In this document: positions 1 to 64,000 of the stretch, in pieces | Numbering within the stretch: the first letter of the stretch is position 1 | Layout: each line of letters begins with the position of its first letter | Assembly (NCBI RefSeq): GCF_030167915.1 | Contig: NZ_JARGNB010000002.1 | Coordinates: forward strand, 558,001 to 622,000 | DNA: 64,000 bases | Direction: 5' to 3' | Source of the DNA: Aquabacterium humicola | GTDB lineage: Bacteria; Pseudomonadota; Gammaproteobacteria; Burkholderiales; Burkholderiaceae_C | Notes under the pieces: generated by a model | The model's input: only the letters and a program-made list of their open reading frames with translations | Database searches by the model: none | What the model was told of the DNA's origin: nothing | Translations under genes and position numbers: made by a program

Positions 1-1
1 G

Positions 2-622
2 TCGGCCGATGTCGCGCACCTGCAGATGCTGCTCGCCGAGCGCATCGGCCGCCTGCCGCTGGCCGCGCCGGCGCTGGAGCTCAGCGTGCATTGCGACGCG
101 CTGGTGCCCGGCGCCGCGCCGAATGCCGAGCTGTTCCCCACCCGGGCCAGCGAACGCGCCGGCCTGACGCGCCTGATCGAACGGCTGCAGGCGCGCCTGG
201 GTCGCGAAGCGGTGCAGTCGCTGGCGCTCGCGCGCGATCACCGCCCCGAACGCGGCACGGTGACGCGTCCGGTCGACGCCGCGCGTGCCGGAGCCGCGCC
301 GCCGTCGGAACCCGCGATCGAACAGCGCATGGTTCAGTCCGCCGCGAATGCCGCCGCCGACGTGCTCGACCGCCCCGCGTGGCTGCTGCCCGAACCGATG
401 CCGCTCGCCCAGCGCGACGGCCGTCCGCTGCTCGACGGCCGCCCGCTGCTGCTGCTGGCCGGCCCCGAGCGCATCGAGACCGGCTGGTGGGACGAGGGCC
501 TCGTGCTGCGCGACTACTACGTCGCCGGCTGCGCCGACGGCACCCTGGTGTGGCTGTTCCGGCCGCGGGTGGCACCGGTCGAAGACGACGCGGTGTGGTT
601 TCTGCAGGGGCGCTTCGGCTAA
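2..622 (+). CDS. imuB: ImuB-like Y-family DNA polymerase, C-terminal part
   Basis: The reading frame is open from the window edge, so the gene is cut at its 5' end; about 206 codons remain. The C-terminal block reads LLAGPERIETGWWDEG, then a RDYYVA segment and a final WFLQGRFG, which is the characteristic tail of ImuB, the inactive Y-family polymerase that acts with ImuA and DnaE2 in SOS mutagenesis. The catalytic palm is outside the window, so the assignment rests on this tail only. The stop codon overlaps the stop of the convergent LysE-family gene by four bases. No dnaE2 follows on the same strand, although imuA-imuB-dnaE2 is the usual cassette. A non-Imu DinB-like protein is the alternative. 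Confidence 0.7.
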   Translation, partial: SADVAHLQMLLAERIGRLPLAAPALELSVHCDALVPGAAPNAELFPTRASERAGLTRLIERLQARLGREAVQSLALARDHRPERGTVTRPVDAARAGAAPPSEPAIEQRMVQSAANAAADVLDRPAWLLPEPMPLAQRDGRPLLDGRPLLLLAGPERIETGWWDEGLVLRDYYVAGCADGTLVWLFRPRVAPVEDDAVWFLQGRFG

Positions 623-1332
623 CGAACAGAAGACTCGGCCAGGCCCAGCCGCACCCCCAGCGCGATGAAGAGCGCGCCGACGCCGCGCGTCAGCCACGTG
701 GTCCAGCGCCGTGGCCCGGCGCCTTCGCGCGCCAGCTTCGCGCGCAGCGCGGCGATGACCCACGCGAAGCCCAGGTTCACCAGCGTGCCGTTGATGTTGA
801 AGACCGCGCCCAGCACCAGGAAGGCCTGCGCCTTGTGCGCCGTGCCGGCGTCGATGAACTGCGGCACGAAGGCGAGGAAGAACAGCGCCACCTTCGGGTT
901 CAGCGCGTTGGTCAGGAAACCCTGCAGGAAGACACGGCCGAAGCCGGCGGCCGCAGGCCGTCCGGTGGCCGCGGCCGGCGCGGCGGCCGGTTCGCCCGCG
1001 GCGGGCGTGGCGCCGGCGCCGATCGAATCCCGCGGCGGCATGCGCGTGCGCAGCATCGAGAGGCCCAGCCACACCAGGTAGGCGGCACCGATCCAGCGGA
1101 TCACGTCGAAGGCCAGCGCCGAGCCGGCCAGCAGCGCCGACAGCCCCAGCGCCGCCGCCACCGCATGCAGCGTGCAGCCGGCGCCGACGCCCAGCGCCGC
1201 GGCGGCGCCGGCACGGAAGCCGTGTGCACCGGCGCGTGCGGCGATCAGCGCGACGTCCGCGCCGGGCGTGAGGTTCAGCAGCAGGCCGGCGGCGATGAAC
1301 AGCGGCAGGTCGTGGATGCCGTCGAGCAGCAT
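619..1332 (-). CDS. LysE/RhtB family amino-acid exporter
   Basis: A 237-residue inner-membrane protein that begins MLLDGIHDLPLFIAAGLLLNL, followed by the TPGAD motif typical of the LysE/RhtB family of amino-acid and metabolite exporters. Hydrophobic segments are spread along the chain as expected for about six membrane helices. It is longer than the usual 205-210 residues because of an Ala/Pro-rich insertion near residues 110-145, likely a cytoplasmic loop. It is the last of four minus-strand transporter genes; the chromate-transporter gene upstream ends 16 bases before its start, so co-transcription is likely. The substrate cannot be read from sequence. Confidence 0.85.
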   Translation of the reverse strand: MLLDGIHDLPLFIAAGLLLNLTPGADVALIAARAGAHGFRAGAAAALGVGAGCTLHAVAAALGLSALLAGSALAFDVIRWIGAAYLVWLGLSMLRTRMPPRDSIGAGATPAAGEPAAAPAAATGRPAAAGFGRVFLQGFLTNALNPKVALFFLAFVPQFIDAGTAHKAQAFLVLGAVFNINGTLVNLGFAWVIAALRAKLAREGAGPRRWTTWLTRGVGALFIALGVRLGLAESSVR

Positions 1333-1348
1333 GGGGGTCCTTCTTCGT

Positions 1349-1939
1349 TCAGCCGGTCAGCCCGGCCATGCCGGCAAGCGCGCCGGCGGCGATCAGCCAC
1401 AGCGGGCTGAGCCTGGTCCAGGTCATCGTCGCCGCCGTCGCGGCGATGACGGCCCAGGTGCCCCAGTGGCCGCGCGTCGGCGCCGTCAGCACCCAGCCGG
1501 TGGCCAGCAGGAGCCCCAGCGTCAGCGGCACCATGCCGGCGGTGAAGGCGCGCAGCACGATCGAATCGGCGCGGCGGTGGCCGAGGCGCCCGACCACCCA
1601 TGCGGTCAGCGACGAGGGCAGCATGATGCCGACCATCGTCGCGACCAGGCCCGCGAAGCCGGCGACATGCAGCCCCAGCAGGCCGACGAACAGGATGTTC
1701 GGCCCCGGCGCGGCCTGCGCGATGGCCACCGACGCGGTGAACTGCGCGTCGCCCAGCCACAGCTGCTGCTGCACGAGGTAGCGGTGCATGTCCGGCGCCG
1801 CGGTGATCGCGCCGCCGACGGCGATCATCGACAGCAGCATGAAGTGCAGCATCAGCTGCAGCAGGTCGTCCCAGCCGAGGCCGTGCAGGCCCCACAGCTC
1901 GGCCGCAGCCGCCAGGGTGCTTGCGTCCGGCCAGCTCAC
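1349..1939 (-). CDS. Chromate transporter family protein, second half-size subunit
   Basis: A 196-residue CHR-family membrane protein with the FMLLSMIAVGGAITAAPDM and APGPN-type motifs of the ChrA half repeat (here QAAPGPNILFVGLLG). The GTG start at 1939 overlaps the stop of the preceding half-transporter (GTGA), which implies translational coupling; an internal ATG is possible. Full-length ChrA carries two such halves in one chain, whereas this pair is the short-chain CHR arrangement of two separate genes. The pair probably forms a heterodimeric anion exporter in the inner membrane. Chromate itself is only the family name; sulfate or another anion is possible. Confidence 0.85.
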   Translation of the reverse strand: MSWPDASTLAAAAELWGLHGLGWDDLLQLMLHFMLLSMIAVGGAITAAPDMHRYLVQQQLWLGDAQFTASVAIAQAAPGPNILFVGLLGLHVAGFAGLVATMVGIMLPSSLTAWVVGRLGHRRADSIVLRAFTAGMVPLTLGLLLATGWVLTAPTRGHWGTWAVIAATAATMTWTRLSPLWLIAAGALAGMAGLTG

Positions 1940-2535
1940 GCCGTTCTCTGCTGCGCGCGGATGCGCCACCAAGCCAGCGCCATCGACACGCTGCCCAGCC
2001 CCAGGACCACGCCCACCAGCGGCCAGCGCAACCCGCCGATCAGCGCCAGCGTCAGCGCGGCGATGAACCAGCTCGCCGGCTGGCCGAGCGGGTTCGTCTT
2101 CAGCGTCGAGCGCAGCTTGAAGGCCATCGCGATCACCAGCCCGGCCGAGACCACGCCCATGCCGCGCAGCGCCCCGATGGCCAGCGGGTGTTCGGCGACC
2201 TGGGTGTAGAGCGTCGCGATCGCCAGCACGATCACCATCGGCACCGTCAGCAGCCCGGCCGAGGCGGCCAGCGCGCCGCGCCAACCGCACGCCCGGTCGC
2301 CGAAGATGATCGCCATGTTGATGATGTTCGGCCCCGGCAGCACCTGGCCCAGCGCCAGCAGCTCGACGAACTGCGATGGGCTCAACCAGTGCTCGCGCTC
2401 GACCAGCTCGCGGTGCGCGATCGGCAGCACGCCGCCGAAGCCCTGCAGCGCGAGGCGGTTGAAGACGCGGAAGAGCTCGGCCGCCGACTGCGGCCGGCGC
2501 AGCGGCGGCTCGGTGGCGGGCGCGGCCTCAGCCAT
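1936..2535 (-). CDS. Chromate transporter family protein, first half-size subunit
   Basis: A 199-residue short-chain CHR protein. After a Pro-rich start it shows FNRLALQGFGGVLPIAHREL and GQVLPGPNIINMAIIFG, which are the conserved N-half ChrA motifs (FxxxxGFGG and LPGPN). Several hydrophobic helices follow. It overlaps the MFS gene upstream by eight bases and the second half-transporter downstream by four, so the three genes form a tight unit. The partner half lies directly downstream, so this is not a frameshifted single gene: each half has its own start, stop and conserved N-terminal motif. Confidence 0.88.
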   Translation of the reverse strand: MAEAAPATEPPLRRPQSAAELFRVFNRLALQGFGGVLPIAHRELVEREHWLSPSQFVELLALGQVLPGPNIINMAIIFGDRACGWRGALAASAGLLTVPMVIVLAIATLYTQVAEHPLAIGALRGMGVVSAGLVIAMAFKLRSTLKTNPLGQPASWFIAALTLALIGGLRWPLVGVVLGLGSVSMALAWWRIRAQQRTA

Positions 2536-3715
2536 GCGCCGCGGCGACGCGCGGTGCCGCCGCCATGCGGCGCGCAGCCCACACGCTCAAGGCGATCGCG
2601 CACAACATCCAGGCCAGGCCGATCCAGTGCAGCGGCCCGAAGCCGGCCTGCGCGACCACCAGCCCGCCGCTCGAGGCGCCCAGCGCCTGGCCGGCGTACA
2701 TCGCCGAGCTGTTCAGCGCCACCAGCGCGGCCGTCAGCGCCGGCGCGGCCATGCTCAGCCGCGCCTGCTGCGCCGAGTTCGACGCGAAGCAGCCCAGCGC
2801 CCACGGCATGATCACCAGCGCCATCGATCCGAAGCTGGTGCCCAGCGGCCACAGCAGCAGGCTCAAGCCCATCGCGCCCAGCAGCCAGGCCACCGCGCGC
2901 GCGGCGCCGATGCGGTCGATGTACCTGGACAGCAGCACGTTGCCGATCACGCCGATCGCGCCGAACCACATGAAGATGGTGCTGATCTGCGCCGCATCGG
3001 CGCCCAGCACCTGGCGGTAATAGGGCGCGAAGTACGAGAACAGCGTGAACTGGCCGGCGGCGCTTAACGCGGTGACGCCGATCGTCGCCATCAGCGCCGG
3101 GTGCGTGAACACCTCGCGCCAGCTCTGCAGCGACAGCGCCGGCGGCCGCACGCCGTCGGGCATCGCGCGCCAGACCCACGCGGTGCCGATGAGACCGAGC
3201 ACCGCGACGAGACCGAAGGCGTAGCGCCAGCCGAAGGCTTCGCCGATGTAGGCATGCAGCGGCATGCCCAGCACCGACGACACCGACCAGCCGAGGAAGA
3301 CGAAGGTGATCGCGCGGCCGCGCCGTTCGGGCGGCACCATCATGCCGATGGCCGCGGCGGCCTGCGGCGTGAACACCGCGGCGCCCAGCACCGTCAGCGC
3401 GCGCACCGGCAGCAGCGCGGCGTAGTTCGGCGCCAGCGCCGACAGCGCATGACCCAGCGCGAACCAGCCGAGCGCGAAGGTCAGCAGCCGGCGCCGGTCG
3501 ATGCCGGCGACGAAGGCCGCGAGCAGCGGCGCGCCGACGGCCATCACCACCGCGGCGACGGCGATCAGCTGGCCGCCGACCGCGACGCTGATCTTCAGCG
3601 ACGAGACCAGGTCGTTCAGCGCCCCGGTGGGCACCATCACGCCGCAGCCGATCGAGAAGTTGCCGTACAGCAGCGCCCAGCGGGCGCCGCGCGGATCGTT
3701 GGGGGTGGGGGTCAT
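2528..3715 (-). CDS. Major facilitator superfamily transporter (AraJ/YdhP-like)
   Basis: A 395-residue membrane protein with about twelve hydrophobic segments. The loop after helix 2 contains GIDRRRLL, a degenerate MFS signature, and VPPERRGRAITFVFLGWSVS lies between helices 4 and 5, as in drug:H+ antiporter-1 members of the AraJ/YdhP type that export sugars, drugs or metabolites across the inner membrane. It is the first gene of a four-gene minus-strand transporter unit (MFS, two CHR halves, LysE) linked by overlaps or short gaps. The start at 3715 is the first ATG and gives a normal-length N-terminus. Substrate unknown. Confidence 0.85.
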   Translation of the reverse strand: MTPTPNDPRGARWALLYGNFSIGCGVMVPTGALNDLVSSLKISVAVGGQLIAVAAVVMAVGAPLLAAFVAGIDRRRLLTFALGWFALGHALSALAPNYAALLPVRALTVLGAAVFTPQAAAAIGMMVPPERRGRAITFVFLGWSVSSVLGMPLHAYIGEAFGWRYAFGLVAVLGLIGTAWVWRAMPDGVRPPALSLQSWREVFTHPALMATIGVTALSAAGQFTLFSYFAPYYRQVLGADAAQISTIFMWFGAIGVIGNVLLSRYIDRIGAARAVAWLLGAMGLSLLLWPLGTSFGSMALVIMPWALGCFASNSAQQARLSMAAPALTAALVALNSSAMYAGQALGASSGGLVVAQAGFGPLHWIGLAWMLCAIALSVWAARRMAAAPRVAAAHG

Positions 3716-3794
3716 CGCGCTCGCGTCCCGAGCGCCGGTTGCCCGCGCACCGGTCGTCCTCCTCGGGGAGGGCGCCAGTCTAGGCGGGCTTCAA

Positions 3795-4802
3795 TCACCG
3801 GAGGACCTTCAGGGCCTCGGGATTCACCAGGTTCGTCGGTTCGTTGCGGATGAAATTGACGACGTTGTCGAACGCGGCGCCGAAGTACAGCTCGTAGCTG
3901 TCCTGCTCGACGTAGCCGATGTGCGGCGTGCACACCGCGTTCTCCAGCCGCAGCAGCGGGTGGCCCTGCAGGATCGGCTCGGTCTCGAAGACGTCCACCG
4001 CCGCCATGCCGGGCCGGCCGCGGTTCAGGCCCGTGACCAGCGCGTTCTCCTGCACCAGCTCGGCACGCGAGGTGTTCACGAAGATCGAGGTCGGCTTCAT
4101 GCGCGCCAGGTCGTCCAGCGTGACGATGCCGCGGGTCTGCTCGGTCAGCCGCAGGTGCAGGCTCAGCACGTCGGCCTGCTCGAAGAACTGCTCGCGGCTG
4201 TCGGCCGGCGTGTAGCCGTCGGCCGCAGCCTTCAGGCGCGACGCGTCGCTGCCCCAGACGATGACCTGCATGCCGAAGGCCTTGCCGTAGCCGGCAACCA
4301 GCTGGCCGATCTTGCCGTAGCCCCAGACGCCGAGCGTGCGGCCGCGCAGCACGAGCCCCAGGCCGAAGTTCGGCGGCATCGACGCCGACTTCAGCCCCGA
4401 CTGCTGCCACGCGCCGTGCTTGAGCGTGCCGATGTAGTGCGGCAGCCTGCGCATCGCGGCCATGATCAGCGCCCAGGTCAACTCGGCCGGCGCCACCGGC
4501 GAGCCGATACCTTCGGCCACCGCGATGCCCATGCGGGTGCAGGTCGCGACGTCGATGTGCGGACCGACGCGGCCGGTCTGCGCGATCAGCTTGAGCTTGG
4601 GCAGCTTTTCCAGCAGCGCGCGCGGGAAGTGCGTGCGTTCGCGGATCAGCACCAGGATGTCGGCATCGCGCAGGCGCACCGACAGCTGGCCGATGCCTTT
4701 CACGGTGTTGGTGAAGACCTTGGCATTGAGGTTGTCGAGCTTCGCCGCGCAGCGCAGCTTGCGCACGGCATCCTGGTAGTCGTCGAGGATGATGATGTTC
4801 AT
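3795..4802 (-). CDS. D-2-hydroxyacid dehydrogenase family protein
   Basis: A 335-residue NAD(P)-dependent oxidoreductase that would interconvert a D-2-hydroxy acid and its 2-oxo acid. The Rossmann motif is GVWGYGKIG near residue 150; the catalytic Arg lies in NTSRAELV, the Glu in FETEP and the His in TPHIGY, in the usual order. The substrate-binding region carries AQTGRVGPHID. The start MNIIILDDYQ at 4802 is preferred over upstream in-frame starts because it begins directly at the first beta strand. It stands alone, divergent from the DUF1993 gene; the 79 bases between it and the MFS start show nothing. Substrate not predictable. Confidence 0.88.
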   Translation of the reverse strand: MNIIILDDYQDAVRKLRCAAKLDNLNAKVFTNTVKGIGQLSVRLRDADILVLIRERTHFPRALLEKLPKLKLIAQTGRVGPHIDVATCTRMGIAVAEGIGSPVAPAELTWALIMAAMRRLPHYIGTLKHGAWQQSGLKSASMPPNFGLGLVLRGRTLGVWGYGKIGQLVAGYGKAFGMQVIVWGSDASRLKAAADGYTPADSREQFFEQADVLSLHLRLTEQTRGIVTLDDLARMKPTSIFVNTSRAELVQENALVTGLNRGRPGMAAVDVFETEPILQGHPLLRLENAVCTPHIGYVEQDSYELYFGAAFDNVVNFIRNEPTNLVNPEALKVLR

Positions 4803-4932
4803 GGCGGGGCGCGGCCATTGTGCCGCCCCCGACGCGTGACAAGGCGTCAGAGCCGCATCAGGCTTGATGGGACCGGCCGCGCATAATTTCGGCTGCGGCT
4901 CGCTGCACGTCACCCCTTCTGGAGCACTTCAA

Positions 4933-5448
4933 ATGTCCCTCTCGATGTACTCGGCCAGCGTGCCGGTTTTCAAGCGCCAGCTGACCGGCATGCTCGGCTG
5001 GCTGGACAAGGCCGAGGCCCATGCGCAGGCGCGCAAGTTCGACCCCAACAACTACCTGCAGACGCGGCTCGCGCCGGACATGCTGCCCTTCATTGCGCAG
5101 ATCCGCATCGCCAGCGACGGCGCCAAGGGCTGCGTCGCACGGCTGGCCGGCATCGAGATCCCGAAGTTCGAGGACAACGAGGCCACGATTGACGAACTGC
5201 GCCAGCGCATCCGCAAGACGCTGGAGTTCATCGACAGCGTCGGGCGCGACAAGATCGACGGCAGCGAGGAGCGCGAGATCACGATCCCGATGCGCAATCG
5301 CGACCCGATCCAGTTCAAGGGCGAGTTCTACCTGAAGCACTGGGCGCTGCCGAACTTCTTCTTCCACGTGACCACGGCCTACGCACTGCTGCGCCACAAC
5401 GGCGTCGAGCTCGGCAAGAAGGATTTCCTGGCACTCGGCGACGGCTGA
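4933..5448 (+). CDS. DUF1993 family protein
   Basis: A 171-residue soluble protein matching the DUF1993 family, which resembles DinB/YfiT-like four-helix bundles: MYSASVPVFKRQLTGMLGWL at the start, MLPFIAQIRIASDGAKGC in the middle and FFFHVTTAYALLRHNGVELG near the end, with a conserved His in the last helix. Molecular function is not established. The start at 4933 was chosen because GGAG lies 9 bases upstream and the family begins at MYS; an in-frame ATG 69 bases earlier adds an unconserved leader. The sequence CATAAT at 4882-4887 could be a -10 element. It is followed by the duplicated intergenic repeat. Confidence 0.85.
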   Translation: MSLSMYSASVPVFKRQLTGMLGWLDKAEAHAQARKFDPNNYLQTRLAPDMLPFIAQIRIASDGAKGCVARLAGIEIPKFEDNEATIDELRQRIRKTLEFIDSVGRDKIDGSEEREITIPMRNRDPIQFKGEFYLKHWALPNFFFHVTTAYALLRHNGVELGKKDFLALGDG

Positions 5449-5451
5449 GCC

Positions 5452-5591
5452 GCCGCCGGGCCGCCCCAAGGCGGCTCGCGCCCCCTTGGGGGGCAGGAGC
5501 GAAGCGACGTGGGGGCCTCATGACGGCCGCCGGGCCGCCCCAAGGCGGCTCGCGCCCCCTTGGGGGGCAGGAGCGAAGCGACGTGGGGGCC
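5452..5591. repeat. Two direct copies of a 66-bp intergenic repeat
   Basis: Bases 5452-5517 and 5526-5591 are near-perfect copies separated by 8 bases (period 74). Each copy contains nested inverted segments (GGGCCGCCCC with GGCGGCTCGC, and GCCCCCTTGGGGGG) and ends GAGCGAAGCGACGTGGGGGC. The sequence lies downstream of the DUF1993 gene and between it and the convergent minus-strand gene, so it could form strong hairpins in both transcripts. A diverged copy in the opposite orientation lies at 42843-42906, just upstream of ligA, so this is a dispersed family rather than a local duplication only. Confidence 0.85.
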
Positions 5592-5621
5592 AATGATCGC
5601 CGCACGCCGCGGCGCCGGCGA

Positions 5622-6002
5622 TCAGTGGCCCGGGAAGGCCATCGCCGGGAAGCTGCTGTCCAGCGCCTGGTGCAGCGCATGGCGGGTGGTGGGGTCGGGA
5701 TCGGCCGCACGCAGCGCGTCGAACACCGCGCCGCGCAGCAGCCAGAGGTCGACCGGCGCTTCGCTCTGCCGCACCTGGTGGCGCAGCCAGCGGCCGCGGC
5801 TGCCGTCGATGCCGGCGACCGCGTCGATGAAGCGCTGCTTCAGCTCGACGAAGGCGCGGCGCGCCGCGATGCGCGCGCGGCGCTGTCCGGGCAACGAGGC
5901 GGCCGACACCGGCGAGGTGTCCGCGGCGGGCATCGCGGTGAAGTGGCGTGGTGCGATCGGCGCCGTCGGCGCCATCCACGGGGAGGTCGACAGGCGGGAC
6001 AT
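5622..6002 (-). CDS. Hypothetical protein, helical, downstream of another small hypothetical
   Basis: A 126-residue protein I do not recognise. The first 45 residues are low-complexity (Pro/Ala/Ser), and the remainder looks like a compact helical domain: FVELKQRFIDAVAGIDG, then RGRWLRHQVRQSE, DLWLLRGAVFDAL and a final HALHQALDSSF. There is no signal peptide or membrane segment. The start at 6002 lies 13 bases after the stop of the preceding small gene, which points to a two-gene unit. Codon use is typical of the window (third positions mostly G or C), which supports real coding. Function unknown. Confidence 0.6.
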   Translation of the reverse strand: MSRLSTSPWMAPTAPIAPRHFTAMPAADTSPVSAASLPGQRRARIAARRAFVELKQRFIDAVAGIDGSRGRWLRHQVRQSEAPVDLWLLRGAVFDALRAADPDPTTRHALHQALDSSFPAMAFPGH

Positions 6003-6015
6003 CCGTCCGTCCTGT

Positions 6016-6465
6016 TCAGACGATCTGGCTCGCCGTCCCCTGGCGCGGCGCACGCACCGGGAAGTGGCGGTTCAGGCGCAGCATGCGCGCTTCGGCTTCC
6101 GCCTGGCTGAGCGCCTGGGCCAGCAGGCCGTAGAGCGTCGAGCGCAGGTGCCACAGCTCGCGCAGCGAGCGGGCACGTTCGATGCGCTCGGCCAGCGCCT
6201 GGCCGTCAGCGAACGGCAGATCGCCCAGGCTGGCCCGGAACTCGTCCTTCACCAGCGCCAGCCGGTTGACGGGGCGATGTTCGGCCGGCGTCCAGGGCGA
6301 GCGGTCGAGCCAGCGCTTCGCGCGGCCCCACAGCGTCAGCGACGAGGGCCACAACGCGGGCGGGCAGACCTCGACGCGGCTTTGCAGCGTGCTGGACAGC
6401 CGGCTGTCGCGAGCCGACCCGGGACGGGTCGCCCAGCGGGGCAGGAGGCGGTGCAGCGTGTTCAT
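6016..6465 (-). CDS. Hypothetical protein
   Basis: A 149-residue protein I do not recognise. The chain starts MNTLHRLLPRW, has a variable Arg/Ser/Trp-rich first half, then a well-formed helical part: LVKDEFRASLGDLPFADG, RARSLRELWHLRSTLYGLLA and ALSQAEAEARMLRLNRHFPV. The second half resembles a small regulatory or partner helical hairpin, but no family comes to mind. It precedes the other small hypothetical by 13 bases and follows the lexA-unit terminator, so these two genes probably form their own transcript. Internal consistency of codon use supports a real gene. Confidence 0.6.
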   Translation of the reverse strand: MNTLHRLLPRWATRPGSARDSRLSSTLQSRVEVCPPALWPSSLTLWGRAKRWLDRSPWTPAEHRPVNRLALVKDEFRASLGDLPFADGQALAERIERARSLRELWHLRSTLYGLLAQALSQAEAEARMLRLNRHFPVRAPRQGTASQIV

Positions 6466-6528
6466 GGGCTTGATATCGACCAGCGAAGCGAGGGTCTGTA
6501 GCCAATTGTTCGGTGCCGCACCGACTGC

Positions 6529-6564
6529 AAAAAAGACAAACAGGCGCCGCAAAGGGCGCCTGTT
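6529..6564 (-). terminator. Intrinsic terminator of the lexA-Cdd1 unit
   Basis: On the minus strand, a perfect 10-bp stem (AACAGGCGCC at 6539-6548 paired with GGCGCCTGTT at 6555-6564, six-base loop) is followed by TTTGTCTTTTTT (6540-6529). It lies 56 bases past the stop of the helix-hairpin-helix gene. Confidence 0.88.
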
Positions 6565-6619
6565 CGACGAATGGGCGGCAGGGGCCGGCGAAGCGCCGGG
6601 GAAGGCGCCGGTGCAGGCG

Positions 6620-6955
6620 CTAGACCGCTCCGTACAGCAGCTTGCGCTGCGCGGTGTAGGCCCACCACGGCGCGGGCTCGGCGCCGCGCATGAAGTCGGT
6701 GGCGGCCATGAAGGTGTCGAGCACGCAGGGGTCCTGGCGCTTGCCGGTGTGTGCGCACAGCGCCTGGTACAGCACGAAGGCATCGCGGTGCGCCAGCTCG
6801 CGCGGGTGCACGATGCCCAGGGCGCGCAGGTCGGCGGCCATCGACGGGCCGATGTTCGGCAACTGCTCGAGCTGCTGGCATTCGGCCGCGCTGGCGGCCT
6901 TCGGAGACTTCACCAGCGGCCGGCGCGCGAGGGTGTCCGGGGCGGCGCTGGCCAT
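6620..6955 (-). CDS. Helix-hairpin-helix protein of the Cdd1 / mitomycin-resistance type
   Basis: A 111-residue protein with one helix-hairpin-helix unit (QLEQLPNIGPSMAADLRALGI, about residues 27-47), followed by DAFVLYQALCAHTGKRQDPCV and a C-terminal helix ending AYTAQRKLLYG. This matches the Pfam Cdd1 family, members of which are often named mitomycin resistance protein McrB. Helix-hairpin-helix folds bind DNA non-specifically. The start ATG shares one base with the lexA stop (TGATG), so it is translationally coupled to lexA and should be SOS-induced. A DNA-repair accessory role is inferred from that context, not shown. Confidence 0.8.
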   Translation of the reverse strand: MASAAPDTLARRPLVKSPKAASAAECQQLEQLPNIGPSMAADLRALGIVHPRELAHRDAFVLYQALCAHTGKRQDPCVLDTFMAATDFMRGAEPAPWWAYTAQRKLLYGAV

Positions 6956-7629
6956 CACATCAGCATCGTGTTGCGGATCAGCCCGACGGCCACGCCCTCG
7001 AGCTGGAACTCGGCGCCCGGCGGCACGACGATGGTGGCGTAATCGGGGTTCTCGGCCAGCAGTTCGATGCCGGTCTTGGTGCGGCGCAGGCGCTTGACGG
7101 TGACGTCGTCGCCCAGGCGCGCGACGACGATCTGGCCGTTCTTCGCCTCCTGCGTGCGCTGCACCGCGAGCAGGTCGCCGTCGAGGATGCCGGCGTCGCG
7201 CATGCTCATGCCGCGCACCTTCAGCAGGTAGTCGGGCCGGCGCGGGAACATGCTGGCCTCGACGACGTAGGTCTGGTCGACGTGTTCCTGCGCCAGGATC
7301 GGGCTGCCGGCGGCGACGCGGCCGACCAGCGGCAGCGTCAGCTGCGCCAGGCTCGGCAACGGCAGCGAGAATTGCTTGCCGCGCGCTTCGTTCAGCGCCC
7401 GCAGGGTGTCCGACCGCAGCCGGATGCCCCGCGAGGTGCCGCCGACGAGCTCGATGACGCCCTTGCGGGCCAGGGCCTGCAGGTGTTCCTCGGCGGCGTT
7501 GGCGGAGCGGAAGCCGAGCTCGGCAGCGATCTCGGCGCGGGTGGGCGGGGCGCCGCTTCGTTCGATCGCGCTCTGCACGAGATCGAGAATCTGCTGCTGG
7601 CGCGGGGTGAGTTTCGGGCCTTCTTCCAT
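6955..7629 (-). CDS. lexA: LexA, SOS-response repressor and self-cleaving protease
   Basis: A 224-residue LexA. The winged-helix DNA-binding domain contains [11 protein letters not shown] and the recognition helix [17 protein letters not shown] (about residues 30-57). The cleavage site is Ala107-Gly108 in VGRVAAGSP; the catalytic dyad is Ser142 (RGMSMRDAG) and Lys179 (VTVKRL). RecA-stimulated autocleavage would relieve repression of DNA-damage genes. GGAGAA lies 8 bases before the ATG. Two candidate LexA boxes lie 69-103 bases upstream, consistent with autoregulation. The next gene overlaps its stop by one base. The imuB-like gene at the window edge belongs to a family that is often LexA-controlled. 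Confidence 0.97.
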
Positions 7630-7697
7630 GCGTTGTTCTCCGAAAGCTGCGGCGGGTGGACGGCTGGCCGCTGGCGGCGGGCCGGCAGGGTGGCCAC

Positions 7698-7732
7698 CTG
7701 CTTATCCATCCAGTGGCTGTATTTTTATCCAG
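7698..7732. promoter_or_regulatory. Tandem LexA (SOS) boxes between lexA and asparaginase
   Basis: Two CTG-N10-CAG sites in the 114-base divergent gap: CTGCTTATCCATCCAG at 7698-7713 (11 of 16 match the Escherichia coli consensus CTGTATATATATACAG by my comparison) and CTGTATTTTTATCCAG at 7717-7732 (13 of 16). Their centres are 19 bases apart, on nearly the same helix face. The second box ends 11 bases before the asparaginase start. Confidence 0.78.
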
Positions 7733-7743
7733 ATGAGGGCGGG

Positions 7744-8679
7744 ATGCCAAGCACCGTTGTGATCCTGGGTACCGGCGGCACGATCGCCGGCACCGCGAAG
7801 AACGCGGCCGACAACGTCGGCTACACCGCCGCGCAGCGCGGCATCGACGAGCTGGTGGCCGCGGTGCCGCAGCTGGGCGAGGCGCCGCTGGAGCTGGAGC
7901 AGGTGGCGCAGCTCGACAGCAAGGACATGGACTACGCCACCTGGCAGCGGCTGGCGCAGCGCATCGAGCTGCACCTGGCGCGGCCGGAGGTGGTGGGCAT
8001 CGTCGTCACCCACGGCACCGACACGATGGAGGAGACCGCCTGGTTCCTGCAGCGTGTGCTGGCGCCGGCCAAGCCGGTGGTGCTGACCGGCGCGATGCGG
8101 CCGTCGACCGCACTGCAGGCCGACGGGCCGCAGAACCTGCTGGATGCGGTGGCCGTCGCGCGCGAACCCGGCGCCTGCGGCGTCGTCGTCGCGTTCGGCG
8201 GCCTGGTGCACAGCGCGCACGACGTGCGCAAGGTGCACACCTATCGGCTCGATGCGTTCTCGTCCGGCGATGCCGGGCCGATCGCGCGCATCGAGGAAGG
8301 CCGGCTGCGGCGGCACCGGCTGTGGCCGGTCGGCAGCGCGCTGGGGCTGGCGCGCATCAATTTCGACCCCGGCTCGTGGCCGCGGGTGGAGGTGATCTCC
8401 GGCCATGCCGCCTCGGACGGCTTCATCGTCGATGCGCTGGTCGGCGCCGGCGTGCACGGCATCGTGGTGGCGGCGCCGGGCAACGGCAGCCTGCACCGGG
8501 CGCTGGAGCCGGCGCTGCGGCGCGCGGTCACCGCCGGCGTGCCGGTGTGGCGCTGCTCGCGCTGCGCCGGCGGTTCGCTGGTGGGCAGCTTCGACGACAA
8601 GCTGCCGGCAGCGCCGACGGCGTCGCCGTGGCAGGCGCGCATCGACCTGATGCTGAGCCTGCTGGCGACGCCGGGATGA
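7744..8679 (+). CDS. L-asparaginase family amidohydrolase
   Basis: A 311-residue asparaginase that would hydrolyse L-asparagine to aspartate and ammonia. The N-terminal nucleophile motif is GTGGTIAG (Thr13), the second catalytic motif is THGTDTMEET (Thr92, Asp93), and TGAMRPSTALQADGPQN completes the active site. No signal peptide is visible, so it is cytoplasmic, unlike the periplasmic type II enzyme. The ATG at 7744 begins directly at the first strand with GAGGGCGGG just upstream. It is divergent from lexA and the stronger LexA box lies immediately before its start, so LexA may repress it, which would be unusual for this enzyme. Confidence 0.9.
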   Translation: MPSTVVILGTGGTIAGTAKNAADNVGYTAAQRGIDELVAAVPQLGEAPLELEQVAQLDSKDMDYATWQRLAQRIELHLARPEVVGIVVTHGTDTMEETAWFLQRVLAPAKPVVLTGAMRPSTALQADGPQNLLDAVAVAREPGACGVVVAFGGLVHSAHDVRKVHTYRLDAFSSGDAGPIARIEEGRLRRHRLWPVGSALGLARINFDPGSWPRVEVISGHAASDGFIVDALVGAGVHGIVVAAPGNGSLHRALEPALRRAVTAGVPVWRCSRCAGGSLVGSFDDKLPAAPTASPWQARIDLMLSLLATPG

Positions 8680-8724
8680 TCTGGCGGGCCGCCGCGCCTT
8701 TCGGGCGTCAGCGGCCGGCGCCGG

Positions 8725-9150
8725 TCAGACGACGGTCAGCGTGACGTCGATGTTGCCGCGCGTCGCGTTCGAGTACGGGCAGACCTTGTGCGCGGCGGCG
8801 ACCAGCGCCTCGGCGGCCGAGCGCTCGAAGCCGGGCAGGCTGATCTTCATCGCGACCTGGATGCCGAAGCCGCCGGGGATCGGGCCGATGCCGACGTCCG
8901 AGGTGATCGACACGTCGTCCGGCACCTTGAGCTTCTGCGCCGCGCCGACGGCCTTCATCGCACCGATGAAGCAGGCCGAGTAGCCCGCCGCGAACAGCTG
9001 CTCCGGGTTCGTGCCGTCGCCGCCGGCGCCGCCGAGCTCGCGCGGCGTCGACAGGTTGACTTCGAGCTTGTTGTCCGAGGACTTCGCGGTGCCGGTGCGG
9101 CCCCCGGTGGCGGTGGCGGTGGCGGTGTAGAGGACCTTGTCGAGAGCCAT
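8725..9150 (-). CDS. ohr: Ohr, organic hydroperoxide resistance peroxidase
   Basis: A 141-residue member of the OsmC/Ohr family that reduces organic hydroperoxides using a Cys pair. The peroxidatic Cys60 is in [10 protein letters not shown] and the resolving Cys124 in [12 protein letters not shown]; both match the family positions. The conserved [13 protein letters not shown] segment separates Ohr from OsmC. It follows the MarR-family gene by 44 bases on the same strand, so it is likely transcribed together with its own peroxide-sensing repressor. The protein is cytoplasmic and works as a homodimer with lipoyl reductants in characterised relatives. Confidence 0.95.
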
Positions 9151-9194
9151 GGTGTGCCTTTCTGGGCTGGGGTGAACAGGTCGGACCGCGCGGA

Positions 9195-9686
9195 TCAGGC
9201 GGCCCGGGTGGAGGAAGCGGTGGCGGCGGCGAGCTGCTCGCGCAGCGCGCGCAGCCGTTGCGCGAGCTCGCCGATCTCGGTGAGGTCGCAGGCGGTGGCG
9301 CTGGCGATGCCTTGCGGCACCGCGACGGCGCGCGCCTTCAGCTTGCGGCCTGCGGCAGTGAGCTGCAGCAGCACGCGGCGTTCGTCGGCCGTGTCGCGCA
9401 GGCGCTGCACCAGGCCGAGCGCTTCGAGGCGCTTGAGCAGCGGCGTCAGCGTGCCGGAATCGAGCGTCAGGCGTTCGCCGAGCTGCGACACGGTGATGCC
9501 GTCACCTTCCCACAGCACCAGCATCACGAGGTACTGCGGATAAGTCAGGCCCAGCGGTTCGAGCAGCGGCTTGTAGGTCTTGGTCATCGCCAGCGAGGCC
9601 GAGTACAGCGCGAAGCACAGCTGGCGGTCGAGCGCCAGCCAGTCATCCGGACCGACGTGCTCTGAAGGGGTATGCCTGCGTGCCAT
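9195..9686 (-). CDS. ohrR: OhrR, MarR-family organic-peroxide-sensing repressor
   Basis: A 163-residue winged-helix repressor. The N-terminal block [13 protein letters not shown] with Cys24 is diagnostic of OhrR, whose reactive Cys is oxidised by organic peroxides. A second Cys at 133 (SATACDLTE) fits the two-Cys class known from Xanthomonas. The DNA-binding helices are in [21 protein letters not shown], and [13 protein letters not shown] forms the wing. The start MARRHTP at 9686 is preferred to a frame-extended start 36 bases upstream, because that extension runs into the palindromic operator. It precedes ohr and probably represses both. Confidence 0.93.
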
Positions 9687-9704
9687 GGCCGTTAATGTAG
9701 CGAG

Positions 9705-9730
9705 CAATTCAATTGTGTGCAATTTAAATT
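9705..9730. promoter_or_regulatory. Candidate OhrR operator / ohrR promoter region
   Basis: An unusually AT-rich patch with overlapping palindromes: CAATTCAATTG (9705-9715, one-base centre), ATTGTGTGCAAT (9712-9723) and AATTTAAATT (9721-9730). Characterised OhrR sites in other bacteria contain AATT-rich inverted repeats, so this is the likely operator. It lies 19-44 bases upstream of ohrR and also 57-82 bases upstream of the divergent kinase. Confidence 0.7.
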
Positions 9731-9786
9731 CCGAGACCCTGCGGCGCGCAGGGTCGAAGCCGGACGGTCAGGCGCAGACTGTCGCC

Positions 9787-11936
<2,150 letters not shown>

Positions 11937-11949
<13 letters not shown>

Positions 11950-12935
11950 CGCAGCGCCAGCGTGCGGTAGGTCTGCGCCAGCGCCTCGCGCAACGCGGGC
12001 GGCGCGAGCACCTCGCCATCGTTGCCCAGGCGCAGCAGCTGGCGCGATGCGTGCGCGACCGACTCGATCGGCAGCGTGACCTCGATGCACCCTTCGTGGG
12101 TGGCGCTCGGCTCGGCGCTGTCCAGCGCCGCAGCGGCGATCACCGGGCTGAAGCCCTGCACGGTCTTGAAGCCGGCCTCGTTGATCCGCAGACGCGCGGT
12201 GCCGCTGTAGACGCCGGCTTCGAAGCGGGCAGTCTCGCGCGCCCACCACGCGGCGAGGTCGAAGCCGCGCGGGCGTTCGAACAATTGATCCAGCGCTTGC
12301 AGCGACAGGATCGCCGACAGGCGGTAGACGTGCGGCTCGCGGCCGCGCGTGGCGTCGCGGGCCGGATCGGGGGCGCTGCGCGCGGCCATGTACCAGGTGC
12401 CGGCCTTCAGCACCACGCCGAGCGGTTCGATCACGCGTTCGCTGACGCCGTTCCAGCTCTCGTAGCGCATCGCCAGCCGCTGCGCATGCCAGACGGCTTC
12501 GGCCACCGCCTGCAGGTGCAGCGGCGGCACGGCGCTGCGGAACCAGTCGATCGGGTCGAGGTGGAAGCGCGCGGCCACCTGCTGCGCATCGGCCTGCCAG
12601 TCCGACGGCAGCGCGGCCAGCAGCTTCAGCTGGGCGGTGGCCATCGCTTCGCCGAGGCCGAGCTCGGCTGCCGGCCCCGGCAGGCCGGCCATGAAGATCG
12701 CGCGGGCTTCGGGCACCGTCAGCCCGGTGAGCTGGGTGCGCCAGCCTTCGCGCAGCTGGAAGCCGCCCGAGCGGCCGGGCTCGCCCCACACCGGCACGCC
12801 GGCGGCACTGAGCTGGTCGATGTCGCGGTAGACGGTGCGCACCGACACCTCCATCTGCCGCGCCAGCGCGGGCGCGCTCTGCCGGCCGCGGGTCTGCAGC
12901 AGCATCAGGAGGGTCAGCAGGCGGCTGGCGCGCAT
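11937..12935 (-). CDS. WYL-domain transcriptional regulator (YafY/DeoR-type HTH)
   Basis: A 332-residue regulator. The N-terminus has a DeoR-like helix-turn-helix, [17 protein letters not shown] then [20 protein letters not shown], followed by the G-rich wing [16 protein letters not shown]. The middle contains the WYL module ([17 protein letters not shown]), which binds nucleic acid or small ligands, and a C-terminal WCX-like part. The family often represses a divergent neighbour; here the neighbour is the NIPSNAP gene 112 bases away, the probable target. The start at 12935 is where the HTH begins. The ligand is unknown. Confidence 0.9.
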
Positions 12936-13047
12936 TCGGGGTGCGGTATGGCGTGGAACGGGCGCCAGTGTCGCCGCAAATACTGACATGCGGTGGCAGG
13001 CTTGGCGGCGCAGCATCGCCGGCCATGAACCTGCACAGGAGAGTGAC

Positions 13048-13719
13048 ATGCTGACTTCCACGACCGTGCTGCCGCCGGTGATCGAGCTGCGCCAGTACAC
13101 GCTGCACCCGGGCCGGCGCGACGAACTGATCGAGCTCTTCGAGCGTGAACTGCTGATGCCGCAGCAGGACTGCGGCATGCGGCTGCTTGGCCAGTTCCAG
13201 GACCTCGGCGATCCGGACCGCTTCGTCTGGCTGCGCGGCTTCGCCGGCATGCCGCAGCGCGCGCAGGCACTCGCCGATTTCTACGGCGGCCCGGTGTGGC
13301 ACGCGCACCGCAGCGCGGCGAACGCGACGATGATCGATTCCGACAACGTGCTGCTGCTGAAGCCCGCGCTGCCGGTGCCGACGCCGGCGAAGCTCGGCAG
13401 CGGCCGCGTGGTCTGCACGATCTGTCCGCTGCGCGCGCCGCCCGACGAGGCGCTGCGGGCGCGCCTTCGCGACGGCGTGCTGCCGCAGGTGGCCGCGGCC
13501 GGCGCGACCCCGCTGGCGGTGCTGGAGACCGAGCCCGCGACCAACACCTTCCCGCGCCTGCCGGTGCGCGAAGGCGAGCAGGTGCTGGTTTGGCTGGCCT
13601 CGGTGCGCGACGACAAGCCGTGGCCGGTGCTCGACGTCGGCGGGCTGCTGGATCGCTGGCTGCGCGACCTGCCGATCACGCTGCACCTGCGCGCGACGCC
13701 GCGCTCGGCTTGGCGCTGA
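13048..13719 (+). CDS. NIPSNAP family protein
   Basis: A 223-residue soluble protein with two copies of a dimeric alpha/beta-barrel fold: the first begins VIELRQYTLHPGRRDELIEL and runs through FVWLRGFAGMPQRAQALADF, the second covers about residues 115-215 and is less conserved. NIPSNAP proteins resemble antibiotic-biosynthesis monooxygenase folds, but no catalytic role is established. GGAGA lies 8 bases upstream of the ATG at 13048. It is divergent from the WYL regulator, a common pairing, and is probably controlled by it. Its 3' end is where the candidate direct repeat flanking the STAND gene begins. Confidence 0.85.
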   Translation: MLTSTTVLPPVIELRQYTLHPGRRDELIELFERELLMPQQDCGMRLLGQFQDLGDPDRFVWLRGFAGMPQRAQALADFYGGPVWHAHRSAANATMIDSDNVLLLKPALPVPTPAKLGSGRVVCTICPLRAPPDEALRARLRDGVLPQVAAAGATPLAVLETEPATNTFPRLPVREGEQVLVWLASVRDDKPWPVLDVGGLLDRWLRDLPITLHLRATPRSAWR

Positions 13720-13725
13720 AGACGC
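13712..13725. repeat. Left copy of a 14-bp direct repeat flanking the STAND gene
   Basis: GGCGCTGAAGACGC here and GGCGCCGAAGACGC at 16751-16764 differ at one position and bracket the DUF4062-STAND gene. The left copy overlaps the NIPSNAP stop codon. It also pairs, in part, with AGCGTCTT at 13749-13756 (AAGACGCT at 13719-13726) to make a possible hairpin. The repeat could be an integration scar or chance in GC-rich DNA. Confidence 0.4.
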
Positions 13726-13799
13726 TCATTTAAAACGATAGGAATGGAAGCGTCTTACTGGCTTGGTTGTGGACTGCACGCGGCTGGACTGAAGGCGCT

Positions 13800-16682
13800 T
13801 CACTCGGCACCGGCCAGCCAGCGACGCGTGTCGTGGGCGTCAGGATGGCGGATGCGTTCGCGCACTGCCAGTGCTTGCTGGAACGCGCGCTGCGCGAGTT
13901 CAGGCTGACGCAGCGCGTGGAAGGCCTCGCCCCAGACCTGCGCGGCATCGGCTTCTCCCCAGGCGTATTGGCACTCCTTTGCCGTCGCAAGGTCGAGTGC
14001 TTCGCGGGCGGCGGAGACGGCGGCCGCCGCGTCGGGCCATGCGAGGCGGATGCGGGCTAGGAGCACCAGCAACTCAATCAGTAGCAGGCGGAAGCCGCAG
14101 GTGCGCGCTTGCAGGATGCCGGCCTCGACCTCGGCCAGCGCGCCGGTGAGGTCACCGCGGTTCAGTGCATCCTGCGCGGCGAGTTGGTGGGCAGTGATGA
14201 TCAATTCCATGTCACCAGTGCGTGCCGTCCATGCACGGACATCGGTCAGGTGGGCATGGGGGTCGGTGCGTTCTGCCAGCGCGAGTCTGGCCAGGAGGCT
14301 GTCCCACATGGGCAGCTCGATGTTCCAGCCGCCGCTTCTTGCACGCTGACGGCCTCTGTCGATCAACGCCCTTGCTTGTGGCAGGTCCCCAAGGTCGAGC
14401 CGATGCCGAGCTTGTTGGGCCCCGCGCAGCGAATACAGCATCAAACCGCCGTGTTGAAGCTCAGTGGCCGCTGCGAAACTGTTCTCTGCAGCGTCAATGT
14501 CGCCGAGTGCATGGAACGTTGTCGCGCGCGCAGACAGCGAATTCAATCGGAGTTCAACGTTCCCTGCAAGTTCGGCTCGATCAAGCGCTTCTGCGGCCAG
14601 CAGCGCAGCCTCCGGCAGCAGGCCGAGTGCGGTCGCCACTTCGTTGGAGTTGCGCAGTCCGATCGACGCTTCCTTTGCATCCCGTTGGCGTGCGCAGTAT
14701 TCATCGTCGGCTTGACGCAGAGTCCAAGACTCATTCAACCGTCCCAACCTTCTCGACCAGAGCGCCAGGTCGGCGACGCAAACGAACCGATCACGTTCGG
14801 TAAGGCGTTCGTCGCCGACACGCTGTGGATGGTTCGGGCTAGCAAACGCTGACACTATGCGGTAGCCGCGGGCGAACTCGCCGAGAACCTTGCCAAGATG
14901 GTCATAGCCCTCCAAACCAAACCAGTACAAATCGAACGCTTCTCTTACCCGACCGGATAGGCGGATGGCCTCGATCAATTGCTCGTAGCGATCGAGCATC
15001 GCGGTCTCCCGTGGCTTCACGTGAGGGCGCTTGTCGAGACCGCGGCCTAACGTGCTGGCGACGACTCCGAACACCTCCGCCGGCGAGCAGCCCAACAGCG
15101 TCGCGAAGCGCTCACGCAGGAACGGATGGGCGGTCCAGGTCAGCGTGTTGTCCGCACCGTCGTAGCTGAACACCAGCCCGCGCTGCTTCAGACGCTGCAG
15201 CAGCGCCAACAGGCGCGTCCGCGCGTTCACCAGGACGCCGGCCGCCGCACCGCCGGCATCGACCAGGGTACCCAGCAACTCCAGCGTGATGCCGCGCGGA
15301 AATACCGACAGGCGCACGAGCAGGTCCCGTTCTTCAGCTGGAAGGCGTTCGGCGTAGTAGGCGAGGACGCGGGCGAGCTTGCCGGCCCTCGGATCGTCGC
15401 CGGTGACCTCGTCGAGATTGAATTCGGTGACTGCTTCCACACGCCCGTCGGCGATGAAGGATTGCAGGTACGAGCCGATCACTGCCACCGACAGCGCATG
15501 GCCGCCGACCTGGCGTACCACCGCGTCGAGTTGTTCGTCCGTCCCGGTCGCGTTCCAACTCCGCAGTAGCGCGCGTCCGGCCGTGACATCGAGGTCGTCC
15601 AGCGCCGTGCTGGCAAATCCGTTGCGTTGCCAGTCCTGCAGGTCGACGAGCGGGAATCGCGAAGTCACCAACGCCCGCGCACGACCCAGCCCCGCAGCCA
15701 ACGATTGCAGCAGCAGCTTGACTTGATGGTCCTCCAGTTCGCCGCGCACGCGCCCGGCACCCGCCTCGGCCTGCACGCGCTCTAGCCCATCCAGCACGAT
15801 CAGGTGCGGGCGACCGTCACGTAGGCCGCGTTGCAGCCGTTCGAGGCGGCCGCCGACGGGCTGGCCGTCCTCTTCGCCGAGAAAGAGGTGCGCGCACTCG
15901 CGCAGGAAGGCGTCGCTGTCCGGCCGCTCGTAGAACGACCAGACCAGCACGCCAGCCAGCCCGGGCTGCAGGCGGCGCACCACCTGTTCGATGACCGCCG
16001 TTTTCCCGGTACCACCAGCGGCGACCAGCGCATGCACGCGGTCCGGCGAGGCCAGGTCCGCGGCCCACGCTGTCAGCCGCTCGACCAGCGCATCACGGCC
16101 GGTGAAGTGCGGCGCCGGCTGAAGCGCGTGCACGATGCGAATCTCCGCGACACGAGGCGCTGAAGCACTCGCACTGCTCGGGCCTGCCGTGCGCAACGCT
16201 GTCGCGATCTTGCGGCCCAGGTCGTCGGGCGTCGTGAAGGACTCGCACACGACGTGCTGCTGCAGCCACTCTTTAAACTCGCCGAGCGCCTTGACCGCCT
16301 TGACGACTTCCTGGATCTTGGCCGGGTCAGCCAGCGTCGCCGGATCGTTGAGGCGATCTGTTTCCTTCGCCGCGGTCCACGGATGCTTGTCGTCGACGAT
16401 CCAGGCCAGTACCGCCTTGCCGGCTGCATGCGCTGCTTCGACTTCCCGCCGCGTGATGCTGCCGCGGCCGGCCTCGGGCTCGAAACCGTTGCGATGCGCG
16501 ACGATGCACACCAGCACGTCGCACGCCGCCGCCAGCCGTTCGCACTCGTCGACCGGCCTACCCGGCTGCGGCCCGAAGCGCTCCATCACCACCGACTGTT
16601 GCTGTAGTCGCAGCATGGTGTCGTCCGCGACTCGCCGGTGTTCGGCAAGGTCCAGCGCCGTGGAAGACAAGAAGATCTTCAT
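13800..16682 (-). CDS. DUF4062-STAND NTPase-helical repeat protein (NLR-like)
   Basis: A 960-residue multidomain protein. Residues 1-95 match DUF4062, a TIR-like Rossmann module (MKIFLSSTALDLAEHRR, then MERF, SITRREVEAA). A linker leads to HFTGRDALVERL and an NB-ARC-type STAND ATPase: Walker A GGTGKT (223-228), Walker B LIVLDG (294-299), a TSR motif at 340-342 and GGHALSVAVIGSYL (393-406). A winged-helix part (about 440-520) precedes a long helical TPR-like C-terminus (about 540-960). The architecture is that of nephrocystin-3/NWD1-like and bacterial NLR-like sensors: ligand sensing by the repeats, ATP-driven oligomerisation, activation of the N-terminal domain. G+C in sampled C-terminal lines is 50-58 %, well below neighbours. 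No partner gene. A defence role is inference. Confidence 0.88.
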   Translation of the reverse strand: MKIFLSSTALDLAEHRRVADDTMLRLQQQSVVMERFGPQPGRPVDECERLAAACDVLVCIVAHRNGFEPEAGRGSITRREVEAAHAAGKAVLAWIVDDKHPWTAAKETDRLNDPATLADPAKIQEVVKAVKALGEFKEWLQQHVVCESFTTPDDLGRKIATALRTAGPSSASASAPRVAEIRIVHALQPAPHFTGRDALVERLTAWAADLASPDRVHALVAAGGTGKTAVIEQVVRRLQPGLAGVLVWSFYERPDSDAFLRECAHLFLGEEDGQPVGGRLERLQRGLRDGRPHLIVLDGLERVQAEAGAGRVRGELEDHQVKLLLQSLAAGLGRARALVTSRFPLVDLQDWQRNGFASTALDDLDVTAGRALLRSWNATGTDEQLDAVVRQVGGHALSVAVIGSYLQSFIADGRVEAVTEFNLDEVTGDDPRAGKLARVLAYYAERLPAEERDLLVRLSVFPRGITLELLGTLVDAGGAAAGVLVNARTRLLALLQRLKQRGLVFSYDGADNTLTWTAHPFLRERFATLLGCSPAEVFGVVASTLGRGLDKRPHVKPRETAMLDRYEQLIEAIRLSGRVREAFDLYWFGLEGYDHLGKVLGEFARGYRIVSAFASPNHPQRVGDERLTERDRFVCVADLALWSRRLGRLNESWTLRQADDEYCARQRDAKEASIGLRNSNEVATALGLLPEAALLAAEALDRAELAGNVELRLNSLSARATTFHALGDIDAAENSFAAATELQHGGLMLYSLRGAQQARHRLDLGDLPQARALIDRGRQRARSGGWNIELPMWDSLLARLALAERTDPHAHLTDVRAWTARTGDMELIITAHQLAAQDALNRGDLTGALAEVEAGILQARTCGFRLLLIELLVLLARIRLAWPDAAAAVSAAREALDLATAKECQYAWGEADAAQVWGEAFHALRQPELAQRAFQQALAVRERIRHPDAHDTRRWLAGAE

Positions 16683-16776
16683 CGCCGCGATCGTAGCGAC
16701 ACGACTGTCGCAAGGCATCAGCCGTTCAGTCGAAGGTGTCGCTCAGCCAGGGCGCCGAAGACGCGTCGCGGCAGAT

Positions 16777-18789
16777 TCAGCCGGCCGCGTTGATCGCCTC
16801 GATCTCGCTCTGCAGCTCGAGCCAGCGCTCTTCGAGCATCGCGGTCTCGGCGGCGATGTGGTTCAGGCGCCGGCCGTGCTCGGCGATCTCGGCGCCCGCC
16901 AGCGAGCCGGTGGCCAGCGCCGCCTCGAGCTCGGCGCGCTCGGCGCCGAGCTTCTCGAGCCGCTCGTCGATCTGCTGCACTTCCAGCCGCAGCGGCCGCG
17001 TGCGGTTGGCGATCGCGGCGCGGTTCTGCGCGGCCTGCTTGCGGTCGTCGCGGCGGTTGCTGTCGGCGGCGGGCGCGGCTTTCGGCGCAGCGGTGGCGGA
17101 CGTGGCCTTGGGTGCAGCGCCGGCCGGCGCTGGCGCCGGCGCGGCGCTCGGTGTGCCCGGCAGCGGCGGCGCCGGCTGGCCCTTGGCCGCGGCGCGTGAA
17201 ACGTCCAGCAGCCAGCGCTGGTAGTCGTCGAGGTCACCGTCGAAGGGCTTGACGCCGCCGGCGGTGACCAGCCAGAACTCGTCGCACACTTCGCGCAGCA
17301 GCGCGCGGTCGTGGCTCACCAGCATCACCGTGCCCTCGAACTCGTTCAGCGCGATCGACAGCGCCTCGCGCGTCGTCAGGTCGAGGTGGTTGGTCGGCTC
17401 GTCCAGCAGCAAGAGGTTCGGCCGCTGCCAGACGATGGTCGCCATCACCAGCCGCGCGCGTTCGCCGCCCGAGAGCGTGCCGACCTTCTGGTGCACCATG
17501 TCGCCGGTGAAGCGGAACTGGCCGAGGAAGTCGCGCAGCGCCTGTTCTCGCGCTTCCTGGGCATTGGGGGGCGACACATCGCGCGCCAGCCGCACCATGC
17601 GCTGCAGCGGCGTGTCGTCTTCGCTCAGCAGGTCGAGTTCCTGCTGCGCGAAGTAGCCGATCGCCAGGCCCTTTCCCTCGGTCAGCGTGCCGCCCAGCGG
17701 GGGCAGCGCGTGGGCGATGGTCTTCACCAGTGTCGACTTGCCCTGGCCGTTGGCGCCGAGGATGCCGATGCGCTGGCCGGCGAGCACGGTGCGCTCGACG
17801 TTGCGCACGATCGCGGTACTGCCGTAGCCGCAGACGAGGTCGCGCATCGACAGCATCGGGTTCGGCAGGTTGCCGGGCTCGCGGAACTCGAAATCGAAGT
17901 CGCTCGCGGTGAGCACCGGCGCCAGCTTCTCCATGCGGGCCAGCGCCTTGACCCGGCTTTGCGCCTGCTTGGCCTTGGTGGCCTTGGCCTTGAAGCGGTC
18001 GATGAAGTGCTGCAGGTGGGCGATCTTCTCCTGCTGCTTCGCGTAGGCGGCCTGCTGCTGCGTGAGGCGCTCGGCGCGCATCTCCTCGAAGGTGGTGTAG
18101 TTGCCGCCGTACCGCGTCAACGACGCGTTATCGAGGTGCACCGTGACGCCGGTCACCGCGTCGAGGAACTCGCGGTCGTGGCTGATGATCACCAGCAGCC
18201 CGGCGTAGCGCTTGAGCCAGCCTTCCAGCCAGACCAGCGCGTCGAGGTCCAGGTGGTTGGTCGGCTCGTCCAGCAGCAGCAGGTCGGCCGGGCACATCAG
18301 CGCGCGCGCCAGCTGCAGGCGCATGCGCCAGCCGCCGGAGAAGCTGTCGACCGGCGCGTCGAGCTGGTCGACGCGGAAGCCCAGGCCCAGCAGCAGCGAC
18401 TGCGCGCGTGAGCGGGCATCGAAGGCGCCGGCGTGCTCGAGGTGCATGTGCGCGTCGGCGATCGCATGGCCGTCGCCCGAGGCTTCGGCCTCGGCGAGCA
18501 CCGCGCGCGCCTCGACCAGCGGCAGGTCGCCGTCGAGCACGAAGTCGGTCGCCGCCTGGTCGGTCTCCGGCATCGACTGCGCGACCTCGCCGATGCGCCA
18601 GCGCGGCGGCATCTCGACGTCGCCGAGGTCGGCATGCAGGCGGTTCGCGAGCAGCGAGAAGAGGGAGGACTTGCCGGCGCCGTTGCGGCCGATCAGGCCG
18701 ACCTTCTCGCCGGGATTCAGCGTGACGCTGGCGTCCTGCAGCACGACCTTGGCGCCACGGCGCAGGGTCACGTTCCGGATCGAAATCAT
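16777..18789 (-). CDS. yheS: ABC-F family ATPase (YheS-like translation factor)
   Basis: A 670-residue soluble protein with two ABC ATPase domains and no membrane segment. Domain 1: Walker A GLIGRNGAGKSS, signature FSGGWRMRLQLA, Walker B LLLLDEPTNHLD. The inter-domain linker (KAKATKAKQAQSRVKALARM) is the ABC-F hallmark that reaches the ribosomal peptidyl-transferase centre. Domain 2: ILGANGQGKST, LSGGERARLVMA, LLLLDEPTNHLD. An Ala/Pro-rich spacer leads to a C-terminal coiled coil (LEVQQIDERLEKLGAERAEL). YheS-type proteins relieve stalled translation. The start overlaps the prmB stop (ATGA), so it is the last gene of the dap cluster. Confidence 0.9.
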   Translation of the reverse strand: MISIRNVTLRRGAKVVLQDASVTLNPGEKVGLIGRNGAGKSSLFSLLANRLHADLGDVEMPPRWRIGEVAQSMPETDQAATDFVLDGDLPLVEARAVLAEAEASGDGHAIADAHMHLEHAGAFDARSRAQSLLLGLGFRVDQLDAPVDSFSGGWRMRLQLARALMCPADLLLLDEPTNHLDLDALVWLEGWLKRYAGLLVIISHDREFLDAVTGVTVHLDNASLTRYGGNYTTFEEMRAERLTQQQAAYAKQQEKIAHLQHFIDRFKAKATKAKQAQSRVKALARMEKLAPVLTASDFDFEFREPGNLPNPMLSMRDLVCGYGSTAIVRNVERTVLAGQRIGILGANGQGKSTLVKTIAHALPPLGGTLTEGKGLAIGYFAQQELDLLSEDDTPLQRMVRLARDVSPPNAQEAREQALRDFLGQFRFTGDMVHQKVGTLSGGERARLVMATIVWQRPNLLLLDEPTNHLDLTTREALSIALNEFEGTVMLVSHDRALLREVCDEFWLVTAGGVKPFDGDLDDYQRWLLDVSRAAAKGQPAPPLPGTPSAAPAPAPAGAAPKATSATAAPKAAPAADSNRRDDRKQAAQNRAAIANRTRPLRLEVQQIDERLEKLGAERAELEAALATGSLAGAEIAEHGRRLNHIAAETAMLEERWLELQSEIEAINAAG

Positions 18790-19667
18790 GGTGTCTTCAG
18801 AGTAGCGAGGGCTGCGCGGGTCAGCAGCAGCACCTGGTCGTCGCCGGCGCTGGTGGGCAGCCACACCGGGGCCAGCGTCGGGAACGCGTGTTCGAAATGG
18901 GCGCGCTCGTGGCCGATCTCCAGCACCAGCACCGCGTCGTCGCCGGTCATCGCGGCCGGTGCATCGTGCAGCAGCGTGCGGATGAAGTCCATGCCGTCAT
19001 CGCCACCGTCGAGCGCCAGCGCCGGCTCGGCGCGGTACTCGGCGGGCAGATCGTTCATCGACTGCCGGTTGACGTAGGGCGGGTTGCACAGGATCAGGTC
19101 GTAGCGGCGGCCGGCGACCGCGGCGAGGCCGTCGCCGCGGTGCAGCGTGATGCGCGCGGCGAGATCATGGCGGTCGACGTTGAGCCGCGCGACAGCGAGC
19201 GCGTCGGCGCTGAGGTCGGCGGCATCGATCACCACGTCCGGCCAGGCCATCGCGGCCAGCACCGCGAGGCTGCCGTTGCCGGTGCACAGATCCAGCACCC
19301 GGGTGGTCCGGTCGCTCAGCCACGCGTCGACCGTGCCGTCCACGATCACTTCGGCGATCAGCGAGCGCGGCACGATGACCCGCTCGTCGACGGTGAACGG
19401 CACGCCGTGCAGCCAGGCTTCGCCGGTGAGGTACGCGGCCGGGCGGCGCGTCGCGATGCGCTGTTCGACCAGCGCTTCGACGTCGCGCAGTTCGTCTGCG
19501 CTCAGCCCGCGCTCGGCGAACTCGTCCAGCGCATCGAGCGGCAGCTTCAGCTGCCACAGCACCAGCCACGCGGCTTCGTCGAAGGCATTCGTCGTGCCAT
19601 GCCCAAAACAAACGCCCGCCGATTCGAGGCGGGCGCTCATCGCTTCGATGACCTCGATCAGCGTCAT
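18786..19667 (-). CDS. prmB: Ribosomal protein L3 N5-glutamine methyltransferase PrmB
   Basis: A 293-residue SAM-dependent methyltransferase of the PrmB/HemK group. The N-terminal helical domain is followed by [21 protein letters not shown], the SAM motif [16 protein letters not shown] and the catalytic ILCNPPYVN that holds the glutamine side chain. Length and the VPRS segment fit PrmB, which methylates L3 (uL3), better than PrmC, which acts on release factors. It overlaps dapE by four bases (ATGA) and the ABC-F gene by four bases, so the three are translationally coupled. Both PrmB and the downstream ABC-F protein act on the ribosome. Confidence 0.9.
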
Positions 19668-20809
19668 GTCATCAGCGCCTCGAGCGTGCGGCGGTAGATG
19701 GCCGTCAGCCGTTCGACGTCGTCGACCAGCACGTGCTCGTCGATCTTGTGGATCGTCGCGTTGATGGGGCCGAACTCGACCACCTGCTCGCAGAGACGCG
19801 CGATGAAGCGGCCGTCGCTGGTGCCGCCGGTGGTCGACAGCGTGGTGGTGACGCCGGTCTCGGCCAGGATCGCGGCCGTCAGCGCGGCGCTGAGCGTGCC
19901 CGGACGCGTCAGGAAGGGCGAGCCGCCGAGCGTCCAGGCGATGTCGACGTCGAGGCCGTGCTGCTGCAGGATCGCCTCGAAGCGCGCCTTCAGCGATTCG
20001 GGCGTCGACTCGGTCGAGAAGCGCCAGTTGCAGTCGACCACCACGTCGCCCGGGATCACGTTCAGCGCGCCGGTGCCGCCATGGATGTTCGACACCTGCC
20101 AGGTGGTCGGCGGGAAGTGTTCGTTGCCGGCATCCCAGGTGGTCGCGGCCAGCTCGGCCAGCGCGGGCGCCAGCAGGTGGATGGGATTGCGTGCGAGCTG
20201 CGGGTAGGCGACATGGCCCTGCACGCCGCGCACGGTGAGCCTGGCCGACAGCGAGCCGCGGCGGCCGTTCTTGATCGTGTCGCCCAGCGTCTCGACCGAG
20301 GTCGGTTCGCCGACGATGCAGCAGTCCAGCTTCACGCCGCGCTGCTGCAGCGCCTCGACCACGCGCACCGTTCCGTCGACCGACGGACCTTCCTCGTCGC
20401 TGGTGAACAGCAGCGCCAGCGTGCCGGCATGCTGCGGATGGGCGCGCACGAACTGCTCGGCGGCGATGGTCATCGCAGCGATCGAGGTCTTCATGTCCGC
20501 CGCGCCGCGGCCGTAGAGCCTGCCGTCGCGGTGGGTCGGCACGAAGGGGTCGCTGGTCCATTGCGACAGCGGGCCGGTCGGCACGACGTCGGTGTGGCCG
20601 GCGAACACGACGGTCGGGCCCGGCCGCGCGCCGCGGTGCGTGGCCCAGAGGTTCGTGACGCGGAAATCATCGGGGCCGCAGGCCAGCGTCTCGCAGTGAA
20701 AGCCGAGCGGCTCGATGCGCTCGCGCACCAGTGCCTGGCAGCCCGCATCGTCGGGCGTGACCGAGCGGCGCGCGATCAGCGCCTCGAGCAGGCGGAGGGT
20801 GTCGCTCAT
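19664..20809 (-). CDS. dapE: Succinyl-diaminopimelate desuccinylase DapE
   Basis: A 381-residue M20-family zinc enzyme that removes succinate from N-succinyl-LL-diaminopimelate in lysine and peptidoglycan synthesis. The metal and catalytic motifs are [33 protein letters not shown] and the final His in the C-terminal part. The dimerisation domain follows [20 protein letters not shown] and contains the family segment FLTRPG and [12 protein letters not shown], which identify DapE among M20 enzymes. It lies 15 bases after pilU and overlaps prmB. dapC and dapD are encoded upstream in the same cluster, so three consecutive succinylase-branch steps are present. Confidence 0.96.
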
Positions 20810-20824
20810 GTCAGGAGATAGGAA

Positions 20825-22024
20825 TCAACGCGCGGCGCCGGCCGGGCCGAACACGACCTTGCGCGGCGGCGGTGCGCCTTCGGGGTACACGTCGATCGTG
20901 TACTCGGTGTAGGTGGCGGTGTCGGGCTCGTCCTTCTTCGGCGCGGCGCGTGACACGGGCTGCGTATCGTTCTGCAGCCGCCACATCAGGTTGGTCGGCG
21001 AATCGGCGAAGGCCAGGCCTTCATCGCGCGTGACGAGGCCCTCGGTGATCATGCGGGCGATGTCCTGCTCGAAGGTCTGCGAGCCTTCGGCCATCGACTT
21101 CTCCATCGCTTCCTTGACGCCGGGGAAGTCGCCCTTCTCGATCATCTCGGCGACCAGCTTGGTGTTCAGCATGATCTCCACCGCCGGCAGCCGGCCGCCG
21201 GCCACCGCACGCAGCAGGCGCTGCGAGCAGATCGCGCGCAGGCCGGCCGACAGGTCGGACAGCAGCACCGGCCGCGCCTCCGGCGTGTAGAACGACAGGA
21301 TCCGGCCCAGCGCGTGGTAGCTGTTGTTGGCATGCAGCGTCGCCAGCACCAGGTGGCCCGACAGCGCATAGCTCAGCGCCAGCGTCATCGTCTCGCGGTC
21401 GCGGATCTCGCCGATCATGATCACGTCGGGGGCCTGGCGCAGCGCGTTCTTCAGCGCGACCTGCATCGAGCTGGTGTCGCGGCCGACCTCGCGCTGGTTG
21501 ACCACCGACTTCTTGCTGCTGAACAGGAACTCGATCGGGTCCTCGATGGTCAGGATGTGCCCCGGCATCGCCTTGTTGCGCATCTCGAGCATCGAGGCCA
21601 GCGTCGAGCTCTTGCCGGTGCCGGTGGCGCCGACCATCAGGATCAGCCCGCGCTTGTCCATCACCAGCTGCGACAGCAGCTCCGGCACGTTCAGCGACTC
21701 CAGCGACGGGATGTTGTGCGGGATGTGCCGGAACACCGCGGCGATCGTGCCGCGCTGCTTGAAGGCCGAGATCCGGAAGCTGCCGACCTTCTCGAGGCCG
21801 ATCGCCATGTTGAGCTCGCCGGTTTCGTCGAGCTCCTCCATCTGCTTGGGCGTCAGCAGCTCGCTGAGCAGTGCCTTCGGCTGCTGCGGCGTCAGGATCT
21901 GGTCGGACAGCTGCAGCACTTGGCCGTGGATCTTGATGAGGATCGGCATGTTGGCCGAGAGGTACACGTCCGAAGCGTTGCGCTCGCTCATCAGGCGCAG
22001 CACGCGCTCCATGTTTCCGCTCAT
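20825..22024 (-). CDS. pilU: PilT/PilU-family type IV pilus retraction ATPase
   Basis: A 399-residue secretion-superfamily ATPase. The N-terminal domain (LRLMSERNASDVYLSANMPI) is PAS-like; the core has Walker A VGATGTGKSST, the Asp box IEDPIEFLFSSKK, Walker B GEIRDRETM and the His box LATLHANNSYHALGR. The C-terminal tail after IARMITEG is longer than in PilT, which fits PilU, the accessory retraction motor. The AAAGGGGG ribosome site 8 bases before the ATG supports the start. No other pilus gene is in the window; it lies between dapD (41-base gap) and dapE (15-base gap), apparently in one transcript. Confidence 0.88.
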   Translation of the reverse strand: MSGNMERVLRLMSERNASDVYLSANMPILIKIHGQVLQLSDQILTPQQPKALLSELLTPKQMEELDETGELNMAIGLEKVGSFRISAFKQRGTIAAVFRHIPHNIPSLESLNVPELLSQLVMDKRGLILMVGATGTGKSSTLASMLEMRNKAMPGHILTIEDPIEFLFSSKKSVVNQREVGRDTSSMQVALKNALRQAPDVIMIGEIRDRETMTLALSYALSGHLVLATLHANNSYHALGRILSFYTPEARPVLLSDLSAGLRAICSQRLLRAVAGGRLPAVEIMLNTKLVAEMIEKGDFPGVKEAMEKSMAEGSQTFEQDIARMITEGLVTRDEGLAFADSPTNLMWRLQNDTQPVSRAAPKKDEPDTATYTEYTIDVYPEGAPPPRKVVFGPAGAAR

Positions 22025-22065
22025 GCCGAATCCCCCTTTGCCGTTCTCGCCGTTCGTCGCCGTGC

Positions 22066-22899
22066 TTACGGACGCAGCAGCTCGTTGATGCTGGTCTTGG
22101 AGCGCGTCTGCGCGTCCACGCGCTTGACGATGATCGCCGCGTACAGGCTGTACGGCGTGCCGTCGGCGGTGGTCTTGGGCAGGTTGCCGCTGACGACGAC
22201 GCTGCCCGAAGGCACGCGGCCGTAGCTGAACTCGCCGGTCTCGCGGTTGAAGATCGGCGTGCTCTGGCCGAGGTACACGCCCATGCCGAGCACCGAGTTC
22301 TCCTCGACGATCACGCCCTCGACGACCTCGGAGCGCGCGCCGATGAAGCAGTTGTCCTCGATGATCGTCGGGTTGGCCTGCAGCGGCTCCAGCACGCCGC
22401 CGATGCCCACGCCGCCGGACAGGTGCACGTTCTTGCCGATCTGCGCGCAGGAGCCGACGGTGGCCCAGGTGTCGACCATCGTGCCGTCGTCGACGTAGGC
22501 GCCGATGTTCACGTAGCTGGGCATCAGCACGACGCCTTTGCCGAGGTAGCTGCCGCGACGGGCGACCGCCGGCGGCACCACGCGCACGCCCGAGGCCTTC
22601 AGGTCGGCCGGCTCGACGTGCGAGAACTTGGTCGGCACCTTGTCGTAGAAGTGCAGGTCGCCGGCATTGACCGGCACGTTGTCGGCCAGCCGGAAGCTCA
22701 GCAGCACCGCCTTCTTGATCCACTGGTGCACGACCCACTGGCCGACGCCGGTGCGTTCGGCCACGCGCAGGCGGCCGGCGTTGAGGTCGGCGATGACCGT
22801 GTTGACCGCCTCGCGGATCTCCGGCGACAGCGTGTCGGGTCCCAGGCTGGCGCGGCCTTCCCACGCCAGGTCGATGATGGATTGCAGTTGTTGGCTCAT
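22066..22899 (-). CDS. dapD: Tetrahydrodipicolinate N-succinyltransferase DapD
   Basis: A 277-residue trimeric enzyme that transfers succinyl from succinyl-CoA to tetrahydrodipicolinate. The N-terminal helical domain ([16 protein letters not shown]) is followed by [20 protein letters not shown] and by the left-handed beta-helix with hexapeptide repeats through [34 protein letters not shown] and [17 protein letters not shown]. The length fits the family. Its ATG overlaps the dapC stop (ATGA). The tail after [11 protein letters not shown] is conserved. Confidence 0.97.
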
Positions 22900-24128
22900 G
22901 CGCAGGTGCTCGAAGGGGAAGAGGGGGCGTGCGGCGGCTCGTAGTTGCGGGTGAACTCGGCGATGCGATGCGCGGCTTCCAGGCACTCGGCGGTGCCGGC
23001 GACCAGCGCCATCCGGATGCGTCCGCGGCCGGGGTTGCTGCCGTGGGCATCGCGCGCCAGCAGGCTGCCGGGCAGGACGGTCACATTGTATTGAGCGAGC
23101 AGGCGGCGGGCGAAGTCGATGTCGTTGCCGCCGGGAACGCCCGCCCACAGGTAGAAGCCGGCATCGGGCAGGCGCACGTCGAGCGCGTCGGCCAGCACCG
23201 GCGTCGTCTCGGCGAATTTCTGCCGGTAGAGCGCGCGGTTCTCGACCACGTGGGCTTCGTCCGACCACGCGGCGATGCTCGCGCGCTGCACCATCGGGCT
23301 CATCGCCGCGCCGTGGTAGGTGCGGTAGAGCAGGAAGGCCTTGATCACCCGCGCATCGCCGGCGACGAAGCCCGAGCGCATGCCCGGCACGTTCGAGCGC
23401 TTGGACAGCGAGGTGAAGGCGATCAGGTTGCGGAAGTCGTCGCGGCCGAGCGCGGCGGCGGCTTCCAGCCCACCCAGCGGCGCTTCTTCGCGGAAGTAGA
23501 TCTCCGAGTAGCACTCGTCGCTGGCGATGACGAAGCCGTGGCGGTCCGACAGTTCGAACAGCCGCCGCCACTCGGCCAGCGGCATCACCGCGCCGGACGG
23601 GTTGCCGGGCGAGCAGACGTAGAGCAGTTGCGTGCGGGCCCAGGTGGCCTCGTCGATCTGGCTCCAGTCGGCCGCGAAGTTGCGCGCCGGGTCGCTGTTG
23701 GCGAAGGCGGTGTCGGCGCCGGCGAGCAGCGCGGCGCCCTCGTAGATCTGGTAGAAGGGATTGGGGCAGACGACGGTCGCGCCGGGCTTGGAGGCATCGA
23801 CCACCGTCTGCGCCAGCGCGAACAGCGCCTCGCGCGAACCGGAGCACGGCAGGATCTGCGTCGCCGGGTCGAGGCTCAGCCGGTAGCGGCGCTGCAGCCA
23901 GTGCACGATCGCTTCGCGCAACGCGGGCTCGCCGATCGTCGGCGGGTAGATCGACAGGCCGGCCATGCCGTCGATCAGCGCCTGCTTCACCAGCTCGGGC
24001 GCCGGGTGGCGCGGTTCGCCGATGCCCAGGCCGATGTGCGGCAGGTGCGCGGCCGGCGTGATGTCGCGCGTCAGCTCGCGCAGGCGTTCGAACGGGTAGG
24101 GATGCAGCCGGTGCAGCAGCGGGTTCAT
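22896..24128 (-). CDS. dapC: Succinyldiaminopimelate transaminase DapC
   Basis: A 410-residue class I/II aminotransferase. It begins [20 protein letters not shown], with [12 protein letters not shown] typical of DapC. PLP-binding features are [22 protein letters not shown] and the Schiff-base Lys in [19 protein letters not shown]; the conserved Arg near the C-terminus is in RIRMALVAG. It converts N-succinyl-2-amino-6-oxopimelate using glutamate. Its start overlaps the M28 peptidase stop and its stop overlaps the dapD start, both as ATGA. Placement beside dapD and dapE supports DapC over a general aspartate aminotransferase. Confidence 0.94.
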
Positions 24129-25597
24129 CGGGTGATTATCCCGGCGGAAGCGGGGGCCGCGGGCGCCAGGACGGCGGGTGGGGCCGGCGGGGGCGGCAGC
24201 GGGCCGAAGCGCACCGGGCTCTGGGCGGCCAGCCACGCCGCCACCGCCCACGCCGCGGTGTTCTGCGGCAGCGCCTTCGGATCGATCTTGTCCAAGGTGT
24301 CGTTGGCGGTGTGGTGCCAGTCGAAGTAGTCGTTGCCGTCCTGCGTCAGCTCGATGGCCGGCCAGCCGCGGCGGCGCAGCAGCACGCCGGCATCGGGGCC
24401 GGGCGAGCCGTTGTTGTCGGCCGCGGCGATGCCCAGCGGCGCCAGCGCGGCGCCGATCTGCTGCCACACCGGCAGCGCTTCGGGCCGCACGCGGCTGCGC
24501 AGCCGCCACACGGGGCCGGCGCCGAAGTCGCTTTCGCCGACCAGCTGGTGCGGCTGGTTCTTGTAGCGCTCGGCGTAGGCCAGCGCGCCGTCGAAGCCGT
24601 TCTCCTCGTTGGCGAACAGCACGACGCGGATCGTGCGCCGCGGCTTCACGCCGCCGTCGAGGATCGCCTTCGCCGCGGCCACCACGATGCCGACGCCGGC
24701 GCCGTCGTCGATCGCGCCGGTGCCCAGGTCCCAGGAGTCGAGGTGCGCGCCGATCAGCACCACCTCGTCGGCGAGGTCGGTGCCGGGCACTTCGGCGATC
24801 ACGTTGTGCGTGGTCACCGGCACGCCGCCTTCGGCCTGCAGCGTCAGGTGCATCTTCAGCGGCCGCGACGCGCTCATCGGATGGGCCGCGAGGCGCGCGA
24901 TCAGCTCGGCATCGGGCACCGAGACGGCGACGGCGGGGATCGCCGGCACCGCCGGGTCGTAGCGCATCGCGCCGGTGTGCGGCAGCCGGTCGCGGTCGGT
25001 GCCGATCGAGCGGATCGCCACCGCCAGCGCGCCGCGCCTGGCCGCTTCGATCGCGCCGATCGAGCGCGCGGCGACGGCCTTGCCGTAACCCGCGCCGTCG
25101 CGCGTGCGCTCGGTCTTCTCGTCGATGAAGACGATGCGGCCGCGGGCGCGTTCGCCGCCGGCATCGGCGCGCAGCGCGGCGAGGTCGGGGTAGTAGGCGA
25201 TCTCCGCATGCAGGCCTTCGGGCGGCGTGGCCACCGAGTTGCCGAGCGCGGCCATCATCACCGGCTGCGGGAAGGGCTGCGTGATGTGCGCGTGCGCCGG
25301 CCCGCGCTGCCAGGCCTTCATCGGCACCGGTTCGGCGCGCACGTTGGCGAAGCCGAGCGTCGTCAGCCGTTCGACGGCCCAGGCCACCGCACGCGCATCA
25401 CCGGCCGAGCCGGCGGGGCGCGGGCCGACCTCGGTGGTCAGCGAGGCGACGAGCTCGTAGGCCAGCGCTGATCTCGAGGCGGCCTCGCGCAGCCGCTGCG
25501 CGTGCGCGAGCTCGGCGGGGCCGAGCAGATCGCTGGCGAAGGCGGGGAGGGCAGCGGCCAGCAGCAAGCCGGCCGCGTAAAGGCGTCGCGGGACCAA
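24125..25597 (-). CDS. Secreted M28-family metallopeptidase
   Basis: A 490-residue exported zinc aminopeptidase. The signal peptide is [19 protein letters not shown] (about residues 4-22). A PA insert domain covers roughly 100-230. The two-zinc centre is visible: GAHLDSWD (His and Asp), AIDDGAG (Asp), ANEENG (Glu pair), SDFGAG (Asp) and [11 protein letters not shown] (His). The C-terminus is Pro/Ala-rich. The start is TTG at 25597; AGGGAGA about 8 bases upstream and the immediately following signal peptide support it. It is the first gene of the M28-dapC-dapD-pilU-dapE-prmB-ABC-F cluster and overlaps dapC by four bases. Natural substrate unknown, probably peptides or dipeptides in the periplasm. 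Confidence 0.9.
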
Positions 25598-25671
25598 GCG
25601 CAGTCTCCCTGGCGTTGATTCGATGGCCCGCGATGCTAGCGGGCCAGCCGGCGTGGCGCGGTGTGCAGTGG

Positions 25672-26094
25672 CTACAGCCAGCCGATGCAGCCCGGCGCGC
25701 CGCAGCGGCAGGCGAGCGTGCCGTTGTGGTGCGTCTCGCCGTAGTTCACCGTGATCTCCTCGCCGGGGGTGATCGCGCGCAGCGCGTAGAACTCGATGCG
25801 GCCGTCGCGGATCGCGAGGCGGGCGTTCGGCCGGCAGCAGTGGTTGGTGAAGCGCATCGGGTCCTGCGACTGCGACGCGTCGATCGCCTTGCGCGGCGAT
25901 ACCTCGACGATCATGATGCGCTGCCGTCCCTCGGCGCGGCGGCGGCCTTCGGAGACGCTGATCGATTCGCCGCGGATCTCGCCGATCTTCTTCTGTGCCG
26001 GGATGTCCTCGGCGGCGAAGACGCCGAAGCCGTCGATCGCGCTCTTGCGGACCGCGACCTCGAACTTCTGGTAGGCCGGGCGGACCGGATTCAC
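25672..26094 (-). CDS. SET-domain protein (putative protein-lysine methyltransferase)
   Basis: A 140-residue protein consisting of a SET domain alone. Visible motifs: GFGVFAAEDIP (22-32), RFTNHCCRPNARL (81-93, the NHS-type SAM motif), GEEITVNYGE (111-120) and a post-SET-like cluster CRCGAPGC (129-136) that could bind zinc together with Cys86 or Cys87. The residues pair to form the SAM-binding pseudoknot in characterised SET enzymes. SET proteins are mainly eukaryotic but short versions occur in bacteria; the target is unknown. It stands alone on the minus strand, 37 bases from the peroxiredoxin stop. No signal peptide, so cytoplasmic. Confidence 0.88.
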   Translation of the reverse strand: MNPVRPAYQKFEVAVRKSAIDGFGVFAAEDIPAQKKIGEIRGESISVSEGRRRAEGRQRIMIVEVSPRKAIDASQSQDPMRFTNHCCRPNARLAIRDGRIEFYALRAITPGEEITVNYGETHHNGTLACRCGAPGCIGWL

Positions 26095-26131
26095 CGATGG
26101 CGCCCCCTACGGCGCTGCGCGCCGCTCACTC

Positions 26132-26671
26132 TCACTGCTTCTTCTGCGCCGCCCAGCCCTTCAGCGCGGCCATCGTGTTCGCCACGTGGCGCAGCGGGTT
26201 CAGGCTGGTGAACTGGTAGACGATCTTGCCGTCGGGCGAGATGACGTAGGAGGTGCGGTTCGCGTAGTCGGGCTTCAATGCCAGCACCGCGTCGTAGGAC
26301 TTCATCACGCTCTGGTCGACGTCGGCGCCGACCGCGAACTTGTTGCGGCACTCGGTGGTCGAGAACTTCTTCAGCGTCTCGATGTCGTCGTGCGACACGC
26401 CGATCACCGTCGCGCCCAGGCCCTTGTACTCGTCGGTGGCCTCGGCGAACTTGTTGGCCTCGATCGTGCAGCCCACCGAGAACGCGGCCGGGAAGAAGTA
26501 CAGCACCACCGGGCCCTTCTTCAACATCTCGGTGAGGTGGAACTTCGAGACCTGGCCGGCCAGCGACGAGTCGATCGTGAAATCCGGGGCCTTGTCGCCG
26601 ATGTCCAGCGCCGCATGGGCGGGCAGGGCGAGCGAGGCGATGACGGCAGCGGCGATCAGCAGGGGCTTCAT
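26132..26671 (-). CDS. Exported thioredoxin-like peroxiredoxin (AhpC/TSA, BCP-like)
   Basis: A 179-residue protein with a signal peptide (MKPLLIAAAVIASLALPAHA, cleavage near residue 20). The peroxiredoxin core follows: LDIGDKAPDFTI, then LYFFPAAFSVGCTIEANKF with the peroxidatic Cys68, and VIGVSHDDIETLKKF. The AFSVGCT version of the usual TxxCT motif is found in a periplasmic subfamily. A second Cys in TTECRNKF may resolve the disulfide. It would remove hydrogen or organic peroxides in the periplasm. The start at 26671 places the signal peptide at the N-terminus; it is divergent from the phospholipase D gene. Confidence 0.9.
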   Translation of the reverse strand: MKPLLIAAAVIASLALPAHAALDIGDKAPDFTIDSSLAGQVSKFHLTEMLKKGPVVLYFFPAAFSVGCTIEANKFAEATDEYKGLGATVIGVSHDDIETLKKFSTTECRNKFAVGADVDQSVMKSYDAVLALKPDYANRTSYVISPDGKIVYQFTSLNPLRHVANTMAALKGWAAQKKQ

Positions 26672-26723
26672 TGCGTATCCTTGGCGCGCTTTGGAACGGG
26701 CGACGACGCTTGGTCGGGAACGG

Positions 26724-28367
26724 ATGACGGGGATTACAGCGCAGTGGACGAATGATACGCAGCCGGTCGGTGGCCGGTTTCGCGCACGGGCATTGGCGCT
26801 GCCGAGGCTGCTGGCATGGGCCCTGGTGCTGGTGCTGCTGGGTGCCTGCTCGTCGCTGCCGCGCGACGTCGAGCGGCCGGTCAGCACGGCGATGCCCAGC
26901 ACGACGGCCTCGACGCTCGGCCGCATCGCCGCGTTGTCCTCGCCCGATCCCGCGCTGACGGGCTTCCGCCTGTTGCCGATCGGCGCCTTCGCGCTCGATA
27001 CGCGCCTGCAGCTGATCCGCCGCGCCGAGCGCTCGATCGACGTGCAGTACTACCTGATCCAGGACGACGAAACCGGCCGCTACCTGCTGCGCGCGCTGCG
27101 CGACGCCGCCCAGCGCGGCGTGCGCGTGCGCCTGCTGATCGACGACCTCTACACGGCGGGCGCCGATCCGCTGCTGCTGGGGCTGAACGCCCATCCGAAC
27201 GTCGAGCTGCGACTGTTCAATCCGTTCACCATCGGCCGGCGCTCGTTCACGTCGCGGTTCCTGTTCGCGCTCAACGAGTTCAGCCGCGTCAACCGGCGCA
27301 TGCACAACAAGCTGCTGATCGCCGACGGCGCGATGGCGGTGGCCGGCGGGCGCAACATCGCCAACGAGTACTTCATGCGCCACGAGCAGGCGAACTTCGT
27401 CGACCTGGACACGTTCATCACCGGCGCGCTGGTGCCGCTGCTGCAGGAGCTGTTCGACAGCTACTGGAACAGCGACGTGGTCTACCCCGTGCGCGCGGTG
27501 ATCCCGACCACCCAGCCGCCGGCCGAATTGCGCGCGCAGTTCGACGCGATGACCGGCCCCGACGGCACGCCGCCGCCGGAGCCACCGCCGATCAACGACG
27601 TGCTCGGTTACGGCCCGATCGCCGACGACCTCGATGCCGGCCGCCTCGGCCTGGTGTGGGCCGACGCCGCGGCCTATGCCGACCCGCCTGCGCGCGACAA
27701 GGGCCTGGGCGCGAGTTACGGCCTGGTGCCGCTGGAGGACATCGACTCGGTGCGTTCGAACGTCGTCGAGCTGATGCGGCGCGCGCGCAGCGAGGTGGTG
27801 CTGACCTCGCCCTACCTGATCCCCGGCCAGCGCGGGATCGAGCTGATGGCGTCGATGCGCGAGCGCGGCGTGAAGCTGCGCGTACTGACCAATTCGCTCG
27901 CCGCCACCGACGAGCCGCTGGCCCACAGCGGCTACCGCCGCTACCGCCCGGCGATGCTGAAGCTCGGCGTCGAGCTGCACGAGCTGAGCCCGCTGCGCGT
28001 CAAGCGCACGTCCCGGCTGGGCATGTTCGATTCGACGCAGGGCCGCCTGCATGCGAAGACCGCGGTCATCGACCGCCGCCAGGTCTTCATCGGCTCGATG
28101 AACTTCGACCCGCGCTCGGAGAAGCACAACACCGAGATGGGCATCTTCATCAACAGCCCGCAGCTGGCGCGCGAGGTGCTGCGGCTGATGGACCTGGACA
28201 AGCTGCAGGCCTCGTGGCGCGTGGTGCTGGACGAACACGGGCGCCTGCGCTGGCTGGCGCAGGACGACGAGAAGGAGATCGTGCTGACGAACGAGCCGGA
28301 GGCGGACTTCTGGACGCGGTTCTGGCTGAACATCCTCGCGCCGCTGGCGCCGGAAGAGCTGTTGTAA
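26724..28367 (+). CDS. Phospholipase D / cardiolipin-synthase-like lipoprotein
   Basis: A 547-residue protein with two HKD motifs: HNKLLIADGAMAVAGGRN (His194) and HAKTAVIDRRQVFIGSMN (His443), the dyad of phospholipase D enzymes. RRAERSIDVQYYLIQDD lies ahead of the first and TSPYLIPGQRGIEL ahead of the second. A lipobox, VLLGACSS, follows LLAWALVLVL, so it is likely lipid-anchored. The ATG at 26724 gives 23 extra residues before the signal peptide; a TTG at 26793 would give a normal-length signal and may be the true start. Bacterial relatives are ClsC-like transphosphatidylases. It is divergent from the peroxiredoxin and is followed six bases later by the convergent regulator. Confidence 0.88.
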   Translation: MTGITAQWTNDTQPVGGRFRARALALPRLLAWALVLVLLGACSSLPRDVERPVSTAMPSTTASTLGRIAALSSPDPALTGFRLLPIGAFALDTRLQLIRRAERSIDVQYYLIQDDETGRYLLRALRDAAQRGVRVRLLIDDLYTAGADPLLLGLNAHPNVELRLFNPFTIGRRSFTSRFLFALNEFSRVNRRMHNKLLIADGAMAVAGGRNIANEYFMRHEQANFVDLDTFITGALVPLLQELFDSYWNSDVVYPVRAVIPTTQPPAELRAQFDAMTGPDGTPPPEPPPINDVLGYGPIADDLDAGRLGLVWADAAAYADPPARDKGLGASYGLVPLEDIDSVRSNVVELMRRARSEVVLTSPYLIPGQRGIELMASMRERGVKLRVLTNSLAATDEPLAHSGYRRYRPAMLKLGVELHELSPLRVKRTSRLGMFDSTQGRLHAKTAVIDRRQVFIGSMNFDPRSEKHNTEMGIFINSPQLAREVLRLMDLDKLQASWRVVLDEHGRLRWLAQDDEKEIVLTNEPEADFWTRFWLNILAPLAPEELL

Positions 28368-28373
28368 CCAGCT

Positions 28374-31040
28374 TCAGCGCCGGTGCCACCAGGCCGCCGC
28401 CTGGGTGCGGCCGTCGAGGGCCAGCTTGGTCAGGATGTTCGCGACATGCCGCTTGACGGTGTGCATGCTGAGCTCGAGCGAGCGGGCGATGAGCTTGTTG
28501 CTCTGGCCTTCGGCCAGCAGCGCCAGCACCTCGCGCTCGCGCTCGGTCAGCGGATCGTCGGCCGGCCTGGCGTGCGGCGCGCCGGCCGCTTGCTCGTCGT
28601 CGGCTGTCCACGCGGCCAGCCGCCGCAGCAGGGCGTTCCGCACGGCTGCGGGCGCGCGCAGCCGGCCCTCGCTGGCCTGCCACAGCGCCTGCAGCCGGCG
28701 CCGCGGCTCGAGCAGCAGCGCCCCGAGGCTGTCGTCGAGCGCGGCCTCGGCGAGCACGTCGTCCAGCAGGGCGGCCGCGGTCGCCCCCTCGCCCTGGCTC
28801 GCGCAGCAGAGGGCGAGGCTGAGGCGGGCGTCGCCGATGAACGCCGGCAGCCGGCCCGCGCGCTGCAGTTCGACGGCGCGCTCCAGCTGCGCGCGCGCGG
28901 TCGCCAGGTCGCCGGTCAGCAGCGCGTGCTGGCCCCGCACCAGGGCTGCGCCGGTGTCCAGCACGGGCCATTCGCGCACCGATCGCGGCGCGCTCAGTTC
29001 CGGCAGCAAGGCGCCGAGGCCGTCGGCGTCCTCCGCGCGCCAGTGGATGCGCGCCTGCACGTGCAGGTAACTTCGACGCCAGCCGCTGCTGTGGCCGGGC
29101 GTCATCGTGTGCTGCACCTGCGCGACGGCGGCCAGGGCCTGCGCGGTCAGGCCCTGGGCAGCGAGGTGCAGGCTGTGCAGGTGCAGCGCGCCGATGCCCA
29201 GCATCACGTCGCCGGGCAGGTGGCGCCAGCGCTGCAGCAGGGCCTGCAGCGCGGCGCGGGCCGGCTCCGGCTCGCCATGCCAGAAGGCGAGCCAGGCGTC
29301 GAGGGCCGGCACGGGCACCTCGCCTTCGTCCGGCCCGCGGCCGCGGCACAGGCGCTGCAGCCGCGCCATCACGGGCGCGGCGCCGGGCAGGCCGGCGAAG
29401 TGGCCGTACCCCATGTCGACGATGTTCGGGTAACGCGTCGTGGGCGCGAGGGCGGCGTTGTCGGCCATCGCGGCGAGCGATCGCAGCGCGCCGGCGGTGT
29501 CGCCCCGCGCCAGGCCGTTCCAGGCGCCCAGGGAGTCGAACGGCACCTGCAGCGCGGGTGGCAGCCCGGCGCTGGCGGCGAGGTCGAGCGCGCGGCGGGC
29601 GCCGTCCAGGTCGCCCATCGCGTTGTGGCAGGCGCCGAGCATGCCCAGCGCCATGAAGCGGTCGCGCGCGCGGCCCTGCTGCTCGAAGGCGTCGTGGCTG
29701 CGCTGGAACTCGTCGCGGGCGCGCAGCCAGTCCCAGCGCGACCAGGCGCACAGGCCGCGCAGCAGGCTGGCGTCGGCCTGCTGCTCGCGCCAGTGCGGCG
29801 GCAACTGGTCGAGCCAGCGCTCCAGCCGTTGAGTGCCGCCCACGGCCAGCAGTTGTTCGGCGATCCGGCGCAGGCCGGCCAGGGCCTCGGGCCAGCGCGC
29901 GGCGGCCAGCCAGTGCTGCACGGCGCGTTCCGGCTGGGCCTCCGCGGCGGCGGCGCGTGCATGCAGTTCGGGCGCGATGCCGGGCTGGCGCCGGTCGAGC
30001 TCGCCGCGCAGGAAGTCGCGGAACAGGTCGTGCAGCCGCAGCACGGGCACGGTCTCGTCCAGCGCGCTCAGGAACAGCTGGCGCCCGTACAGCGCATCGA
30101 GCACGGCCGCCGCATCCTGGCGGCCGGTGACGGCCTGGCACAGCGCCGGCTCGAGCTCGGGCAGCACGCTGCTGCGCAGCAGGAAGTCCTGCAGCGGCGG
30201 CGGCAGTTCCGCCAGCACTTCCTGCGCAAAGTAGTCGAACAGGTGGCGGCGGGCGGCCGGGCCCATCGGCTCCGCCGGCGCATCGCCCTCGCGCCGCGCG
30301 CCGCCCTGCACGCTGGCCAGCATCAGCTGCAGGCCCGCCGCCCAGCCATGGGTGCGGTCCAGCGCGGCGCGCAGCGCCTCGTCGGGCAGGATGTCCAGCC
30401 CGCGCGCCCGGCACAGGGCCTGCGCGGCATCGAGGTCGAATCGCAGGTCCTCGAAGCCCAGCTCCAGCAGCTCGCCGCCGGCGCGCCAGCGCGCGAGCGA
30501 CAGCGGCGGCGTGGTGCGGCTGCCGATGAAGACGCAGAGCTCGGGCGGCGCACGGGCGACCAGGGTGTCCAGCAGCGCGAGCGCCGCCGTGTCGGTGACG
30601 TGGTGCAGATCGTCCAGCACCAGCGCGATGCGCGCATGCGGCCGCGCGCCGAGCGCGTCGATCAGCGGACCCAGCGCGGTGCGCGCCGCGGGGCTGTCGT
30701 CGCGCAGCTGGGCGAGGACCGCATCGGGCGGCACCTGCCACGGCAGGTCGAGCACTGCCAGCGCGCCGAAGAGCGCGGCAAAGAAGCGGTTGGCGTCGTT
30801 GTCGCCGGCGTCGACGGACACCCAGACCACCGCCGTGCCCGGCGCGGCCGCCAGCGCGTTGGCGAGTTGCGCGAGCAGCGTCGTCTTGCCGAAGCCGGCC
30901 GGGGCCTGGACCAGCACCAGCCGGGCCTCGTCTGCCTGTGCGAGCGCACGCTCGAGCAGCGCGGGCCGCGCCACCACGTCGCGCCGTGCACGCGGGATGC
31001 GGTACTTGCCGAGCGCGGCGGTGATCGAGCGGCTGTCCAT
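28374..31040 (-). CDS. MalT-like STAND transcriptional regulator, LuxR-type HTH
   Basis: An 888-residue ATP-dependent activator of the MalT/LAL type. The start KYRIPRARRDVVARPALLERAL is typical. The P-loop is APAGFGKTT (residues 46-54), Walker B is IALVLDDLHHV, and the helix pair after it includes HGWAAGLQLMLAS. A long helical-repeat region (about 400-790) would bind the inducer. The C-terminal LuxR HTH (about 825-885) reads PLTEREREVLALLAEGQSNK and then SMHTVKRHVANILTKL. It is divergent from the hemerythrin-like gene across 195 bases, which could hold its operator, but no clear repeat is visible there. The inducer is not predictable. Confidence 0.93.
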   Translation of the reverse strand: MDSRSITAALGKYRIPRARRDVVARPALLERALAQADEARLVLVQAPAGFGKTTLLAQLANALAAAPGTAVVWVSVDAGDNDANRFFAALFGALAVLDLPWQVPPDAVLAQLRDDSPAARTALGPLIDALGARPHARIALVLDDLHHVTDTAALALLDTLVARAPPELCVFIGSRTTPPLSLARWRAGGELLELGFEDLRFDLDAAQALCRARGLDILPDEALRAALDRTHGWAAGLQLMLASVQGGARREGDAPAEPMGPAARRHLFDYFAQEVLAELPPPLQDFLLRSSVLPELEPALCQAVTGRQDAAAVLDALYGRQLFLSALDETVPVLRLHDLFRDFLRGELDRRQPGIAPELHARAAAAEAQPERAVQHWLAAARWPEALAGLRRIAEQLLAVGGTQRLERWLDQLPPHWREQQADASLLRGLCAWSRWDWLRARDEFQRSHDAFEQQGRARDRFMALGMLGACHNAMGDLDGARRALDLAASAGLPPALQVPFDSLGAWNGLARGDTAGALRSLAAMADNAALAPTTRYPNIVDMGYGHFAGLPGAAPVMARLQRLCRGRGPDEGEVPVPALDAWLAFWHGEPEPARAALQALLQRWRHLPGDVMLGIGALHLHSLHLAAQGLTAQALAAVAQVQHTMTPGHSSGWRRSYLHVQARIHWRAEDADGLGALLPELSAPRSVREWPVLDTGAALVRGQHALLTGDLATARAQLERAVELQRAGRLPAFIGDARLSLALCCASQGEGATAAALLDDVLAEAALDDSLGALLLEPRRRLQALWQASEGRLRAPAAVRNALLRRLAAWTADDEQAAGAPHARPADDPLTEREREVLALLAEGQSNKLIARSLELSMHTVKRHVANILTKLALDGRTQAAAWWHRR

Positions 31041-31235
31041 GCGCGGGGTGTCGAGGTCGCGGGATTCTAGGAAGGGGCCAGGAAGGGGCGTGGTGCGTCA
31101 TCGGGCCGGGCCGGCCAGCGCACGCGCCGCAAGAGCCAGGCCCGGTCGGCTGGGGCCATGGCTCGTCGGAGCGATGCCGGCGCCGCGGCGAACCGGAACA
31201 CTGAGGCTTCCTTCCCACCACGACCCACCCCCACC

Positions 31236-31922
31236 ATGAGCCTGCCCGCCCGCTTCGACCTCTACGCCCCCATCCACAAGGCCTTGCGCCTGTTCATGAC
31301 CGACACGCTGCAGGCTCTGGGCCGGCTGGACCTCGACGATCCGCAGGACTTCGAGGCCGGGCTGGCCCGGCTCGATGCGCTGCTGGACGCCGCCGGCAGC
31401 CACCTGCAGCACGAGAACGACTTCATCCACCCGGTGATCGAAGCCCGCAGCAGCGGCACCAGCACCCGCATCGCAGCCGAACACCGCGATCACCTGGAAG
31501 CCATCGCCGCGCTGCGCGCCCAGGCCGCCGCGCTGCGCTTGCAGCCCGAGGCGGCCGCAGCGCACCGGCTGTACCGCCAGCTGGCCGCCTTCGTCGCCGA
31601 GAACTTCGAGCACATGGACATCGAGGAAACCCGCCACAACCAGGCGCTGTGGGCGGCCTGCCGCGACGACGAGCTGCAGGCCATCGAGGGCCGCATCCTC
31701 GCCAGCATCGGCCCGCAGGAAATGAGCCAGTGGCTGCGCTGGTTGATCCCGGCGCTGATGCCCGGCGAGCGCGCGCAGCTGATCGCCGGCCTGCCGCCCG
31801 CCGCCCAGGCGCCGGTGCTGGCGTCGGCGCGGTCGCTGCTGGACGACGTTGCCTGGGCCAAGTTGTGCCGGGCAATGGGCCAGGTCGGCCCGGTCGCGAC
31901 GCCCGACCTCGCCGGCGCCTGA
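31236..31922 (+). CDS. Hemerythrin-domain protein
   Basis: A 228-residue cytoplasmic protein with a hemerythrin/HHE-like four-helix bundle. Candidate di-iron ligands occur in order: His in YAPIHKALR, His/Glu in SHLQHENDFIHPVIE, His in AEHRDHLEA and His/Glu in FEHMDIEETRHNQALW. The helical C-terminus SQWLRWLIPALMPGERAQL is shared with other HHE proteins of this length. Possible roles are sensing or storing O2, NO or iron. The start MSLPARFDLY at 31236 was preferred over the in-frame 31158 start because the leader is low-complexity. It is divergent from the MalT-like regulator, which might control it. Confidence 0.85.
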   Translation: MSLPARFDLYAPIHKALRLFMTDTLQALGRLDLDDPQDFEAGLARLDALLDAAGSHLQHENDFIHPVIEARSSGTSTRIAAEHRDHLEAIAALRAQAAALRLQPEAAAAHRLYRQLAAFVAENFEHMDIEETRHNQALWAACRDDELQAIEGRILASIGPQEMSQWLRWLIPALMPGERAQLIAGLPPAAQAPVLASARSLLDDVAWAKLCRAMGQVGPVATPDLAGA

Positions 31923-31960
31923 CGTCCGTGCCGTGGCGGCGGCCTGCCGCCGCTGCCCGA

Positions 31961-32467
31961 TCAGAGCAGCCCGCGCTCCATCGGCATCGACGGCAGGTCC
32001 ACCGCCGGCAGCGGCTTCCAGCCCTTCTTGCGGTGCTCCGCGATCACGTTCGTGTAGATGCCGCCGCGGACGTACCACTTGGCCGTTATGCGGATGAAGC
32101 GCGGATCGGTCGCCTTCACGATGTCGTCGAGGATGGTGTTGGTCACCTTCTCGTGGAACGCGCCTTCGTTGCGGTACGACCAGAAGTACATCTTCAGCGA
32201 CTTCAGCTCGACGCACAGCTGGTCGCAGATCATGTCGATCGTGAAATGCGCGAAGTCGGGCTGGCCGGTCAGCGGGCAGTGGCAGGTGAACTCGGGCACC
32301 TGGAACTGGATCACGTAGTCGCGCCCCGGCGAGGGGTTCGGAAAGACGTGCAGGTCCTTGCTCGGCGCGCTCGGCGGATTGGGCGGCATCGGGCGCTCGT
32401 TCAGCGCGGGCTTCGGCGCGGGCTTCGGCGCCTTGTCGGGCGCGGGCTTGACGGACTTCTTCGCCAT
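31961..32467 (-). CDS. queF: NADPH-dependent preQ0 reductase QueF
   Basis: A 168-residue short-form QueF, which reduces 7-cyano-7-deazaguanine (preQ0) to preQ1 for queuosine in tRNA. The catalytic motif is [18 protein letters not shown] with Cys64 forming the thioimide and Asp71 as acid; [17 protein letters not shown] is the QueF signature. [19 protein letters not shown] completes the fold. The first 35 residues are a Lys/Pro/Ala-rich tail not needed for catalysis. No preQ1 riboswitch is apparent in the 161 bases upstream. It is divergent from smc and has no other queuosine gene beside it. Confidence 0.95.
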
Positions 32468-32628
32468 GGCAGGGGGTCTTTCGAGAGGGGCGCGATGGTA
32501 TCATCCGGCCCGCTTTGCGGCCCGGTGCGGGCGCAATAAATCCATACGGATCAATCACTTACTGACGATTGACGGCGCCGCGCAGGCGCCGCCTGCCCTC
32601 AGCATTCCCGGCCGGAATCCGAACGCGC

Positions 32629-35600
32629 ATGCGCCTGAACCAGATCAAGCTCTCCGGCTTCAAGTCCTTCGCCGAACCCACGACCTTCCAGCTGCCCGGC
32701 CAGCGTGTCGGCGTCGTCGGCCCCAACGGCTGCGGCAAGTCCAACATCATGGACGCGGTGCGCTGGGTGCTCGGCGAGTCCAAGGCCAGCGAGCTGCGCG
32801 GCGAGTCGATGCAGGACGTGATCTTCAACGGCTCCGGCAACCGCAAGCCGGCCAGCCGCTCCAGCGTCGAGCTCGTCTTCAGCAACGAGGACGCGCGCGC
32901 CGGCGGCCAGTGGAACCAGTTCGCCGAGATCGCGGTGAAGCGCGTGCTGACGCGCGACGGCACTTCGAGCTACTTCATCAACAACCAGCCGGTGCGCCGG
33001 CGCGACGTGCAGGACGTGTTCCTCGGCACCGGCCTCGGGCCGCGCGCCTACGCCATCATCGGCCAGGGCACGATCAGCCGCATCATCGAGTCGCGCCCCG
33101 AAGAGCTGCGCATGTTCCTCGAGGAAGCGGCCGGCGTCTCGAAGTACAAGGAACGCCGCCGCGAGACCGAGCACCGGCTCAAGGACACGCGCGAGAACCT
33201 GACGCGCGTCGAGGACATCCTGCGCGAGCTGAACAACAACCTCGACAAGCTGGAGAAGCAGGCCGAGGTCGCCGGCCGCTACCGCAGCCTGCAGGACGAG
33301 GGCACGAAGAAGCTGCACTACCTGTGGTTCCTGAAGCAGCGCGACGCGGCCACCGAGGAAGAGCGCGTCAAGCAGGCGGTGTCCGAGGCCACCAACGCGC
33401 TCGAAGCGCGCCTGGCCGAGCTGCGCCATGTCGAGGCCGACCTCGAGACGATCCGCCAGGCGCACTACGGCGCCAGCGACAAGCTGCACGTCGCGCAAGG
33501 CGACCTGGCGCAGGCCGCGCTGGAGGTCTCGCGGCTCGAGGAGCGCATCCGCTATGTCGTCGACAGCCGCCAGCGCGTCGCGCAGCGCCTGGCCGAGCTG
33601 AAGGCCCAGGCCGCGCAGTGGGACGAGCGCAAGGCGTCGGCCGAAGCCGAGCTCGAGGACATCGCCGCGCAGATCGAGGCCGCCGAGGAGCAGGCCGGCA
33701 CGCTGGCCGCGCAGGCCGAGGAAGAATCGCTGCGCCTGCCCGATGCCGAGGACGCCGTGCGCACCGCGCAGGCCCGCGCCAACGAGCAGCGCGGCAAGGT
33801 GGCCGAGGTGCAGCAGCAGATCCAGGTGCTGGCCGCCGACAGCCGCAACATCGACGAGCAGGCGCGTGGCCTGCGCGTGCGCCGCGACCGCCTGGCCGCC
33901 GAGACCAAGACGCTGGCGACGCCGGACATGAACCGCCTGGCCGAGCTGCGCACGCAGGAAGCCGCGGCCGCCGAGGCCAGCGAAACCGCCGAGGCCCGCC
34001 TGCACGAGCTGCAGGAACAGACGCCGGCGCTCGACGAGCAGCGCAAGGCGCAGCAGGACCTGGTCAACACCGAGGCGCATCGCCAGGCCGACACCGCCGC
34101 CCGCCTGGCCGCGCTGCGCGCGCTGCAGGAGAAGGTGCAGACCGAGGGCAAGCTGAAGCCCTGGCTCGCGAAGCACGGGCTCGAGAGCCTGCAGGGGCTG
34201 TGGACCAAGGTGCACATCGAGGCCGGCTGGGAGACGGCGCTGGAAAGTGCGCTGCGCGAGCGCCTCAATGCGCTGGAAGTCGGCCGTGTCGAGACCGTGC
34301 GCGCCTTCGCCGACGATGCGCCGCCCGCGAAGCTCGCGTTCTACACGCCGCCGCAGGCCGCCATCGCCAATACGCACCAGACGCTGACGCCGCTGTCCTC
34401 GCTGCTGCGGCTGGGCGATGCAGGGCTCAAGGCGCTGCTCAACGACTGGCTCGAAGGGGTCTACACCGCGGCGAACATCGACGAGGCGCTGGCCAACCGC
34501 GGCAAGCTCACCCACGGCGAGGTCATCATGACCCGCGAGGGCCACGCGGTCGGGCAGTTCTCGGTCTCGTTCTACGCGCCCGATTCCGAGCAGGCCGGCA
34601 TGCTGGCCCGCGCGCAGGAGATCGAGAACCTGGAGCGCCAGACCCGCGCGCAGGCGTTGATCACCGACGAGGCGCGTTCGGCGCTGGTGCGGCTGGAAGC
34701 GGCGTACACCGAGGCCGCGCAGCGCCTGGTGGCGGCGCGCCGCGAGGCCACCGAGGCGCAGACGCGCGCGCACCAGCTGCATGTCGAGCTGCTGCGCCTG
34801 CAGCAGCAGGCCGAGGCCACGAGCACACGGCGCGGCCAGCTCGACGAGGAGCTCGCCGAGGTCGACGCCGCGCTCGAGTCGCTGGAAGAACGCCGCATGA
34901 CCGGCGAGGCGCGCTTCGAGGAGCTCGACCTGCAGCTGGCGAACACGCAGGAGCGCCATGCCGAGCTCGACGAAGCGGTGATCGCCGCGGAGCGCCGGTT
35001 GTCCGATGCGCGCGAACAGCTGCGCGCGCTCGAACGCCAGGCGCAGGAATCGCAGTTCCAGGCGCGCGCGCTGGCCGCGCGCCGCGGCGAGCTGCAGCGC
35101 TCGATCGAGACGGCGGACCAGCAGGCCGCGAGCAACGCGCAGACCGGCGAGCAGCTGGAGCTCGAGCTCGGCTCGCTGAACGACAGCGCCGCGCAGGCCG
35201 GCCTGCAGGATGCGCTGGCGCTGAAGAGCGACAAGGAGCAGGCGCTCGCCGCGCAGCGCAGCGAGTACGACGACCTGTCGGCCAAGCTGCGCCACGCCGA
35301 CGAGCAGCGCCTGGGATTCGAACGCAGCCTGGAACCGCTGCGCGAGAAGATCACCAAGCTGCAGCTGGAAGCGCAGGCCGCGCAGCTGGGCGGCGCGCAA
35401 TACCTGGAACAGCTGACCGCCGCCGGCGTCGACCTCGACGTGCTGGCGGCTGATGTCGCCGCGAACAACGTCAAGCTCTGGGGCCTGCAGGGCGAGATCG
35501 ACCGCATCAACCGCGACATCGCGTCGCTGGGCGCGGTGAACCTCGCGGCGCTCGACGAGCTGACCGCCGCGCGCGAGCGCAAGACCTTCCTCGACGCGCA

Positions 35601-36147
35601 GAACGCCGACCTCAACGACGCCATCGGCACGCTGGAGGACGCGATCCACAAGATCGACCTCGAGACGCGCGACCTGCTGGCCAAGACCTTCAACCAGGTC
35701 AACGAGCAGTTCGGCCGCATGTTCCCGTCGCTGTTCGGCGGCGGCACCGCGAAGCTGCAGATGACCGGCGACGAGATCCTCGATGCCGGCGTGCAGGTCA
35801 TGGCGCAGCCGCCGGGCAAGAAGAACTCCACCATCCACCTGCTGTCCGGCGGCGAGAAGGCACTGACCGCGATCGCGCTGGTGTTCGCGATCTTCATGCT
35901 GAACCCGGCGCCGTTCTGCCTGCTCGACGAGGTCGACGCGCCGCTGGACGACGCCAACACCGAGCGTTATTCGAAGCTGGTGACCGAGATGTCGCTGAAG
36001 GGCACGCAGTTCCTGTTCATCAGCCACAACAAGATCGCGATGGAGATGGCCGAGCAGCTGATCGGCGTGACGATGCAGGAGCAGGGTGTCTCGCGCATCG
36101 TCGCGGTCGACATGGAAGCGGCCGTGACCATGGCGGAGGCCGCCTGA
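32629..36147 (+). CDS. smc: Chromosome segregation ATPase SMC
   Basis: An 1172-residue SMC protein, the core of bacterial condensin. The head N-half begins MRLNQIKLSGFKSFAEPTTF with Walker A PNGCGKSNIMDAVRWVLGES (about residues 32-50). Two long coiled coils flank the hinge domain (about 510-650, LARAQEIENL marks its end). The C-terminal head has the signature LSGGEKALTAIALVFAIFML and Walker B CLLDEVDAPLDDAN, plus the D-loop Asp. The start at 32629 matches the conserved MRLNQIKLSGFKSF; an in-frame ATG 60 bases upstream adds a basic leader. zipA follows two bases later, which indicates an operon. Confidence 0.97.
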   Translation: MRLNQIKLSGFKSFAEPTTFQLPGQRVGVVGPNGCGKSNIMDAVRWVLGESKASELRGESMQDVIFNGSGNRKPASRSSVELVFSNEDARAGGQWNQFAEIAVKRVLTRDGTSSYFINNQPVRRRDVQDVFLGTGLGPRAYAIIGQGTISRIIESRPEELRMFLEEAAGVSKYKERRRETEHRLKDTRENLTRVEDILRELNNNLDKLEKQAEVAGRYRSLQDEGTKKLHYLWFLKQRDAATEEERVKQAVSEATNALEARLAELRHVEADLETIRQAHYGASDKLHVAQGDLAQAALEVSRLEERIRYVVDSRQRVAQRLAELKAQAAQWDERKASAEAELEDIAAQIEAAEEQAGTLAAQAEEESLRLPDAEDAVRTAQARANEQRGKVAEVQQQIQVLAADSRNIDEQARGLRVRRDRLAAETKTLATPDMNRLAELRTQEAAAAEASETAEARLHELQEQTPALDEQRKAQQDLVNTEAHRQADTAARLAALRALQEKVQTEGKLKPWLAKHGLESLQGLWTKVHIEAGWETALESALRERLNALEVGRVETVRAFADDAPPAKLAFYTPPQAAIANTHQTLTPLSSLLRLGDAGLKALLNDWLEGVYTAANIDEALANRGKLTHGEVIMTREGHAVGQFSVSFYAPDSEQAGMLARAQEIENLERQTRAQALITDEARSALVRLEAAYTEAAQRLVAARREATEAQTRAHQLHVELLRLQQQAEATSTRRGQLDEELAEVDAALESLEERRMTGEARFEELDLQLANTQERHAELDEAVIAAERRLSDAREQLRALERQAQESQFQARALAARRGELQRSIETADQQAASNAQTGEQLELELGSLNDSAAQAGLQDALALKSDKEQALAAQRSEYDDLSAKLRHADEQRLGFERSLEPLREKITKLQLEAQAAQLGGAQYLEQLTAAGVDLDVLAADVAANNVKLWGLQGEIDRINRDIASLGAVNLAALDELTAARERKTFLDAQNADLNDAIGTLEDAIHKIDLETRDLLAKTFNQVNEQFGRMFPSLFGGGTAKLQMTGDEILDAGVQVMAQPPGKKNSTIHLLSGGEKALTAIALVFAIFMLNPAPFCLLDEVDAPLDDANTERYSKLVTEMSLKGTQFLFISHNKIAMEMAEQLIGVTMQEQGVSRIVAVDMEAAVTMAEAA

Positions 36148-36149
36148 AC

Positions 36150-37202
36150 ATGAGCTTGATGGCCGCGTTGGCGATCGTCGGCGCGCTGGTGCTCGCGGCG
36201 GTGATCGCGCATGGCGCGTGGAGCGCGCGCAAGGCGAGCCCGCGGCGGCCGGACGTGCAGGTCGACGCGCCGCGCGTGGAGCCCGTGCTGCACCACCATC
36301 CCGCGGCGGCCGACGAGCCGGTCATCACGCTCGACGGCACGGCCGGGCTGGCCGAGCTGAAGCCGGTGCCGCGCCGCAGCAGCGCGCGGCTCGATCCGCT
36401 GATCGATGCCATCGCGCCGATCACGCTGGAGGCGCCGGTCAGCGGCGAACTCGCGCTGACGCACCTGCCGCCGTCGCGGCGCGCCGGCACCAAGCCTTTT
36501 CTGATCGAAGGCCTCAACGCCGAGACCGGCGAATGGGAACTGCCGGCCTCGGGCCAGCGCTACGGCGAGTTCCAGGCCGGTGTGCAGATGGCCAACCGCA
36601 GCGGCGCGCTGAACCAGATCGAGTTCAGCGAGTTCGTGCAGAAGCTGCAGGGTTTCGCCGATGGCGTCGGCGGCATGGTCGAGGTGCCGGACATGTTCGA
36701 TGTCGTCGGCCGCGCGCGCGAGCTCGACGGCTTCGCCAGCGAGCACGACGCGCAGCTGGCCGTCACGCTGCGCGCCAACGGCGCCGCGTGGTCGGTGGGT
36801 TACGTGCAGCAGTGCGCCGGCCGCCGCGGCTTCGTGCCCGGGGTGCTGCCGGGGCGCCTCGTGCTGCCGTCGGCCGAGGAGGGCGCGCCGCCGCTGCTGG
36901 TGCTGGGCTTCGACGCGCAGGCCGCGCTGGCCGAGGACCCGAACATCGCCGCGGTGCGCCAGGTCACGCTGTCGCTGGACGTGCTGCAGACGCCGGAAGC
37001 CGCCGAGCCTTTCCCGGCCTGGCACGAAGCCGCGCGCAACCTCGCGGCCGACATGGACGCGGCGATGGTCGACGACCAGGGCCGGCCGATCACGCTGCAC
37101 GCCTTCGCCGCGATCGGCGAGGACCTGAAGGCGCTGTACCGCAAGCTCGAGGAGCGCGACCTCGCGGCCGGCTCCACCGCCGCGCGCCGCCTGTTCAGCT
37201 GA
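36150..37202 (+). CDS. zipA: Cell-division protein ZipA (FtsZ-binding)
   Basis: A 350-residue inner-membrane protein. A single membrane anchor (MSLMAALAIVGALVLAAVIA) is followed by a Pro-rich linker of about 170 residues and the C-terminal FtsZ-binding domain (about 195-345, from AGTKPFLIEGLNAETGEWEL to VTLSLDVLQTPE). ZipA tethers FtsZ filaments to the membrane early in division. Members in this bacterial group are divergent from the E. coli protein, but position two bases after smc is the usual arrangement. Its stop overlaps that of the convergent kelch gene by eight bases, so the expected next gene, ligA, has been displaced. Confidence 0.88.
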   Translation: MSLMAALAIVGALVLAAVIAHGAWSARKASPRRPDVQVDAPRVEPVLHHHPAAADEPVITLDGTAGLAELKPVPRRSSARLDPLIDAIAPITLEAPVSGELALTHLPPSRRAGTKPFLIEGLNAETGEWELPASGQRYGEFQAGVQMANRSGALNQIEFSEFVQKLQGFADGVGGMVEVPDMFDVVGRARELDGFASEHDAQLAVTLRANGAAWSVGYVQQCAGRRGFVPGVLPGRLVLPSAEEGAPPLLVLGFDAQAALAEDPNIAAVRQVTLSLDVLQTPEAAEPFPAWHEAARNLAADMDAAMVDDQGRPITLHAFAAIGEDLKALYRKLEERDLAAGSTAARRLFS

Positions 37203-38358
37203 AGAGCTCGACGCTGGTCGCGTAACCCGCGCCGTCGTATCCGCCGAAGATCAGCACCGAACCGTCGGGCAGGCGCTCGGCGCTGTGGGCCCAGCGGGCG
37301 CTGGCCATCGTCGGGCCGGCCGCCGAGCGGCCGGTCGTGGGGTCGAACAGCTCGGTGCTCGCGCTGCCCTGGGTGCCCATGTCCACCATGCCGCCGGTGA
37401 TCAGCACGCGGCCGTCGACCAGCGCCGCCGCGGCCAGCCGTGCGCGCGGCTGGCGCAGCGCGAAGGCCTCGCTGCGCAGCGGCGTGGTCGCGGGCTGCAC
37501 GCTGACGAGGCCGGGCAGCGGCGCGTCGTCGCCGCCGACGCCGCCGATCAGCAGCGCGTGACCACCGGCGCTGCGCAGCGCCACCATGCCGCTGCGCGGC
37601 GCCGGCTCGATCCACGACAGCGGCGCGGCGTCGAAGCGCATCGTCGCCAGGTCCAGCACCTCCGGCAGCGCCGGCGCACCGCCGCTCGTGCGGCCGCCGA
37701 AGACCAGCAGCCGCTGCGCGTCGAGCGCGACCACGCCGTGACCGTGGCGGCCCTGCAGCAGGCGGCCCGGCAGCGGCGTGAAGCGGCCGGTGGCCAGGTC
37801 GAACAGCTCGGCATCGTCGCGCGGCGGCGTGCCGAACGAGCGGCGGCCGCCGATCAGCAGCACGCGGCCATCGCCCAGCGCGGTGGCGCTGTGGTCGTGG
37901 CGCGGACCGTCGGGAGCCTGCGGCGTCGGCGCGGAGCGGCCGCTGCGCAGGTCGAACAGCTCCGCCAGCGGGGTGTTGCTGACGCTGCGCTGGCCGCCGG
38001 CGACCAGCACCTGGTGCGCCGACACCGCGGTCGCGGTGTGCAGGAAGCGGCCGGTCAGCAGCTCGCCGCGCTCGACGAAGCGTTCGGATGCGCGCCGGAA
38101 GCCGATCACCTGCTGCGACGGGCTCGACTCGCCGGCAGCGCTGCCGCCGATGGCCAGCACCTCGCCGTCGGGCATCACGACGCTCGCGTGTTCGGCGCGC
38201 GCGGCGCTGGTGTCCAGCCGGCGCAGGCTGCCGTTCGGTGGCGGCAGCGGCGCCGGGGCGGGCGAGGGTGCGGAGGCGTCGCCGCCGCCACCACCACAAG
38301 CGGTGAGGGCGGCGAGGGCGGCCAGTGGAAACAGCGGGAGCAGGGTGCGGCGTTGCAT
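37195..38358 (-). CDS. Kelch-repeat lipoprotein
   Basis: A 387-residue exported lipoprotein: signal peptide MQRRTLLPLFPLAALAALTA with lipobox LTACGGGG, followed by a Pro/Ala-rich spacer. The body is a set of kelch-type repeats, each with a hydrophobic strand, GG and a hydrophobic/acidic segment, for example GEVLAIGGSAAGES, HQVLVAGGQRS, GRVLLIGGRRS, QRLLVFGGRTSGG, HALLIGGVGGDD, GRVLITGGMVDMG and SVLIFGGYDGAGY; I count seven, enough for a closed beta-propeller. Function unknown; such propellers bind proteins or sugars. It is convergent with zipA and divergent from the LysR gene. Confidence 0.88.
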   Translation of the reverse strand: MQRRTLLPLFPLAALAALTACGGGGGDASAPSPAPAPLPPPNGSLRRLDTSAARAEHASVVMPDGEVLAIGGSAAGESSPSQQVIGFRRASERFVERGELLTGRFLHTATAVSAHQVLVAGGQRSVSNTPLAELFDLRSGRSAPTPQAPDGPRHDHSATALGDGRVLLIGGRRSFGTPPRDDAELFDLATGRFTPLPGRLLQGRHGHGVVALDAQRLLVFGGRTSGGAPALPEVLDLATMRFDAAPLSWIEPAPRSGMVALRSAGGHALLIGGVGGDDAPLPGLVSVQPATTPLRSEAFALRQPRARLAAAALVDGRVLITGGMVDMGTQGSASTELFDPTTGRSAAGPTMASARWAHSAERLPDGSVLIFGGYDGAGYATSVELFS

Positions 38359-38445
38359 CGGTCGGGCATCGAAGGGTCGTGACCGCGGCACTCTAGGAAG
38401 GCGGCGGCGCTTGCGGAAGTTCGAATTCGGCAATACCTTTTGGGC

Positions 38446-39360
38446 ATGAATCCATCGATCAGCCTGCGCCAGATGCGCTGCTTCGTCGCGGTGGCCGAGG
38501 AACTGAGCTTCCGTCGCGCCGCGGAGCGGCTGCACATCACGCAGCCGCCCCTGTCGCGTTCTGTCGCCGAGCTCGAAGCCGCACTCGGACTGCCGCTTCT
38601 TTTGCGTGATACGCGCAGCGTGCGGCTGACGCCCGCCGGCACGCTGGCGCTGCAGGAGTTCCGCACGCTGCTGGCCGACTGCGAAGCGGCGGTCGGGCGC
38701 CTGGTGGCGCAGGCCGGCGCGGCGCCGGCGCTGCGCCTGGGCGTGCCGGGCTGGGTCGACCTGGAGGCCTTGAGCGAGCTCGAGCGCGCGCTCGCGCGAC
38801 AGGGCCATGCGTCGGCGCTGGAGACCAGCGCGCTGGCCGGGCACGAGGCGGTGGCGGCAGTGCGCGCCGGCCGGCTCGACGCCGCGATCGCCGCCGCGCC
38901 GATCGAGCCCACCGGCCTCGTCGCCACCACCGTCGCGACGCTGCCGATGGCCGCTTATGTGCCGGCCGCATCGGCGCTGGCGCGGCGGCGCCGCCTGTCT
39001 CTGGCCGAGTTGAACGACGTGCCGCCCTTCTACCGCTTCCGGCGCTCGGTGAACCCGGCGCTCTACGACCACTTCGCGCGCCAGTACCGCGCCCACGGCT
39101 TCGCGCCGCGCGAGGAAGCGCCGGCGCCGGAGGTGATGGGCGTGCTGGCGAAGATCGGCGCCGGCCGCGGCTGCACCTGCATGCCGGTGCCGATGGCGGT
39201 GCACCGCTATGCCGGCGTCGTGCGGCGGCCGCTGCGCGAACGCATCACGCTGGACATCGCGCTGGTGCATGCACCGGCGCTGGCGGCGCCGCTGCAGGCG
39301 CTGCTGCTGAAGTCGGCGCGGCGGCTGTTCGCGGCCACGCCGGGCGCCGAACCCGTCTGA
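38446..39360 (+). CDS. LysR-family transcriptional regulator
   Basis: A 304-residue LysR regulator. The N-terminal winged HTH is LRQMRCFVAVAEELSFRRAA, then LHITQPPLSRSVAELEAALG and LLLRDTRSVRLTPAG. The effector-binding part has the usual two-lobed alpha/beta fold (about 90-295), including RLGVPGWVDLEAL and VMGVLAKIGAGRGCTCMPV. The start is ATG at 38446. LysR proteins usually control a divergent neighbour; the divergent gene is the kelch lipoprotein 87 bases away, a plausible target. The next gene downstream is an orphan solute-binding protein, which may also respond. The effector is unknown. Confidence 0.92.
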   Translation: MNPSISLRQMRCFVAVAEELSFRRAAERLHITQPPLSRSVAELEAALGLPLLLRDTRSVRLTPAGTLALQEFRTLLADCEAAVGRLVAQAGAAPALRLGVPGWVDLEALSELERALARQGHASALETSALAGHEAVAAVRAGRLDAAIAAAPIEPTGLVATTVATLPMAAYVPAASALARRRRLSLAELNDVPPFYRFRRSVNPALYDHFARQYRAHGFAPREEAPAPEVMGVLAKIGAGRGCTCMPVPMAVHRYAGVVRRPLRERITLDIALVHAPALAAPLQALLLKSARRLFAATPGAEPV

Positions 39361-39408
39361 CCTGTTTCGGGTGTTGCCAGCCGGCGCGCGGCGGTCTCCA
39401 ATCGTGCG

Positions 39409-40158
39409 ATGGCGCGTTTTGTTGTCCGCCTCCTGCGCAGGGCCGTGGCCGGCCTGCTGCTGTCGACCGCTGGGTTGGCCGGCGCGCAGACCCTGCTGCT
39501 GACCACCGAGGAATCGCCGCCCTACAACCTGCGCGACGGCGCCGAGGTCGGCGGCAGCAGCACCGACAAGCTGCGCGAGGTGATGAAGCGCGCGCGCCAG
39601 GCCTACCGCATCGAGCTGATGCCGTGGAAGCGGGCCTACGAGCTGGCGCTGGAGCAGCCGCACACCTGCGTCTACTCGACCACGCGGACCAGCGAGCGCG
39701 AGGGCCTGTTCAAGTGGATCGGGCCGATCGCCTTCAACGAGTGGGTGCTGTTCGGCCGCAGCGACGGCGCGATCCGCCTGGGCACGCTGGAGGATGCGCG
39801 GCCCTACCTGATCGGGGCCTACATCGGCGATGCGCGCGAGGACTACCTGAAGAGCCGCGGCTTCCGCGTCGAGGCAGTGCCCAGCGATGCGCAGAATCCG
39901 CGCAAGCTGGCGATGGGCCGCATCGACCTGTGGGTCTCGGGGCGCTACGACGGTCCGGTGCTGATCGCCGAGGCCGGCCTCACCGGCAGCGTGAAGGCGC
40001 TGCTGTCCTTCCAGCGCACCGAGCTCTACCTGGCCTGCAACCGCGCCCTGCCGGATGCGCTGGTGGCCGAGCTCGGCCGGCATGTCGCCGCGCTGTGGCG
40101 CGAGGGGTTGGCGGCGGCGATCGATGCCCGCTACGAGCGGGCGGCGATGCCGCGCTGA
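39409..40158 (+). CDS. Periplasmic solute-binding protein (PBPb-type), orphan
   Basis: A 249-residue exported protein: signal peptide MARFVVRLLRRAVAGLLLSTAGLAGAQ, then a type II periplasmic-binding fold beginning LLLTTEESPPYNLRDG and PWKRAYELALEQPHTCVYST, with ERE and FNEWVLFGR in the first lobe. It resembles the small amino-acid-binding-like proteins of the ABC type that often lack a transporter. No permease or ATPase is adjacent, so it may act as a sensor domain protein. It starts 48 bases after the LysR stop. The 3' end coincides with hairpin 40156-40176. The substrate cannot be inferred. Confidence 0.82.
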   Translation: MARFVVRLLRRAVAGLLLSTAGLAGAQTLLLTTEESPPYNLRDGAEVGGSSTDKLREVMKRARQAYRIELMPWKRAYELALEQPHTCVYSTTRTSEREGLFKWIGPIAFNEWVLFGRSDGAIRLGTLEDARPYLIGAYIGDAREDYLKSRGFRVEAVPSDAQNPRKLAMGRIDLWVSGRYDGPVLIAEAGLTGSVKALLSFQRTELYLACNRALPDALVAELGRHVAALWREGLAAAIDARYERAAMPR

Positions 40159-40196
40159 CGCCGCGCTGCGGCGTCAGGCCGCCCGGTCGAGCGGCC
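40156..40196. terminator. Paired hairpins between convergent genes
   Basis: TGACGCCGC (40156-40164) pairs with GCGGCGTCA (40168-40176) over a three-base loop, a perfect 9-bp stem that includes the solute-binding-protein stop codon. A second stem GGCCGC/GCGGCC (40177-40182/40191-40196) follows. No T tract, so termination is plausible but not certain. They lie between two convergent genes. Confidence 0.5.
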
Positions 40197-40197
40197 G

Positions 40198-42789
40198 TCA
40201 GGCCGGCCCGCCGGCCTGGTGCGCGCGCCACGCGACGCACTGCCGCACCGCTTCCAGCGTCTGCGCCAGCGTGTGCGTTCCGCCGGCATACCGCGGCGCG
40301 TGCCGCGCGAAGACACGTTCGATGCGTTCGGCATCGCCGCTGCTGCACGCGCGGTCCAGGTAGGTCGGCAGCCAGCCCGGATCGTCGCGGCCCATGCGGC
40401 GCGCCAGCTGCTCGTGGCGCTGGCTCAGGAAGGGCAGCAGGCCGTCGCGCAGCACCGGCGTCTCGTTGTGGGCGGCCAGCACGGCGGGGCCGACCTCCTG
40501 GAAGTCGATCGTCGGGTCGAGCAGCAGCTCGCGCGCGCGCTGCGCCAGCGCCGGTGCGCGGAAGCGGCCGAGCGCCGAGAAGAGCTCGGCGCGCTCCTGG
40601 GCATCGCGGGTGCGCCGCGCTTCGGCGAGCAGCGCGTCGAACAGCGCGGCATCGCCATCGATGGCGGCGGTCGCCAGCAGCGCCGCGCCGGGCCGTTCGC
40701 CCGGGGGCCGCTCGCCGCGCAGCCAGGCCTGCACCGGGACGGCCGCGGCGGCCCGCAGCGCGCCGTCGGCGCCGAGGTTCGCCACCAGCGGCACCAGCAG
40801 CGGGCGCAGCAGGCGCTGGTCTTCGCTGTCGGTGGGGGACTCCAGCCAGCCGAGCGCACGTGCGCGTTCGCCGAACGCGCGCTGCCAGCGCGCCGCGGTG
40901 GCCGATGCGTCGAGCGCCGCCGCCACCGGCTGCGCGCGCAGCAGCACCTGCGCGGCCTGCTCGACCACCAGGCGTTCCGGATGACGCGCAAAGGACTCGG
41001 CCATGGCCAGCAGGTCGGCCAGCGGCAGCTCGCCGGCTTGACTGAGCGCGGCGGCATCGTCGAGGCCGGCCAGCACCTCGGCCGCCGGCAACTGCGGCAG
41101 CGCGAGCAGCCGGCGCAGCGGCTCGGGCGCCAGCGCGACCCGGTAGTAGCCGGTGCCGCCCGCATTGGCCTGCACCCAGTCCGGGCAGCCGGCATCGGGC
41201 AGCGCGACCGTCTCCGCGCCTTCGCGCAGCAGATGACGCGTCAAGCCGCCCGGCGTGCGGATCGTCATCGGCACCTGCCAGCGTGCGGCGGCCGCCGCAC
41301 CGGCACCCAGCGACGTCCAGCGCGACTGGCGCAGCAGCAGGCGCGGCCGCTCGCCGCCGTCGCACTGCAGCTGCACGGCGATGCGCGGGATGCCGGGCTG
41401 GCCGACGAAGCTGCGCAGCGCGGCGGGCAGCGCGGCATCCAGGCGGCCGAGCGCGGCGAAGAAGTCGTCGCCGCTGGCGCTGCCCCAGGCGTGGCGATCG
41501 ATGTAGCGACGCACGCCGTCGCGGAAGCGCTCGGGCCCCAGCCACTGCTCGAACATCGCCAGCACGACCTGGCCCTTCTCGTAGGTGATCGCGTCCCACA
41601 GGTGCGCGAAGTGCTCGTCGCTGGTCACCGGTTGCTGCACCTGCCGCGCCGATGCCAGCCGGTCGCTGCGCATGGCGCGCGAACGGGCCGCCTGCAGCTG
41701 CAGCGGCCAGCGCCACGCCGGCATCAGCTCGGCGGTGATGCGGTCGCCCAGCCACGACGCGAAGGATTCGTTGAGCCAGAGGTCGTCCCACCAGCGCATC
41801 GTCACCAGGTTGCCGAACCACTGGTGCGCGAGCTCGTGGGCCGACAGCGGCACGTGGTCGCGCTGGAAGGCCGCGTCGTCCGCGTGGCCCAGCAGCACCG
41901 GCGCGGCGTAGGTGATCAGGCCCGGATGCTCCATCGCGCCGAAGCCCGCCGGCACCGGCAGGGCCAGCAGGTCGAGCTTGGTGAACGGGTAGGGCTGGCC
42001 GAAGTAGGCCTCCAGCCGCTCGACGATGCGCGCGGTGATGCCGGCGGCGAAGGCCCCTTCGGCGGCACGGCCGCGCGGTGCGATCACCCGCACCGGCACG
42101 CGGCCGGCAGGGGGCGCGTCGAGCACGTCGAACGGCCCGACGGCGAACGCCAGCAGGTAGCTCGGCAGCGGCGGCGTGGGCTCGAAGACCACCCGCTTGA
42201 AGCCGGGCTGCGCGGCCTCTTCGCGCTGCACCGGCATGTTCGAGACGGCCTGCAGCGCCTGCGGCACGGTCAGCGTCAGGGTCCACGGCAGCTTCCAGCC
42301 GGGCTCGTCGAAGAGCGGAAACGCGAGCCGCGCGCCGGTCGGCTGGAACTGCGTGAAGGCGGTCCAGTCGCCGTTGTCGAGGCGGCGGAACAGGCCCATG
42401 AACTCCTTGTCCTGCAGCCGGCCGGTGAACTGCAGGCCCAGGCGCGAGCGGCCGGCCGGCACCGCCATCGGGAAACGCAGCTCGATGCGGTCGCCCGGCA
42501 GCACCTGCACGCGCGCCGCATGGCGGCGCGCACCGAGCTCCACCCAGGCCTGCTTCAGCTGCAGCTCGCGCGCATGCAGCACGATGTGGCGTTGCGGCTG
42601 CTGCAGCGCGACTTCGATCTCGATCTCGCCGCTGTGCGTGGGCCTGGCCGGGTCGAGCGTCAGCGACAGCTGCACGGCCAGCGGCCGTACCGCGTCGGAC
42701 AATCGGATCGGGTTGGACGTCGCAGCCTGCGCGGCGTATGCGCACAGCAGCAGGCAGGCGGCGGCGAAGGTTCGGAACAGGTCGGCCAT
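40198..42789 (-). CDS. M1-family zinc metallopeptidase (aminopeptidase), exported
   Basis: An 863-residue gluzincin. The signal peptide is MADLFRTFAAACLLLCAYAAQA. After the N-terminal beta domain (to about 240) the catalytic domain carries the exopeptidase motif GAMEHPG (284-290), which differs from the usual GAMEN, and the zinc motif HELAHQWFGNLVTMRWWDDL with LNESFA (His318, Glu319, His322, Glu341). An ERAP-type helical C-terminus (about 500-860) follows. It should cleave N-terminal residues from peptides in the periplasm. It lies within the block between zipA and ligA. GAMEH rather than GAMEN may change how the free N-terminus is held. Confidence 0.93.
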   Translation of the reverse strand: MADLFRTFAAACLLLCAYAAQAATSNPIRLSDAVRPLAVQLSLTLDPARPTHSGEIEIEVALQQPQRHIVLHARELQLKQAWVELGARRHAARVQVLPGDRIELRFPMAVPAGRSRLGLQFTGRLQDKEFMGLFRRLDNGDWTAFTQFQPTGARLAFPLFDEPGWKLPWTLTLTVPQALQAVSNMPVQREEAAQPGFKRVVFEPTPPLPSYLLAFAVGPFDVLDAPPAGRVPVRVIAPRGRAAEGAFAAGITARIVERLEAYFGQPYPFTKLDLLALPVPAGFGAMEHPGLITYAAPVLLGHADDAAFQRDHVPLSAHELAHQWFGNLVTMRWWDDLWLNESFASWLGDRITAELMPAWRWPLQLQAARSRAMRSDRLASARQVQQPVTSDEHFAHLWDAITYEKGQVVLAMFEQWLGPERFRDGVRRYIDRHAWGSASGDDFFAALGRLDAALPAALRSFVGQPGIPRIAVQLQCDGGERPRLLLRQSRWTSLGAGAAAAARWQVPMTIRTPGGLTRHLLREGAETVALPDAGCPDWVQANAGGTGYYRVALAPEPLRRLLALPQLPAAEVLAGLDDAAALSQAGELPLADLLAMAESFARHPERLVVEQAAQVLLRAQPVAAALDASATAARWQRAFGERARALGWLESPTDSEDQRLLRPLLVPLVANLGADGALRAAAAVPVQAWLRGERPPGERPGAALLATAAIDGDAALFDALLAEARRTRDAQERAELFSALGRFRAPALAQRARELLLDPTIDFQEVGPAVLAAHNETPVLRDGLLPFLSQRHEQLARRMGRDDPGWLPTYLDRACSSGDAERIERVFARHAPRYAGGTHTLAQTLEAVRQCVAWRAHQAGGPA

Positions 42790-42834
42790 CGTCGGCGCAG
42801 GGGGGAACGGCTCAGGGCCACTCTACACTGTTGA

Positions 42835-44949
<2,115 letters not shown>

Positions 44950-45034
44950 GCGTCCGGCCCTGGGGGTCCGGACCCGGGGGGCCGGGTGCGATGGTTGCCG
45001 GCTCCATGAATCCAACCACAGAGGTGATGCCGCG

Positions 45035-45574
45035 ATGGCTGTGCGTGAAATCCTGAAGATGGGCGACGAGCGCCTGCTGCGCATCGCGCAGCCGGTGCGT
45101 GAGTTCGGCACGCGCGAGCTCGACGAGCTGGTCGCCGACATGTTCGACACGATGGCCGCCGCCAACGGCGCCGGCCTTGCCGCGCCGCAGATCGGCGTCG
45201 ACCTGCAGCTGGTGATCTTCGGTTTCGAGCGCAACCAGCGTTATCCGGACGCGCCGCCGGTGCCGCAGACGGTGCTGATCAACCCGGTGATCACGCCGCT
45301 GTCCGAGGCGATGGAAGAAGGCTGGGAAGGCTGCCTGTCGGTGCCCGGGCTGCGCGGCGTGGTGCCGCGTTTCGCGCGCATCCGCTACGAGGGGCTGGAC
45401 GCGCAGGGTCGGCGCATCGAGCGCGAGGCCGAGGGCTTCCATGCCCGCGTGGTGCAACACGAGTGCGATCACCTGATCGGCCGCCTTTACCCGACGCGCA
45501 TGACCGACCTGCGCAAGCTCGGCTTCACCAGCGTGCTGTTCCCCGAGCTCGATCCCCAGGCCGGCGACGACTGA
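45035..45574 (+). CDS. def: Peptide deformylase Def
   Basis: A 179-residue metallo-enzyme that removes formyl from nascent N-terminal methionine. The three family motifs are [10 protein letters not shown] (45-54), EGCLSVPG (98-105, metal ligand Cys100) and QHECDHLIG (141-149, His142, Glu143, His146). The N-terminus [21 protein letters not shown] is typical. GAGGTG lies 9 bases before the ATG. It follows ligA by 85 bases that contain a GGGTCCGGACCC palindrome. Gram-negative type (class I) length. Confidence 0.96.
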
Positions 45575-45677
45575 TGCACACGGCCGTCGCCGTGTAAAGA
45601 AGTGCGAGCCGCGCATCGTGGCGTCAGCGGCCATCGCGGCCGGGACGTTTTCAGAACATGAGACTGGGAGTCCCACG

Positions 45678-47552
45678 ATGAACGCTGCCTGGTTCCGCCG
45701 CCTCGGCACGGTCCTGTTCACGACGCTGCTCGGCCTGGCGTCCTGGTGCGTTGCCGCACAGCCGGCCAGCGAAGAGCCGGATTGGCCCGGCCGCGTCGGC
45801 CGGCTGGTCGAGATCCAGGGCACCGCGCACCTGCTCGACCGCAACGACCGCCAGTGGATCGCCGCCACGCCGAACTACCCGCTGACCAGCGGCGACCACC
45901 TCGTCACCGACCGCGGCAGCCGGCTCGAGCTGAGCATCGGCTCGACGCAGGTCCGCCTCGACGGTGGCACCGAGCTGAAGCTGGTGCGCATCGACGACCA
46001 GGCGGTGGTGCTGCAGCTCGACCAGGGCAGCGTGGCGCTGCGCGTGTCGTCGCCCGAATGGGCCTCGCAGATCGAGGTGCTGACGCCCGAAGGCCGCTTC
46101 CGCCCGCGCGAGCCCGGCCACTACCGCATCGACCGGCTCAACGAGGCCAGCCACGCCACCGCCTGGCGCGGCACGCTGCGTTTCGAGGGGGTCGAGGTCG
46201 CCGGCGGGCCCGAGCACACGATCGTCGTCGGCCGCGGCCAGCATGCCGAGCTGTGGCTGCAGGGCCCCGCGCAGCGCTTGAACCAGCGCTGGCTGGAGAG
46301 CGAGCGCGATGCCTTCTCCGACTGGGTGGCGCAGGACGAACGCGCCTACGAGCGCAGCGAGACCGCGCGCTACGTGTCGCCGGAAATGACCGGCTGGGAA
46401 GACCTCGACCGCCATGGTCGCTGGCAGACCCATCTCGAATACGGCGGCGTCTGGATTCCGACGGCCGTGCCGGTCGGCTGGGCGCCGTACCGCAGCGGCC
46501 AGTGGGTCTGGGTGTCGCCCTGGGGCTGGACCTGGGTCGACTCGATGCGCTGGGGCTTCGCGCCTTTCCACTACGGCCGCTGGGTGCACTGGGGCCGCAG
46601 CTGGTGCTGGGTGCCGGGGCACCGGGTCGCGCGGCCGGTCTTCGCGCCGGCGCTGGTGGCCTGGGTCGGCGGCTCGCACGTGTCGGTCGGCGTCAACATC
46701 GGCTGGATTCCGCTGGGGCCGCGCGATGTCTACTACCGCTGGGACCACCGGGGCTGGCGCGACGGGCGTCGCGACGACCGCCGCGATGATCGCCGCGACC
46801 GCGGCCAGGAGCGCCAGCCGACCGGGCCGATCCTCTACGCGAACCAGGCCGTGCCGGGCGCGGTGACGACGGTCGGCGCCGATGCGTTCACGCAGCGCCG
46901 GCGCATCGTGCCGGTGACGCCGCCGAATGACGTGGGCCGGCCGCTGCCGACGCGCAGCCCGACCGGGCCGATCCTGGCGGTGGCGCCGCCGGCCGCGCCG
47001 GTGCGGGGGGGCGAGACCGCGCCCGCGGCACCGCCGCCGACCCGCGCGCCGACCGCGCCGGTGCGCCCGGCGATGGCGCCGATCGCGCCGGTGGTGCCGG
47101 ATGGCGCGGCCGCGCCGCAGCCGCGATCACCGGCGATGCCGGTGCCGGGACAGCGCGACGAGGCCCGAGATGGGCGCGATGCCCGCGCGCGTGGCGACGG
47201 CGAGCCGGCGCCCGGCCGGTCGCCCTTCACGCGCCGCGACGGTCCGCCGCCGCAGCCGTCGCCCGGCCACCGCGCGGTCGCGCCGACGCAGCCGGTGCCG
47301 CAGGCCGTGCCGCAGCCGCAGCCGATGAGTGCGCCGCGGCCGGTGCCCCAGGCGGCGCAACCCGCTGCGCCGGCGCCGGCCGTGCAGCCGCCGCCTGCGG
47401 CCGCGGTGCCGACGCCGGCGCCGCAGCGCGCGGCACCGCCGTCGCCGGTGCGCGAAGCGCCGCGCGGCGAGCCGTCGCGCGACGACGATCGCCGTCAGCG
47501 GGCGCCCGAACAGCGCGGCAACAACCGCGAGCGCACGCAGCAGACGCAGTGA
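45678..47552 (+). CDS. FecR/DUF6600-type envelope protein with proline-rich tail
   Basis: A 624-residue exported protein: signal peptide MNAAWFRRLGTVLFTTLLGLASWCVAA, then a FecR-like beta region (about 35-200, RVGRLVEIQGTAHLLDRND and LVTDRGSRLELSIG), then a Trp-rich segment (about 245-345: GVWIPTAVPVGWAPYRSGQW, WGWTWVDSMRWGF, HYGRWVHWGRSWCWVPGH) that matches DUF6600. An Arg/Asp repeat (RDDRRDDRRD near 370) precedes a Pro/Ala-rich, disordered tail to the end. Function unknown; surface or envelope structure is likely. It stands alone, with 103 bases before it. The next gene is convergent. Confidence 0.85.
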   Translation: MNAAWFRRLGTVLFTTLLGLASWCVAAQPASEEPDWPGRVGRLVEIQGTAHLLDRNDRQWIAATPNYPLTSGDHLVTDRGSRLELSIGSTQVRLDGGTELKLVRIDDQAVVLQLDQGSVALRVSSPEWASQIEVLTPEGRFRPREPGHYRIDRLNEASHATAWRGTLRFEGVEVAGGPEHTIVVGRGQHAELWLQGPAQRLNQRWLESERDAFSDWVAQDERAYERSETARYVSPEMTGWEDLDRHGRWQTHLEYGGVWIPTAVPVGWAPYRSGQWVWVSPWGWTWVDSMRWGFAPFHYGRWVHWGRSWCWVPGHRVARPVFAPALVAWVGGSHVSVGVNIGWIPLGPRDVYYRWDHRGWRDGRRDDRRDDRRDRGQERQPTGPILYANQAVPGAVTTVGADAFTQRRRIVPVTPPNDVGRPLPTRSPTGPILAVAPPAAPVRGGETAPAAPPPTRAPTAPVRPAMAPIAPVVPDGAAAPQPRSPAMPVPGQRDEARDGRDARARGDGEPAPGRSPFTRRDGPPPQPSPGHRAVAPTQPVPQAVPQPQPMSAPRPVPQAAQPAAPAPAVQPPPAAAVPTPAPQRAAPPSPVREAPRGEPSRDDDRRQRAPEQRGNNRERTQQTQ

Positions 47553-47580
47553 CGAGGCCGGCCGCCCGCGGGCGGCGGCC

Positions 47581-48243
47581 TCAGCGCAGCCAGGGCTTCA
47601 TCACCGGCCACACGTTGGCCAGCATGCGCGGATGCGCCTCGGCGGTCGGGTGGATGCGGTCGGGCTGGAACAGGCGCTCTGCCTGCGGCCCGTCGGCGAT
47701 GCCGGCCAGCAGGAAGGGCACCAGCGCGGCGCCTTCGTCCTTCGCGACCGACTCGAACAGCGCCGCGAAGTCCTGCGTGTAGCGCGCGCCGTAGTTCGGC
47801 GGCACCTGCATGCCGACCAGCATCACCTTCGCGCCGGCGGCCTTGGCCGAGCGCGCCATCGCCTGCAGGTTGTCGCGCGTCATCGCCAGCGGCAGGCCGC
47901 GCAGCGCATCGTTGCCGCCGAGCTCGATCACCACGTGGCTGGGCTGATGCGCCTTCAGCAGCGCGGGCAACCGGGAGCGGCCGCCGGAGGTGGTGTCGCC
48001 GCTGATGCTGGCATTGATCACGGCGGCGCCGAGCTTCTCGTCGGCCAGCTTGCGCTCGAGCAGCGCGACCCAGCCGCTGCCGCGCGCCAGGCCGTATTCG
48101 GCCGACAGGCTGTCGCCGAGCACGACGATCCGGCGCGCCGGCGCGGCGGCCCGCACCCCGGCCGCAGCAGGCGCCAGCGCGAGCACGCTACAGTGCCGCA
48201 AAAATCCGCGCCGCGAGTCGCCTCGCGCGAAACCGTCCTTCAT
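47581..48243 (-). CDS. tesA: SGNH/GDSL arylesterase (TesA-like) with Tat-type signal
   Basis: A 220-residue lipolytic enzyme of the TesA/lysophospholipase L1 type. The signal carries a twin-arginine motif, DSRRGFLRHC (residues 9-18), followed by LALAPAAAGVRA, so Tat export is likely. The GDSL block is VLGDSLSAEYGL (Ser45), the oxyanion residues are in GGNDALRGL, and the Asp-His pair is DRIHPT. It would hydrolyse acyl esters or thioesters in the periplasm. Its ATG (48243-48241) overlaps the divergent ATP-binding-protein ATG (48242-48244), as the tesA/ybbA pair is divergent in E. coli. An internal start cannot be excluded. Confidence 0.88.
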   Translation of the reverse strand: MKDGFARGDSRRGFLRHCSVLALAPAAAGVRAAAPARRIVVLGDSLSAEYGLARGSGWVALLERKLADEKLGAAVINASISGDTTSGGRSRLPALLKAHQPSHVVIELGGNDALRGLPLAMTRDNLQAMARSAKAAGAKVMLVGMQVPPNYGARYTQDFAALFESVAKDEGAALVPFLLAGIADGPQAERLFQPDRIHPTAEAHPRMLANVWPVMKPWLR

Positions 48244-48913
48244 GAGCGATCCCATCATCGCCGTCGATCACGTCACCCGCCAGGTGACCGATTCCACCGG
48301 CACGCTGACGATTCTCCACGACATCGATTTCACCTTGCGGCCGCGGGAGTCGACGGCCATCGTCGGCGCCTCGGGCTCGGGCAAGAGCACGCTGCTGGCG
48401 ATCATCGCCGGACTGGACCTGCCGACGAGCGGCACGGTGCGCCTGGCCGGCAACGACCTCTTCTCGCTCGACGAGGACGCCCGCGCCGCACTGCGCGCCC
48501 GCGAGCTGGGCTTCGTCTTCCAGAGCTTCCAGCTGCTGGGTCACCTGACCGCGCTGGAGAACGTGATGCTGCCGCTCGAACTGCTCGGCCGCAACGACGC
48601 GCGGGCGAAGGCCTCCGAGATGCTCAAGCGTGTCGGCCTCGGCGAGCGGCTGTCGCACTACCCGCGCACGCTGTCCGGCGGCGAGCAGCAGCGCGTCGCG
48701 CTGGCGCGCGCCTTCGTCGTCGAGCCCAAGGTGCTGCTGGCCGATGAGCCGACCGGCAGCCTCGACTTCGCGACCGGCGAGCGGGTGATGGAACTGATGT
48801 TCGAGATGAACCGCGAATCGGGCACGACGCTGGTACTGGTCACGCACGACCGCGGCATCGCCACGCGCTGCGACCGCCAGCTGCACATCGAGGCCGGGCG
48901 GCTGGTGGCCTGA
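48242..48913 (+). CDS. ybbA: YbbA-like ABC transporter ATP-binding protein
   Basis: A 223-residue ABC ATPase of the LolD/YbbA group. Walker A GASGSGKSTLLAIIAG, signature LSGGEQQRVALARAF, Walker B VLLADEPTGSLD, with His in LVTHD. YbbA normally pairs with the permease YbbP, but the next plus-strand gene is absent: the neighbour is a convergent parvulin, so the permease must be elsewhere or the ATPase acts with another partner. The start MSDPIIAVDHVTRQV at 48242 overlaps the divergent esterase start. A strong hairpin follows 29 bases after its stop. Confidence 0.88.
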   Translation: MSDPIIAVDHVTRQVTDSTGTLTILHDIDFTLRPRESTAIVGASGSGKSTLLAIIAGLDLPTSGTVRLAGNDLFSLDEDARAALRARELGFVFQSFQLLGHLTALENVMLPLELLGRNDARAKASEMLKRVGLGERLSHYPRTLSGGEQQRVALARAFVVEPKVLLADEPTGSLDFATGERVMELMFEMNRESGTTLVLVTHDRGIATRCDRQLHIEAGRLVA

Positions 48914-48941
48914 GCGGCTGGCGCCGCCCCAGGAAAAGGAA

Positions 48942-48967
48942 AAGGGGCGCCGCGGCGCCCCTTGTTT
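48942..48967. terminator. Bidirectional intrinsic terminator
   Basis: A perfect 10-bp stem (AAGGGGCGCC at 48942-48951, GGCGCCCCTT at 48954-48963, two-base loop) lies between ybbA and the convergent parvulin gene. The plus strand continues GTTT; the minus strand continues TTCCTTTTCC, giving a T-rich tract in both directions. Confidence 0.8.
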
Positions 48968-48995
48968 CATCCCCGGTCGCGCGACCGAGGCCGGC

Positions 48996-49808
48996 TTACT
49001 GCGCCGTGAACTTGTAGTCCGTCTTCGCGGCCTTGCGCAGGTCGTCCTGGTACTTCTGCAGCTTGACCTGGGCGATGCGCTGCTGGATCTGCGGCTTGAC
49101 CTGCTCGAAGTCCGGGAACTGGGCTTCGCGCGTGTCCTCGAGGCGGATGATGTGGAAGCCGAACTGGCTCTTCACCGGCGTCTCGGTCATCTCGCCCTTC
49201 TTCAGCGAGGTCATCGCCTTGCTGAACTCGGGCACGTAGTTGTCGGGCTTCGCGAAGTCCAGGTCGCCGCCGTTCTGGCCGGAGCCCGGGTCCTTGGACT
49301 TCTCCTTCGCCAGGTCCTCGAACTTGGCGCCGCCCTTGATCTTGGCGATCAGGTCCTTCGCCTCGTCTTCCTTCTCGACGAGGATGTGGCGGGCGCGGTA
49401 CTCGGTGCCGCTGGCCTGGGCCTTGAACTTGTCGTACTCGGCCTTGGCTTCCTGGTCGCTGACGGGGTTCTTCTTCTTGAAGTCCTCGAACAGCTCGCGA
49501 ATCATGATGCTCTGGCGGGCCAGCTCCATCTGCGCCTTGTAGTCGGCGTTCGCGGGGATGCCCTTGCGCTCGGCTTCCTGCGCGAAGATCTCGCGCAGCA
49601 CGACCTGGTCCTTGGCCTGCGCCTGCAGTTCCGGCGTCACCTGCTGGCCGGCGCGCTGCGCCTGCTGCACCAGCATGTCCAGCCGCGCCTTGGGCACGGT
49701 CTTGCCGTTGACGACGGCGATGTTCTGGGCCTGGGCGGCCAGCGGCAGCAGCAGGGCGGCGGCAGCGGCAGCGAGCACTGCGCGCACGGCAAAAGGCTTG
49801 CGAATCAT
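48996..49808 (-). CDS. Exported PpiC-type parvulin peptidyl-prolyl isomerase
   Basis: A 270-residue periplasmic foldase. The signal peptide is MIRKPFAVRAVLAAAAAALLLPLAAQA; after it a SurA-like N-terminal region (INVNGKTV-type strand IAVVNGKTVPKARLDMLV) leads to helices and the parvulin domain (about 130-225) with RARHILVEKEDEAKDLIAKI, GGAKFEDLAKEKSKDPGSG, GGDLDFAKPDNYVPEFSKAM and FGFHIIRLEDTREAQFPDF. It would catalyse proline isomerisation of outer-membrane or secreted proteins. The ATG at 49808 puts the signal at the N-terminus. The 105 bases before BolA hold no clear signal. Members of this size are called SurA-like or PrsA-like. Confidence 0.92.
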   Translation of the reverse strand: MIRKPFAVRAVLAAAAAALLLPLAAQAQNIAVVNGKTVPKARLDMLVQQAQRAGQQVTPELQAQAKDQVVLREIFAQEAERKGIPANADYKAQMELARQSIMIRELFEDFKKKNPVSDQEAKAEYDKFKAQASGTEYRARHILVEKEDEAKDLIAKIKGGAKFEDLAKEKSKDPGSGQNGGDLDFAKPDNYVPEFSKAMTSLKKGEMTETPVKSQFGFHIIRLEDTREAQFPDFEQVKPQIQQRIAQVKLQKYQDDLRKAAKTDYKFTAQ

Positions 49809-49913
49809 GGCGTGGATGTCTTTCGGGGGTTTGCTGCAGCAACGCAAAGCGGCTGCGCTCGGAGGACTTCTCGGATCAAGAGGAAGCGTGAAGCGAGGGG
49901 GCGGGGAGGCTGC

Positions 49914-50189
49914 TCAGGCTTCTTCCGGCGAGCGTGCCTCGATGGCCAGCGCGTGGATGCCCTGGGGGATCACCCGGCGCAGGGCATCATACACGAGGCG
50001 ATGTCGGGCAATCCGGCTCAGCCCGGCCATGCGCTCGCTGACGATGATCACCCGCAGGTGCGACCCCTCGCGGGCGCCGGCATGCCCGGCATGCAGGTGG
50101 CTGTCGTCGATCACTTCGAGGCTCAGCAGCGGCGCCAGCGCCTCGCGCAGCACGCGGTCGACCTCGGCGGCGGTGACGTGCGGCTTCAT
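49914..50189 (-). CDS. BolA family protein
   Basis: A 91-residue BolA/YrbA-type protein: VDRVLREALAPLLSLEVIDDSHLHAGHAGAREGSHLRV contains the class II KH-like fold and the conserved His (SHLHAGH) that coordinates an iron-sulfur cluster with monothiol glutaredoxins. The conserved HRLVYDALRRVIPQGIHALAIE ends the domain. The ATG shares one base with the stop of the preceding septation gene (TGATG), so it is translationally coupled to it. Roles proposed for the family include Fe-S transfer, cell-shape and stress control. Confidence 0.92.
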   Translation of the reverse strand: MKPHVTAAEVDRVLREALAPLLSLEVIDDSHLHAGHAGAREGSHLRVIIVSERMAGLSRIARHRLVYDALRRVIPQGIHALAIEARSPEEA

Positions 50190-50851
50190 CACGACCCTTC
50201 GGGGCTCTTCGCGGCCGCACCTTCCGGCGCGGCGGGCTCGTCCTCGATGTACTTCGCGAGGTAGAAGCCCTGCGCCAGCGTGAAGGCCAGCATCAGGCCG
50301 ATGCCGCCGAAGAGCTTGAAGTTGACCCACGCGTCGCGGCTGAAGCTGTAGGCCACCCACAGGTTCAGCAGGCCCATCAGGCCGAAGAACGCGATCCAGG
50401 CGAAGTTCAGCCGCCGCCAGACGCCGTCGGGCAGCTTGATCTGCTCGCCCAGCATCAGGCGCAGCAGGTTGCGGCCGAACACCGCCTGGCTGATCCAGAA
50501 CGACAGGCCCATCGCCCAGTACAGGCCGCTCGGCTTCCACTTGATGAAGGTGTCGTTGTGGAACCAGATCGTCAGGCCCCCCAGCACCACGACCAGCGCC
50601 AGGCTGACCCACAGCATGAAGTCGACCTTGCGCCCGCGCAGCTTCAGCCAGGCCACCTGGCCGAGCGTCGCGACGATGACGACGACGGTGGCCAGCATCA
50701 CCGGCGCTTCTTCGGTGCCGACCCTGCCGCCGGCGACCAGGAAGCCCAGGTGCTGAGTGGCGAAGGCCGCCGCGGCATCGGGATACGCGCCCGCCAGCTT
50801 GTACGCCGCGAAGAACAGGAGGATGGGAAGGAAGTCGAACAGCAGCTTCAT
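50189..50851 (-). CDS. yciB: Inner-membrane septation protein A (YciB/IspZ)
   Basis: A 220-residue membrane protein of the YciB/IspZ family. It begins MKLLFDFLPILLFFAAYKL and continues with about five to six hydrophobic helices, including VMLATVVVIVATLGQVAWL, FMLWVSLALVVVLGGLTI and FAWIAFFGLMGLLNLWV. The family segments IKWKPSGLYWAMGLSFWIS and FNDTFIKW-type loop (HNDTFIKWKP) are visible. It affects cell envelope synthesis and septation in enterobacteria. The tail is Ala/Glu/Pro-rich. BolA follows with a one-base overlap; MsrB is 51 bases upstream. Confidence 0.93.
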   Translation of the reverse strand: MKLLFDFLPILLFFAAYKLAGAYPDAAAAFATQHLGFLVAGGRVGTEEAPVMLATVVVIVATLGQVAWLKLRGRKVDFMLWVSLALVVVLGGLTIWFHNDTFIKWKPSGLYWAMGLSFWISQAVFGRNLLRLMLGEQIKLPDGVWRRLNFAWIAFFGLMGLLNLWVAYSFSRDAWVNFKLFGGIGLMLAFTLAQGFYLAKYIEDEPAAPEGAAAKSPEGS

Positions 50852-50902
50852 GCGGGGCGCAGTGTAGGCGGCAGGCGCGCCGGGGTCGGCCGGGCGCCGG
50901 AA

Positions 50903-51361
50903 TCAGCCCTCGGCAGGCTTGGGCTCCGGAACAAAATCGATCGCCGCCGAGTTGATGCAGTAACGCTCGCCGCTCGGCTCCGGGCCGTCGTCGAAGACAT
51001 GGCCCAGGTGGGTGCCGCACTTGGCGCAGCGCACCTCGATGCGCGTCATGCCGTGGCTCTGGTCGATCACCCGCTCGATGCGGCCGGGCTCGATCTCCTT
51101 CCACCAGCTCGGCCACCCGCAGCCGGCGTCGAACTTGTGCTCGCTCTCGAACAGCACCTGTCCGCAGCCGATGCAGCGGTAGGCGCCGTTCTCCCAGTGG
51201 TCCCAGTACCGGCCGGTGAAGGCCCGCTCGGTGGCCGCGTGGCGGGCGACCTGGTACTGCATCGGGTCGAGCTGTGCGCGCCATTCGTCGTCGGACTTGC
51301 GCACCGGGTAGCGCGGGTCGTCGTGGTCGTGCACGGGTTCGGAACGGTTCAAGAACTTCAT
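50903..51361 (-). CDS. msrB: Peptide methionine-(R)-sulfoxide reductase MsrB
   Basis: A 152-residue MsrB that repairs methionine R-sulfoxide in oxidised proteins. The two zinc-binding pairs are CIGC (63 and 66) and CAKC (112 and 115); the catalytic Cys135 is in [13 protein letters not shown] and His118 in [10 protein letters not shown]. The family core [21 protein letters not shown] is present. The Cys64-like recycling residue is not obvious, so thioredoxin recycling may use another Cys. No signal peptide, so cytoplasmic. It heads the minus-strand msrB-yciB-bolA group; the 240 bases to the divergent acyl-CoA synthetase should hold both promoters. Confidence 0.94.
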
Positions 51362-51601
51362 GGCGGGCGATTGCTCCAGGGGGCTCCAGCGATGGGCCGG
51401 CGTGGCCGGCGGGCCGTGCATCCGGCGCGGCCCGGCGGTTCGTCGCGCGACCGGCGTCGGACCTTTCAGCAAACGGCGTTCCTTCGAGCCAGTGTAGGCA
51501 CAACCCGATTGTCGTTCGCATGACAAGGGGACAGCATCGCCCGTGACAGCATCCGGCCCGCGCCGGATGGCGTATTCCTGACGACCACGGAGACCACGAC
51601 C

Positions 51602-53254
51602 ATGTCAGCCTTGATGGGCCAGATGATGCAGATGCCGCTGTTGATCTCGTCGCTCGTGCGGCACGCGGCGCGCCATGCCGGCGACACGACTATCGTGTCC
51701 AAGCGCGTCGAGGGCGACATCCACCGCACGAGCTGGGCCGAGGTGGAATTGCGCTCGCGCAAGCTCGCGCAGGCGCTGGCGCGGCTGGGCCTGCGGGCCG
51801 GCGACCGCGCCGCCACCCTGGCCTGGAACGGCTACCGGCACCTGGAGATCTACTACGGCACCTCTGGCTCCCAGCTGGTGTGCCACACCATCAACCCGCG
51901 CCTGTTCCCCGAGCAGATCGCCTGGATCGCCAACGACGCGGCCGACGCGGCGCTGTTCTTCGAGCTGAACTTCCTGCCGCTGATCGAGAAGCTCGCCGCG
52001 CAGATGCCGACGGTGAAGCACTTCGTGCTGATGACCGATCGCGCGCACATGCCGGCGCAGAGCGCGATCCCGAACCTGCTGTGCTACGAGGAGCTGGTCG
52101 AGGCCGAGGACGGCGCCTACAGCTGGCCGAGCTTCGACGAAAACACCGCGTCGAGCATCTGCTACACCTCGGGCACCACGGGCAACCCGAAGGGCGCCGT
52201 CTACAGCCACCGTTCCAGCGTGCTGCATGCCTACGCCGCCGCGCTGCCCGACGCGATGGACTGCTCCAGCGCCGACGTCGTGCTGCCGGTGGTGCCGATG
52301 TTCCACGTCAATGCCTGGGGCCTGCCGTATGCCTGCGCGCTGGTGGGCTGCAAGCTGGTGATGCCCGGCCCGCACCTGGACGGCAAGTCGCTCTACGAGC
52401 TCTTCGAGGAGGAGAAGGTGACCTTCTCCGCCGGCGTGCCGACGGTGTGGCTGGGCCTCTTGACCTATGTGAAGTCGAACAACCTGAGGTTCTCGACCTT
52501 CAAGCGCACGGTGATCGGCGGCTCGGCCTGCCCGCCGGCGATGATGAAGACGCTGCAGGACGACTTCGGCGTCGAGGTGATCCATGCCTGGGGCATGACC
52601 GAGCTGTCGCCGCTGGGCACGCTGTCGAAGCTGAAGTCCAAGCATGCGACGCTGCCGCGCGAGCAGCAGCAGAAGCTGCTTGAGAAGCAGGGTCGCGCGA
52701 TCTGCGGCATCGACATGGCGATCGTCGACGACGACGGCCATGCGCTGCCGTGGGACGGCGCGGCCTCGGGCAACCTCGTCGTGCGCGGGCCCTGGGTGAT
52801 CTCGAGCTACTACGGCCAGGCCGGGCAGTCGCCGCTGATCACGGTCGACGGCGAGGCCGGCTGGTTCCCGACCGGCGACGTCGCGACCATCGACGCCGAC
52901 GGCTTCATGCAGATCACCGACCGCTCGAAGGACGTGATCAAGTCCGGCGGCGAATGGATCAGCTCGATCGAGCTGGAGAACATCGCGATGGCCCACCCCG
53001 CGCTGCACGAGGCCGCGGTGATCGCCGCGAAGCATCCGAAGTGGGACGAGCGTCCGCTGCTGGTGGTGGTGAAGAAGCCCGGTGCCGAGGTCACGCGCGA
53101 CGAGCTGCTGCAGTTCTACGAGGGCCGCATCGCGAAGTGGCAGATCCCGGACGACGTCGCCTTCGTGCCGGAGCTGCCGCACACGGCCACCGGCAAGATC
53201 CAGAAGCTCAAGCTGCGCGAGCAGTTCAAGGACCACCGCCTGCCGGCGGCCTGA
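51602..53254 (+). CDS. AMP-dependent fatty-acyl-CoA synthetase
   Basis: A 550-residue adenylate-forming ligase that would activate a carboxylic acid to its acyl-CoA. The P-loop is [18 protein letters not shown] (from Tyr188), followed by [17 protein letters not shown], the A5 motif [12 protein letters not shown], the A7/A8 motifs [15 protein letters not shown] and [12 protein letters not shown], and the C-terminal Lys in [12 protein letters not shown]. The sequence [16 protein letters not shown] at the start resembles medium/long-chain and 3-methylthiopropionate ligases (AlkK/DmdB-like). The ATG at 51602 has GGAG 13 bases upstream. Its neighbours are the HAAT transporter and beta-oxidation genes. 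Confidence 0.92.
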
Positions 53255-53299
53255 CACCCGCGTGACGGCGGGAGGGCCGCCCTGGCGACATCGGGGACC

Positions 53300-53333
53300 A
53301 CAGCAGGGATGACAGCAGGGATGACAGCAGGGA
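53300..53333 (+). repeat. Short tandem repeat, 12-base unit
   Basis: ACAGCAGGGATG occurs at 53300-53311 and 53312-53323, then ACAGCAGGGA at 53324-53333, so about 2.8 units. It lies in the 195-base gap between the acyl-CoA synthetase and the solute-binding gene. ACCCC/GGGGT (53358-53362/53368-53372) forms a small hairpin further on. Confidence 0.85.
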
Positions 53334-53449
53334 CATAAGGGCTGTCTCTGCCGCGACACCCCTGCGTGGGGTAGTCCCTGAAGCGCGAGCCGGGCCCCTT
53401 CCGGTACCGTCTTGCGCTGGTTGCGGTGCATCAAATTTCGGAGACGAAC

Positions 53450-54688
53450 ATGCGGATTTCGAAGGGTTTCTCGAGTGTCGCGATGGCTGCGGTGCTGGCG
53501 TTGGGCGCAGCGGCGGCTCACGCGCAAAAGGGTGAGACGGTCAAGGTCGGCTGGGTCGATCCGCTGTCCGGCCTGATGGCGCCGGTCGGCCAGAACCAGA
53601 TCAAGAGCTTCCAGTTCGTCGCCGAGCACTTCAGCAAGAGCAACCCGGCGGGCGTGAAGTTCGAGATGGTGCCCATCGACAACAAGCTCAGCCCGCAGGA
53701 AAGCATCAACGCCGTCAAGTCGCTGATCGACCAGGGCGTGCGCTACATCGTGCAGGGCAACGGCTCCGGCGCGGCGCTGGCGATCATGGATGCGGTGCAG
53801 AAGCACAACGAGCGCAACCCGGGCAAGGAAGTCGTCTACCTGAACTACGCGGCGGTCGATCCCGACCTGACGAACAGCAAGTGCAGCTACTGGCACTTCC
53901 GCCTCGACGCGGACACGTCGATGAAGATGGAGGCGCTGACCACCTGGGTGAAGGACCAGGCGGACATCAAGAACGTCTACCTGATCAACCAGAACTACGC
54001 GCACGGCCACCAGGTGTCGCGCTATGCGAAGGAAATCCTCGCGCGCAAGCGGCCCGACATCAAGATCGTCGGCGACGACCTGCACCCGCTGGCGCAGGTG
54101 CGCGACTTCGCGCCGTACATCGCGAAGATCAAGGCCGCCGGTGCCGACACCATCCTGACCGGCAACTGGGGCTCGGACCTGACGCTGCTGATCAAGGCGG
54201 CCAACGATGCCGGCCTCAACGTCAAGTTCCTGACCTACTACGCCGGCGTCACCGGCACGCCCACGGCGCTAGGGCCCGCCGCGGCCGGCCGCGTCTATGT
54301 CGTCGCCTATGCGCACTCGAACATGCCGGGCGAAGTCGGCAAGCTCGGCGACGCCTTCAAGGCCAAGTTCAACGACGACTACTACACGATGGCCACCTAC
54401 AACGCCTTCGCGTTGCTGTCGAGCGCGATGGCGCAGGCCAAGACCACCGATCCGGCCAAGGTCGCCGCAGCGATGGAAGGCATCAAGTTCAAGGGCTTCA
54501 ACGGCGACGTCGAGATGCGCAAGACCGACCACCAGCTGCAGCAGGCGCTGTTCGTCACCGTGTGGAAGAAGGCCGATGCGAAGGCGCCGTACAGCGTCGA
54601 GAACACCGGCTACAACTTTCAGCCGGTCAAGGCGTACGAGGCCTATGTCGCCAGCACGCCGACGTCGTGCCAGATGAAGCGGCCCTGA
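53450..54688 (+). CDS. HAAT-type ABC transporter substrate-binding protein (LivK-like)
   Basis: A 412-residue periplasmic type I binding protein. The signal peptide is MRISKGFSSVAMAAVLALGAAAAHA (cleavage near residue 25). The mature part begins VKVGWVDPLSGLMAPVGQNQ, with the family segments YIVQGNGSGAALAIMDAVQK, NQNYAHGHQVSRYAKEILA and TILTGNWGSDLTLLIKAA. It would bind a branched-chain amino acid, amide or similar small ligand and deliver it to the permease genes downstream. GGAG is 9 bases upstream of the ATG. An intrinsic terminator follows, so it is probably made in excess over the membrane genes. Confidence 0.92.
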   Translation: MRISKGFSSVAMAAVLALGAAAAHAQKGETVKVGWVDPLSGLMAPVGQNQIKSFQFVAEHFSKSNPAGVKFEMVPIDNKLSPQESINAVKSLIDQGVRYIVQGNGSGAALAIMDAVQKHNERNPGKEVVYLNYAAVDPDLTNSKCSYWHFRLDADTSMKMEALTTWVKDQADIKNVYLINQNYAHGHQVSRYAKEILARKRPDIKIVGDDLHPLAQVRDFAPYIAKIKAAGADTILTGNWGSDLTLLIKAANDAGLNVKFLTYYAGVTGTPTALGPAAAGRVYVVAYAHSNMPGEVGKLGDAFKAKFNDDYYTMATYNAFALLSSAMAQAKTTDPAKVAAAMEGIKFKGFNGDVEMRKTDHQLQQALFVTVWKKADAKAPYSVENTGYNFQPVKAYEAYVASTPTSCQMKRP

Positions 54689-54705
54689 TCGGCCGATGAC
54701 GCGCC

Positions 54706-54740
54706 GGCCCGGCGGAGACCGCTCCGACGGGCCTTTTTTT
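54706..54740 (+). terminator. Intrinsic terminator/attenuator after the binding-protein gene
   Basis: GGCCCG (54706-54711) pairs with CGGGCC (54728-54733), and inner CGGAG/CTCCG (54713-54717/54722-54726) pairs over the ACCG loop. Seven T residues follow (54734-54740). It lies 23 bases before the permease start, so read-through sets permease expression. Confidence 0.93.
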
Positions 54741-54763
54741 CGCTGCCGCGCCGGGAAGCCACC

Positions 54764-55777
54764 GTGGACCAGGTTCTCATCAATGTCTTGAACGGCGTCA
54801 GCTCCGGGCTGCTGCTGTTCATGCTCAGCTCCGGGCTGACGCTGATCTTCAGCATGATGGGCGTGCTGAACTTCGCGCACGCCAGCTTCTACATGATCGG
54901 CGCCTACTTCGCGTACTCGCTGACGCGGCTGGTGGGCTTCTGGCCGGCGCTGTTCGTCGCGCCGCTGGTGGTCGGCATGGCCGGCGCGTTCTTCGAGCGC
55001 ACCGCGCTGCGCCGCGTGCACAAGTTCGGCCACGTGCCGGAGCTGCTGATCACCTTCGGGCTGTCGTATGTCGTGCTGGAGGTCGTGCAGCTGATCTGGG
55101 GCCGCACGCCGGTGAACTTCGATCCGCCGGCGCTGCTGCAGGGCGCGGCGTTCACCGTGGTGCAGGGCGCCGACGGGCTGTCGATCGCGCTCGGCGCGGC
55201 GTCGGACGCGGTGTGCAAGACCGCGCAGTGCTCGCGCTTCCCGATGACGCGTGCGTTCATGATGATCGTCGCGCTGCTGATGCTGCTGTCGCTGTGGCTG
55301 CTGCTGACGCGCACCCGCATCGGCCTGGTGATCCAGGCGGCGCTGACGCATCCGGAAGCGGTCGAGTCGCTGGGCCACAACGTGCCGCGCGTGTTCATGC
55401 TGGTCTTCGGCTCGGGCTGCGCGCTGGCGGGCCTGGCCGGCGTGATCGGCGGCATTACCTTCGTCACCGAACCGGCGATGGCCGCGGTGGTGGGTTCCAT
55501 CATCTTCGTCGTCGTCGTGGTGGGCGGCATGGGCTCGCTGGCGGGCGCGTTCGTCGCGTCGCTGCTGATCGGCCTGCTTCAGACGCTGCCGCTGACGGTC
55601 GACAAGTCCTTCGCCGACGCGATCAACGCGATGGGCGGCCAGGTGGGCCCGAGCTCGCCCGGCTGGCCGCTGCTGCGCATCACGCTGGCGCAGGCGGCGC
55701 CGATCCTGCCGTACCTGCTGCTGGTGCTGATCCTGGTCTTCCGGCCCAAAGGCCTGCTGGGCACGCGGGAAGGGTGA
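54764..55777 (+). CDS. LivH-type ABC transporter permease
   Basis: A 337-residue inner-membrane permease. The start is GTG at 54764 (MDQVLINVLNGVSSGLLLFM), with GGGAAG 6 bases upstream. Eight to nine hydrophobic segments are visible; LNFAHASFYMIGAYFAYSL is the conserved LivH helix, and VVVVVGGMGSLAGAFVASLLIG forms the cytoplasmic coupling region. It pairs with the LivM-type protein seven bases downstream. The larger extracytoplasmic loop near 130-165 carries two Cys residues (VCKTAQCSRF). Confidence 0.93.
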   Translation: MDQVLINVLNGVSSGLLLFMLSSGLTLIFSMMGVLNFAHASFYMIGAYFAYSLTRLVGFWPALFVAPLVVGMAGAFFERTALRRVHKFGHVPELLITFGLSYVVLEVVQLIWGRTPVNFDPPALLQGAAFTVVQGADGLSIALGAASDAVCKTAQCSRFPMTRAFMMIVALLMLLSLWLLLTRTRIGLVIQAALTHPEAVESLGHNVPRVFMLVFGSGCALAGLAGVIGGITFVTEPAMAAVVGSIIFVVVVVGGMGSLAGAFVASLLIGLLQTLPLTVDKSFADAINAMGGQVGPSSPGWPLLRITLAQAAPILPYLLLVLILVFRPKGLLGTREG

Positions 55778-55784
55778 ACACGAG

Positions 55785-57092
55785 ATGAGCCACGTTCACG
55801 AATCCCGACCGCACGTCCACTTCCGCCCGTTCAACGTCGGCCGCTGGATCATCTGGGGCGGCTTCGCGCTGGTCCTCGCCGTGGCGCCGCTGCTGTGGAC
55901 CAGCGGCTTCGCGCAGACCCTGCTGTCGCAGATGGGCATCGCGATCATCGCCTGCCTGGCCTACAACCTGCTGCTGGGCCAGGGCGGCATGCTGAGCTTC
56001 GGCCATGCGGTGTACAGCGGCCTGGGCGCGTTCCTCGCGATCCACACGCTGAACATGGTGACGGCGGGCACGCTGAGCCTGCCGGTCAGCCTGGTGCCGC
56101 TGGTGGGCGGCCTGTCGGGGCTGTTCTTCGCGGCGCTGCTGGGCTATGTGACGACGAAGAAGTCCGGCACCACCTTCGCGATGATCACGCTGGGCATCGG
56201 CGAGCTGGTGTGGTCGATGTCGCTGATGATCCCCGAGTTCTTCGGCGGCGAAGGCGGCGTCTCGGGCAACCGCGTGATCGGCAAGCCGGTGATGGGCATC
56301 AGCTTCGGGCCGCAGATCCAGGTCTACTACCTGATCGCGATCTACTGCTTCGTCTCCACCGCCGCGATGTACGCGCTGACGCGCACCCCGCTGGGCCGCA
56401 TCCTCAACGCCGTGCGCGACAACCCGGAGCGGGTCGAGTTCATCGGCTACAGCACCCAGAACGTGCGCTACCTCGCGTTCATGATCTCCGGCTTCTTCGC
56501 CGGCATCTCGGGCGGGCTGTCGGCGCTGAACTTCGAGATCGTCACGGCCGAGGTCGTCGGCGCGGCCCGCTCGGGCGCCTACCTGCTGTTCGTGTTCCTC
56601 GGCGGCGCCACGTTCTTCTTCGGACCGATCATCGGCGCGGTGCTGATGGTCATTGCCGGCGTGCTGCTGTCGGAGCTGACCAAGGCCTGGCTGCTGTACC
56701 TGGGCATCGTGTTCCTGTTCATGGTGATGTACGCGCCCGGCGGCATCGCCAGCCTGATCATGATGAACCTGCGGCTTGCGGCCTTCGGCAAGCTGAAGCG
56801 GGTGTGGACCTCGTACCTCGCGCTCGGCGGCTCGGCGCTGGTCGCGCTGATCGGCGCCGCCGCGATGATCGAGATGGTCTACCACCTGCAGCTGAACACC
56901 GCGCTCGGTCCGCAGATGGACTTCATGGGCGCCACGCTGAACGCCAACGGCCTCGACAGCTGGTTCGGCGCGGCCTTCGTGATGCTGACCGGCGTGCTGA
57001 TGTTCGAGTTCACCCGCCGCAGCTTCAGCCGCGAGTGGGGCGTGATCCAGGAAGAGATCGAGAAAGAGATCAAGCGCCGGGAGGCTCTATGA
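55785..57092 (+). CDS. LivM-type ABC transporter permease
   Basis: A 435-residue inner-membrane permease. After a His/Arg-rich N-terminus it carries AYNLLLGQGGMLSFGHAVYS, the LivM signature, with about ten hydrophobic segments and GTTFAMITLGIGELVWSM and the coupling loop LGRILNAVRDNPERVEFIGY. It is longer than usual because of an extra C-terminal extension (about 350-435) that includes another membrane segment and an acidic/basic tail, FTRRSFSREWGVIQEEIEKE. The stop overlaps the ATP-binding subunit start (ATGA). Confidence 0.92.
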   Translation: MSHVHESRPHVHFRPFNVGRWIIWGGFALVLAVAPLLWTSGFAQTLLSQMGIAIIACLAYNLLLGQGGMLSFGHAVYSGLGAFLAIHTLNMVTAGTLSLPVSLVPLVGGLSGLFFAALLGYVTTKKSGTTFAMITLGIGELVWSMSLMIPEFFGGEGGVSGNRVIGKPVMGISFGPQIQVYYLIAIYCFVSTAAMYALTRTPLGRILNAVRDNPERVEFIGYSTQNVRYLAFMISGFFAGISGGLSALNFEIVTAEVVGAARSGAYLLFVFLGGATFFFGPIIGAVLMVIAGVLLSELTKAWLLYLGIVFLFMVMYAPGGIASLIMMNLRLAAFGKLKRVWTSYLALGGSALVALIGAAAMIEMVYHLQLNTALGPQMDFMGATLNANGLDSWFGAAFVMLTGVLMFEFTRRSFSREWGVIQEEIEKEIKRREAL

Positions 57093-57904
57093 GTGCCTAT
57101 GCGGTCGAGCTGCGCGACGTGCGCAAGAGCTTCGGCAAGACCGAGATCATCCGCGGCGCGAACCTGGCGGTGAAGCCGGGCGAGCGGGTGGCGATCATCG
57201 GGCCCAACGGCGCCGGCAAGTCGACGCTGTTCAACCTGATCAGCGGCCGCTTCGGTTCCACCAGCGGCGAGATCCTGCTCAACGGCGAGCGCATCGACGG
57301 GCTGACGCCGTTCCAGATCAACCGCCGCGGGCTGTCGCGCAGCTTCCAGGTCTCGAACCTGTTCGTGCGCCTGTCGGTGTTCGAGAACCTGCGCTGCGCG
57401 GTGCTGTGGTCGCAGGGCTACCGCTACGCGTTCTGGAAGTTCCTGGCCGGCGCGCACGACGCGAACGACCGCGCCGAGGAAGTGCTGGCGATGATCAAGC
57501 TCGAGCGCCGGCGCGACCACCTCGCGATGAACCTGACCTACGCCGAGCAGCGTGCGCTGGAGATCGGCATCACGATCGCCGGCGGCTCGAACGTCATCCT
57601 GCTCGACGAGCCGACCGCCGGCATGAGCAAGAGCGAGACCAAGCGCTTCATCCAGCTGATCCGCGAGGTCACCGCCGGCAAGACGCTGCTGACGGTGGAG
57701 CACGACATGGGCGTGGTGTTCGGCCTGGCCGACAAGATCGCAGTGCTGGTCTACGGCGAGGTCATCGCCTTCGACGTGCCCGATGCGGTGCGCGCCAATG
57801 CGCGCGTGCAGGAGGCCTACCTCGGTTCCGTGCTGGCCGATGCCCAGGCCGCCGAGCAGCAGGCGGCCGACCAGGCGCACGCGCCCGCTTCGGCGGGCCA
57901 TTGA
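57089..57904 (+). CDS. LivG-type ABC transporter ATP-binding protein
   Basis: A 271-residue ATPase. Walker A is GPNGAGKST (38-46), Walker B is NVILLDEPTAG and the His switch is TVEHDMGVVF. The signature motif reads LTYAEQ (149-154) where LivG normally has L(S/A)YGEQ, so the conserved Gly is Ala. The N-terminus MSAYAVELRDVRKSFG begins the domain directly; the start overlaps the permease stop. It would energise uptake of the ligand bound by the periplasmic protein. The C-terminal tail is Ala/Gln-rich. It is followed by the second ATPase after 17 bases. Confidence 0.92.
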   Translation: MSAYAVELRDVRKSFGKTEIIRGANLAVKPGERVAIIGPNGAGKSTLFNLISGRFGSTSGEILLNGERIDGLTPFQINRRGLSRSFQVSNLFVRLSVFENLRCAVLWSQGYRYAFWKFLAGAHDANDRAEEVLAMIKLERRRDHLAMNLTYAEQRALEIGITIAGGSNVILLDEPTAGMSKSETKRFIQLIREVTAGKTLLTVEHDMGVVFGLADKIAVLVYGEVIAFDVPDAVRANARVQEAYLGSVLADAQAAEQQAADQAHAPASAGH

Positions 57905-57921
57905 TCACCGCGGGAACCACG

Positions 57922-58617
57922 ATGCTCAAACTGCACGACCTGCACGCGTTCTACGGCAAGAGCCACGTGCTGCACGGGGTCAGCTTCGATGTCGGCCCCG
58001 GCGAGATCGTCGCGCTGCTCGGCCGCAACGGCTCGGGCCGCTCGACCACCGTCAAGACCATCATGGGCCTGGTCGAAGGCCAGGGCGCGGTGAGCTGGCG
58101 CGACGAGGCCATCCTCGGCCGCCAGGCCTACGAGATCGCGCACCTCGGCATCGGCTACGTGCCGGAGAACCGCGACATCTTCCCGAAGCTCACCGTGCAC
58201 CAGAACCTGATGCTTGGCGAGAAGCGCGGCAAGAAGCAGCCGCGCTGGAGCTTCGACGACATGTACGGCATGTTCCCGCGCCTGAAGGAACGCCAGCACA
58301 CGGAGGCCGGCGTGCTGTCCGGCGGCGAGCAGCAGATGCTGACGCTGTGCCGCACGCTGATGGGCGACCCCGACCTGATCATGATCGACGAACCCACCGA
58401 GGGCCTGGCGCCGAAGATCGTCGAGCTGGTCGCCGAGTACCTGCGCGAACTGAAGCGCCGCGGCGTCTCGGTGCTGCTGGTCGAGCAGAAGCTGACGATC
58501 GCGCTGGAGGTCAGCCAGCGCTGCCTGGTGATGGGTCACGGCCAGATCGTGTTCGAGGGCACGCCGGCCGAGCTGAAGGCCAATGCCTACGTGCGCAAGG
58601 AGTGGCTGGAGGTCTAG
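57922..58617 (+). CDS. LivF-type ABC transporter ATP-binding protein, Arg in Walker A
   Basis: A 231-residue ATPase. LSGGEQQM (132-139) and Walker B LIMIDEPTEG are canonical, and LLVEQKL supplies the family loop. The Walker A motif reads GRNGSGRST (34-42): residue 40, the nucleotide-binding Lys, is Arg (codon CGC; at least two base changes from AAA/AAG). ATP binding at this site may be altered or the partner site may do the hydrolysis. The other subunit has an altered signature motif. The 232 bases downstream hold a TCCCGC/GCGGGA hairpin (58626-58642) and the palindrome noted at 58785. Confidence 0.9.
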   Translation: MLKLHDLHAFYGKSHVLHGVSFDVGPGEIVALLGRNGSGRSTTVKTIMGLVEGQGAVSWRDEAILGRQAYEIAHLGIGYVPENRDIFPKLTVHQNLMLGEKRGKKQPRWSFDDMYGMFPRLKERQHTEAGVLSGGEQQMLTLCRTLMGDPDLIMIDEPTEGLAPKIVELVAEYLRELKRRGVSVLLVEQKLTIALEVSQRCLVMGHGQIVFEGTPAELKANAYVRKEWLEV

Positions 58618-58784
58618 AGCCGGCTTCCCGCGGGATGCGGGACGCTTCCTTGGCCTGCTAGTACCGGGCGGGCGCCGGCTCGCCTGGGTGTCTCCCGCTG
58701 CGTTGCGCGCCAAGACGAGGGTTTCCACCAAGCCCGCAAGCCTTGTCGCTCCAGGGACATCGTCCGACGATGACCCATACCTAG

Positions 58785-58804
58785 AATCGAACGATCGTGC
58801 TTTT
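58785..58804. promoter_or_regulatory. Candidate palindromic operator upstream of the beta-oxidation genes
   Basis: AATCGAACGATCGTGCTTTT has a perfect ACGATCGT core (58791-58798) and partly symmetric flanks (AA..G and C..TT). It lies 46-65 bases upstream of the fatty-acid gene start, where a TetR-family fatty-acid regulator site would be expected. Identity of the regulator is inference. Confidence 0.4.
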
Positions 58805-58849
58805 CCAGCACCTTACCCATTCACTTCCACCGCGTTGAAGGGGGCCTTC

Positions 58850-60955
58850 ATGAGCGCCAGCTACGAGATCCGCGACGGCATCGCTGTCATCACGCTGAAC
58901 AACCCGCCGGTCAACGGCCTCGGCTACGACACCCGCCGCGCGATCGTCGACGGGCTCGACCGCGCGCAGGCCGATGCCGCGGTGCAGGCCATCGTCATCA
59001 CCGGCGCCGGCAAGGCCTTCTCGGGTGGCGCGGACATCCGCGAGTTCGGGTCGCCCAAGGCCACCGCCGAGCCCAACCTGCTGAGCGTGATCCGCGCGCT
59101 CGAGCTGAGCACCAAGCCGATCGTCGCGGCGATCCACTCCGTCTGCATGGGCGGCGGGCTGGAGCTCTCGCTCGGCTGCCATTACCGCGTCACCGCGCCC
59201 GGCGCGCAGATCGCGCTGCCCGAGGTCAAGATCGGCCTGATCCCCGGCGCCGGCGGCACGCAGCGCCTGCCGCGCGTGCTGGGGCTGGAGACCGCGCTGA
59301 ACATCATCGTCAGCGGCGAGCCGGTGAAGAGCGAGCTGCTGGCCTCGCTGCCGGGCCAGAAGCTCTTCGACAAGGTGATCGATGGCGACCTGATGGCCGG
59401 CGCGATCGCCTTCGCGAAGGAAGTGGCCGCCAAGCATGCCGGCGGCGCGCCGCTGCCGCTGGTGCGCGACCTGAAGGTCTCGCACGAGAACGCCGACGGC
59501 TACATCCAGTTCGCGCGCAACACCGTCAAGGCGATGAGCAAGAACTTCCCCGCGCCGGCCAAGTGCGTCGATGCAGTGGAGATGTCGATCAAGAAGAAGT
59601 TCGACGAGGGCATGCAGGGCGAGCGCGAGATCTTCACGGCGCTGATGTTCACGCCCGAGTGCAAGGCGCTGCGCCATGCCTTCTTCGGCGAGCGAGCGGC
59701 CAGCAAGATCCCCGACGTGCCCGAGGACACGCCGCAGCGCGAGATCAGGAAGGTCGGCGTCATCGGCGCCGGCACGATGGGCGGCGGCATCAGCATGAAC
59801 TTCCTCAACGCCGGCATTCCGGTGACCATCCTCGAGATGAAGCAGGAGGCGCTGGACCGCGGCATCGGCACGATCCGCAAGAACTACGAGGCCCAGGTCA
59901 AGAAGGGCAAGCTGAAGTCGGACAAGTACGAGCAGCGCATGGCGCTGCTGTCGACCACGCTGAGCTACGACGACCTGAAGGACTGCGACCTGATCATCGA
60001 GGCCGTCTTCGAGGAGATGGGCGTCAAGGAAGCGGTGTTCAAGAAGCTCGACGAAGTCGCCAAGCCCGGCGCCATCCTGGCGTCGAACACCTCGACCCTG
60101 GACGTCGACAAGATCGCGGCCTTCACGAAGCGCCCGCAGGACGTCGTCGGCATGCACTTCTTCAGCCCGGCCAACGTGATGAAGCTGCTGGAGGTGGTGC
60201 GTGGCAAGGCCACCGCGAAGGACGTGCTGGCCACGGTGATGGCCATCGGGAAGAAGATCCGCAAGACGGCGGTGGTCTCCGGTGTCTGCGACGGCTTCAT
60301 CGGCAACCGCATGATCGAGCAGTACAGCCGCCAGGCCGGCTACCTGCTGGACGAAGGCTGCACGCCGCAACAGGTGGACAAGGCGGTCGAGAAGTTCGGC
60401 TTCGCGATGGGCCCGTTCCGCATGGGCGACCTCGCGGGCAACGACATCGGCTGGGCGATCCGCAAGCGCCGCGCGCAGGAGCGGCCGGGCATGCGCTACA
60501 GCAAGACCGCCGACCTGCTCTGCGAGCTGGGCCGCTTCGGCCAGAAGACCGGCGCCGGCTGGTACGACTACCAGGCCGGCAAGCGCGACGCGATCCCGTC
60601 GCCGCTGGTCGAGCAGATGATCGCCGACTACCGCAAGGAGCAGGGCATCACTAAGCGCTTGATCTCCGACGAGGAAATCGTGCAGCGCCTGGTCTTCGCG
60701 CTGGTCAACGAGGCCGCCAAGATCCTCGAGGAAGGCATCGCCAACAAGGCCAGCGACATCGACATGGTCTACCTGACCGGCTACGGCTTCCCGCTGCACC
60801 GCGGCGGGCCGCTGTGCTACGCGGACCAGGTGGGCCTGTTCAACGTCGTCGCGGCGATGAAGCGTTTCGCCGCCAACCCGCACGACGACGCCTCCTTCTG
60901 GCAGCCGGCGCCGCTGCTGGCGAAGCTGGCGGCCGAAGGCAAGACCTTCAGCTGA
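58850..60955 (+). CDS. Bifunctional enoyl-CoA hydratase / 3-hydroxyacyl-CoA dehydrogenase (FadJ/FadB-like)
   Basis: A 701-residue trifunctional-type alpha subunit. The crotonase domain (about 1-190) has SYEIRDGIAVITLNNPPVNG, AFSGGADIREF, HSVCMGGGLELSLGCHYR (oxyanion hole) and GLIPGAGGTQRLPR, with the catalytic Glu pair in ALPEVKIG. After a linker, the dehydrogenase domain has GVIGAGTMGGGIS (from residue 302), SNTSTLDV and HFFSPANVMKLLEVV with catalytic His, then FAMGPFRMGDLAGNDIGW. It hydrates enoyl-CoA and oxidises the hydroxyacyl-CoA. The start at 58850 is where the crotonase fold begins; an in-frame upstream extension is unconserved. An M20 peptidase and a thiolase follow. Confidence 0.94.
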   Translation: MSASYEIRDGIAVITLNNPPVNGLGYDTRRAIVDGLDRAQADAAVQAIVITGAGKAFSGGADIREFGSPKATAEPNLLSVIRALELSTKPIVAAIHSVCMGGGLELSLGCHYRVTAPGAQIALPEVKIGLIPGAGGTQRLPRVLGLETALNIIVSGEPVKSELLASLPGQKLFDKVIDGDLMAGAIAFAKEVAAKHAGGAPLPLVRDLKVSHENADGYIQFARNTVKAMSKNFPAPAKCVDAVEMSIKKKFDEGMQGEREIFTALMFTPECKALRHAFFGERAASKIPDVPEDTPQREIRKVGVIGAGTMGGGISMNFLNAGIPVTILEMKQEALDRGIGTIRKNYEAQVKKGKLKSDKYEQRMALLSTTLSYDDLKDCDLIIEAVFEEMGVKEAVFKKLDEVAKPGAILASNTSTLDVDKIAAFTKRPQDVVGMHFFSPANVMKLLEVVRGKATAKDVLATVMAIGKKIRKTAVVSGVCDGFIGNRMIEQYSRQAGYLLDEGCTPQQVDKAVEKFGFAMGPFRMGDLAGNDIGWAIRKRRAQERPGMRYSKTADLLCELGRFGQKTGAGWYDYQAGKRDAIPSPLVEQMIADYRKEQGITKRLISDEEIVQRLVFALVNEAAKILEEGIANKASDIDMVYLTGYGFPLHRGGPLCYADQVGLFNVVAAMKRFAANPHDDASFWQPAPLLAKLAAEGKTFS

Positions 60956-60980
60956 CACCTCCACAGCCGCGGCCACCACC

Positions 60981-62486
60981 ATGTTGAAGCGTCTCCTGCT
61001 CGGCCTGGTCGCGCTGGTCGCGCTGCTGGCCGCGGTGCTGGCGGTGAATACCTGGCGCCAGGGCTCGCGCCAGCTCGACGTGCCGCCGGTCAAGGGCCTG
61101 GCCGTCGACGAGGGCTCGGTGGCCGCGTCGCTGGCGGTGGCCATCCGCGCGAAGACCGTGTCGTCGGTCGACGATGCGGCCTTGAACGCCGACCAGTTCC
61201 GGGCGCTGCACGCGCACCTGCAGGCGCGTTATCCGAAGCTGCATGCCACGCTGAAGCGCGAGGTGGTGGGGGACCTGAGCCTGCTCTACACCTGGCCCGG
61301 CAGCGACGCCGCGGCCAAGCCGATCGCGCTGATGGCCCACCAGGACGTGGTGCCCATCGCCCCGGGCACCGAGGACGACTGGCAGGCCGCGCCCTTCGGC
61401 GGCGAGATCATGGAAGGCTACGTCTGGGGCCGCGGCTCGTGGGACGACAAGGCCAACCTGATCTCGCAGATGGAAGCGGTGGAGGCGCTGGTGGCCGCCG
61501 GCTTCCGGCCCGAGCGCACGATCTACCTCGTCTTCGGCGCCGACGAGGAGGTCGGCGGCCAGCGCGGCGCGCTGCAGATCGCGAAGCTGCTGCAGCAGCG
61601 CGGCGTCAAGCTGGAGTTCGCGATCGACGAGGGCCTGCTGATCACCGAGGGCATCATGCCCGGCCTGAAGGCGCCGGCGGCGTTGATCGGGCTGGCGGAG
61701 AAGGGCTCGGTGTCGCTGCTGCTGAAGTCCAAGGCGACGCCGGGCCACTCGTCGATGCCGCCGCCGCCGGGGCGCTCGGCGATCGCGCAGCTGAGCCGCG
61801 CGCTGCAGCGTGTCGATGCGGCGCCGATGCCGGCCGCGCTGGTTGGCGTCGCCGGGCAGATGTTCGACGCGGTGGGGCCCGAGATGAGCGGCATCGGCCG
61901 CGTCGCGCTGACCAACCGCTGGTTGTTCGAGCCGCTGCTGATGAAGCAGCTGCAGCAGGGGCAGGGCACCAACGCGATGCTGCGCACGACCACCGCGCTG
62001 ACGCTGGCCAGCGCCGGCAACAAGGAGAACGTGCTGCCCGGCCGCGCCGAAGCCACCGTCAACTTCCGCCTGCTGCCCGGCGATACGAAGGACGACGTGG
62101 TGCGCCACGTCAACCGCGTGATAGACGATCCGGCGATCGAGGTCTCGGTGCTGCCGGGCGACTTCCCGCCGTCGCGCGTGTCCTCGTCCGATTCGCGCTC
62201 GTACCAGGCGATCAACCGCACGGTGCGCGAGCTGTTCCCCGGCACGCTGGTCGCGCCGGGCCTGATGCTCGGCGCCACCGATGCGCGGCATTTCGAACCC
62301 TTCACCGAGCAGGTGTTCCGCTTCTCGCCGATCCGCGCGAAGCCCGAGGACCTGGCCCGCTTCCACGGCACCAACGAACGCATCTCGCTGGCCAACCTGG
62401 CCGAGCTGGTGCGCTTCTACCACCGACTGATCCAGCAGACCGCCGGTCCGGCAGCGAGCGGCAACGCACGCGCTGCGAGCCAGTGA
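60981..62486 (+). CDS. M20-family metallopeptidase (PM20D1/carboxypeptidase-S-like), membrane anchored
   Basis: A 501-residue enzyme with an N-terminal membrane anchor or uncleaved signal ([22 protein letters not shown]). Metal and catalytic motifs are [40 protein letters not shown] and the last His in [20 protein letters not shown]; the lid domain with [18 protein letters not shown] lies between. The arrangement matches carboxypeptidase S and the N-acyl amino-acid synthase/hydrolase PM20D1. It starts 25 bases after the dehydrogenase and 34 bases before the thiolase, so it could release fatty acids from N-acyl amino acids for the two flanking enzymes; this is inference from context. Confidence 0.88.
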
Positions 62487-62520
62487 CCCCCCATTCCCGA
62501 TCCACCGAAGGAGCCTCTCC

Positions 62521-64000
<1,480 letters not shown>

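What the first reader, a model, noticed from the sequence alone, without database searches (positions are those of the whole stretch)
13800..16682. Solitary NLR-like DUF4062-STAND-repeat protein, candidate defence or stress switch
Domains are visible in order: TIR-like DUF4062 (residues 1-95), NB-ARC/STAND ATPase with GGTGKT, LIVLDG, TSR and a GxxLS motif (about 215-410), winged helix and a long helical-repeat sensor (about 540-960). This is the layout of animal NPHP3/NWD1 and of bacterial NLR-like proteins that sense phage. It has no partner gene, differs in base composition from its neighbours and sits between ordinary metabolic genes, as single-gene defence systems often do. Function is inference.
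Basis: partly seen in the sequence, partly recalled or inferred. Interest (0 to 1): 0.85.

Follow-up and report, generated by a model that had tools for sequence, protein, structure and literature searches.

The report
Lone bacterial immune-receptor-like NADase gene
This single gene encodes a bacterial counterpart of plant and animal immune receptors, with a predicted NAD-destroying head, an ATP switch and a helical sensor, and it has the gain-and-loss history expected of a defence gene although its function is untested.

Summary
In detail: window 13800-16682, minus strand, is a 960-aa protein with an N-terminal DUF4062, an NB-ARC-like STAND ATPase, a winged helix and a helical-repeat tail. 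A 2026 preprint (PMC13174449) shows DUF4062 is a TIR-like NADase in the anti-phage protein KpSwz and in human TEP1. By profile alignment E80 falls on their catalytic Glu and is invariant in 27 of 27 DUF4062 domains aligned. The gene is accessory: low GC3; no full-length copy in 20 genus mates; it replaces other genes between conserved flanks in the nearest mate; and a deleted ~320-bp relic sits in another. Near-full-length relatives (44-62% identity) were found in five other genomes, mostly Acidobacteriota; the four with readable flanks have different neighbours. Related ATPases carry TIR, nuclease-like or other heads, and one protein joins this clade's DUF4062 to another ATPase, so the head behaves as an exchangeable effector. 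Against defence: no PADLOC match among ten orthologue neighbours tested, and three of four human DUF4062-ATPase proteins were inactive as NADases. Most likely it is an NLR-type abortive-infection switch, a Swarozyc-type head on an Avs/NLR-type body. Function untested.

The parts
13800..16682 (-). DUF4062 - NB-ARC-like STAND - helical-repeat protein, 960 aa
   Evidence: ORF; Pfam; AlphaFold2
16389..16682 (-). DUF4062, TIR-like domain, residues 1-98 (predicted NADase effector)
   Evidence: Pfam 2e-12; profile of 27 DUF4062 domains matches KpSwz 4e-23 and TEP1 1e-10; NDT/TIR fold
16443..16445 (-). codon of E80, predicted catalytic glutamate (column of KpSwz E97 and TEP1 E1008)
   Evidence: invariant in 27 of 27 DUF4062 domains; alignment to the solved chains, numbering by counting
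16491..16493 (-). codon of R64, column of TEP1 R976
   Evidence: invariant in 6 of 6 orthologues, not invariant in the wider set of 27; alignment
16131..16388 (-). linker, residues 99-184 (helices, then low-confidence stretch 169-175)
15423..16130 (-). NB-ARC-like STAND NTPase, residues 185-420
   Evidence: AAA_22; NRC1 NB-ARC Z 21.7 and Apaf-1 Z 23.8
15999..16016 (-). Walker A GGTGKT, residues 223-228
15780..15794 (-). Walker B LDGLE, residues 297-301
15657..15665 (-). TSR, sensor-1-like, residues 340-342
15006..15422 (-). helical and winged-helix region, residues 421-559
   Evidence: AlphaFold2 secondary structure; NRC1 match spans 189-533 and Apaf-1 spans 179-648
13806..15005 (-). TPR-like helical repeats, residues 560-959, predicted sensor
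   Evidence: residues 601-958 are 47-51% identical to the four closest orthologues, against 71-74% for effector and NTPase
16723..16751 (-). 29-bp remnant of the 3' end of a zinc-ribbon gene that is intact in genome G015
   Evidence: 26 of 29 identical at the collinear place; 0 of 20,000 shuffles and 0 of 20,000 random window stretches reach this
16777..18789 (-). upstream flank: ABC-F ATPase, found in 20 of 21 genomes of the genus, own included
12835..13719 (+). downstream flank: convergent NIPSNAP-family gene (start uncertain)
   Evidence: similarity to G015 resumes at its stop codon

Best explanation
It is a single-gene NLR-type immune switch. At rest the ATPase, winged helix and repeats hold the N-terminal DUF4062 inactive. 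The repeat tail binds an unknown invader product, most likely a conserved phage structural or packaging protein. That triggers nucleotide exchange and oligomerisation of the NB-ARC-like core, which packs the TIR-like heads together. The heads then hydrolyse NAD+ through E80 and stop the infected cell (abortive infection). Shown here by comparison: the domain order, the conserved ATPase motifs, the position of the catalytic Glu, accessory gain and loss, and exchange of heads on this ATPase type. Inferred: NADase activity of this protein, oligomerisation, the trigger, and the phage-defence outcome.
For: (1) Architecture and fold. Foldseek's top match for the whole model is the STAND-TPR protein PH0952 (6mfv, 8e-14; TM-score over the query only 0.30, so domains match but not their arrangement). 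The core aligns with Apaf-1 (Z 23.8, 5.0 A over 417 residues) and the NRC1 NB-ARC (Z 21.7, 4.3 A over 321 residues). (2) Effector. A profile of 27 DUF4062 domains matches KpSwz (4e-23) and the TEP1 TIR domain (1e-10). The predicted domain aligns with nucleoside hydrolases such as DNPH1 (Z 13.1, 2.6 A over 120 residues) and with TIR domains (SARM1 Z 12.0, 3.4 A over 130 residues; SPARTA and RPP1 Z 10-11.5). E80 falls in the column of KpSwz E97 and TEP1 E1008, and R64 in that of TEP1 R976 (PMC13174449). (3) Effector exchange. Related STAND proteins carry TIR_2 (L081, L093, L019, L020), a head matching PADLOC's endonuclease-effector model (L071, L018) or its PDC-M28B model (L027). In genome G240 ATPases 86-90% identical carry DUF4062, the KGGVGR head, or no head in their own frame. 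L096 has a DUF4062 63% identical to the window's and an ATPase only 33% identical. (4) Gain and loss. Different neighbours at the four orthologues with readable flanks; full-length in 0 of 20 genus mates; replacement relative to G015; decayed relic in G008; GC3 0.762 against 0.895-0.972. (5) The repeats diverge more than effector and ATPase, as a sensor would. (6) A relative, L069, lies in one stretch with a TIR-STAND gene and a SIR2_2 gene.
Against: No experiment. Neighbours of the close orthologues are ordinary: 10 of 10 ORFs tested had no PADLOC match (some of these ORFs, picked by my script, may be wrong frames). Three of four human DUF4062-ATPase proteins (NWD1, NWD2, NPHP3) showed no NADase activity in vitro (PMC13174449), so the fold and the Glu do not guarantee activity. 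The window has N65 where most DUF4062 domains have the Y of RYG. The best single fold match of the head is a nucleotide hydrolase, slightly ahead of TIR domains. TEP1 R908 is not conserved (L10 here), nor in KpSwz (by counting). No full-length copy was found on phage or plasmid records or, by exact peptide patterns, on viral contigs. No promoter-like site was found, though the scan covers sigma-70 type only. The count of head changes on the ATPase tree (9, against 10.3 for shuffled labels) is not by itself evidence of anything.
Confidence: 0.65

Rival explanations
1. A STAND switch with a non-defence job: it senses a host metabolite, stress or damage product and uses the TIR-like head to lower NAD+ or make a signal, giving programmed dormancy, cell death or kin discrimination.
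For: STAND proteins with such helical repeats also regulate physiology: MalT domain III is among the better fold matches to the repeats (Z 26.2, behind eukaryotic TPR proteins up to 29.8). The close orthologues sit among ordinary genes without PADLOC matches. L096 lies between genes that look by eye like glycolysis genes.
Against: Rare and patchy: among 396 sampled genomes of the phylum of G335 only G335, the centre of the search, has a full-length copy (the genomes of the other orthologues were not reported in that sample) and 0 of 20 genus mates does. Loss and head exchange fit arms-race genes better than housekeeping sensors.
Confidence: 0.2
2. The DUF4062 head has lost catalysis and serves as an oligomerisation or adaptor domain, as may hold for human NWD1, NWD2 and NPHP3; any output is by recruitment of another protein.
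For: Those three human proteins were inactive in vitro (PMC13174449). Window N65 departs from the common RYG.
Against: E80 and R64 are kept in 6 of 6 orthologues. The effector is as conserved as the ATPase. Relatives of this ATPase carry heads of enzyme families.
Confidence: 0.1
3. A STAND transcription regulator of the MalT/AfsR kind.
For: AfsR and MalT are among sequence or fold matches to the later part of the protein.
Against: No DNA-binding domain was found at either end; the N-terminus is a TIR/NDT-like domain.
Confidence: 0.02

Closest known systems
Swarozyc (KpSwz, PDB 10wc/11cq/11cv; PMC13174449)
   Same: DUF4062 TIR-like head with the catalytic Glu; patchy spread by horizontal transfer
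   Different: KpSwz is a 326-residue chain in the PDB with a stalk and a winged portal-binding AUX domain; here the head sits on a nearly 800-residue NB-ARC-like ATPase and helical-repeat body
Avs / AVAST STAND NTPases (for example Avs5, passages of PMC12931631)
   Same: N-terminal effector, central STAND ATPase, C-terminal repeat sensor; Avs5 also depletes NAD+
   Different: no match to any PADLOC-DB 2023 model (that Avs models are in it is recalled); head is DUF4062, not SIR2 or nuclease; core matches NB-ARC folds, and nSTAND3 is not listed at E up to 1
Human TEP1, NWD1, NWD2, NPHP3
   Same: DUF4062 directly before an ATPase and further repeats
   Different: NACHT ATPase, with WD40 repeats in several; TEP1 is a vault component. 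The window's own genome has a closer layout match, DUF4062 - ATPase-like - WD40 (L068)
TIR-NB-ARC plant NLRs (RPP1) and the STAND-TPR protein PH0952 (6mfv)
   Same: TIR head on an NB-ARC core (RPP1); STAND core with TPR sensor (PH0952)
   Different: the plant sensor is LRR (recalled); PH0952 is another lineage, 13% identical in the aligned part
bNACHT proteins
   Same: bacterial NLR-related anti-phage receptors
   Different: no NACHT match in the window protein at E up to 1

Membership tests
STAND / NLR-type switch | P-loop NTPase with Walker A and B and a winged-helix extension | tested here: met
   A221, G223, G224, G226, K227 and L297, D298, G299, E301 invariant in 20 of 20 rows; fold match to Apaf-1 and NRC1
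STAND / NLR-type switch | N-terminal effector and C-terminal superstructure-forming repeats | tested here: met
STAND / NLR-type switch | ligand-triggered nucleotide exchange and oligomerisation | not testable with these tools
   needs protein
NB-ARC subfamily | match to Pfam NB-ARC (PF00931) | tested here: inconclusive
   not listed for the window protein at E up to 1; relative L071 matches at 1.1e-6; the fold matches NB-ARC proteins
DUF4062 (TIR-like NADase) | DUF4062 domain with the catalytic Glu of KpSwz E97 / TEP1 E1008 | tested here: met
[quoted passage not shown]
   needs an assay
Swarozyc | DUF4062 followed by stalk and winged AUX domain, compact protein of the KpSwz kind | tested here: not met
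   960 aa with an ATPase and repeats in place of stalk and AUX; KpSwz chain is 326 residues
Swarozyc | activation by phage portal | not testable with these tools
   needs co-expression
Avs / AVAST | match to a PADLOC model of the family | tested here: not met
   0 PADLOC families at E up to 1
Avs / AVAST | sensing of a conserved phage protein by the repeat domain | not testable with these tools
   needs phage challenge
bNACHT | NACHT domain (PF05729) | tested here: not met
   not among matches at E up to 1 for the window protein
Animal NWD1/TEP1/NPHP3 layout | DUF4062 followed by a NACHT-type ATPase | tested here: not met
   DUF4062 met, but no NACHT or NPHP3_N match for the window protein at E up to 1
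MalT/AfsR-type regulator | DNA-binding domain at one end | tested here: not met
   none in Pfam at E up to 1 or seen in the model

The most novel reading that the evidence does not exclude
This is one clade of a little-recognised class of bacterial NLRs that pair the Swarozyc/TEP1 NADase head with an NB-ARC-like ATPase and helical-repeat sensor. Such genes travel alone into gaps between housekeeping genes, swap heads with TIR-, nuclease- and other-headed relatives, and are lost by internal deletion. Searches guided by defence islands would miss them, and DUF4062-ATPase-repeat receptors like animal NWD1 and TEP1 would have a live bacterial model.
Probability: 0.4. Interest if true: 0.75.

Novelty: new variant of a known kind. 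Interest (0 to 1): 0.62.

Why it matters
DUF4062 was reported as an NADase in a 2026 preprint, from compact bacterial Swarozyc proteins and human TEP1. How a DUF4062 head is controlled by an ATPase and a repeat sensor is open; the authors say they speculate about it for TEP1. A 960-residue bacterial protein with all three parts in one chain makes that testable: head (E80), switch (K227) and sensor can each be disabled in laboratory E. coli. It would also add a kind of solitary defence gene that lies outside defence islands.

Tried and rejected
Core gene: rejected, since no full-length copy was found in 20 genus mates (six of them are under 90% complete). Four of the 20 gave partial matches: G007, G011, G017 (DUF4062 domain; in G007 the match ran to residue 300) and G008 (the relic).

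Known family by single-sequence search: no PADLOC family at E up to 1, three NCBIfam matches far below their cut-offs, no PDB chain at E up to 1. Only profile searches reached KpSwz and TEP1; a single-sequence search of the N-terminal 165 residues did not.

Phage or plasmid cargo: no match in 50,697 phage records, two partial matches among 72,556 plasmid records, none in viral contigs by exact peptide patterns.

Flanking direct repeats or a target-site duplication: the repeats found were short or imperfect and I saw none that bracket the gene convincingly. Shared flanking DNA among orthologues: none at E up to 0.01 in flanks of up to 600 bp. Sigma-70 promoter: none found.

Defence island: 10 neighbour ORFs of L010, L011, L013 and L014 gave no PADLOC match at E up to 0.01; one of them, in L014, is a PIN-domain protein. 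Of eight window neighbours, five gave PADLOC hits that I judge generic: ABC-F against ABC ATPase models (best mad3 1e-45), the WYL regulator (WYL 3e-36), the kinase (SduA 1.5e-5), the MarR regulator (Csa3 2e-4) and the ORF over the methyltransferase (mad2 1e-14); three gave none. PADLOC-DB 2023 is older than the Swarozyc report.

First impression that the G008 matches were chance: rejected, because they are three collinear DNA blocks. A DNA search of 299 family genomes found only the window's own copy; the part listed does not show whether G008 was among them.

Swarozyc membership was rejected because the AUX body is missing. Supplementary Fig. S1D of PMC13174449, which may show bacterial DUF4062-ATPase proteins, was not held, so I do not claim that the layout is unreported. 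My searches for DUF4062 terms (seen as listings) showed nine and three papers; by title and abstract only PMC13174449 is about DUF4062 function in bacteria.

Dropped or uncertain rows: rows under 45% identity were left out, and 4 of 13 genus loci (L061, L064, L066, L067) show no MarR gene in the stretch held. In one search the row labelled 'none' from L070 has an overlapping TIR ORF just upstream in another frame, so it may be a TIR-STAND gene with a frame change. L012 is cut at a contig end and sits on a 3.2-kb MAG contig, so its assignment to Betaproteobacteria is weak. Two searches scored only two candidates per genome.
Full report
Observation. The gene lies at 13800-16682 on the minus strand and encodes 960 residues. 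Pfam gives DUF4062 at 2-84 (2e-12, above its cut-off), AAA_22 at 215-306 (8e-7, above cut-off) and sub-threshold TPR matches. PADLOC and the PDB by single sequence give nothing at E up to 1, and NCBIfam gives three matches far below their cut-offs. AlphaFold2 with a 36-row alignment made only of window and fetched-locus proteins gives mean pLDDT 89 and pTM 0.75. The order is an alpha/beta domain (1-166), an NTPase (about 190-410), a helical and winged-helix part (to about 530) and helical repeats (about 560-959).

Fold. The best Foldseek match of the whole model is PH0952, a STAND protein with a TPR sensor (6mfv, E 8e-14, TM-score over the query 0.30). In the second look with VIA-align the core aligns with Apaf-1 (3sfz, Z 23.8, 5.0 A, 417 residues, model 179-648) and with the NB-ARC of plant NRC1 (8bv0, Z 21.7, 4.3 A, 321 residues). 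The repeats align with many TPR proteins (best 8jal, Z 29.8, 3.7 A, 391 residues) and with MalT domain III (Z 26.2, 3.9 A, 324 residues). The N-terminal 165 residues predicted alone (mean pLDDT 91.9) align with DNPH1 (Z 13.1, 2.6 A, 120 residues), SARM1 TIR (Z 12.0, 3.4 A, 130 residues), and SPARTA and RPP1 TIR domains (Z 10-11.5). The domain is thus TIR/NDT-like.

The effector. PMC13174449 (bioRxiv, May 2026; I read the first two of six text parts, the discussion and the figure legends; supplement not held) reports that DUF4062 is a TIR-like NADase. In K. pneumoniae the compact protein KpSwz (system Swarozyc) protects against phages by NAD+ depletion and is activated by the phage portal; this needs E97. 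Human TEP1 hydrolyses NAD+ through E1008, while NWD1, NWD2 and NPHP3 did not. A profile of 27 DUF4062 domains that I aligned matches KpSwz chains in the PDB at 4e-23 and the TEP1 TIR chain at 1e-10. In that alignment the invariant Glu column (window E80) falls on chain residue 84 of KpSwz, an alanine. Counting from a construct that begins at residue 15 with one extra residue, this is position 97, and the solved construct was E97A. In TEP1 it falls on chain residue 115, which is 1008 if the 220-residue chain ends at 1113; the spacings to R976 (window R64) and R908 (window L10) agree. These numberings are my counting. E80 is invariant in 27 of 27 domains; R64 is invariant in the 6 orthologues but not in the 27.

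Relatives. The one scan of genome contigs found five loci with near-full-length relatives: L010, L011, L014 and L013 (Acidobacteriota MAGs by their titles) and L012 (betaproteobacterial MAG, cut at a contig end), 44-62% identical to the window protein. This scan uses exact short peptide patterns, so the count is a lower bound. In 396 sampled genomes of the phylum of L010's genome, 7 had any match at 1e-30 and only L010's own genome, the centre, had a full-length one. In 300 genomes of the window's order 12 had a match at 1e-10, and the window's own genome alone aligned over the full model. Domain identity to the four closest orthologues is 72-73% for DUF4062, 71-74% for the NTPase and 47-51% for the repeats.

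Exchange of heads. Other proteins with this ATPase type carry TIR_2 (L081, L093, L019, L020), a head matching PADLOC's endonuclease-effector model (L071, L018) or its PDC-M28B model (L027). L105 has an N-terminus that I recognise by eye as class III cyclase-like; Pfam did not report it at E up to 0.001. On a tree of 20 ATPase plus winged-helix regions the six orthologues form one well-supported clade, and the sister group mixes heads; six head labels need 9 changes where 5 is the minimum, but shuffled labels gave 10.3 on average and were as low in 33 of 200, so the count alone proves little. Single cases are stronger. In genome G240 ATPases 86-90% identical carry DUF4062, the KGGVGR head, or no head in their own frame (an overlapping TIR ORF lies just upstream of the last). 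L096 joins a DUF4062 63% identical to the window's to an ATPase only 33% identical. In L069 a DUF4062-STAND gene lies in one stretch with a TIR-STAND gene (PADLOC ThsB 1e-23) that overlaps a SIR2_2 gene.

Gain and loss. None of 20 genus mates has a full-length copy (14 are at least 90% complete). The ABC-F flank is found in 20 of 21 genus genomes, the window's own included. In the closest by that gene, G015 (93% identity), the flanks ABC-F and NIPSNAP-WYL-kinase are the same, but an 877-bp segment with a zinc-ribbon gene and a 180-aa ORF stands where the window has 3,056 bp with this gene. Similarity stops at the ABC-F stop codon on one side and resumes at the NIPSNAP stop codon on the other. 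The window keeps 29 bp of the zinc-ribbon 3' end (26 of 29 identical) at the collinear place, matched by 0 of 20,000 shuffles and 0 of 20,000 random stretches; no zinc-ribbon match was found elsewhere in its genome (no positive control). So the common ancestor probably had the zinc-ribbon gene and the window's lineage replaced it; the zinc-ribbon gene was not found in the other 12 genus loci fetched. The ABC-F to MarR interval is variable in the genus: in the 9 of 13 fetched loci where both are seen it measures from 93 bp to 5.1 kb, and 7.1 kb in the window (window coordinates). In G008 three collinear blocks of the gene (nucleotides 160-230, 1709-1826 and 2747-2847; 72.5-79% identity) lie side by side in 322 bp, a relic with two large internal deletions. 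The window gene has GC3 0.762 against 0.895-0.972 for seven nearby genes.

Against. The four orthologues with readable flanks have different and, by Pfam or by eye, ordinary neighbours, and 10 of 10 neighbour ORFs tested have no PADLOC match (some may be wrong frames). No phage, viral-contig or full-length plasmid copy was found. Three of four human DUF4062-ATPase proteins were inactive in vitro (PMC13174449). The general description of STAND immune proteins as effector, ATPase and repeat sensor is taken from passages of PMC12931631 and PMC10907252.

Judgement. The architecture and the NLR-like logic are well supported; a catalytically able head is likely (about 0.75); a role against phages or other invaders is the best single explanation (0.65) but untested. 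It is not Swarozyc in the strict sense, nor an Avs or bNACHT by the models tested. It is a new variant that joins a known head to a known kind of body. I cannot say the layout is unreported, because the supplementary architecture figure of PMC13174449 was not available.

Noticed in passing
L068:8320-12246 (G000 contig 42): The window's own genome encodes a second DUF4062 protein (Pfam match) of 1308 aa, with a P-loop ATPase-like middle by eye and a long WD40 array that matches TEP1 propeller models: the layout of animal NWD1/TEP1 in a bacterium.
   Followed up: partly
L116:4070-4391 (G008 contig 191): A 322-bp relic of the DUF4062-STAND gene with two large internal deletions, between genes that look by eye like parC/vapC and acyl-CoA dehydrogenase.
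   Followed up: yes
L096:6476-9325 (G335): A DUF4062-STAND gene sits between genes that look by eye like pgk and tpiA, in a gap-pgk-tpiA cluster; its DUF4062 resembles the window's but its ATPase does not.
   Followed up: partly
L069:8589-18930 (G240): DUF4062-STAND, TIR-STAND and SIR2_2 genes in one stretch, the last two overlapping by 4 bp: a possible defence cluster of NAD-targeting proteins.
   Followed up: partly
L099:5000-7633 and L099:9517-12354 (G336): Two DUF4062 - NACHT/NPHP3_N proteins close together, one with a C-terminal FGE-sulfatase domain of the kind found in DGR-diversified sensors; presence of a DGR was not checked.
   Followed up: no
L071:6347-10402 (G316): A nuclease-headed STAND gene and a RhuM-Fic gene lie within what looks by eye like an ABC efflux operon.
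   Followed up: no
window 9722-16777 and L055-L067: The interval between the ABC-F gene and a MarR-type regulator is a variable spot in the genus, from 93 bp to 7.1 kb with different contents.
   Followed up: partly
L112:2-4951 (G336 contig 279): Two TIR-STAND genes in tandem, identical over the 330 N-terminal residues printed, fill a 5-kb contig; real duplication or assembly artefact not decided.
   Followed up: no
L013:38-466: A short ORF with a weak class III cyclase match (0.0011) lies directly upstream of the DUF4062-STAND orthologue in a Bryobacterales MAG.
   Followed up: no
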